Part shown: piece by piece, positions 1-33,829 of the stretch
Numbering within the stretch: the stretch's first letter is position 1
How the letters are laid out: each line of letters opens with the position of its first letter
Origin: Flavobacteriaceae bacterium
GTDB lineage: Bacteria; Bacteroidota; Bacteroidia; Flavobacteriales; Flavobacteriaceae
NCBI GenBank assembly: GCA_029942185.1
Contig: JAOZTK010000007.1
Location: 1 to 33,829, forward strand
DNA: 33,829 nucleotides
Direction of reading: 5' to 3'
The notes under the pieces: model-generated
What the model was told of the DNA's origin: nothing
The model's database searches: none
The model's input: only the letters and a program-made list of their open reading frames with translations
Position numbers and translations under genes: made by a program

Positions 1-386
1 TTAATTTCTTTAATTTTCAATGAATTTCCTTTTACAATATCAATATATATTGAAGTTGAATCAATAGCACCCTGTAAATTTCTTGCTTCAATACATATTT
101 GTTTTCGACCTAGAGTATAATAACTAAAGAAGAATGGTTTTGATTTTCCGATACTATTAAAAAAAAATCCTTTTCTAAAAATTGAATCTCCTTCAGCTTT
201 ATAACCTACATAATCCAAACTGTCTTCAGATGTAACTGTTACTGCAAAAACTTCATCAATTGCTCTTTCCGAGCTATTTGTTTCAAGGAAAATATTGAGA
301 TTCGAAATTTCATCTAAAGGTTTTTGACACGTAATTGTAACAAAAAACAAAAGTATAAATGAAAAGAAAAATAGATTTCTATTCAT
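1..386 (-). CDS. Putative lipoprotein, C-terminus cut by window edge
   Basis: An open frame runs on the minus strand from an ATG at 386-384 to the window edge with no stop, giving at least 128 codons. The N-terminus is a lipoprotein signal: Met-Asn-Arg-Asn, a Phe/Leu-rich core, then a lipobox ending TITC with the acceptor Cys at residue 20. The rest is a soluble domain rich in beta-strand-like stretches that I do not recognise. The gene starts 32 bases downstream of the recA stop and runs the same way, so it may be transcribed behind recA. A membrane-anchored periplasmic or outer-membrane lipoprotein is a safe reading of the signal. Any further function is unknown. The frame was found by direct translation and has no internal stop. 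Confidence 0.7.
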   Translation of the reverse strand, partial: MNRNLFFFSFILLFFVTITCQKPLDEISNLNIFLETNSSERAIDEVFAVTVTSEDSLDYVGYKAEGDSIFRKGFFFNSIGKSKPFFFSYYTLGRKQICIEARNLQGAIDSTSIYIDIVKGNSLKIKEI

Positions 387-418
387 AATAAAACAGATGT
401 GAATTTTAGTTTAATAAC

Positions 419-1426
419 TTAATCATTCTCTTGAAGTGCTGTTCTTATTTTTCCTTCAATTTCCTCAGCTAATTCCGGATTATCTAAAATCAATTGTTTA
501 ACGGCATCACGTCCTTGTCCGAGTTTGGTGTCACCATAACTATACCAAGAACCACTTTTCTTTACGATATCGTAATCTACTCCTAAATCTACAATTTCTC
601 CGGCTTTAGAAATTCCTTTTCCGTACATAATATCAAATTCAGCAATTTTAAAAGGCGGTGCTACTTTGTTTTTCACCACTTTTACTTTGGTGCGGTTACC
701 CACAACTTTATCACCATCTTTTATTTGGGTTCTACGACGGATATCGAGTCGAACCGAGGCGTAAAATTTTAGGGCGTTCCCACCGGTAGTCGTTTCCGGA
801 TTACCAAATATAACACCAATTTTTTCACGTAATTGATTGATAAATATCACGGTACATTTTGTTTTGTGTATAACACCTGTTAGTTTACGTAAAGCTTGCG
901 ACATCAAACGGGCGTGTAATCCCATTTTTGAATCACCCATTTCACCTTCAATTTCACTTTTTGGTGTTAAAGCGGCAACCGAATCAATGACAATAATATC
1001 AATTGCTCCTGAGCGAATTAAATTGTCTGCAATTTCTAAAGCTTGTTCTCCATAATCCGGTTGAGAGATAATCATGTTATCAATATCAATTCCTAAATCT
1101 TTAGCGTAATAACGGTCAAATGCGTGCTCTGCATCTATAAAGGCAGCAATGCCTCCTTGTTTTTGCGCTTCTGCAATAGCGTGTAGTGCCAAAGTAGTTT
1201 TACCTGAGGATTCAGGGCCATAGATCTCTACCACTCTTCCTCTTGGATAACCACCAACACCCATAGCAATATCTAAACTTAAGGAACCGGAAGGAATCGC
1301 TTCGATATTTTCAATAGCTTCGTCTCCCATTTTCATCACAGTGCCTTTACCATAGGTTTTATCTAATTTATCTAATGTGAGTTGTAATGCTTTTAATTTT
1401 GCAGCTTTTTCTTTGTCGTTTGTCAT
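419..1426 (-). CDS. recA: Recombinase RecA
   Basis: DNA-dependent ATPase that forms filaments on single-stranded DNA, pairs homologous strands and drives recombinational repair in the cytoplasm. The protein has 335 residues, the usual RecA length. Walker A is GPESSGKT at residues 70-77, followed by the conserved FIDAEHAFD region at about 97-104. Walker B IIVIDS is at about 144-149. The [25 protein letters not shown] block covering the L2 DNA-binding loop is at about 197-221. The acidic C-terminal tail ending QEND is typical. The start ATG at 1426 gives the standard N-terminus. A TATTTTTG -7 element lies about 90 bases upstream on the same strand. No LexA-type box was recognised. Confidence 0.99.
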
Positions 1427-1515
1427 GGTTTATATTTTTTATTTGTTAATGTTTTGATTCGCTAATCTGTTTAGTTGTTGTATTTCTTAGCAAAAGAGCA
1501 ATAGTTGATTTTTTA

Positions 1516-1523
1516 CAAAAATA
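1516..1523 (-). promoter_or_regulatory. Candidate -7 promoter element of recA
   Basis: The minus strand reads TATTTTTG, a full match to the Bacteroidota -7 consensus TAnnTTTG. It would place the transcription start near 1510 and give recA a leader of roughly 85 nt. I see no good TTTG at the -33 position, so the assignment rests on the -7 element alone. Confidence 0.45.
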
Positions 1524-1624
1524 CGTAAAATATAATTATTGGTTTGGGTGCTATTGTATTGTTATACACGGCAAAATTCAGCTGTGTCGTGTTTTTGTAA
1601 TCACAGGTTAAATGTATAGCAAAA

Positions 1625-3478
1625 TTATACTTCCATTTTCACGCTCAATTCCAACCAGCGTTCTTCTTTATTATCAATACTTGTGATAATCTCTTCTAAA
1701 CTTTTTCCCATCGCGTACATCTTTTCTTCGGGAATAGTTCCGTCCACAAAAGCTTTTTCAATCTTTCCCTTATCTTTTGTCAGTTTGTTTATGTCCTTTT
1801 CTAATTGTTTAAATTCTTGTTTTTCACGATAAGACAAACCCATCTTTTTTGGTGATTGCTCCGGTTTATTTTTCTTTTCCTTTTTTTCACCGGTTTTCAG
1901 TGAGGAATCTTTATACATCTTGTAATCGGTATAGTCGCCCGGAAAATCCATAATCTTCCCTTTTTCCAAAACAAAAAGATGATCGATAATTTTATCCATA
2001 AAATACCGATCATGAGATACGACTAATAATACTCCGGGGAAATCAAGTAAAAAGTTCTCGAGAACATTTAATGTCACGATATCTAAATCGTTAGTGGGCT
2101 CATCCAAAATTAAAAAATTCGGGTTTTGAATCAATACGGTACACAGATACAAACGTTTTTGTTCGCCACCACTCAATTTTTCCACATAATCATATTGTTG
2201 TTTGCGATTAAATAAAAAGCGTTCCAGCAAGCCTCCAGCAGATAAGGTACGTCCTTTTGTCAAGGGAATATATTCACCAAACTCTCGGATTACATCAATC
2301 ACTTTTTGTTCGGGTTTAATACGAATCCCTTTTTGAGAGTAATAACCGAATTTGACGGTTTCACCTACTACGACTTTTCCCGTATTCGAGGCTAATTTTC
2401 CGAGGATTATATTTAGTAGAGAGGTTTTTCCACTACCGTTTTTTCCGATAATTCCAATACGATCTCCTTTCTTAAAAACATAATCAAAATTTTTGAGAAT
2501 TGATAAATCGCCGTAGGATTTGCTGATGTTGTGCAACTCTACAATTTTACTTCCCAAACGATGCATATTAATTGCTAATTGCACTTGGTGATCTTGTCTC
2601 TTTTTATGAGCTATTATCTCGGTTTTGTAAAAATCATCTATTCGTGATTTTGATTTGGTGGTGCGTGCTTTGGGTTGTCTGCGCATCCAATCCAATTCTT
2701 TTCTAAATAAATTTTTCGCTTTTTCTTGTGTTGCTTTTTCAACGGCTAAACGCAGGTCTCTTTTCTCTAAAAAATAAGAATAATTACCGGTATATCTATA
2801 GATTTCACCTTCGTCTAATTCTATTATTTCGTTGCATACACGTTCTAAAAAATAACGATCATGTGTAACCATAAAAAGAGTAATTTTCTCTTTTTGAAAG
2901 TAAATTTCCAGCCATTCAATCATTTCTAAATCTAAATGGTTGGTAGGTTCGTCTAAAATTAATAAGTCGGGACTTTGTAGCAAGCAAATTGCTAAGCTAA
3001 GACGTTTTTGTTGACCTCCGGATAATTCGTTGACTTTTTGCTGTAAGTTTTCCAGTTTTAGTTTGTAGAGTATTTGTTTGTATTGGGTTTCAAAATCCCA
3101 TGCATTGTATTGTTCCATTTGATCAAATGCAATTTGATAGGTTTCGCTATCATGAGAATTATCAATGGCTTTTTCATAGGATTCAATAACCTTTAAAATA
3201 GGATTATCTGTGTTAAAAATACTCTGTTCAACAGTTAAATTTGGGTTTAAATCCATTTTTTGTGACAAATAGGAAATTTTTAAGCCTTTGCGTTTTACAA
3301 CTTGACCCGTATCAGAACTTTCAGAATCGGCAATAATATTTAGTAATGTTGTTTTTCCGGTACCATTTTTTGCTATAAAAGCAATTTTTTGCCCTTTACT
3401 TATTCCAAATGAAATATTCTCAAAAAGGACACGTTCACCAAAGGACTTACTGATATTTTCGATAGACAGGTAATTCAT
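1625..3478 (-). CDS. uup: ABC-F family ATPase, Uup type
   Basis: Soluble tandem ABC ATPase of the ABC-F class, which act on ribosomes or, for Uup, on ribosomes and branched DNA. It has 617 residues and no membrane segment. ABC1: Walker A AKNGTGKT at 36-43, signature LSGGQ at 152-156, Walker B with LDEP at 175-178. The linker at about 261-283 (ELDWMRRQPKARTTKSKSRI) has the Uup-type Arg/Lys pattern. ABC2: Walker A GKNGSGKT at 345-352, signature LSGGE at 435-439, LDEP at 458-461. A Lys/Glu-rich stretch from about 528 leads to a C-terminal coiled coil (about 550-617), the extension that marks Uup. In Walker A1 the first Gly is Ala. A consensus promoter ends four bases before the ATG, so the mRNA is probably leaderless. 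Uup is more likely than EttA because of the linker and the C-terminal coiled coil. Confidence 0.9.
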   Translation of the reverse strand: MNYLSIENISKSFGERVLFENISFGISKGQKIAFIAKNGTGKTTLLNIIADSESSDTGQVVKRKGLKISYLSQKMDLNPNLTVEQSIFNTDNPILKVIESYEKAIDNSHDSETYQIAFDQMEQYNAWDFETQYKQILYKLKLENLQQKVNELSGGQQKRLSLAICLLQSPDLLILDEPTNHLDLEMIEWLEIYFQKEKITLFMVTHDRYFLERVCNEIIELDEGEIYRYTGNYSYFLEKRDLRLAVEKATQEKAKNLFRKELDWMRRQPKARTTKSKSRIDDFYKTEIIAHKKRQDHQVQLAINMHRLGSKIVELHNISKSYGDLSILKNFDYVFKKGDRIGIIGKNGSGKTSLLNIILGKLASNTGKVVVGETVKFGYYSQKGIRIKPEQKVIDVIREFGEYIPLTKGRTLSAGGLLERFLFNRKQQYDYVEKLSGGEQKRLYLCTVLIQNPNFLILDEPTNDLDIVTLNVLENFLLDFPGVLLVVSHDRYFMDKIIDHLFVLEKGKIMDFPGDYTDYKMYKDSSLKTGEKKEKKNKPEQSPKKMGLSYREKQEFKQLEKDINKLTKDKGKIEKAFVDGTIPEEKMYAMGKSLEEIITSIDNKEERWLELSVKMEV

Positions 3479-3482
3479 TTTG

Positions 3483-3514
3483 CAAACCTACGAGGGATAA
3501 AATCAAATAACAAA
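3483..3514 (-). promoter_or_regulatory. Promoter of the uup-like gene
   Basis: On the minus strand TTTG (3514-3511) is followed after 20 bases by TAGGTTTG (3490-3483). This matches TTTG-N19/20-TAnnTTTG, the housekeeping promoter form of Bacteroidota. Only four bases separate the -7 element from the ATG at 3478, so transcription should begin at or next to the start codon. Confidence 0.7.
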
Positions 3515-3671
3515 TTCTAAAAGATAAAAAATTGAAATCCGAACTATTTATCATATTGTTTGTTACGTGTAAATAAGACTCGATACACCGCTTAAAACAG
3601 TTGCTATTTAATGGCGTTTGATAAAAAGAGATCACAAAATTGAAAAATTATATAATTTGGTCTGATTATTG

Positions 3672-3679
3672 TATTTTCG
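3672..3679 (+). promoter_or_regulatory. Candidate -7 element before the thioredoxin-fold gene
   Basis: TATTTTCG matches TAnnTTTG at all but one position and lies 20 bases before the ATG at 3700. No well-spaced -33 TTTG was found. The 221-base gap between the divergent uup and this gene should hold promoters for both. Confidence 0.35.
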
Positions 3680-3699
3680 CATCCACAAAACGATAAAGA

Positions 3700-5091
3700 A
3701 TGTACTCGAAAATTTTATTTTTATTTTTACTTATTCCCATGGGTCTTTTTTCCCAAGAAGAGAAAGCATCCGATACGCTTGTAGTAAAAATGACAGCTGC
3801 AACTTCAAACCGAGTTGTTTTATATGGTGCCAAAGGGACACAACAAAATTATATTGGTTTTGCAGATTCAGAAACCGGGGAGTTTAAAATAGCAATTCCA
3901 AAAAGTCAAGAAACAGGCATGTATCGTCTTTTACTTGACCAGAAATCAATGAGTTATCTTGATTTTCTGTATTCAGGAAAAGGTTTTGAAATACAAATGG
4001 ATTTGATAAAACCGGATGCAACACCTGTTTTTATAGGCTCGGATACCAATATTCGATATTTTGCAAATATGGATATTATCGGATACAATCAAAAAAAGTT
4101 AGATTCTTTACAAGTATTGTTTTTTCAAGCACAGGAGCAAGAAACCTTGGAAAGGTTAAAAAACGAATATGTGGAACAAAAAGAATTATTCAATGCGTAT
4201 GTAACTAATTTTGATCAAACAGAAAAAAGTCAAATTGTCAAAGATCTTATCAAGGCTCACATTCGCATACAACCGGAAGAACCTATTAAAGATCCTGAAA
4301 AATACTTACCCTTTGTAAAAGAACACTATTTTGATAATTTAGATTTCAACAATCAAAATTTGATACACTCTCCTATATTGATTGATAAATTAATAGATTA
4401 TGTGTTTTATTTAACAGTTTCCAGAGACCCGGAAATGCAAAATAAACTGTATAAAGAAGCCGTATCTGTTATTCTAAGTAAAATAGAAAAGCAGGAATTA
4501 AAAGTAGGGTTTATTGAAACTTTAATTAAGTCGTTTGCCAAAGATGATAATATCGTTTTAATAGATTATCTCTTTGATGATTTTTATAACAAATTGGATT
4601 CTAAATATCAAAATTCAGAATTTAGAAATACAATATTACAAGAACTCAAAACAGCTGTTGGTAGAATGGCCGGAGAAATTACTTGGACAGAAGATGACAA
4701 AACAATAAAGCTATCTGAACTCAAAGATCACGATTTGTATATCATTGTTTTTTGGAGTACAACCTGTCCGCACTGTCTAAAAGAAATGCCTAAATTTTAT
4801 GAATTTATCAAAGACAATAAAAAAGTTAAAGTAATCTCGGTAGGAATAGAAACTGAAGAAAGCAAAGGCGCTTGGAAATCAGAAACCTATTACTATCCTG
4901 AATTTACACATATTTTGGGACTTGGAAAATGGGAGAATCCCATAGCTCTTGCTTACAATGTACTAGCTACACCCAATTATTTTATTCTAAATGCCGATAA
5001 AAGAATTATTGCAAAACCTTATGATTTGGTAGATATGAAAATCTTTTTTAAGGGATTGGAGCAGCAAGAAGACACTAAAAATCACGAATAA
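3700..5091 (+). CDS. Secreted thioredoxin-fold (TlpA-like) protein
   Basis: Exported thiol-disulfide protein of 463 residues. A signal peptide (residues 1-18, MYSKILFLFLLIPMGLFS) is followed by an N-terminal beta-rich region of the kind seen in DUF4369-type Bacteroidota proteins. A helical middle of unknown role (about 120-320) comes next. The C-terminal thioredoxin fold starts at about 325. The active site is CPHC (Cys356, Cys359) after FWSTT, and the cis-proline loop is TPNYF. The CPHC dipeptide is that of DsbA rather than of classical TlpA (CxPC), which suggests a more oxidising site, although the fold context is TlpA-like. The likely role is redox handling of periplasmic or outer-membrane proteins. 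The substrate is not indicated. It is divergent from uup and precedes the dCMP deaminase by 142 bases. Confidence 0.85.
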   Translation: MYSKILFLFLLIPMGLFSQEEKASDTLVVKMTAATSNRVVLYGAKGTQQNYIGFADSETGEFKIAIPKSQETGMYRLLLDQKSMSYLDFLYSGKGFEIQMDLIKPDATPVFIGSDTNIRYFANMDIIGYNQKKLDSLQVLFFQAQEQETLERLKNEYVEQKELFNAYVTNFDQTEKSQIVKDLIKAHIRIQPEEPIKDPEKYLPFVKEHYFDNLDFNNQNLIHSPILIDKLIDYVFYLTVSRDPEMQNKLYKEAVSVILSKIEKQELKVGFIETLIKSFAKDDNIVLIDYLFDDFYNKLDSKYQNSEFRNTILQELKTAVGRMAGEITWTEDDKTIKLSELKDHDLYIIVFWSTTCPHCLKEMPKFYEFIKDNKKVKVISVGIETEESKGAWKSETYYYPEFTHILGLGKWENPIALAYNVLATPNYFILNADKRIIAKPYDLVDMKIFFKGLEQQEDTKNHE

Positions 5092-5217
5092 TCAGCCTTG
5101 TCGAACTAAGTTGAATTCGGGCTCGTCAAATAGCTATTAGACCGCTACTCTAGTTAACACTAAATAATTTTCTTTTATATTTTGTATAGCACTGCTTAAC
5201 AGTAAAAAAAAAGTGTG

Positions 5218-5225
5218 TACTTTCG
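5218..5225 (+). promoter_or_regulatory. Candidate -7 element that overlaps an alternative GTG start
   Basis: TACTTTCG (one mismatch to TAnnTTTG) ends eight bases before the ATG at 5234. It lies inside the extra seven codons gained if the GTG at 5213 were used as start, which argues for the ATG at 5234. The upstream half of this gap (about 5093-5130) carries a stretch resembling degraded intergenic repeats but was not resolved further. Confidence 0.4.
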
Positions 5226-5233
5226 CCATTACT

Positions 5234-5656
5234 ATGAGTAAAAAACAAGAACGTTATGATCAGGCCTATATGCGTATGGCTACGGAATGGTCAAAGTTAT
5301 CACATTGTAAACGTAAAAAAGTAGGAGCATTAATTGTCAAAGATCGTATGATTATTTCAGATGGTTTTAACGGAACGCCCTCAGGTTTTGATAATGTCTG
5401 TGAAGAAAAAAATAACACGACCAAATGGCATGTGTTGCACGCAGAAGCAAATGCAATTTTAAAAGTTGCAAGTTCTACACAATCTTGTAAAGATGCCACC
5501 TTGTATTTAACGCTATCGCCTTGCAAGGAATGTAGCAAATTGGTACATCAGTCGGGTATCAAACGATTGGTTTTTAAGGAAGCTTACAGCGATAGATCCG
5601 GATTAGAATTTTTAGAAAAAGCAGGTGTAGCAATAACACACTTAGAAAATGGCTAA
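5234..5656 (+). CDS. dCMP/CMP deaminase family protein (ComEB-like)
   Basis: Zinc-dependent deaminase, most likely converting dCMP to dUMP for thymidylate supply, in the cytoplasm. It has 140 residues from the ATG at 5234. A GTG seven codons earlier is open but overlaps a promoter-like element. The zinc site is complete: His69-Ala-Glu71 (HAEANAI) supplies a ligand and the proton-shuttling Glu, and SPCKEC supplies Cys97 and Cys100. The N-terminal half has the VGALIV...GFNGTPSGF segment characteristic of deoxycytidylate deaminases. The last eight bases overlap the start of the S41 protease gene, so the two are probably co-transcribed. tRNA or riboflavin deaminases share the zinc motif, but the GxNGTPSG segment favours dCMP deaminase. 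Confidence 0.9.
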   Translation: MSKKQERYDQAYMRMATEWSKLSHCKRKKVGALIVKDRMIISDGFNGTPSGFDNVCEEKNNTTKWHVLHAEANAILKVASSTQSCKDATLYLTLSPCKECSKLVHQSGIKRLVFKEAYSDRSGLEFLEKAGVAITHLENG

Positions 5657-7268
5657 AAAAACCTCAAATACTACTTTGTATCTAGGAATTGCTGTTGCTA
5701 TCGGCATTTTTATAGGTAGTTTGCTGGATTACGATACGACTCCATCATTGGCCATTTTTAAAAGCAATTCCAAGGAAGCCAAAATAAAACGGCTGATTGA
5801 CTATATACAATATGATTATGTAGATGAAGTGGATACAGATTCTTTATTGGATAAAACTATTAGTCAATTATTAATTAACTTAGATCCACACTCTGTTTAT
5901 ATTCCTAAATCCGATTTAAAAAGCATTCAAGAAACCATGAACGGTAGTTTTAAGGGAATTGGAATCCAATTTCGTATGATTCGTGATTCGGTTACGGTTT
6001 TAAACATTATAAAAGGAGGTCCTAGTGAAAAAGCCGGACTTCTTGCCGGTGATAGAATATTAATTGCCGATAAAGACACGCTATTTGGTAAAAAATACAC
6101 CAGCGATGAAATAATGAATCGCCTTAAAGGAAAAGACACCAATCAAGTTGCCTTATTAATTTACCGAAAACAAGAAAATTCCCTATTGGATTTTAATTTT
6201 AATAGAGGAGAGGTAAGTATAGTTAGCGTTCCCATATCTTATATGGTTACAGATCAAATAGGATATATTAATATCGAACGTTTTGCAAAAAATACCTATA
6301 CTGAATTTTCACGAGTTTTGGACACCTTATTGACGCAAGGAATGCAAACCATGATTCTCGATTTACGCGGAAATACGGGAGGTTATATGGATGTTGCTAA
6401 TGATATTGCCGATGAATTTTTAAAAGATGGAAAATTGATTGTTTTTACCAAGAACAAAAAAGGAAATATAGTTAGTTCAATCGCTACAGCAAAAGGAAAT
6501 TTTGAAAACGGAAAAGTATATGTGTTGATAGATGACCAATCCGCTTCTGCAAGCGAAATTGTAGCAGGAGCACTACAAGATAATGATAAGGGTATTATCG
6601 TAGGAAGACGTTCTTTTGGCAAGGGTTTAGTACAACAAGAGATGGATTTGGGTGATGGTTCTGCAATCAGATTAACGACTGCTCGTTATTATACACCCAC
6701 AGGGCGTTCTATTCAAAAGCCCTATACACATGATAAAAATGAAGCTTATTTTAGAGATTTAAATCAACGAGCTCTGAATGGAGAATTATTGTATAAAGAC
6801 AGTATTCATGTGATTGATAGTTTGAAATTTACGACACCAAAAGGGAAAATTGTATATGGCGGTGGCGGTATTGTTCCGGACGTGTTTGTACCTATCGACA
6901 CAATAGGATATTTTCCGGTGCATTTTATAGGGAAACTCTCCGATTTTGCTTTTGATTATGTCGATAAAAACAGAAAAGAATATTCTCAAATGACCTGGGA
7001 AGCATTTAGAGATGATTTTGATGCTGAAAAAATGCTACAGGAATATATTAAAAGTATTTCCAATAGTTTTCATTCAAAAATATTTAAATCTGACAAAATA
7101 AGAATTCATCTCAAAGCATTAGTTGCAAGAGAACTATTTGATGAAACGGGTTTTTATCGTATTTATGAAAAACAGGATAACATGATACAGAAGGTGTTGG
7201 AACTTGAAAGAAGTCCTCAGTCTTCAGTATTCAGTCTTCAGTCTTCAGTCCTCAGTCTTCAGTCCTAA
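5649..7268 (+). CDS. S41 C-terminal processing peptidase
   Basis: Envelope protease of the CtpA/Prc family, cutting proteins near their C-termini by a Ser-Lys dyad. It has 539 residues. The N-terminal membrane anchor is at about 9-26, so the catalytic part is periplasmic. The PDZ domain is at about 95-178, with FKGIGIQF and GGPSEKAGLLAGDRI. The S41 domain is at about 190-400. The catalytic Ser is Ser300 in SASASE and the Lys is Lys325 in SFGKG, 25 residues apart as in Prc and CtpB. A C-terminal region of unknown role follows (about 420-520). The last 17 residues (523-539) are encoded by a 7-base tandem repeat, and the stop codon lies inside that repeat, so the original C-terminus was probably near ...VLELER. 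The gene overlaps the deaminase by eight bases and is followed 30 bases later by lpxH. Confidence 0.93.
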   Translation: MAKKTSNTTLYLGIAVAIGIFIGSLLDYDTTPSLAIFKSNSKEAKIKRLIDYIQYDYVDEVDTDSLLDKTISQLLINLDPHSVYIPKSDLKSIQETMNGSFKGIGIQFRMIRDSVTVLNIIKGGPSEKAGLLAGDRILIADKDTLFGKKYTSDEIMNRLKGKDTNQVALLIYRKQENSLLDFNFNRGEVSIVSVPISYMVTDQIGYINIERFAKNTYTEFSRVLDTLLTQGMQTMILDLRGNTGGYMDVANDIADEFLKDGKLIVFTKNKKGNIVSSIATAKGNFENGKVYVLIDDQSASASEIVAGALQDNDKGIIVGRRSFGKGLVQQEMDLGDGSAIRLTTARYYTPTGRSIQKPYTHDKNEAYFRDLNQRALNGELLYKDSIHVIDSLKFTTPKGKIVYGGGGIVPDVFVPIDTIGYFPVHFIGKLSDFAFDYVDKNRKEYSQMTWEAFRDDFDAEKMLQEYIKSISNSFHSKIFKSDKIRIHLKALVARELFDETGFYRIYEKQDNMIQKVLELERSPQSSVFSLQSSVLSLQS

Positions 7269-7277
7269 GTCCTCAGT
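7215..7277 (+). repeat. 7-base tandem repeat (nine units, consensus CYTCAGT)
   Basis: Nine contiguous heptamers can be read: CCTCAGT, CTTCAGT, ATTCAGT, CTTCAGT, CTTCAGT, CCTCAGT, CTTCAGT, CCTAAGT, CCTCAGT. The array enters the S41 protease frame at codon 523. The TAA stop at 7266-7268 exists only because unit eight carries A where the others have C. Three units equal seven codons, which gives the protein tail its seven-residue period (QSSVFSL, QSSVLSL). Gain or loss of one unit would shift the frame. Confidence 0.9.
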
Positions 7278-7298
7278 AAATTAATAAATCCTAATTGT

Positions 7299-8048
7299 AT
7301 GAAGATATACTTTGCATCCGACCAACATTTTGGCGCACCGAATCTTAAAAAAAGCAAAGAGCGGGAACGTCTCTTTGTGCAATGGTTGGAGATGATTAAA
7401 AAAGATGCGACTGAATTATTTTTATTAGGAGATTTATTCGACTTTTGGTTTGAGTATAAAAAAGTAGTTCCCAGTGGTTTTATAAGGGTTTTAGGAAAAT
7501 TAGCCGAGTTAAAAGATGCCGGAATAACGATTCACTTTTTTGTTGGAAATCACGATTTATGGATGCGCGATTATTTTAAAAAAGAATTGGGAATTAAAGT
7601 ATATCGGCAACCCACAAAATTCACCTTTAACAAGCAAACTTTTTTAATAGGTCACGGCGATGGATTGGGTCCGGGAGATGCAGCTTATAAAAGGATGAAA
7701 AAGGTATTTGTCAATCCGGTAGCTCAATGGTTTTTTAGGTGGTTACATCCGGATATAGGCGTGCGTTTGGCGCAATATTTATCCTTAGAAAACCGATATA
7801 TTTCCGGAGAAGAAGATGTGACTTTTCTCGGGGAAGACAAAGAACCACTTATTCTTTATTGTAAAGAACAATACCAATTGGAAAAGTATGACTATTTCTT
7901 ATTCGGTCATCGGCATTTACCCATGGAAATTGAGATTGCTAAAGACTCAAAATATATCAATACCGGCGATTGGATCAACCATAACTCGTATGTTATTTTT
8001 GACGGAAAAGAATTACGTTTAAATGAGTTTAAAGCTACTTTCAAGTAA
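7299..8048 (+). CDS. lpxH: UDP-2,3-diacylglucosamine diphosphatase
   Basis: Metallophosphoesterase that cleaves UDP-2,3-diacylglucosamine to lipid X and UMP, the fourth step of lipid A synthesis, at the inner face of the inner membrane. It has 249 residues, near the usual length. The full calcineurin-like metal set is present: Asp8-x-His10 (SDQHFG), GDLFD at 44-48 followed by FWFEY, GNHD at 83-86, GHGD at 118-121 and GHRH at 203-206. The FDFWFEY stretch after GDLFD is typical of LpxH rather than of other phosphoesterases. The gene lies 30 bases after the protease stop, with part of the heptamer array in the gap. It probably shares that transcript, since no separate promoter is evident. Confidence 0.92.
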   Translation: MKIYFASDQHFGAPNLKKSKERERLFVQWLEMIKKDATELFLLGDLFDFWFEYKKVVPSGFIRVLGKLAELKDAGITIHFFVGNHDLWMRDYFKKELGIKVYRQPTKFTFNKQTFLIGHGDGLGPGDAAYKRMKKVFVNPVAQWFFRWLHPDIGVRLAQYLSLENRYISGEEDVTFLGEDKEPLILYCKEQYQLEKYDYFLFGHRHLPMEIEIAKDSKYINTGDWINHNSYVIFDGKELRLNEFKATFK

Positions 8049-8054
8049 TTAAAC

Positions 8055-8086
8055 TTTGCTTTTTGTAAAAAATGGTTATATATTTG
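8055..8086 (+). promoter_or_regulatory. Promoter of the toxin-antitoxin pair
   Basis: TTTG at 8055-8058, 20 bases, then TATATTTG at 8079-8086, a full match to TTTG-N19/20-TAnnTTTG. It covers the upstream in-frame ATG at 8072, so the antitoxin must start at the ATG at 8111, about 18 bases after the expected transcription start. Confidence 0.75.
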
Positions 8087-8110
8087 TGTTTTATAAATAC
8101 ATTTATATTT

Positions 8111-8359
8111 ATGACAACATTCACTTCTACATTACCGGATAGTTTATGGATACAACTCAATTTGTATTCTAAAAAATTAAAATTACCAAAAAATAAGTTG
8201 ATTCAAAAGGCTTTAAGCCTTTATTTAGATCAATTAGAACGAGCAGAATATATACGTTCTTATCGTCAAAACAAAGATGACAAAGATATTTTGAAAATAG
8301 CCGAAGAAGGGATGATGGACTATTTTAAACAGTTAAATGACACCGATGAAGCAAGCTGA
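8111..8359 (+). CDS. Ribbon-helix-helix antitoxin-like protein
   Basis: Small protein of 82 residues with a ribbon-helix-helix pattern. A short beta strand (TFTSTLPDSLWIQL) is followed by two helices (LNLYSKKLKLPKNKLIQKALSLYLD, split by the KLPK turn), then a charged acidic tail (about 50-82) that would bind the toxin. The predicted role is an antitoxin that neutralises the downstream MazF-like protein and represses their shared promoter. The start at 8111 is set by the promoter that covers the upstream ATG. The stop overlaps the toxin gene, a usual arrangement for coupled translation. Confidence in antitoxin function comes mainly from the neighbour. Confidence 0.8.
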   Translation: MTTFTSTLPDSLWIQLNLYSKKLKLPKNKLIQKALSLYLDQLERAEYIRSYRQNKDDKDILKIAEEGMMDYFKQLNDTDEAS

Positions 8360-8678
8360 AATTTGGGAGATGTACTTTAATCCTGTTAAAGGTAGCGAAC
8401 AATCAGGTAGAAGACCTGCAGTTATTATTAGTGGAAATGTATTAAATGATAATTTAAATATTCTAATTGTTTGTCCGCTTACAACTAAAATTAAAGCTTT
8501 TAAAGGAAATATTATTTTACAACCGAACTCTAAAAACAACTTACTAAAAGAGTCAGAAATCTTAACTTTTCATGCTCGCTCTGTTTTTAAAGAAAGATTG
8601 AAACAAAAAATTGGAGTTATTTCAAAGAAAGATTTGCAACAAATTCACAAAACTTTAAATGATATATTGAAGTATTAA
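8346..8678 (+). CDS. MazF/PemK-family toxin
   Basis: Probable type II toxin, an mRNA-cleaving endoribonuclease of the MazF/PemK fold, 110 residues. The N-terminal MKQAEIWEMYFNPVKGSEQ and the RRPAVIIS strand (22-29) are family hallmarks. PLTTK (44-48) and the FHARSVFKERL segment (75-85) match the conserved Thr and Arg regions of the active site. I place the start at the ATG at 8346 because family members begin M-K-x-G/A-E-I-W. An ATG three codons earlier (8337) is also open. The gene overlaps the antitoxin end by 14 bases. It ends 63 bases before the convergent stop of the next gene. Confidence 0.87.
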   Translation: MKQAEIWEMYFNPVKGSEQSGRRPAVIISGNVLNDNLNILIVCPLTTKIKAFKGNIILQPNSKNNLLKESEILTFHARSVFKERLKQKIGVISKKDLQQIHKTLNDILKY

Positions 8679-8741
8679 AAGATATTTATATAATATTATC
8701 AATCTAACTTGGTTGACTTAATGCTGCAAATTTATTATTGG

Positions 8742-10124
8742 TTAATTATATAGTAATTTTTCTAATTGTTCTTTTAATTTGGGGTCAGAAGGTCTTTTTG
8801 CATTTATATCAATTATTTTCCCCTCTTCATCAATTAGAATGAATCGTGGAATTGCTTGAATCATATATTTTGTAAAAAATGAAATATCATCATCTGGAGC
8901 AAAAAGTTGAATTCCGCTTAGTTCTTTTTTATTTACTATTTTTAACCAACGTTCTTTTTTATCATTTTTACAAATACTAACAAATTTTATTTCTTTATCT
9001 CTAAATTCCTCTTCTAATTTATTTAAGTGTGGAATTTCTCTAACACATGGTTTACACCAAGTTGCCCAAATGTCAATATATACTATTTTTCCTTTTAGGT
9101 CTCTTAAAGAAACGAGATTATTTTTTATGTCGTAAAGTTCAAAATTGGGAGAAATACTCCCTATAGGCAGTCTTTTAATACTTGTATATTTCTCGTCAAT
9201 TTCAGCTAAATATTGTTTGTTTGAAATATATGAATTAGTGATGTTATAAACCTCATCAAGTTCATTTGTACGATCCAGACTTTGTATTCCCATGTGGTGA
9301 GCAATACTTTCTTTAATCCGGTTATTTTTAATGCTATTTCCTATTGTTTTCATTAAAGCAACTTCAAAATCAATTGAATCTTTTTCATTCCAATTCTTTT
9401 TTGTCTCCTTCCATATATAATAATCTAAAAAGTAAATGTAATATTGAGCCTTTGAAAGTAACCCATTTGTTAAATCTAGTTCATCAAAGGCATTAGGATA
9501 GTTAGTAGAAACTTCAAAATCGGTATTACCTGTTACAATACGCTTCATCATTTCAAAAGTATATATCTTCGTTAATGTCTGATACTTAATAGAATTTGAA
9601 TCTATGAAACTAAAACCTTTTCCGAAATTTTGTTTATGATCATTAAAAAGTTTCATTCTTACTCTATGCAATGAGTCAATCAAATATAAATAGTCTTTTT
9701 CATTCAATTCTGAATGATATCCTGAATTGTTAAACGGATATAATTTGTAATTCAACAAAGTTTTTTTTGCTAAATAATTATTTTCATAAGCACCTTTTCC
9801 GGTATATTTAATTGATTTAAAGGATTTTTTCGAATCTAATGATAAATTAAGATTGTAATTTGGTTTTAGATAGATCTGGGTGTTACCATTACCATCATCT
9901 AAATGGTAATAGCCTTCAGTTATATGTATTGTATCATTAAAAGTACCGTCACCTGCTAGGTGAAATGTATGTATTTTATAGTCAAATCGGTTCGTAATTG
10001 TTAGTGAGTCAGAATTTGGGTTTTCAATCTTACCTGAAAAGATTACAAAGTCATTTTCTTTTTCCTTTTTACAAGAGTTGAATAGTAGTACCAGTCCAAT
10101 TGAAATTAATACAATTTTCTCCAT
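8742..10124 (-). CDS. TlpA-like thioredoxin-fold lipoprotein
   Basis: Envelope thiol-disulfide oxidoreductase anchored by lipid, 460 residues. The lipobox ends FNSC with Cys18, followed by Lys-Lys. An N-terminal beta-rich DUF4369-like region (about 25-115, GKIENPNSDSLTITN) is followed by a helical middle (about 120-310). The C-terminal TlpA/AhpC-TSA fold starts at about 322 (ISPNFELYD). The active site is WCKPC (Cys357, Cys360) and the cis-proline loop is IPRFILID. The role is probably reduction of envelope disulfides; the partner is unknown. It lies 33 bases downstream of the TPR gene stop on the same strand and could share its transcript. It is more AT-rich than the TPR gene and has the same domain layout as the gene at 3700 but a different CxxC dipeptide. 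Confidence 0.9.
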   Translation of the reverse strand: MEKIVLISIGLVLLFNSCKKEKENDFVIFSGKIENPNSDSLTITNRFDYKIHTFHLAGDGTFNDTIHITEGYYHLDDGNGNTQIYLKPNYNLNLSLDSKKSFKSIKYTGKGAYENNYLAKKTLLNYKLYPFNNSGYHSELNEKDYLYLIDSLHRVRMKLFNDHKQNFGKGFSFIDSNSIKYQTLTKIYTFEMMKRIVTGNTDFEVSTNYPNAFDELDLTNGLLSKAQYYIYFLDYYIWKETKKNWNEKDSIDFEVALMKTIGNSIKNNRIKESIAHHMGIQSLDRTNELDEVYNITNSYISNKQYLAEIDEKYTSIKRLPIGSISPNFELYDIKNNLVSLRDLKGKIVYIDIWATWCKPCVREIPHLNKLEEEFRDKEIKFVSICKNDKKERWLKIVNKKELSGIQLFAPDDDISFFTKYMIQAIPRFILIDEEGKIIDINAKRPSDPKLKEQLEKLLYN

Positions 10125-10157
10125 TTATGACAACTTTTCGTTATACATTTTTTTAAT

Positions 10158-11951
10158 CTACGGAACCAAAACCTCGTCCCCACGCAATTGTCTATAACGT
10201 TTCCGAGCTTGCACCAAATAAATACTTGAAGGTTGTTCTAAAATTATTTTTTCGTAGTAATTTTTAGCTTTTTCAGGTTGGTTTAGAAAGGTGTCATATA
10301 ATTGAGCTAAATAAAATAAAGCATCATCAATTAATATATCGTTTTTTTCTAATTCTAGAATGCTTAAATAGTTTTGTTCGGCAGCAATAAATTGCTTTGT
10401 TTTTTCAAATAATTTTGCCTGTTTAAAAAGCGCTTCATCTTCAATGGGATGTCCTTTGTGCTTTTTTAGAATTTGAGTTAAAGTATCAATGGCTTGTAAA
10501 TCTTTGTTTTGATAGGATAATAAAGCTGCTTTTGCAAAGCTCTTTAGCGCCGTTCGTACGGAATCTTGTGCAATATTATCATCGATGAGCAGACTTAAAT
10601 CTATAGCATCATTAGCAATTAATTTGGTCGTCCCTTGTTTTAATACTTTTAGTTGAATATTTGCCCAATCAAAATCACCTTTAAAATAGGAAGTTTGGGC
10701 CACTTTAAAACGTGCTTCTTGTGCTAACACATGATTTTTAAGCTGTGTTTGTACTTGCGAATAATTGATTAAAGCCTGATTGTATTTACCGGTGAAAACC
10801 ATAATATCAGCTAACAAAATCTTAACTTTGGCTTTTTGAAATCTGTTTAATCGGTTTTGTAAACTAGCTTGCAATTCCTCGATGGCCAAATTGGGATTGT
10901 TTTGAATAAAAGCTAAAAATTCAGCATGAGAAACTTGAATTTTTAAGGTGTTGTTTCCCTTTCCATATTCTTTAAAAACAGATTGGTAGGCTGTTTCTAA
11001 TTCTATTTTGTCTTTTTCAAGTTTTTTTTCACTTTCTAAAAGATAGTAATGTGCGGTAATTTGTAATGGAGCATCGGAAGTATTATGTAAGACGTAGTTG
11101 TAAGCGTTTTTAGTAGCTTCGTAATCTTCTGATGCAAAAGTGATATTTCCAATATCAATGATGCCGTCTAGACCGGTCTGACTTCTTTTGTGAACGGCTT
11201 TTTCTTGCACCAATGCTTTGCCAAAATCTTTTTGCTGCAAATAAATCCAAGACAACAATTTATTCCATTCATCTTTTGGATTTTGTTGGGATCTTTTTAT
11301 CAATAATTTTCGAAACAGTTGGTTGTTGGGGTTTTGCGCATCATCACTGATATATTTTCCGATAAAACGTTGTATATTAGCTAAAGCACCTCCTCGTTTA
11401 TGAATCATATCCAAATAGACATCAAACATGTTTTCAATAGCTCCTTTTTCTCCGTAAATAGCAGCTATTTGATAGTTGTAATTTACCATTGGATTGGCAT
11501 CTATCATAAATAGAAATCCTTCTAAAGCGTAATCTAATAAGTGGTGTTCATTAAAAGCCCTGGCGATTTGATAACCGGCAGCAGGTTTTTTCCGAAGCGC
11601 TTTAGCGGCTTTTTCATAATAAATTTTCGCTTGCTCCTTGTTGTATTGTAAATCGTAATTATAACCTAATTCCACCCATAAAAAAGCTTGTTTAGGGTAT
11701 AGTTTTAAACGCTTGTTTAGTATGGTTTCCACTTGTTCATATTCTTCCAGCGCTTGCCATGATTGAATTAGTTTTTTAAGATAAAATACATTGTGTTTTT
11801 GTTGATCATATTGTTTTTGATACAACTTGGCGGCTTTTTCAAATTCTCCTTTGCGAAAATATTCATTGGCCAAATTTGTATCCTGTTTGTTTTGAGCAAA
11901 AGAATTACAAACAAAAAACAGAAGTAATATGTAAAGCATTTTTTGAATCAT
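10158..11951 (-). CDS. Exported tetratricopeptide-repeat protein
   Basis: Secreted or outer-membrane-associated TPR protein of 597 residues from the chosen start. The signal peptide is MIQKMLYILLLFFVCNSFA, followed by Gln-Asn. Nearly the whole mature part is helical hairpins of TPR type, clear at NEYFRKGEFEKAAKLYQKQ, in LGYNYDLQYNKEQAKIYYEKA and in the C-terminal LAQLYDTFLNQPEKAKNYYEKI. An ATG four codons upstream (11963) is open, but a perfect -7 promoter element spans it, so ATG 11951 (or 11939) is the more likely start. TPR arrays bind other proteins. No enzyme domain is present and the partner cannot be read from the sequence. I do not recognise a named family. Confidence 0.88.
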   Translation of the reverse strand: MIQKMLYILLLFFVCNSFAQNKQDTNLANEYFRKGEFEKAAKLYQKQYDQQKHNVFYLKKLIQSWQALEEYEQVETILNKRLKLYPKQAFLWVELGYNYDLQYNKEQAKIYYEKAAKALRKKPAAGYQIARAFNEHHLLDYALEGFLFMIDANPMVNYNYQIAAIYGEKGAIENMFDVYLDMIHKRGGALANIQRFIGKYISDDAQNPNNQLFRKLLIKRSQQNPKDEWNKLLSWIYLQQKDFGKALVQEKAVHKRSQTGLDGIIDIGNITFASEDYEATKNAYNYVLHNTSDAPLQITAHYYLLESEKKLEKDKIELETAYQSVFKEYGKGNNTLKIQVSHAEFLAFIQNNPNLAIEELQASLQNRLNRFQKAKVKILLADIMVFTGKYNQALINYSQVQTQLKNHVLAQEARFKVAQTSYFKGDFDWANIQLKVLKQGTTKLIANDAIDLSLLIDDNIAQDSVRTALKSFAKAALLSYQNKDLQAIDTLTQILKKHKGHPIEDEALFKQAKLFEKTKQFIAAEQNYLSILELEKNDILIDDALFYLAQLYDTFLNQPEKAKNYYEKIILEQPSSIYLVQARKRYRQLRGDEVLVP

Positions 11952-11956
11952 CAACG

Positions 11957-11964
11957 CAAACATA
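11957..11964 (-). promoter_or_regulatory. -7 promoter element of the TPR gene
   Basis: The minus strand reads TATGTTTG, a full TAnnTTTG match, with TTTC (one mismatch to TTTG) 17 bases upstream. The first in-frame ATG of the TPR frame (11963-11961) is part of this element, so translation must start further down. The rest of the gap to the divergent exonuclease gene (11965-12200) shows no other clear signal. Confidence 0.55.
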
Positions 11965-12200
11965 GGAAAAAAACACGAATTGAAACTTGTCTTTCTGAAC
12001 TTGTTTCTAAAATTGTTAAAGTAAATTTATTACATAATTTAATCTGACACAGCATTTGATTAATCATCAACTTTCCAGTACATTCGCAACAGCGCAAAAA
12101 TGAATAAATCAAAACAATAAAAGCAAAGCAATTTTGGAATAAAACAGATGATTAATTACGCTTTGTGTCTCAATGTCTAAGTGGTTAAAATTATAAATAC

Positions 12201-12965
12201 ATGAAAATTATTTCCTACAATGTAAATGGTATTCGTGCCGCATTAAAAAAAGGTTTTATAGATTGGTTGATAGCGGCAAACCCGGATGTAATCGCTTTAC
12301 AAGAAACCAAAGCACATAAAGAACAATTAGATTTAAGTCTTTTTGAAAAAGCCGGTTACCCATATCATTATTGGTTTTCTGCACAAAAAAAGGGCTATAG
12401 TAGTGTGGCAATTTTTTCTAAAACCCAACCCAATCATATTGAATACGGTACAGGTATTGAGTCCATGGATTTTGAAGGAAGAAATCTACGTATAGATTTT
12501 GATACGATATCTATAATGAGTTTATACCTGCCATCGGGAACCAATGACGCTCGTTTGGCTTTTAAACTAAATTATATGGATGAATTTTTAGATTATGTAA
12601 ATGATTTAAAACAAAATTACCCAAATCTCGTTATATGTGGAGACTATAATATTTGTCACGAAGCGATTGATATACACGATCCGGTACGTTTAAAAAACAC
12701 ATCAGGGTTTTTGCCGGTAGAAAGGGAATGGTTGACCCAATTTCTCGACTCCGGTTTTATTGATAGTTTTCGCTTGTTAAACAAGGAACCTAATAGGTAT
12801 AGTTGGTGGAGTTATAGGGGGCAAGCAAGACAAAGAAATAAAGGCTGGCGTCTGGATTATCACATGGTTACAAATCCTTTAAAGGACAAGATAAAAAGAG
12901 CTACAATTTTAAACAAAGCAGTACATTCAGATCATTGTCCGGTTGTGGTAGAAATTGATATATAA
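12201..12965 (+). CDS. xth: Exodeoxyribonuclease III / AP endonuclease
   Basis: Cytoplasmic base-excision-repair nuclease that cuts 5' of abasic sites and trims 3' blocked ends. It has 254 residues, normal for bacterial ExoA/ExoIII. The EEP-fold active site is complete: Asn7 and Asn9 in SYNVNGIR, Glu35 in LQETK, Tyr109 in SLYLPSG, Asp148 and Asn150 in GDYNI, the GWRLDY block at 215-220, and the final Ser243-Asp244-His245 (SDHCP). The ATG start gives the standard MKIISYNVNG N-terminus. The gene is divergent from the TPR gene and stands alone, with 129 bases to the next gene holding a palindrome. Confidence 0.96.
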   Translation: MKIISYNVNGIRAALKKGFIDWLIAANPDVIALQETKAHKEQLDLSLFEKAGYPYHYWFSAQKKGYSSVAIFSKTQPNHIEYGTGIESMDFEGRNLRIDFDTISIMSLYLPSGTNDARLAFKLNYMDEFLDYVNDLKQNYPNLVICGDYNICHEAIDIHDPVRLKNTSGFLPVEREWLTQFLDSGFIDSFRLLNKEPNRYSWWSYRGQARQRNKGWRLDYHMVTNPLKDKIKRATILNKAVHSDHCPVVVEIDI

Positions 12966-13010
12966 GCCATAAAATCAATAATTATAGCAATAAGAAACGA
13001 GCATATCATA

Positions 13011-13024
13011 CCGATAGCTATCGG
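13011..13024. repeat. 14-base perfect palindrome CCGATAGCTATCGG
   Basis: CCGATAGCTATCGG reads the same on both strands and sits 45 bases after the exonuclease stop. It is GC-richer than its surroundings and followed by GATT rather than a T-run, so it is not a standard terminator. From memory, near-identical palindromes recur between genes in other Flavobacteriaceae. I cannot confirm that here. Confidence 0.6.
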
Positions 13025-13094
13025 GATTGACACACCGAGAGAAAACTGATAGCGAGTTGCATATGACACCTATAAAAAATAAAAATTTATTCAG

Positions 13095-14045
13095 ATGAAA
13101 AATACACTCATTTATGTACTACTAATTAGTCTTAGTATGTCCTCTTGTGTTTCCAAGAAAGTCTATGAAGACCTTTCTTCTAAATACCAACAATTGCTCA
13201 ATTCAAATTCAGAACTTATAGATGACAACGAACGCTTAGTGGCGCAACGAAATCAATTAAATATTGAAGTCAAAGAATTAGCACGAGATATACAAGGACT
13301 TATAGATCGAAAAGAAGGAGTGGAAAACGAGTACAATGCTGCTAAAACCCGATTAGATGAACTCATTGCTTCTTATGGTGCTTTGGAATCGAAAAGTGCT
13401 TCGGAACTCACAAAAAAAGCAAATACAATTCGGGATTTATTGGTAGAACTGGAAGCAAAAGAACAAAAGTTATCATTAGAAAGACAAAAGCTACAAAAAT
13501 TGCAGACTGAATTAAATGCGCGTAGTGAAACCATTGACGAATTAGAACATTTAATTGCTGCAAAAGAAGCGAAAATGAGCGCATTACGAAATGCGGTTTC
13601 TAATGCGCTTCAAGCTTTTGAAGGTAGAGGTTTGACGATTACTCAAAAAAATGGAAAGGTGTATGTTTCCATGGAAAACAAGCTTTTATTCGCTTCAGGA
13701 AGTTGGGCGGTTGGTTCGGAAGGTCAAAATGCCATAATTAAATTAGGAAAAGTTTTGGTCACAAATCCTGATATTGAAGTATTGATTGAAGGGCATACGG
13801 ACAATGTGCCTTACAATGGAAAAACCATACAAGACAATTGGGACCTGTCGGTAAAACGTGCTACAGCAATTGTGAGAATATTACAAAATAACGGAGTAAA
13901 TCCGAAACAAGTAACAGCAGCCGGAAGGAGTAAATACATACCGGTTAGTGATAATTCTACAACAAGCGGACGTGCTAAAAATAGGCGAATCGAAATTATT
14001 TTAGCGCCAAACTTAGATCGAATTAACGAGCTCCTGGGAGATTAA
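13095..14045 (+). CDS. OmpA-family lipoprotein with coiled coil
   Basis: Outer-membrane lipoprotein that ties the membrane to peptidoglycan, 316 residues. The lipobox ends SMSSC with Cys18. A long, heptad-rich coiled coil (about 24-185) spans the periplasm. The C-terminal OmpA domain (about 195-305) has the peptidoglycan-binding core: EGHTDNVPYNG, NWDLSVKRA, GRSKYIPVSDN and RAKNRRIEI, including the Asp and Arg that hold diaminopimelate. There is no beta barrel, so it is a Pal-like or stator-like anchor rather than OmpA itself. The next gene, 88 bases on, is a peptidoglycan hydrolase with its own promoter-like element between. Confidence 0.92.
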   Translation: MKNTLIYVLLISLSMSSCVSKKVYEDLSSKYQQLLNSNSELIDDNERLVAQRNQLNIEVKELARDIQGLIDRKEGVENEYNAAKTRLDELIASYGALESKSASELTKKANTIRDLLVELEAKEQKLSLERQKLQKLQTELNARSETIDELEHLIAAKEAKMSALRNAVSNALQAFEGRGLTITQKNGKVYVSMENKLLFASGSWAVGSEGQNAIIKLGKVLVTNPDIEVLIEGHTDNVPYNGKTIQDNWDLSVKRATAIVRILQNNGVNPKQVTAAGRSKYIPVSDNSTTSGRAKNRRIEIILAPNLDRINELLGD

Positions 14046-14060
14046 ATTCACGATTATTAA

Positions 14061-14068
14061 TATATTTG
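14061..14068 (+). promoter_or_regulatory. Candidate -7 element of the lytic transglycosylase gene
   Basis: TATATTTG is a full TAnnTTTG match 65 bases before the ATG at 14134. No convincing -33 TTTG was found. It would give a leader of about 60 nt. Confidence 0.45.
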
Positions 14069-14133
14069 CAGCGGTGTTTGAATAATTAAGGATAAAACAT
14101 CACATCCCCCGAATTTTTAAATATCAAAAAAAA

Positions 14134-15807
14134 ATGATTAGACAAAAATTTTTCTTATTACTTATAATAGGACTTATCCTCGGTAGTTGTGCCCAAAAAA
14201 AATCAACGCTTAGAGTCGTTGAAGCTACTGATGCTTCTGAAAACAAATTAACACTTGTTGCTGATAGTAACAAAACCGTTCCGGTACAAGAGCTTTCGAT
14301 TAATAAGACACCACAAATAAATAAAACAGATAAACAAATAAAAGTTTTTGAAAAATCGGAGATAGTTGTCAAAAATAATATAGAAATACTGCCTTCGACT
14401 AAATTACAAGACAATCCTGAATTGGAAGAAATTGATAAAAGATGGATGGAACTGATCAAAAAATCTGATTTATACGACACTTCTTCATACAATATTAATG
14501 ACATTTCTTTGGGAGACATAATAATTGAAGATTTACCCACTGAATTATTAAAAAAACGTTTAGCAATTCTTGATGCAAAAACACCTTTTCATGTAAGCTA
14601 TAATACTGATTTAGAACATCTTATTAAACGTTATTTAAAGACCAGAAAAAAATCCTTATCCAATTTAATGGCCAAAGCCAAGTTCTATTTTCCTTTATTT
14701 GAGGAAAAATTAGACAAATATGACATTCCTTTAGAGGTCAAATACTTGGCAATTGTAGAATCTGCTTTACAACCAAAAGCGAGATCAAGAGTTGGAGCTA
14801 CAGGTTTGTGGCAGTTTATGTATCAAACCGGAAAGCAATATGGCTTACAAGTAAGTTCTTATGTCGATGATCGTCAAGACCCTGTTTTAGCAACGGATGC
14901 AGCTTGCAGGTTTCTCGCAGATTTATACAATATTTTTGATGATTGGGATTTGGCTTTAGCCGCCTACAATTCAGGTGCCGGAAATGTTAACAAAGCCATT
15001 CGACGTTCCGGAGGAAATAAAAATTACTGGAATATAAGAAGTTTTTTACCGAGAGAAACAGCTAATTATCTTCCCATATTTTATGCGACACTTTACCTGT
15101 TTGAATATGCAGAAGAACACAACCTTCAAGCTTCCGATGATTTTAATTTGCATTATTTTGAGGTGGATTCCGTTCAAGTAAAAAGGCTGATTACTTTTGA
15201 GCAAATACAGACGACAACCGGTATTGAAGAAGAATTATTAGCTTTTTTAAATCCCACTTATAAATTAGACATTGTTCCACATATTAAAGGAAAGAATTAT
15301 AGTTTGGTGCTTCCCAGAGAATATATAGGTTTGTTTGTACACAATGAAGCATCAATTTATGCGTATGCAGCGGCAGAAGAAGCCAAACGGGAAAAACCTT
15401 TACCGGAATATTCAGAATTACAACAAAAAATACGATACCGTGTAAGAAGTGGTGATTATTTAGGAAAAATTGCTAAAAAATACGGAGTAAGTGTCAATAG
15501 AATAAAACGTTGGAATAATTTACGAAGTACAAAATTACGAATAGGACAACGATTGACAATCTATCCAAGACACGTAGCAGCGAATACAAAAAAGAAAACG
15601 ACTACTACAAAAAAATCAAAGAAAAAATCTTCTAAAAAGGTAATCCCCAAGGGAAGTTATGTGACTTATGTAGTTAAAGAAGGGGATTCGTTGTGGAGTA
15701 TTTCGCAAAAATATAAGAATGTTTCAGTTTCACAAATTAAAGATTGGAATAGTATTCGGGGCAGTAAATTATCAATAGGTACCAAATTAAAGATTTTTAG
15801 AGGTTAA
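14134..15807 (+). CDS. Membrane-bound lytic transglycosylase with two LysM domains (MltD-like)
   Basis: Lipid-anchored peptidoglycan hydrolase that cleaves glycan strands to 1,6-anhydro products, 557 residues. The lipobox ends ILGSC with Cys19. A low-complexity linker (about 25-95) precedes the SLT goose-lysozyme-like domain at about 190-330. The catalytic Glu is Glu209 in AIVESALQP, followed by GATGLWQFM and the AAYNSGAGNV motif. Two LysM modules follow, starting near YRVRSGDYLGKIA (about 435) and YVVKEGDSLWSIS (about 511), separated by a Lys/Thr-rich linker (about 487-508). The architecture matches MltD. The neighbours are an OmpA-type anchor and DUF4837, both envelope lipoproteins. Confidence 0.95.
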   Translation: MIRQKFFLLLIIGLILGSCAQKKSTLRVVEATDASENKLTLVADSNKTVPVQELSINKTPQINKTDKQIKVFEKSEIVVKNNIEILPSTKLQDNPELEEIDKRWMELIKKSDLYDTSSYNINDISLGDIIIEDLPTELLKKRLAILDAKTPFHVSYNTDLEHLIKRYLKTRKKSLSNLMAKAKFYFPLFEEKLDKYDIPLEVKYLAIVESALQPKARSRVGATGLWQFMYQTGKQYGLQVSSYVDDRQDPVLATDAACRFLADLYNIFDDWDLALAAYNSGAGNVNKAIRRSGGNKNYWNIRSFLPRETANYLPIFYATLYLFEYAEEHNLQASDDFNLHYFEVDSVQVKRLITFEQIQTTTGIEEELLAFLNPTYKLDIVPHIKGKNYSLVLPREYIGLFVHNEASIYAYAAAEEAKREKPLPEYSELQQKIRYRVRSGDYLGKIAKKYGVSVNRIKRWNNLRSTKLRIGQRLTIYPRHVAANTKKKTTTTKKSKKKSSKKVIPKGSYVTYVVKEGDSLWSISQKYKNVSVSQIKDWNSIRGSKLSIGTKLKIFRG

Positions 15808-15861
15808 TTTGATCTTAGCTTACGCTTTCTTATCTGCTCTATTAGAAATAAAACCAAACAA

Positions 15862-16851
15862 ATGAAGAACTTAATTCTATTTATTGCAATTTTATTAAGC
15901 CTGATCTCTTGTAATCAAAAGGGTGGGAAAAAATTACTCCCGGGTTCTGTCGGGCGTTATAACGAGTTAATGGTTATCGCTAATCACAAGGTTTGGGAAG
16001 GAAAAATTGGCAAAGAACTCAAAAAAGTAATTGCTTCAGATGTGATTGGTCTTCCACAACCTGAGCCTCAATTTTCTATAACACAAATTCCACATCGAGG
16101 TTTTGACGGATTTTTAAAACACAACAGAAATATATTAAGTGTGGAGAAAAGTGATGTCGCTTCGTTTGATATTGATTATAATGTATTTTCCAAACCGCAA
16201 ATATACGCGCACCTTAAAGGCCCGGATCAACAGTCGATTATTAAACTGATTCAAGAAAATTCTGATAAATTAATCACTATTTTTAAAGAACATGATTTAG
16301 ATATGGTGCAAAAAAGGTTGGGGAAGAAATCGTATAAAAAAACATCAATTGAATTTTTTAACAAACAAAGAATCTCACTTAAAGTTCCAACGGATTACAA
16401 CAAAATTAGTGATACTTTTGATTTTGTTTGGTTTCGGAAACGATTTGAACATTATGGAATGAATGTCAACGGAAGTTTAAATATTATCGCCTATACAATT
16501 CCTTTAGAAGTCCCTTTTTCACAGGTGAAAGACAGTATTATATCCATTCGAAATACCATTGGAAAAAAATACCTTCCCGGAGGTAAAGAAGGAACTTACT
16601 TAATAACGGAAGCCGCATATACGCCACATTTTTTTGATGCAGTCTTAGCCAAAAAAAATGCGTATAAAGTAAACGGTAAATGGGAAGTTTATAAGGATTT
16701 TGAGGCAGGACCTTTTGTCGCTTATTTTGTAAATGACTCAACAAATAAGCGTATTGTTGTAGTCGAAGCTTTGGTTTATGCGCCCGCGATAAAAAAGAGA
16801 GATTTTATGTTTGAAGCAGAGGCTATTATCCGTTCGTTACAGATTGAATAG
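15862..16851 (+). CDS. DUF4837 family lipoprotein
   Basis: Lipoprotein of 329 residues belonging to the Bacteroidota-restricted DUF4837 family, whose function is not known to me. The lipobox ends SLISC with Cys17, then NQKGGKK. The family-like start of the mature domain reads LLPGSVGRYNELMVIANHKVWEG. The rest is an alternating alpha/beta region without catalytic motifs that I can name. It is tandem to the MltD-like gene with a 54-base gap. The stop is only 12 bases before the -7 element of the next gene. An envelope-associated role is inferred from its lipid anchor and neighbours only. Confidence 0.85.
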   Translation: MKNLILFIAILLSLISCNQKGGKKLLPGSVGRYNELMVIANHKVWEGKIGKELKKVIASDVIGLPQPEPQFSITQIPHRGFDGFLKHNRNILSVEKSDVASFDIDYNVFSKPQIYAHLKGPDQQSIIKLIQENSDKLITIFKEHDLDMVQKRLGKKSYKKTSIEFFNKQRISLKVPTDYNKISDTFDFVWFRKRFEHYGMNVNGSLNIIAYTIPLEVPFSQVKDSIISIRNTIGKKYLPGGKEGTYLITEAAYTPHFFDAVLAKKNAYKVNGKWEVYKDFEAGPFVAYFVNDSTNKRIVVVEALVYAPAIKKRDFMFEAEAIIRSLQIE

Positions 16852-16871
16852 CATTTTTTTTTGTACTTTTG
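16844..16871 (+). promoter_or_regulatory. Promoter of the HU-CCDC81/SPOR gene
   Basis: TTG at 16844-16846 and TACTTTTG at 16864-16871, 17 bases apart, fit the flavobacterial form TTG-N17/23-TAnnTTTG. The element overlaps the upstream alternative start at 16861, so the gene should begin at the ATG at 16897. The -33 half lies inside the end of the DUF4837 gene. Confidence 0.6.
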
Positions 16872-16896
16872 TCTTAGATATCTAAATTACACCTTA

Positions 16897-18027
16897 ATGG
16901 CATTATCAAAGTATATACGCGATTTATTATTTCGATATGAATGTGTTATCATTCCTGAATTCGGGGGTTTTATAACCAAGACGATATCTGCACGAATCGA
17001 TAAAAGATCACACACCTTTTATCCGCCTTCCAAGCGTCTTAGTTTTAATTCGCAATTAACGGAAAATGATGGTTTGTTGGCGAATCATATTGCTTCAGTA
17101 AATAAGATTTCTTACGAGACAGCAATTAACTTTATTAATTTCGAAGTATCGGAATGGAAAAAAAATCTTCAAAATAATGAAGTCACATTAGAAGGTGTCG
17201 GATTGTTTTCTTTGAATAACGAAAACAAAATAGTATTTGAACCGGATTCCCATTCAAATTTCTTAACGGACGCTTTTGGATTAAACGCTATTATTGCGCC
17301 TACCGTAACAAGAGAGGATTATATGAATGAGGAAGTACATTTTGAATCTATTTCTGATCTTGTTAATAAAGAATTGGACGTTTCAAAATCCCACAAACAA
17401 AAACTGAGTCCTTTCTTTAAATTTGCTGCCGGTTTAGCCTTGTTATTTGCTTTAAGCTACGTTTTAATGCAACAGGTTTTTAAGAATAATGATGCATTTA
17501 AACAAATACTTGTTTTTGATTCAGATAAAGAAACTTTGATGAATAAACGTATTCAAGAAGCAACTTTTGAAATCAACAATCCCTTGCCTGCAATAACTTT
17601 AGAAGTAACGACTGAAAACGAGCTTTCAACAGATAATAAAAATGAATTTAATGACAAAGTTGAGGACAATTCAACGAAAATTAACAAAGCGAAAGTAAGC
17701 GGAAAGACGAATACCGACAATAAATTCAGTAAGAAAATAGAAAAAGAAACTCTTAAAACACCAATACAACCTAGTGAAAAATTAGTTGGAGCGGTAAACA
17801 CAGGTAAATATCACATTATTGGAGGGGCCTTTAGAGTCCCGGCAAATGCTGTAAAGAAAGTAAAACAATTGAAGGCAAAAGGATACGAAGCGCATATTGT
17901 TGGAATTAATAAATGGCAACTTACACAAGTGGCTTTTAAAAGTTTTACAACTAAAGAAGAAGCCCTAAAAGCTTTACGTAAGATAAGAAGATCTGAGGAG
18001 AAAGATGCTTGGATGTTGATTAAATAA
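16897..18027 (+). CDS. HU-CCDC81 and SPOR domain membrane protein
   Basis: Bitopic inner-membrane protein of 376 residues joining a DNA-binding-like fold in the cytoplasm to a peptidoglycan-binding domain in the periplasm. The N-terminal part (about 1-135: MALSKYIRDLLF, then VIIPEFGGFIT and a second segment with LNNENKIVFEP) matches the paired HU-CCDC81 domains of Bacteroidota. One membrane helix lies at about 174-193 (FAAGLALLFALSYVLMQQV). A Thr/Lys/Asn-rich linker follows, then a SPOR domain at about 302-376 (YHIIGGAFR...WQLTQVAFKSFTTKEEA). SPOR domains bind glycan strands stripped of stem peptides at division sites. The promoter supports the start at 16897. The thioesterase gene starts 10 bases after the stop. 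Confidence 0.88.
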   Translation: MALSKYIRDLLFRYECVIIPEFGGFITKTISARIDKRSHTFYPPSKRLSFNSQLTENDGLLANHIASVNKISYETAINFINFEVSEWKKNLQNNEVTLEGVGLFSLNNENKIVFEPDSHSNFLTDAFGLNAIIAPTVTREDYMNEEVHFESISDLVNKELDVSKSHKQKLSPFFKFAAGLALLFALSYVLMQQVFKNNDAFKQILVFDSDKETLMNKRIQEATFEINNPLPAITLEVTTENELSTDNKNEFNDKVEDNSTKINKAKVSGKTNTDNKFSKKIEKETLKTPIQPSEKLVGAVNTGKYHIIGGAFRVPANAVKKVKQLKAKGYEAHIVGINKWQLTQVAFKSFTTKEEALKALRKIRRSEEKDAWMLIK

Positions 18028-18037
18028 GAAGATTTAT

Positions 18038-18547
18038 TTGAAAGCAAAAACCCCATCAGAATCTTTAACAATACTCACAGACTTGGTGCTTCCGGGTGAG
18101 ACGAATCCCTTAGATAGCCTTTTTGGAGGAGAACTCTTAGCGAGAATGGATAGAGCTTGTAGTATTGCTGCACGCAGACATTCGCGTGAAATAGTCGTTA
18201 CTGCATCCGTAAATCACGTCGCCTTTAATAAAGCAGTGCCCGTAGGAAGTATTATTTCTGTAGAAGCAAAAGTGTCAAGAGCCTTTCATTCATCTATGGA
18301 GATTTTTGTCGATGTATGGCGAGAATGTATCGAAACGGGAAATCGGGAAAAAGTAAACGAAGGAATCTATACATTTGTCGCAGTTGATGCCGATGGGAAG
18401 CCTACAAAAGTTCCTTTGATTGCTCCGGAAACCCCTTTGGAACAAGAACGTTATGACGCTGCTTTACGTAGAAAACAACTGAGTTTAGTCTTATCAAAAC
18501 GAATGCTTCCAAAAGATGCAACAGCCTTAAAGAAGTTGTTTGAATAG
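18038..18547 (+). CDS. Hotdog-fold acyl-CoA thioesterase (YciA/BACH-like)
   Basis: Hydrolyses acyl-CoA to free fatty acid and CoA, probably in the cytoplasm, 169 residues. The hotdog helix is FGGELLARMDRACSIAARRHS, with the conserved Asp-Arg, followed by VTASVNHVAF and SISVEAKVSRAF-type strands typical of the YciA/acyl-CoA hydrolase group. No ATG exists upstream in frame after the stop at 18017-18019. The only sensible start is TTG at 18038, which gives the short N-terminus expected before the conserved SLTILTDLVLPGETNPL segment. The gene lies 10 bases after the SPOR gene, suggesting one transcript. A basic C-terminal helix (RRKQLSLVLSKRML) closes the protein. Confidence 0.9.
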   Translation: MKAKTPSESLTILTDLVLPGETNPLDSLFGGELLARMDRACSIAARRHSREIVVTASVNHVAFNKAVPVGSIISVEAKVSRAFHSSMEIFVDVWRECIETGNREKVNEGIYTFVAVDADGKPTKVPLIAPETPLEQERYDAALRRKQLSLVLSKRMLPKDATALKKLFE

Positions 18548-18604
18548 TTTAAAACGTACACTTTTGAATGCGTATTGTTTATCAATGTGTTAGGTTTTTA
18601 AAAA

Positions 18605-18616
18605 GAACTTAAGTTC
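18605..18616. repeat. 12-base perfect palindrome GAACTTAAGTTC
   Basis: A self-complementary 12-mer in the 279-base gap between the thioesterase and the ferredoxin. It could be an operator half-site pair or chance in AT-rich DNA. A related palindrome (AAACTTAAGTTT) occurs at 30685-30696. Confidence 0.4.
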
Positions 18617-18657
18617 AATTAGTAAATGCAACTTCTTATATTATATTACAAGCTATT

Positions 18658-18700
18658 ACACAGAGTTACTCATAGAATACACAAAGTTTCACAGAGAAAA
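18658..18700 (+). repeat. Degenerate CACAGAG-type intergenic repeat
   Basis: Three related blocks occur in 43 bases: ACACAGAGTT, ACACAAAGTTT and CACAGAGAAAA. The pattern resembles the dispersed CACAGAG/CACAAAG noncoding repeats that I recall from many bacterial genomes. No frame runs through it. The remaining gap to 18826 holds nothing else I can identify. Confidence 0.45.
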
Positions 18701-18826
18701 GTATGCGTTTGCCCTGGAGTTTGTCCTATAAAATTATTCCCTTTCCTCAATTAGTTTTACATTTGCATCTGTTTTTAAAATAACCGAATAAGTGTATATT
18801 TTATAAATACTACAAGTGAAAATACA

Positions 18827-19057
18827 ATGTTGATAATTACGCTACAACGATCCAAATGTATTGGCTGCAACTATTGTCAAGAGATTGCACCGGAACAATA
18901 CCGTATGTCCAAAAAAGACGGCAAAGCCATCTTGTTAAATTCGCGAGATCGAAAAGGTTTTCACACGGTTAAGTTAACGGATGCAAGCTTGATTGAGAGT
19001 AATCTAAAAGCTGCAGAAGCTTGCCCTTCTAAAATTATCAAAGTAAAATTACAATAA
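18827..19057 (+). CDS. Ferredoxin, single 4Fe-4S cluster
   Basis: Small electron carrier of 76 residues. Cysteines 11, 14 and 17 form CIGCNYC, and Cys66 in EACPSKII completes a single cluster of the monocluster ferredoxin type. The middle (MSKKDGKAILLNSRDRKGFHTVKL) takes the place of the second cluster found in dicluster ferredoxins. It stands alone, 279 bases after the thioesterase and 200 bases before the RicT-like gene. The redox partner is not indicated by the neighbours, although the next gene is also cysteine-rich. Confidence 0.92.
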   Translation: MLIITLQRSKCIGCNYCQEIAPEQYRMSKKDGKAILLNSRDRKGFHTVKLTDASLIESNLKAAEACPSKIIKVKLQ

Positions 19058-19137
19058 TTTTTTTTGATTCAATTTTATATCCGTATTTTTGGAGATTGCA
19101 GTATTGTATTTGTTACAATTTTTATTGCAAAATAAGC

Positions 19138-19145
19138 TAACTTTG
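19138..19145 (+). promoter_or_regulatory. Candidate -7 element of the ricT-gldH-PBP operon
   Basis: TAACTTTG matches TAnnTTTG fully and lies 112 bases before the ATG at 19258. TTTG at 19109-19112 is 25 bases upstream, slightly far for the -33 element. It would drive the PSP1-domain gene and probably gldH, giving a leader of about 105 nt. Confidence 0.45.
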
Positions 19146-19257
19146 TTTCGAGGTTTAAACGTACTCGAAAAAACACATAGTATCGTTTAGAAAATAAAAG
19201 CTGATGATCGTTTTCTTAACCTTAGCTTAGAGTATTTAACTTTAAAATCATAAAATT

Positions 19258-20505
19258 ATGAGTTGTACCAATTGCGGACAACAAACAGATATAAAAAGCT
19301 TGCCAAGCGATTGTGAAAAATATGGAGCTTGTAGCTCGATGAGTTGTGATGTACTCACTGTTTACGATTGGTTGGGCAATATGGAACTACCGAGTCATCA
19401 AACACCTTTTGATATTTATGAAGTCCGATTTAAAAATGGACGTAAAGCGTTTTTTAAAAATGTAAATGACTTATCACTTTGTACAGGGGAAGCAATTGCT
19501 GTAGAAAGTTCTCCGGGTCATGATATAGGAAGCATTTCTTTATCGGGTGAGTTGGTTAAAAAACAGCTTCAAAAACATGCTATTGAACCAAACAGTGATC
19601 TTATAAAAAAGATATACAGAAAAGCAAATCAAAGAGATATTGATATTTGGAAAAAAGCAAGAGAAAATGAAGCGAACACGCAACGTGAAGCCCGTTTGAT
19701 AATATCAAAATTGGGTTTAAAAATGAAATTGTCAGATGTTGAGTATCAGGGAGATGGAAGAAAGGCTACTTTTTATTACACGGCTGATTCACGTGTAGAT
19801 TTCAGACAACTTATAAGAGATTTAGCCGCTACGTTTAAGTTGCGTATCGAAATGAAACAAGTGGATTTACGACACGAAGCATCTCGATTGGGAGGTATTG
19901 GTTCCTGTGGGAGAGAATTGTGTTGTTCTACTTGGCTTACAGATTTTAGAAGGGTAAATACGCAAGCGGCACGCTATCAGCAATTATCTTTAAGTCCTCA
20001 AAAATTACAAGGTCAGTGTGGTCGTTTGAAATGTTGTTTAAATTTTGAATTAGATTCTTATTTGGATGCGTTAAAAGGTTTCCCGGACACCAAAAAAATC
20101 TTAAAGACTAAAAATGGAGTGGCAAGGTTTATCAAGATGGATATCTTTAAACAGCAACTTTGGTACACTTATAATGATACGGAAGATTATAAATGGTATC
20201 AATTATCAGTAGATCAGGTACACGATATCATTAATCTTAATAAAGCGGGGAAAGAAGCAGAATCTTTGGGAGACATTGAAATAGTAGAAACATCTAGTAA
20301 AGTAAGTTTTGAAGATGCTGTGGGTAAAGATAGTTTAACCCGTTTTGACGAGCCTAAAAGAAAGAGAAGAAAGTCGCGGAGAAGGAATACTAAAACCAAT
20401 CAAAATAAGAGTAGGTTTCAAAAAAAATCAGGAAATCCTAAGGGCTCAAACAACAATCACAAAAGATCAAATAAATCGAATGATAACAACAAAAAAAATA
20501 CGTAA
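19258..20505 (+). CDS. RicT-like PSP1 domain protein
   Basis: Cytoplasmic PSP1-domain protein of 415 residues, related to B. subtilis RicT (YaaT), which belongs to an iron-sulfur complex that tunes RNase Y. Cysteines cluster at the N-terminus (Cys3, 6, 19, 25, 30) and in two conserved blocks, GSCGRELCC (217, 222, 223) and GQCGRLKCC (254, 259, 260), as expected for the family. The PSP1 core runs from about 51 to 265 and includes QVDLRHEASRLGGIG. A Lys/Arg/Asn/Ser-rich tail (about 358-415, RKRRKSRRRNTK...) is low complexity and would bind nucleic acid or ribosomes. The end overlaps gldH by 26 bases. The RNA-processing role in Bacteroidota is an inference, since RicA and RicF are not nearby. Confidence 0.88.
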   Translation: MSCTNCGQQTDIKSLPSDCEKYGACSSMSCDVLTVYDWLGNMELPSHQTPFDIYEVRFKNGRKAFFKNVNDLSLCTGEAIAVESSPGHDIGSISLSGELVKKQLQKHAIEPNSDLIKKIYRKANQRDIDIWKKARENEANTQREARLIISKLGLKMKLSDVEYQGDGRKATFYYTADSRVDFRQLIRDLAATFKLRIEMKQVDLRHEASRLGGIGSCGRELCCSTWLTDFRRVNTQAARYQQLSLSPQKLQGQCGRLKCCLNFELDSYLDALKGFPDTKKILKTKNGVARFIKMDIFKQQLWYTYNDTEDYKWYQLSVDQVHDIINLNKAGKEAESLGDIEIVETSSKVSFEDAVGKDSLTRFDEPKRKRRKSRRRNTKTNQNKSRFQKKSGNPKGSNNNHKRSNKSNDNNKKNT

Positions 20506-20980
20506 TCTAAGTTTTCTTTGGATTGTAATTTTGTTGATTCAAGCTTGTCAGTCGGATATGATTTACAACAAATATGTGTCCATTGAAAAAAACGAATGGG
20601 GAAAAGAGCTGGTGTTGGAATTTAAAATCCCCGTGCAAGATACAGTCAACAGCTATAATCTGTTTATAAATTTACGGAATACAAAAGATTATGGATTTAG
20701 TAATTTGTTTTTGATAACTCAAATGACTTTTCCGGATCAATCAAAAGTGATTGATACACTAGAATATGAAATGACAGATGCAGCAGGACATTTTTTAGGA
20801 AGTGGTTTTTCAGATATTAAAGAGAATAAACTTTTTTATAAAAATAATGTGCGTTTTCAAGAACCGGGGAACTATTTGTTTCAAGTAAAACAAGCGATGC
20901 GTAACCGAAATAAAATTGAAGGGATTAATCCACTTCTCGGAGTTTCTGACGTGGGTATTAGTATAGAAAAAATAGAATAA
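20480..20980 (+). CDS. gldH: Gliding motility lipoprotein GldH
   Basis: Lipoprotein required for gliding in Flavobacterium johnsoniae, where gld lipoproteins support the T9SS/gliding machinery. It has 166 residues from the ATG at 20480. The lipobox ends LIQAC with Cys23, then QSDMIYNKYVSIEKNEWGK. GldH-like features include VLEFKIPVQDTVNSYNLFINLRNTKDYGFSNLFL and the C-terminal GVSDVGISIEK. A longer open frame back to 20345 lies wholly inside the RicT-like coding region and lacks a signal at its start, so it is rejected. The start overlaps the previous gene by 26 bases and PBP1A follows 63 bases later. I recall this order from the F. johnsoniae gldH locus. Confidence 0.92.
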   Translation: MITTKKIRNLSFLWIVILLIQACQSDMIYNKYVSIEKNEWGKELVLEFKIPVQDTVNSYNLFINLRNTKDYGFSNLFLITQMTFPDQSKVIDTLEYEMTDAAGHFLGSGFSDIKENKLFYKNNVRFQEPGNYLFQVKQAMRNRNKIEGINPLLGVSDVGISIEKIE

Positions 20981-21043
20981 TACCATATAAAAACAGTTAT
21001 TGAATTGTATTTTAGTAAGATAAAACGCTTCAAATATTAAAAA

Positions 21044-23341
21044 ATGAGCAAAAAAACAGAATTAAATCAAAGTTTTAATAAATACATACGCTGGTTTTGG
21101 CTTTTAATAGCATCTGGTTTAACGCTTATCGTGTTATTATTCTTATTGGCTGGAATAGGTGCTTTTGGGAAACTTCCAACTTTTGAAGAACTTGAAAATC
21201 CGGAAAACAATCTCGCCAGTGAGGTTATTTCTATCGATGGAGAAACTTTAGGTAAATATGCTAAGGAAAATCGTACTCCTATTCATTTTAGCGACTTACC
21301 AACAAATTTAATTGAAGCTTTAATTGCAACAGAAGACGAGCGTTTTTTTACGCACTCAGGAATTGATGCACGCGGTACTTTGCGCGCGATTGTTAAAATG
21401 GGAAGAGGAGGAGGAGCGAGTACTATAACCCAGCAATTAGCTAAAATGACATTTACAAAACGAGCTTCCGGTAATATTTTCAAGCGAATAATCCAAAAAG
21501 TAAAGGAGATAATTATTGCTGTACAGTTGGAACGTAATTATTCCAAATCTGAAATTATTGCCATGTATCTTAATAAATATGATTTTTTAAATCAGGCTGT
21601 TGGTATACGTTCCGCTTCCAGGATTTACTTTGGAAAAGAACCTAAAGAATTAAAGATTGAAGAATCGGCGATGTTGATTGGAATGCTAAAAAACTCCTCA
21701 CTTTACAATCCTTTAAGGCGTGAAAAAATGGTAAAACATCGTCGGAATGTGGTTTTAAAACAAATGCAACGAAATAAGTATTTGACTAAAAAATGGAAAG
21801 ATTCACTGCAACAAATGGGCTTAGGATTAGATATACACCGAGAAAGTCACAGCGATGGTTTGGCAACTTACTTTAGAGAATATCTCAGAAGTTATATGAA
21901 AAAGTGGATCAAAAATAATCCCAAACCCAATGGAGAGACCTACAATTTGATGCGCGATGGTTTAAAGATTTTTGTAACCCTTGATTCCCGAATGCAAGCT
22001 TATGCGGAAGAGGCAGTTAAAGAGCACATGTCTAACTTGCAACGTGCTTTCTTTAAAGAGCAAAAACGTAATAAAACGGCTCCTTTTATAGATGTGACAA
22101 GTGAAGAAATCGATTTTATTCTCTACAGTGCAATGCGTCGTTCTGAACGTTGGCGTAAAATGAAAAAAGCAGGGGTTTCTAAAAATGATATAATAGCTTC
22201 CTTTGATGTAAAAACACAGATGAAAGTATTTTCTTGGAAGGGAACTATTGATACGCTTATGACCCCTAAGGATTCGATTCGCTATTACAAACGATTTTTA
22301 CGTACAGGTTTTTTATCTATCGAACCGCAAACGGGACAGATAAAAGCTTGGGTAGGAGGCATCAATTACAAGCATTTTCAATACGATGCTGTCAAACAAC
22401 AAAAAAGGCAAGTGGGTTCGACATTTAAACCTTTTATCTATGCAACAGCCATCAATCAATTAAAAAAATCACCTTGTGATAAATACCCAAATACCTTATA
22501 TACTATTCCAAAGGAAAAATATGGGTCAGAAGAAGATTGGACTCCAAAAAATGCTACTGAATCGTATGGGGGAGAGCGTACTTTGCGACAAGCCTTGGCA
22601 AGTTCAATCAATGTAATTACAGCACGATTGATTGATGAAGTAGGACCTAAAACCGTGGTAGAATTGGCTAAACGAGCCGGTATTGAAACGAAAATTCAAG
22701 CAAATCCGTCTATCGCGTTGGGAGCAATTGACTTAAGTCTTTACGAATTGCTTAGCGCTTATACAAACTTTGCAAACAAAGGACAACGTGTTGAACCTAT
22801 TATGCTGCTTCGTATTGAAGATAAAAATGGAACAGTTTTACAAGAATTTGTCCCCAAAACTAATGAAGTTATGAGTGAAGAATCGGCTTATGTGATGTTA
22901 GATTTAATGAAAGGAGTGACAACGAGCGGATCCGGAGCCAGACTTAGAAAAGGATGGACGTCTAATCCCGATAAGATCGTTACGGGTTTTCCATATTTGT
23001 TTAAAAACCCCATTGCCGGAAAAACAGGGACCACACAAGCACAATCAGATGGTTGGTTTATAGGAATTGTTCCTAATTTGGTCAGTGGTGCTTGGGTAGG
23101 GGGAGAAGATCGTGCTACTCATTTTCACCATATATCTAAAGGACAAGGAGCTTCAATGGCATTGCCTATTTGGGCTTTGTATATGAAAAAATGTTATGCA
23201 GATAAAAACTTGTATATAAGTGAAGAAGATTTTGAAAAACCGGCTGTAATCAGTATTCGTTTAAATTGTAACGAAGAAAATAATGAGGGAGAAGATGAAA
23301 ATGAGAAAGAAAAAGAAGATGTCAAAGCCATTGAGTTTTAA
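21044..23341 (+). CDS. Class A penicillin-binding protein (PBP1A type)
   Basis: Bifunctional peptidoglycan synthase of 765 residues in the inner membrane. One membrane segment lies at about 16-40. The GT51 transglycosylase domain (about 70-240) has the catalytic Glu97 in EDERFFTHSG and GGASTITQQLAK. The transpeptidase domain (about 410-700) has SxxK at Ser459-Thr-Phe-Lys462 (GSTFKPF), SxN in SSINVITARL and KTGT in AGKTGTTQAQSDGWF. The C-terminus is a short acidic run rich in Glu and Asn (about 743-762). It is downstream of gldH and ends before a strong intrinsic terminator at 23468. Genes for OmpA-anchor and lytic transglycosylase nearby fit an envelope region. Confidence 0.96.
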   Translation: MSKKTELNQSFNKYIRWFWLLIASGLTLIVLLFLLAGIGAFGKLPTFEELENPENNLASEVISIDGETLGKYAKENRTPIHFSDLPTNLIEALIATEDERFFTHSGIDARGTLRAIVKMGRGGGASTITQQLAKMTFTKRASGNIFKRIIQKVKEIIIAVQLERNYSKSEIIAMYLNKYDFLNQAVGIRSASRIYFGKEPKELKIEESAMLIGMLKNSSLYNPLRREKMVKHRRNVVLKQMQRNKYLTKKWKDSLQQMGLGLDIHRESHSDGLATYFREYLRSYMKKWIKNNPKPNGETYNLMRDGLKIFVTLDSRMQAYAEEAVKEHMSNLQRAFFKEQKRNKTAPFIDVTSEEIDFILYSAMRRSERWRKMKKAGVSKNDIIASFDVKTQMKVFSWKGTIDTLMTPKDSIRYYKRFLRTGFLSIEPQTGQIKAWVGGINYKHFQYDAVKQQKRQVGSTFKPFIYATAINQLKKSPCDKYPNTLYTIPKEKYGSEEDWTPKNATESYGGERTLRQALASSINVITARLIDEVGPKTVVELAKRAGIETKIQANPSIALGAIDLSLYELLSAYTNFANKGQRVEPIMLLRIEDKNGTVLQEFVPKTNEVMSEESAYVMLDLMKGVTTSGSGARLRKGWTSNPDKIVTGFPYLFKNPIAGKTGTTQAQSDGWFIGIVPNLVSGAWVGGEDRATHFHHISKGQGASMALPIWALYMKKCYADKNLYISEEDFEKPAVISIRLNCNEENNEGEDENEKEKEDVKAIEF

Positions 23342-23467
23342 GCAATCTCAATAATTTTTTCAGATAGAATCAATCAAAAAACTCATTTAATGGATTCTTT
23401 TGCTCCGATTCTTTTTTAAGAATTTGTTCTAACATTGTAAAATATTGTTAAATTGCGAGAATTCTTT

Positions 23468-23512
23468 TCTTAAAACGTGAAGGGGGCTTATCATATCGTT
23501 TTAAGATTTTTT
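23468..23512 (+). terminator. Rho-independent terminator after PBP1A
   Basis: TCTTAAAACG (23468-23477) pairs perfectly over 10 bases with CGTTTTAAGA (23497-23506) across a 19-base loop and is followed directly by six T's. It lies only 30 bases before the next ATG, so it could also act as an attenuator for the following gene. Confidence 0.75.
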
Positions 23513-23541
23513 AATTATAGCCCATTATAACTCATTTGTAA

Positions 23542-26457
23542 ATGAAAAAATCGATTCTAATAAGCGTACTATTATTACTATCAATACTTGCTTTTTCTCA
23601 AAATACAACGCCTAGTTTTACAGCGACATCATCAACAGTTGTAATAAGACCCGCTTTAATTTCACAAACACCCTTAGGCGAGAATTCTGCTATAGTAAAA
23701 GAAGAAACCGGTAAAAGTAATAAGCGATGGATTAATTATCCGACCAATTTTGATGCGCTTCCTAAAGGAAAAGATGCATTGGCGCAGAATAATAAAGGAA
23801 AAGTTCAAGGAAGAGAAACTCTCCAAAACTTTGAAGGAGCACAACAAGAAGGTGCTTATAGTGCTTGGTCTGTTCCCGATCCGACCGGAGCTGTTGGGCC
23901 TAACCATTACATACACGCTTATAATTCGGGATTTGCAATATTTGATAAAACAGGAAATGTATTGCTCCCTCATGCTTCTTTGGGGATGTTATGGCCGGGA
24001 GAAACTTATGGTGATCCGGTTGTATTATACGACAGATATGTAGACAGATTTGTAATTACACAATTTTCAGATTCACCTAACGGCTTACTTTTTGCAATTT
24101 GTCAAGGTCCTGACCCTGTCAATGATGGATGGTTTACATATCGATTTAATTTGGATGCATTTCCTGATTATCCTAAGTATTCTATTTGGCATGATGGCTA
24201 TTACATCACAGCAAATAAGTTTTCCGGGAATGTCGTTTATGCCGTTGAGAGAGATGCTATGACTGCGGGAGAACCTACCGCTCAAATAGTAGGTTTTGAT
24301 TTACCGAGTAATTCAGAGAATTCCAATACTGTTTTTGCGGCTTTGGCTATGAATTCTGTAGGTCCAAATTTACCGGACACCTCTAAACCCGGTTATATTA
24401 TTTATTTACAAGACGATGCTTGGGCTACAGGTCCCGATCACCTAAAAATATGGGAAATAGATTTAGATTGGGTCAATACGACTAACGCTACGGTTTCAAT
24501 GCCTGATGAACTAAACACTACTCCATTTGATTCGTTTACAGCGACTTTTGGTTCTGGTGAAATTCCACAACCGGGAACCTCACAAAAAATTGACGGAATT
24601 ACCGGTGTTGTTTCTTATATGTGCAATTATTGGGATTATGGTTCTCATATTTCAGCAACTTTAAATTTTAATGTAGACGTAAATAATGATGATACTATTT
24701 TAGGTATTCGTTGGTTTGAATTACGAGAAAATGCAGGAAGTTGGAGTATTTATCAAGAAGGAACCTATGCTCCTAATGATGATTTATACAGATTTATGGG
24801 AAGTATGTCCATGGATATAAGTGGAAATATTGGGTTGGGTTTTATTGTGGGAAATAGCACTACGTATCCCAGTTTAAAATATACAGGAAGATATGCGTCT
24901 GACCCTTTAGGAGAGATGACCATAGACGAAGAAACAATAATAGATGGTGAAGGCTCAAGGACTACACTAAACAGATTTGGCGACTATTCACAACTCACCT
25001 TAGATCCGACAGATAATAAAACTTTTTGGTATACCGGAGAGTATGTTAAAAGTAACGGTAATTGGAGTACACGAGTCGCTTCGTTTAAAATAGCGCCCAA
25101 TTTTCCAAATGATTTGGGTACAGTAAGTCTCGATTCACCGGTTAGCGGTGTTCTGACAAATAGTGAAGACATCACAATAACTATTTTTAATTACGGGATA
25201 GATAGCCAATCAAATTTTGATGTTTCTTATCAAATTGATGGAGGCAACCTTGTGACAGAAACCTTTTCCGGAACAATTGCTTCTACAGAATATGTACAGT
25301 ATACTTTTGGTACACCGGCTGACTTATCGGTTGAAGGACACACTTATTCAATTGTGATTAAAACCTCGCTATCGGGTGATGAGGATACAAATAACGATAG
25401 TCTCACAAAAGATATTTCTCATTTATTACACAATGACATAGGTACAATTGCTGTTGTCGCTCCTGTTTCGGGAAATAATATGGGAATGGAAACCATAACA
25501 CTTAGTTTGCAGAATTTTGGAGGATTCGAACAAAGTGATTTTGATGTATCTTACACTTTACACGGTGGAACGCCCGTAACCGAACAAGTTGCCGGTCCAT
25601 TAGCTGCAGGGGAAACATTAGATTACTCTTTTGCCAATCAAGGTGACTTTACAGCATTTCAAGGATACAATTTATCTGCAACTACTGGTTTAGCTTCTGA
25701 TAGTAATACGGCTAACGATGAAATAAGTGTTGTGGTAGTAAACTCTTCTTGTAATAGTGAAACCAATAACACACAACAACCCATCGGTCCCGGCTCAGGA
25801 ACTGTTACAACTTCTGTAGTAAACTTTGCCGATGATACCATAATCTACGATGTAAATGTGACGATCAATCTCAACCATACTTATTGTGGCGATTTAGATA
25901 TTTTCTTGGAAGGCCCTGATGGAACTCGTGTAGAATTGAGTACCGATAATGGTAGTGGTGGAAGTGATTTTATCGATACAATATTTGATGACGCTGCCAT
26001 GATAGATATAACAGCAGGAAGTCCACCATTTACAGGTAGTTTTAGACCCGAAGGCTTATTGGCAGATTATAACGGAATGTCATCTTTAGGAGATTGGACT
26101 TTAGAAATTACGGATGATGCAAATGGAGATAGCGGAACTTTAAATTCTTGGAGTCTGGAGATTTGTAACACTACTTCCGCAGGGGTTTTTGATAATTCTG
26201 TCGATGCAAGTGATTTGATGATTAAAACATTAGGAGATAACCACTTTATAGTTTCATTAACTAGTGAAGAATATACCGAAAAATTGAATATAAAAGTATA
26301 CAACATATTCGGTCAGGAATTATTAAACAAACCTTTGCTAAAACAAAATGGTGCTTATACGTATCCACTTAATATGGATCGAGCTACATCCGGGGTATAC
26401 ATCATAAGATTGGGTAATCACAGCTTTGCTAAAGTGAAACGGATTATTGTAGAATAA
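23542..26457 (+). CDS. T9SS cargo protein with P domain and type A sorting domain
   Basis: Large secreted protein of 971 residues. The signal peptide is at about 1-19 (MKKSILISVLLLLSILAFS). A long N-terminal domain of unknown function (about 60-525) begins with SVPDPTGAVGPNHYIHAYNSG and has the look of a beta-propeller-like or adhesin scaffold. Two related CARDB-like beta domains follow (about 527-630 and 633-732). A proprotein-convertase P domain lies at about 737-876, between Cys737 and Cys875, with YCGDLDIFLEGPDGTRVEL and SLGDWTLEITDDA. The C-terminal type A sorting domain (about 900-971) has KVYNIFGQEL and GVYIIRLGN ending VKRIIVE. Such proteins cross the outer membrane by T9SS and are cut and anchored or released. 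No protease domain is seen, although P domains usually accompany one. Confidence 0.92.
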   Translation: MKKSILISVLLLLSILAFSQNTTPSFTATSSTVVIRPALISQTPLGENSAIVKEETGKSNKRWINYPTNFDALPKGKDALAQNNKGKVQGRETLQNFEGAQQEGAYSAWSVPDPTGAVGPNHYIHAYNSGFAIFDKTGNVLLPHASLGMLWPGETYGDPVVLYDRYVDRFVITQFSDSPNGLLFAICQGPDPVNDGWFTYRFNLDAFPDYPKYSIWHDGYYITANKFSGNVVYAVERDAMTAGEPTAQIVGFDLPSNSENSNTVFAALAMNSVGPNLPDTSKPGYIIYLQDDAWATGPDHLKIWEIDLDWVNTTNATVSMPDELNTTPFDSFTATFGSGEIPQPGTSQKIDGITGVVSYMCNYWDYGSHISATLNFNVDVNNDDTILGIRWFELRENAGSWSIYQEGTYAPNDDLYRFMGSMSMDISGNIGLGFIVGNSTTYPSLKYTGRYASDPLGEMTIDEETIIDGEGSRTTLNRFGDYSQLTLDPTDNKTFWYTGEYVKSNGNWSTRVASFKIAPNFPNDLGTVSLDSPVSGVLTNSEDITITIFNYGIDSQSNFDVSYQIDGGNLVTETFSGTIASTEYVQYTFGTPADLSVEGHTYSIVIKTSLSGDEDTNNDSLTKDISHLLHNDIGTIAVVAPVSGNNMGMETITLSLQNFGGFEQSDFDVSYTLHGGTPVTEQVAGPLAAGETLDYSFANQGDFTAFQGYNLSATTGLASDSNTANDEISVVVVNSSCNSETNNTQQPIGPGSGTVTTSVVNFADDTIIYDVNVTINLNHTYCGDLDIFLEGPDGTRVELSTDNGSGGSDFIDTIFDDAAMIDITAGSPPFTGSFRPEGLLADYNGMSSLGDWTLEITDDANGDSGTLNSWSLEICNTTSAGVFDNSVDASDLMIKTLGDNHFIVSLTSEEYTEKLNIKVYNIFGQELLNKPLLKQNGAYTYPLNMDRATSGVYIIRLGNHSFAKVKRIIVE

Positions 26458-26480
26458 CCAATTCAGGTCAGTATAACTTC

Positions 26481-26520
26481 AAAACCGGTATGGAATATAT
26501 TCTGTACCGGTTTTATTTTG
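26481..26520 (+). terminator. Rho-independent terminator after the T9SS cargo gene
   Basis: AAAACCGGTA (26481-26490) and TACCGGTTTT (26505-26514) form a perfect 10-base stem with a 14-base loop that itself contains the palindrome GAATATATTC. A T-rich TTTTATTTTG tail follows. It is 24 bases after the stop codon. Confidence 0.9.
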
Positions 26521-26547
26521 AAAACATAAAAAATGCATTATAAGTTT

Positions 26548-26555
26548 TATCTTTG
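26548..26555 (+). promoter_or_regulatory. -7 element of the acyl-activating enzyme gene
   Basis: TATCTTTG followed by CATC is a full TAnnTTTG match, 26 bases before the ATG at 26581. The nearest TTTG upstream (26517-26520) is 27 bases away, further than usual. Confidence 0.55.
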
Positions 26556-26580
26556 CATCTATCTGTAAAATATCTTGTGT

Positions 26581-28398
26581 ATGTCTGATTTTAAAATCTG
26601 GAAACCCGGTAAACAACAAATAAAACAAACAAATATTTATAAAAACATGCAATCCTTGGGTTTTGCTGATTATAAAGAATTTTGGCATTGGTCTGTAAAT
26701 GAAAAAGAAGCTTTTTGGAAAAAGACTATAAAAAATTTACACATCCCATTTTATAAAGCTCCCAAAACGATTCTAGATCTTTCAAAGGGTGTAACTCAAG
26801 CACAATGGTTGTTTGGTGCGAAAATGAATATTGCGGATGCTTGTTTTACACACAATTCGGATGCCCTGGCAATTATCTATCAAAAAGAAGGGGAATCCAT
26901 ACAAAAAATAAGTTACGGAAATCTAGAAAAACTAGTAAATCGTATCGCCAATTCCATTCATAATCAAGGTTTACAAAAAGGGGATGTTATCGCAATTGAT
27001 ATGCCGATGACGTTAGAAGCTGTTGCGATCTATTTAGCAGGAATAAAAGCCGGGACTCCGGTAGCGACTATAGCGGATAGCTTTACCCCAAATGAAATAG
27101 CCGTTCGTTTACAAATTACCAAACCCAAATTGATTTTTACGCAAGATGTACAATTGCGTGCAGATAAAATCCTACCTCTTTATGAGAAATTGTTACAAGC
27201 AAATGCTCCAAAAACTATTGTAATTCAAGTAGTGGATACAATTATACCACTACGAGAAATTGATTTATATTGGAATGATTTTTTAGTTGATACTACCGAA
27301 TTTGATTCGGTATCTTGTAATCCTGACGATACTGCTACGATTCTTTTTTCTTCAGGGACAACAAGCGCACCCAAAGCCATTCCATGGACACATACAACGC
27401 CCATAAAAAGCGCCTCTGACGGCTATTATCACCATGATATCCATATGGATGATGTAGTTGCTTGGCCCACTAATTTAGGCTGGATGATGGGACCTTGGTT
27501 GGTATTTGCTTCCCTGATGAATAAGGCGACAATGGCATTGTATTACGGAGCACCAACGGGTAAAGAATTTGGAGAATTCGTGCAAAATGCAAAAGTTAAT
27601 ATGCTCGGATTGGTTCCAAGTATTGTCAAACATTGGAAAAATACACGCTGCATGGAAGAATTGGATTGGAATGCTATAAAATGTTTTAGCTCTACAGGAG
27701 AAGTGTCCAATCCAACAGATTATTCATATTTGATGAGTTTGGGAAATCACAAACCTATTATTGAGTATTGCGGAGGCACGGAAATAGGTGGCGGATATGT
27801 GGCGAGCACATTGGTACAGGACAATATACCCAGTACTTTTTCTACGCAAACTTTGGGAGGAGAATTTGTGTTGTTAGATGAAAACAATAAGAAAAATGAT
27901 AAAGGGGAAGTGTTTATAATTCCACCCATTATGGGATTATCGAATCTTTTGCTCAATAAAAATCATTATGAAGTGTATTATAAAGATACACCAAAGTACA
28001 AGAATCAGGTTTTAAGACGTCATGGCGATCAAATGTCACAAATAAAAAACGGCTACTATAAGGCACAAGGACGTGTAGATGATGCGATGAATCTTGGAGG
28101 AATTAAGGTAAGTGGATTGCAAATTGAAGCGACAGTAAACAGTTTGGATTTTGTAAAAGAGTCAGCGGCAATTGCTGTAGCACCCCAAGAAGGAGGCCCG
28201 GATAAATTGATAATTTATTATGTCGCAACCAAAAAAGTTAAAAAGGATATCGCTTTAAAAGAGATACAGCAACTCATTAAAAAACAAATCAATCCACTTT
28301 TTAAAGCAAGTGACCTTGTCCTTGTTTCAAAGTTACCAAGAACCGCATCCGGTAAAGTGATGCGTAGAAATTTGCGAAAAAGCTATCGGACATTATAA
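26581..28398 (+). CDS. AMP-dependent acyl-CoA synthetase, acetoacetyl/acetyl-CoA synthetase-like
   Basis: Acyl-activating enzyme that forms an acyl-adenylate and transfers the acyl group to CoA, 605 residues from the ATG at 26581. A TTG two codons earlier is open but unlikely. ANL-superfamily motifs: SSGTTSAPK at 257-265 (A3 loop), YCGGTEIGGGY (A5), GRVDDAMNLGGIKVSG hinge (A8), and catalytic Lys592 in PRTASGKVMRR (A10). An ACAS-type N-terminal segment with FWHWSVNEKEAFWKK and AKMNIADACF precedes the core. The overall pattern resembles plant peroxisomal acyl-activating enzymes AAE17/18 and acetyl-CoA synthetase relatives. The acid substrate is not readable from the sequence. It has its own promoter behind a terminator. 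The next gene starts 93 bases on. Confidence 0.9.
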   Translation: MSDFKIWKPGKQQIKQTNIYKNMQSLGFADYKEFWHWSVNEKEAFWKKTIKNLHIPFYKAPKTILDLSKGVTQAQWLFGAKMNIADACFTHNSDALAIIYQKEGESIQKISYGNLEKLVNRIANSIHNQGLQKGDVIAIDMPMTLEAVAIYLAGIKAGTPVATIADSFTPNEIAVRLQITKPKLIFTQDVQLRADKILPLYEKLLQANAPKTIVIQVVDTIIPLREIDLYWNDFLVDTTEFDSVSCNPDDTATILFSSGTTSAPKAIPWTHTTPIKSASDGYYHHDIHMDDVVAWPTNLGWMMGPWLVFASLMNKATMALYYGAPTGKEFGEFVQNAKVNMLGLVPSIVKHWKNTRCMEELDWNAIKCFSSTGEVSNPTDYSYLMSLGNHKPIIEYCGGTEIGGGYVASTLVQDNIPSTFSTQTLGGEFVLLDENNKKNDKGEVFIIPPIMGLSNLLLNKNHYEVYYKDTPKYKNQVLRRHGDQMSQIKNGYYKAQGRVDDAMNLGGIKVSGLQIEATVNSLDFVKESAAIAVAPQEGGPDKLIIYYVATKKVKKDIALKEIQQLIKKQINPLFKASDLVLVSKLPRTASGKVMRRNLRKSYRTL

Positions 28399-28491
28399 TT
28401 GGATCGATAATTTAAAGAAATAGTTGCTTTTAGGTTGTTCATTTTCACTAGGTTTGTATTCTAAATATTTCAACTTTTTCCGGGGATTATC

Positions 28492-29247
28492 ATGCCAAAA
28501 AAAGACATTCATACAACTCAACAATCCGATACACTCGTCATTATACCCACTTATAATGAAAAAGAGAATATTGAAGCTATTATTCAGGCGGTGTTTGGTT
28601 TAGAAAAAGATTTTGCTGTTTTGGTAGTAGATGACAATTCTCCGGACGGAACGGCAGACCTAGTAAATCAACTACAAACGACTTTTCCCGATCGACTTTT
28701 TATAGAGAATAGAAAAGAAAAGCAAGGATTGGGAGTTGCCTATATTCACGGATTTAAATGGGCATTAAAAGCAGGTTTTGCGTATATTATCGAGATGGAT
28801 GCTGATTTTTCTCACGATCCGAATGATTTGCCGCGTTTGTATAAAGCTTGTAAAGAAGAAGGAGCAGATGTTTCTGTAGGATCACGCTATGTAGACGGAA
28901 TTAGTGTCGTAAAATGGGATATCAAACGTATTTTACTTTCTTATTTTGCATCAAAATACGTAAAACTTATTACGCGTATTCCAATTAATGACACAACTGC
29001 CGGATTTGTATGTTATAAGCGTAAAGTTCTAGAAACGATAGATTTAGATAAAATACGTTTTGTAGGCTATGCTTTTCAGATAGAAATGAAATACAAGGCG
29101 TGGAAATATGGATTTGATATTAAAGAAGTTTCAGTTATCTTTACCGATAGAATACACGGAAATTCTAAAATGAGTGGCTCGATAATTACTGAAGCTGTTT
29201 TTGGAGTGATTCAAATGACTCTTATGAAGTTTCCACCCAATAAATAA
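28492..29247 (+). CDS. Polyprenol monophosphomannose synthase-like glycosyltransferase (GT2)
   Basis: Family 2 glycosyltransferase of 251 residues, most like dolichol-phosphate mannose synthase, which moves mannose from GDP-mannose to a polyprenyl phosphate at the inner membrane. The nucleotide-binding start is VIIPTYNEKENI (16-27). DDNSPDGT is at 47-54. The metal-binding DAD is at 103-105 in EMDADFSHDP. GSRYVDG, an AGFVCYKR segment and a C-terminal amphipathic RIHGNSKMSGSII follow. No transmembrane C-terminal domain is present, so it is the short soluble Dpm1 type. It lies 12 bases before pyrC, an operon-like spacing. Bacteroidota use such enzymes for protein O-glycosylation and lipid-linked sugars; the exact role here is inferred. 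Confidence 0.9.
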   Translation: MPKKDIHTTQQSDTLVIIPTYNEKENIEAIIQAVFGLEKDFAVLVVDDNSPDGTADLVNQLQTTFPDRLFIENRKEKQGLGVAYIHGFKWALKAGFAYIIEMDADFSHDPNDLPRLYKACKEEGADVSVGSRYVDGISVVKWDIKRILLSYFASKYVKLITRIPINDTTAGFVCYKRKVLETIDLDKIRFVGYAFQIEMKYKAWKYGFDIKEVSVIFTDRIHGNSKMSGSIITEAVFGVIQMTLMKFPPNK

Positions 29248-29259
29248 ATTGCTAATAAT

Positions 29260-30600
29260 ATGTCAAAGTTATTAATTAAAAATGCTAAGATTGTCAATGA
29301 AGGCAAGATCTTTGATTCGGATGTTCTTATTGAAAATCAATTTATTATAGAAATTGCAGAGACAATCAGTCATAAAAGTTCCGATACAAATGTGGTAGAT
29401 GCCGAAGGAATGTATCTGTTTCCGGGCATGATTGATGATCAGGTTCATTTTAGAGAACCCGGTTTAACGCATAAAGGCGATATAGCATCAGAGAGTAGAG
29501 CTGCTGTTGCCGGAGGTATTACTTCTTTTATTGAAATGCCCAATACCGTACCGCAGGCAACAACACAAAAGGAATTGGAAAAGAAGTTTGCGATTGCTGC
29601 CAAGACATCCTATGCAAATTATTCCTTTATGTTTGGAGGCACTAATGACAATCTTGAAGAACTCTTAAAAACAGATTCTAAAAATGTAGCAGGTATTAAA
29701 TTATTTTTAGGTTCTTCAACGGGTAATATGTTGGTAGATGATGAAAGTATTCTGGAAAAGATATTTTCTTCAACTGAGATGTTGATTGCCGTACATTGTG
29801 AAGACGAAGAGACGATAAAAGAAAATTTAAACCAATATATCAAAACTTTTGGAGAAGATATTCCTGTGTCTTTGCATCCTCAGATTCGCAATTCGGAAGC
29901 TTGTTTTATCTCTTCTTCTAAAGCCGTAGCCTTAGCAAAAAAAACAGGAGCTAGATTGCATGTTTTTCATTTATCAACGTTGCAAGAAATGGATTTGTTT
30001 ACGAATAAAATTCCCTTGGCAGATAAAAAGATAACCGCTGAAGTTTGTGTACATCATTTATGGTTTAATGACGACGATTACGATGATAAAGGCACCTTGA
30101 TTAAATGGAATCCTGCTATAAAATCAGAAAAACATCAAAAAGCACTTTGGAAAGCACTCTTAGATGATCGTATAGATGTCATAGCAACAGATCATGCACC
30201 GCACACCTTAGAAGAAAAAAGACGTGTGTATACCAAATCACCCAGTGGTGCACCTATGGTACAACACGCCTTACCTGCTTTGATTCAGTTTTATGAAAAA
30301 GGGAAGATTTCTCTAGAGAAAATTGTGGAAAAGACGGCACATAATCCCGCTATACTTTTTCAAATAGAAAAAAGAGGCTTTATTCGTGAAGGATATTATG
30401 CCGATTTAGTTTTGATAGATCTTTCAAAACCTTGGACGGTCAATAAAAACAATATCTTATATAAATGTGGCTGGTCACCTCTTGAAGGAACGACTTTTAC
30501 TTCAAGAATAACACATACGTTTGTCAATGGAAATCATATGTATCAAAATGGGGTGTTTAACGATACGATAAAAGGACAACGATTAGAATTTGATCGATGA
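29260..30600 (+). CDS. pyrC: Dihydroorotase, class I
   Basis: Catalyses cyclisation of carbamoyl-aspartate to dihydroorotate in pyrimidine synthesis, 446 residues, cytoplasmic. The amidohydrolase fold has the N-terminal strand SKLLIKNAKIVNEG, the metal motif region DDQVHFREPG (59-68), GGITSFIEMPNTVPQ, GIKLFLGSSTG with the Lys expected to be carbamylated, AVHCEDEET, HVFHLS and the ATDHAPH loop. The C-terminus closes with a GxSPLEG...V-NG segment. The usual first metal His (DxHVH) is Gln61 here while His63 is kept. I recall DDQVHFREPG as common in Bacteroidota enzymes. The gene is 12 bases after the glycosyltransferase and is immediately followed by the inverted heptamer repeats. Confidence 0.93.
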   Translation: MSKLLIKNAKIVNEGKIFDSDVLIENQFIIEIAETISHKSSDTNVVDAEGMYLFPGMIDDQVHFREPGLTHKGDIASESRAAVAGGITSFIEMPNTVPQATTQKELEKKFAIAAKTSYANYSFMFGGTNDNLEELLKTDSKNVAGIKLFLGSSTGNMLVDDESILEKIFSSTEMLIAVHCEDEETIKENLNQYIKTFGEDIPVSLHPQIRNSEACFISSSKAVALAKKTGARLHVFHLSTLQEMDLFTNKIPLADKKITAEVCVHHLWFNDDDYDDKGTLIKWNPAIKSEKHQKALWKALLDDRIDVIATDHAPHTLEEKRRVYTKSPSGAPMVQHALPALIQFYEKGKISLEKIVEKTAHNPAILFQIEKRGFIREGYYADLVLIDLSKPWTVNKNNILYKCGWSPLEGTTFTSRITHTFVNGNHMYQNGVFNDTIKGQRLEFDR

Positions 30601-30683
30601 TTAGTTCTCAGTCCACAGATTTTGTATACTGAACAACTAAAGACTAAAGAGTGAATGCTGGAGACTGAATCCTGAGAACTAAA
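30601..30683. repeat. Degenerate heptamer array with 11-base inverted ends
   Basis: TTAGTTCTCAG (30601-30611) is the exact complement of CTGAGAACTAA (30672-30682). Between them eight heptamers can be laid from 30628 to 30683 (ACTGAAC, AACTAAA, GACTAAA, GAGTGAA, TGCTGGA, GACTGAA, TCCTGAG, AACTAAA), consensus near NACTGAA. This is the reverse complement of the unit at 7215-7277. It begins directly after the pyrC stop and could fold into a long hairpin. Confidence 0.7.
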
Positions 30684-30689
30684 AAAACT

Positions 30690-30697
30690 TAAGTTTG
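30690..30697 (+). promoter_or_regulatory. Candidate -7 element of the DUF4296 gene
   Basis: TAAGTTTG matches TAnnTTTG and ends four bases before the ATG at 30702, which would give a leaderless mRNA. It overlaps the palindrome AAACTTAAGTTT (30685-30696). No -33 TTTG is apparent because that position falls in the heptamer array. Confidence 0.4.
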
Positions 30698-30701
30698 TAA
30701 A

Positions 30702-31157
30702 ATGAATATTTCTATTAAAAATAGCTTAATTATAGTATTGGCTACCGTTTTTATAATTGCTTGTACCAGCAATACCATTTATAAAAAACCAAAAGATTTA
30801 ATTTCAAAAAATCAAATGGTCGATTTGTTGACGGATATGTATTTGGCAACTGCTGCAAAAAATATCAAGACTAAAAATTTACAACGCAATTTAGATTATA
30901 TGCCCTTGGTTTATGAAAAGTACGGGATAGACAGTCTGCGTTTCCAAACGAGCAACCTCTATTATATGTCGCGTATAGACGACTATCAAGCGATCTATAA
31001 AAAAGTAAAAACCCGTTTACAAAAGATGTTAGATACTACTCAAGCGACAAAAGATTTAAAGGATAGTTTAAAGTTGATCAATAAGAAAAAGCCGGAGCTT
31101 AAAAAGAAAGAGATCCCTACTATAAAAAAGGTTTTAAACGAAAATAAACCCAATTAA
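30702..31157 (+). CDS. DUF4296 domain lipoprotein
   Basis: Lipoprotein of 151 residues. The lipobox ends FIIAC with Cys21, followed by TSNTIYKKPKDLIS. The DUF4296 core (about 28-110) is helical and carries MVDLLTDMYLATAA and the YEKYGIDSLRFQTSNLYYMSRIDDYQAIYKKV segments that mark this Bacteroidota family. Its role is unknown. The last 40 residues are very rich in Lys and probably disordered. It follows pyrC with the repeat region in between. The next gene begins 99 bases later and is of different, more AT-rich character. Confidence 0.85.
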   Translation: MNISIKNSLIIVLATVFIIACTSNTIYKKPKDLISKNQMVDLLTDMYLATAAKNIKTKNLQRNLDYMPLVYEKYGIDSLRFQTSNLYYMSRIDDYQAIYKKVKTRLQKMLDTTQATKDLKDSLKLINKKKPELKKKEIPTIKKVLNENKPN

Positions 31158-31256
31158 GATGGTAAGGAATAAGTGTTAGAATCTGTTTATAAATAATCTG
31201 TTTGATGGGTAGGTTATATACTTCTTCTTTATTACTTTTAACGAAAAGAATAAAAA

Positions 31257-32333
31257 ATGCTAAAACCTTTACCAGAAAACAAGAAAGTATCCGTTGAAAA
31301 ATTAACTCAAATTTTTAATAATACTGTAGCTTCCTACAAATATTATTGGTTTTTATCAATATTACAGCTATTTGTAAGAAATAAAGACAATAAAAGTATT
31401 GAGGTTAAAGATATTCTAATTCAGATGATTTGTAATGCGTGGTATCCAATTAATTATTTTAAACTAAGTTTCGGATATAGTGATAAATTACAAGATAATA
31501 TTGTTGAAATTCAGAAAAAGCTTACTATCCCAATAGATATATCACATGATAAATTATTTATATTATTGAAAAATTCAAAAAATAAAGATGTTAATAAATT
31601 AATAACTCACTTTAACAAACAAGTTCCCTATAAGTTTTTATCACCATGGATTCCTTTTAAAACAACTGCTGAAACAATAAAGATGTCACAGGTTTTAAAA
31701 AACAATTGCCTTTATAAAATTTGCAAAAAAGACACATTTAAAATTGAAATTAATCCAAATTGGAGAGATTATCTTTTCAATAGTTATAAAATATTGCTAG
31801 ATTTTTCTTATTGGAATTTAATAACTTTTGTACAGTCAAATAATTTAAATATTCCAAATATTGCAGATAAATTAGTTAAACCAATTCAACGAAGAGGACT
31901 AGGGAAACAAAGAAAATACTGGGAAGTAGTTTTTGACGAATTAGGCTCTATCAATTGTATTTATACAGGTAAAACACTTTACAAAGATAGTTTTGATGTG
32001 GAACATTTTATTCCTTGGAGTTTTGTTTCTCATAATCAATTATGGAATCTTTTACCTTCTGATAGCAGTATCAATTCATCTAAAAGTAATCAACTACCGA
32101 AATTATCAACTTACTTAAAACCTTTTGTGGTAATACAAAGGGAAGCAATAGAAATTATATATTCTGAACACCCAAAAAACAAATTATTAGAAGATTATCT
32201 TTTTTTAGACACGAGTATTTCTAAAGTGTTAGATTTATCAGAAAAAGAACTAATAAAACGATTTCAAAATACATTAGAACCATTAATTCAAATTGCAAGT
32301 AACTCAGGGTTTAAGTATTGGGATAGACAATGA
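31257..32333 (+). CDS. HNH endonuclease with Cas9-like HNH signature
   Basis: Predicted metal-dependent nuclease of 358 residues. The HNH core lies at about 233-281. CIYTGK replaces the usual CxxC knuckle. VEHFIPWSF has the metal/base pair Glu249-His250, followed by Asn264 in WNLLP and Asn273, Lys276 in INSSKSNQLP. The spacing E/D-H, Asn, Asn, Lys-Ser resembles the HNH module of Cas9 (D839-H840, N863). There is no RuvC, bridge helix or RNA-guide module. The N-terminal 210 residues are helical, rich in aromatics and unrecognised, and may select the target. The gene is visibly more AT-rich than its left neighbours and its last four bases (ATGA) overlap the start of the methyltransferase-HIT gene, so the two form an operon. 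Confidence 0.82.
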   Translation: MLKPLPENKKVSVEKLTQIFNNTVASYKYYWFLSILQLFVRNKDNKSIEVKDILIQMICNAWYPINYFKLSFGYSDKLQDNIVEIQKKLTIPIDISHDKLFILLKNSKNKDVNKLITHFNKQVPYKFLSPWIPFKTTAETIKMSQVLKNNCLYKICKKDTFKIEINPNWRDYLFNSYKILLDFSYWNLITFVQSNNLNIPNIADKLVKPIQRRGLGKQRKYWEVVFDELGSINCIYTGKTLYKDSFDVEHFIPWSFVSHNQLWNLLPSDSSINSSKSNQLPKLSTYLKPFVVIQREAIEIIYSEHPKNKLLEDYLFLDTSISKVLDLSEKELIKRFQNTLEPLIQIASNSGFKYWDRQ

Positions 32334-33211
32334 AACAGAAAAACATATATTCATATTTAACAGCTAAAGAAAGAGATAAATTATCTTTTCCAATGAATTG
32401 GCTTAAAAGGAATGGGTTTTTGCAAGGGGAAATTCTAGATTATGGTTGTGGTCATGGTTCAGATGTTCAATTTCTTATTGATTTAGAATACAATATTGAA
32501 GGTTATGATAAGTACTATTTCAAAGAATATCCAATAAAAAAATATGACATAATTACTTGTATTTATGTTTTGAATGTTATAGAACCTATAGACCAAAGTA
32601 AAGTACTTATGTCAATCAGTCAACTATTAAAAGCTAATGGAAAAGCGTATTTTGTTGTAAGAAGAGATGTAAAAAATGAGGGTTATAGAACTCATTATAT
32701 TTATAAAAAACCAACATTTCAAACTAATGTAGTGCTTCCTTTTAAAAGTATCTATAAAAATGATTTTACGGAAATATATGAATATCAACATTATGAACAT
32801 GTTGTAGAAAAAAATTCAAAATGTGTATTCTGCTCTCCCAAAAGAGAAATACTTATCGAAACAGCATTAGCATATTCGGTTTTTGATAAATATCCAGTAT
32901 CAAAAGGACATGTTTTAATAATTCCTAAAAGACATGTTTCAAGTTATTTTGAATTGTCATTAAATGAACAAATATCTTGCAATCTTTTAATTAATGAAGT
33001 AAAAAACTATTTAGAAAAAAATTTTAAACCAGATGGATATAATATTGGGATAAACATAGGCGAAGCAGCAGGTCAAACTATTCACCATGTTCATATTCAT
33101 TTAATTCCACGATATAAAAATGATATCCCAAATCCAATAGGAGGTGTTAGAAATGTTATCCCAATAAAAGGGGATTATACAAAAACAGACTGGAAGGATA
33201 ACAATGATTAG
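32330..33211 (+). CDS. SAM methyltransferase fused to a HIT domain
   Basis: Two-domain enzyme of 293 residues. Residues about 1-155 are a compact class I methyltransferase: motif I EILDYGCGHGSD (34-45), acidic end of strand 2 at Asp60 (GYDKYY), motif IV-like IITCIYVLNVIEP (74-86). Residues about 163-293 are a HIT domain: CVFC (Cys165, Cys168) as a likely zinc pair, SKGHVLIIPKRHVSSYFEL, and the triad HVHIH at 253-257, where the middle His255 would be the nucleophile. HIT enzymes hydrolyse or transfer nucleotides from adenylated or guanylated substrates. The GCGHGSD methyltransferase type reminds me of those in DNA-modification islands. It overlaps the HNH gene by four bases. The substrate is unknown. 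Confidence 0.88.
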   Translation: MKQKNIYSYLTAKERDKLSFPMNWLKRNGFLQGEILDYGCGHGSDVQFLIDLEYNIEGYDKYYFKEYPIKKYDIITCIYVLNVIEPIDQSKVLMSISQLLKANGKAYFVVRRDVKNEGYRTHYIYKKPTFQTNVVLPFKSIYKNDFTEIYEYQHYEHVVEKNSKCVFCSPKREILIETALAYSVFDKYPVSKGHVLIIPKRHVSSYFELSLNEQISCNLLINEVKNYLEKNFKPDGYNIGINIGEAAGQTIHHVHIHLIPRYKNDIPNPIGGVRNVIPIKGDYTKTDWKDNND

Positions 33212-33283
33212 TTAATTATTGTCCAAAAATCACTTTCCGACCCTTTGAATTGTTTTAAATTCAGAATTCACTTCTTTTTAAAT

Positions 33284-33369
33284 TTTTATTCCGTTTTGTG
33301 TACTATTAGGGAAGGCTACAATATATCTACAAAATAAAACCTATTCTTAAAAAAAAACACGGAATAAAA
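33284..33369. repeat. 11-base inverted repeat with 64-base spacer
   Basis: TTTTATTCCGT (33284-33294) is the exact complement of ACGGAATAAAA (33359-33369). It lies in the 436-base stretch without a gene (33212-33647), downstream of the HNH/methyltransferase-HIT operon. It could be a long hairpin or the edge of a decayed element. No frame lies between the arms. Confidence 0.4.
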
Positions 33370-33485
33370 GCCAAAAGTATATTCAAATATGTACTCTTTA
33401 TACATTGCAAAGACTTTGTTAAACTTTGAAAATCAAAATGATATAGAAATATTTAAGTTTCTGTCATGTACTTAGAAAAAAATAT

Positions 33486-33493
33486 TATCTTTG
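33486..33493 (+). promoter_or_regulatory. -7 promoter element of the structured leader
   Basis: TATCTTTG is a full TAnnTTTG match. Transcription would begin about five to seven bases later, at 33498-33500, which is exactly where the first paired base of the leader's outer helix lies. A weak TTTC (33458-33461) is the only -33 candidate. Confidence 0.65.
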
Positions 33494-33498
33494 TGTTA

Positions 33499-33647
33499 TA
33501 CATCAGGAATCCTTAGCGGGATACCAACCGACTGCTACTCGCAGAAACGGTGGTTCAGAATGTGGAGTGTTCACTCAAACAATTAGAGTAATCCTTTAAT
33601 TTTAGCTGACTTGATGTAACAATGTTTAATCTTTAAATTGTTACATA
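33499..33647 (+). promoter_or_regulatory. Riboswitch-like structured 5' leader
   Basis: Paired elements can be read by eye. P1: 33499-33507 with 33610-33618 (nine pairs, one G-U). P2: 33518-33522 with 33591-33595. P3: ACCA/CCG at 33523-33530 with CGGTGGT at 33548-33554, one bulged A, capped by CTGC-TACTC-GCAG (33532-33544). P4: GAGT-GTTC-ACTC at 33565-33576. P2, P3 and P4 form a three-way junction. A second hairpin, TGTAACAAT (33615-33623) with ATTGTTACA (33637-33645), ends two bases before the ATG at 33648 and shares 33615-33618 with P1, so both cannot form fully. This is the layout of a translational riboswitch or cis-regulatory RNA. I do not recognise the class. Junction segments are GC-richer than the surroundings. 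Confidence 0.6.
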
Positions 33648-33829
33648 ATGAAAACAAAATTGGTCTCCATAAGTGTTGATGATCTCGAAGTAAAAGGAGA
33701 GATTACACGACATGAGAAATATTATCTGGAAGTTGAGATCCTACATCCATATGTAAATTGGGATAGTTACAGAGCTATATCTCCGGTTATACTAAGAAAC
33801 GCCCCTAATCCCTTTATAAATAAGTGGGA
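33648..33829 (+). CDS. Unknown protein, C-terminus cut by window edge
   Basis: An open frame of 60 codons from the ATG at 33648 reaches the window edge without a stop. The peptide starts MKTKLVSISVDDLEVKGEIT and continues with EKYYLEVEILHPYVNWDSY, alternating hydrophobic and polar residues as in beta strands. There is no signal peptide. I do not recognise it. Its start codon sits directly behind the sequestering hairpin of the leader, so its translation is probably under control of that RNA. An in-frame codon pattern like the flanking genes and the promoter upstream support it as a real gene. Confidence 0.6.
   Translation, partial: MKTKLVSISVDDLEVKGEITRHEKYYLEVEILHPYVNWDSYRAISPVILRNAPNPFINKW

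Follow-up and report, generated by a model that had tools for sequence, protein, structure and literature searches.

A SAM-I/IV riboswitch as a probable translational OFF switch for a small unannotated protein in a Flavobacteriaceae bacterium

The window, by which we mean the whole stretch of 33,829 nucleotides analysed here, ends where its contig ends (C7, 33829 bases). Its last 343 bases hold a −7-like promoter word, a leader of 149 nt (33499–33647, the length given in the preliminary description of this DNA) and an open reading frame (ORF) of at least 60 codons that runs off the contig end. Upstream lie a gene for an HNH_4 protein (31257–32333) and, following it, a gene for a methyltransferase-HIT fusion (Pfam Methyltransf_23 and HIT; 32330–33211). 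Positions 33321–33478 resemble a stretch of G000:C51 (L003, ~1430–1540) that is there similar to a transposase C-terminus; in the window this stretch is frame-broken and ends 8 bases 5′ of the −7 word, so that a mobile-element remnant immediately precedes the switch. Another partial copy lies at G000:C8:45–85. A 14-nt inverted repeat located 5′ of the leader (33284–33297/33356–33369; 93% complementary, spacing 58 nt) is possibly part of the same remnant. The −7 word itself, TATCTTTG, was read in the sequence at 33486..33493 on the plus strand and is of the Bacteroidota type, with a predicted transcription start at approximately 33498–33500. The consensus −7 element of the preliminary description is thus present as a word, but it occurs in the window at chance frequency (62 observed versus 53 expected) and is therefore weak, taken alone, as evidence for a transcription start.

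From its sequence, the leader aptamer is assigned to the SAM-I/IV riboswitch class (Rfam RF01725) and is a predicted binder of S-adenosylmethionine (SAM). The match spans 33495..33592 on the plus strand and covers the full model (positions 1–99) at 45.2 bits (E 3.8e-6), against a gathering cut-off of 41.1 bits, and the same match was recovered above the cut-off in a search of its own genome (E 3.1e-6). The score lies just 4 bits over the cut-off, and J1/2 reads CAGGA versus CAAGA in the consensus, CAGGA being common to many homologues. We obtained the match by scanning only 33200–33829 with laxer filters; an Rfam scan of the whole 33.8-kb window at gathering thresholds returned no match, and a genome search run in large batches under strict filters likewise gave no RF01725 match for G000. 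Its recovery under laxer filters on the window end indicates that the empty whole-window scan was an effect of the speed filters. Annotation of long contigs with Rfam misses such copies, and routine annotation may undercount them. The search of other Rfam families at a relaxed E-value yielded only a weak match to mir-973, which we put down to chance. Given that the aptamer class is already known, the leader does not constitute a new riboswitch class; the preliminary description had called it undescribed and had recognised none of the common riboswitch cores, SAM among those listed, and on both points it has to be corrected.

Sampling of 397 genomes from the family and 395 from the phylum detected RF01725 in 54 and 33, respectively; the class has been listed as "several phyla, marine", mostly from metagenomes (PMC2864571). 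Within the family the aptamers form two sets: group A precedes a 430–440 aa NhaC-type transporter, which is taken to be MetT, whereas groups B and C, a set that includes the window, precede other genes. In other families and classes, RF01725 stands before metK (L097), an apparent metY (L102) and an apparent metT, which points to SAM as the ligand. At one locus (L130, G247:C17), two SAM-I/IV aptamers lie ~1.2 kb apart on one strand, scoring 95.5 and 52.5 bits with model R1. At L103 and L115, in a distant family, the RF01725 match has a GC-rich stretch and a U run on its 3′ side, and the ORFs behind them are small or unclear; this arrangement suggests that these two switches may act by transcription attenuation.

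The helices of the aptamer, all on the plus strand, were delineated from the Rfam alignment and from 35 homologues. P1 is formed by 33499–33503 and 33560–33564, with changes on both sides at 2 of 4 pairs. The P2 hairpin (33509..33522; 33509–33513/33518–33522) carries compensatory changes at all 4 modelled pairs; P3 (33523..33554) pairs 33523–33526 and 33528–33530 with 33548–33554, contains the CAAC/GUG pocket and continues into an upper stem (33532–33535/33541–33544). Compensatory changes were also found in the hairpin that follows P1 (33565..33576; 33565–33568/33573–33576), which corresponds to P5 of SAM-IV-like folds. A pseudoknot, PK-2, joins the loop strand UACUC (33536..33540) to the tail strand GAGUA (33586..33590). 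PK-2 covaries in the closest aptamers to that of the window (L016, L029, L050, L055, L064 and L067); it is not general across all homologues (own partners −3.6 versus swapped partners −2.8 kcal/mol) and is undetectable in some subgroups. RNAalifold on the 35 aptamers recovered P1, P2, P3 and the post-P1 hairpin, with compensatory changes on both sides at 13 of 18 pairs. The three-way junction proposed in the preliminary description keeps P2 and P3, which are true aptamer helices, but its closing helix (33499–33507/33610–33618), named P1 there, is an alternative helix that we term anti-P1.

This anatomy agrees with SAM-I/IV (SAM-I-IV-variant; Weinberg et al. 2010, PMC2864571) over the whole 99-position model: P1, an undivided P2, P3, the post-P1 hairpin, PK-2 and the SAM-pocket positions are shared, while J1/2 differs (AGG versus AAG). 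P2 is single and short, with no internal loop of the kind present in SAM-I and SAM-IV, in line with what the same paper states for SAM-I/IV. The crystallised SAM-I/IV has been described with a P4 helix (PMC6890682); in the window, 5–6 nt separate P3 from P1, so that no hairpin fits there, and the RF01725 consensus line itself has no P4. With SAM-IV (PMC6890682) the window shares the post-P1 hairpin and a PK-2 that joins the P3 loop to the 3′ tail, but it lacks the P2a/P2b split and PK-1. Membership in SAM-IV was rejected, as neither a second P2 element nor a PK-1 strand is found in the sequence or the consensus.

In the family-level alignment, 16 columns are invariant among the 35 group B/C aptamers. 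They include A33502, U33503, G33507, A33508, C33525–C33528, U33551, G33552, A33560 and U33561, which we mapped onto SAM-I core positions 6, 7, 11, 12, 44–47, 57, 58, 87 and 88; the SAM-I residues within 5 Å of SAM are 6–8, 11–12, 44–47, 57–59 and 87 (PMC6890682). By our own position mapping, the putative SAM-pocket equivalents are thus present and invariant in 35 homologues. Against a SAM switch stands the gene downstream in the window, which is not a methionine gene. We considered whether the same architecture might serve another metabolite, as expected if a SAM-I/IV-fold variant with a changed ligand headed small unannotated proteins rather than genes of sulfur metabolism; ligand-switched variants exist elsewhere, for instance a spermidine-sensing variant of a SAM riboswitch (PMC10853860). 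This is very unlikely, because every pocket-equivalent position is invariant in the 35 sequences, the window aptamer is still accepted by an Rfam model that was built from SAM-class RNAs, and metT, metK and metY are headed by the same aptamer family within the phylum.

Beyond the aptamer, the anti-P1 strand CUUGAUGUA (33610..33618, plus strand) pairs with UACAUCAGG at 33499–33507 through nine pairs including one G-U, where the preliminary description had placed a nine-pair helix. The start-codon hairpin, the candidate OFF element, follows at 33614..33646 on the plus strand (33614–33623/33637–33646, 10 pairs). It had been reported as nine pairs; its arms 33615–33623 (UGUAACAAU) and 33637–33645 (AUUGUUACA) indeed form nine perfect pairs, 33614/33646 adds a tenth, and, counted to 33645, it ends two bases 5′ of the ATG (33648–33650). 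A 162-nt stretch folded more stably than 197 out of 200 shuffled sequences (z −2.68); the hairpin alone gave z −3.2 (p 0.005), and the anti-P1 pairing tested against shuffled partners gave p 0.003. The two helices have 33615–33618 in common, as the preliminary description had noted in proposing that they compete. The competition they proposed has comparative support, but exclusion is only partial, given that the minimum-energy fold holds 6 anti-P1 pairs and 8 hairpin pairs at once.

In the B/C leaders, a strand 26–67 nt 5′ of the ATG complements each leader's own 5′ P1 strand. The mean anti-P1 duplex energy was −9.4 kcal/mol with own partners versus −5.3 kcal/mol with partners swapped between loci, and most of the 31 leaders beat shuffles. 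The pairing is retained with differing bases, as in UACAUCAGG/CUUGAUGUA in the window, UUACAUCAAGA/UCUUGAUGUAA (L012), GUAUUCCG/CGGGAUAC (L058) and UCAUUACG/CGUAAUGA (L062). It was replicated in new loci, most of them outside the family, where 13 of 14 were significant against dinucleotide shuffles. Furthermore, the anti-P1 strand of B/C leaders continues into a hairpin that either reaches up to the ATG or contains it; this start hairpin had a mean z of −2.14, with p ≤ 0.05 in 18 of 31 leaders, whereas in metT leaders, which are without the platform of anti-P1 strand and start-codon hairpin, the mean z was −0.15 and none of 21 reached p ≤ 0.05. Five of the 14 new loci had a significant start hairpin in a fixed 42-nt window, which clips longer platforms, and several carry a platform near-identical to that of the window (e.g., L105, UUGGUGUAACAAU...AUUGUUACAC). 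Covariation, which the preliminary description had named as a check, was thereby found in homologous leaders as compensatory changes in the aptamer helices, the anti-P1 helix and the start-codon hairpin. Judged from these comparisons, a partial exclusion between P1 and anti-P1, together with a start-region hairpin that the ligand would favour, is conserved in homologues; aptamer identity, an intact SAM pocket, and the conserved anti-P1 strand and start hairpin are likewise supported.

The same evidence bears on whether the leader is a degraded, non-functional SAM riboswitch stranded beside a mobile element, its hairpins being relics. The transposase-like remnant immediately upstream, the ORF cut by the contig end and the modest Rfam score would fit such a history, but the pocket bases, P1–P3, the pseudoknot, the anti-P1 strand and a perfect 10-pair start hairpin are all intact and a promoter word sits at a fitting position, making decay very unlikely.

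We consider it highly probable that the leader is a translational OFF switch for SAM at the start codon of the small ORF. The transcript would start at approximately 33499. At low SAM, the 5′ strand 33499–33507 would pair with the anti-P1 strand 33610–33618. Because the latter also forms the lower part of the 5′ arm in the start-codon hairpin, the bases immediately 5′ of the ATG would stay open and the ORF would be translated. When SAM is plentiful, the aptamer would bind it and lock P1 (33499–33503/33560–33564), and the released anti-P1 strand would form the 10-pair hairpin 33614–33646 against the ATG, blocking initiation. Because SAM binding would remove the one helix that competes with the start hairpin, SAM should switch translation off. 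In constraint folding with models lacking the pseudoknot and SAM, 33640–33645 were fully paired when P1 was enforced, and 33642–33646 were ~70–90% unpaired when anti-P1 was enforced. In the predicted SAM-free ensemble, again without the pseudoknot, the start hairpin was still mostly formed (0.6–0.95 per pair); since the competition is also limited to 33615–33618, the switch would need a co-transcriptional folding order or partial opening near the ATG, or would itself be partial. We infer ligand binding in the window copy, the off-with-SAM direction, the transcription start and the absence of a transcriptional effect.

The stability of the hairpin in the SAM-free ensemble would also suit a working leader whose start hairpin represses constitutively or binds a protein, while the aptamer works chiefly through transcription attenuation. 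We regard this as most improbable: no terminator was present in the region of the window leader that was searched, while the metK and metY homologues do show, by eye, a GC stem and U run, and the anti-P1 strand is kept beside the hairpin in sequence-divergent leaders. The ligand-controlled translational switch with competing start-codon helices, as first proposed, is supported by the compensatory changes of the homologues; overall, the preliminary description was partly supported, right in its observation and half right in its interpretation. Translational control within the SAM clan has also been described for the SAM-I riboswitch of the Xanthomonas met operon (PMC7270179), which belongs to another class and phylum and has another target gene.

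The putatively regulated ORF (33648..33829, plus strand; MKTKLVSISVDDLEVKGEITRHEKYYLEVEILHPYVNWDSYRAISPVILRNAPNPFINKW, 60 aa before the contig end) had no match in Pfam, NCBIfam, PADLOC or PHROG. Searches of 60 relatives, 397 genomes of the family, contigs from GTDB and from viruses, and plasmids gave either nothing or weak or broken matches, none of them a convincing homologue; a DNA search in phages was also negative. A Saprospiraceae match (L037) was rejected as a homologue, as it lies inside a 392-aa flavoprotein-dehydrogenase-like protein and is most likely due to chance. The other B/C genes mostly encode proteins of 50–240 aa without annotation, among which phmmer clustering defined nine recurrent families. 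The largest, with 10 members across orders of Bacteroidota (L027, L033, L045, L048, L051, L052, L053, L083, L111 and L120), shares the pattern ELxxxYNxE...GxxGVxxxxLxAL; a second has 7 (L044, L098, L099, L100, L101, L105 and L121), both within the family and in more distant Bacteroidota. Some recurrent families sit together behind one switch (L083 and L084). The riboswitch was rejected as an obligate partner of the largest family, the aptamer being found at just 6 of 10 hits of a profile that was built from switch-linked members. Matches of the small proteins to defence families were not convincing (best PADLOC E 0.006). A protein of ~130 aa (MTSTISQKFTASFVIGLQKGYT...) recurs near switches (L074 +650, L081 +868, L086 −410 and L024 1702–2097).

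Of 40 B/C switches, 6 had a C5 DNA methylase (PF00145) within 7 kb, against 0.19 expected under uniform placement (Poisson 5e-8); none of 23 metT switches had one at that distance, in genomes whose methylase numbers were comparable; the contrast, computed with 38 B/C switches, gave a Fisher value of ~0.05. DNA cytosine methylases lie within 2 kb of the switch at L070, L071, L081, L084 and G281:C16, several with restriction-like genes, and at L081 and L084 they stand 3′ of the switch on the same strand in operon-like fashion. Integrases adjoin several switches among the neighbours listed (L073, L079, L082, L086 and L088). Such proximity could also arise because accessory genes cluster in islands, with no functional link involved. 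A bolder reading, which we offer only tentatively, is that the SAM-I/IV aptamer and its start-hairpin platform form a portable cassette, ON at low SAM, for accessory small proteins in restriction-modification and integrase islands of Bacteroidota. If so, the proteins would be made upon SAM depletion, for example when methylation fails to protect host DNA, or alternatively when a phage destroys SAM, and the window switch would be one member.

The window leader departs from described SAM-I/IV members in that the gene behind it encodes an unannotated small protein and is not one of SAM or methionine metabolism, and from metT members in its start-codon platform. The papers found to mention RF01725 or SAM-I-IV, judged mainly by titles and abstracts, describe no regulon of small accessory proteins. 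As far as we found, it is new that a switch variant heads recurring groups of unannotated small accessory proteins, often next to DNA cytosine methylases or integrases. To our knowledge, known SAM riboswitches act on sulfur and methyl metabolism; it is unusual that the B/C switch, with its own recognisable platform, repeatedly heads unrelated small proteins and is enriched near DNA methylases, enzymes that themselves use SAM. If SAM control holds true, dozens of unannotated proteins would gain a testable trigger, low SAM, and the supply of methyl donor would be linked to accessory or defence genes.
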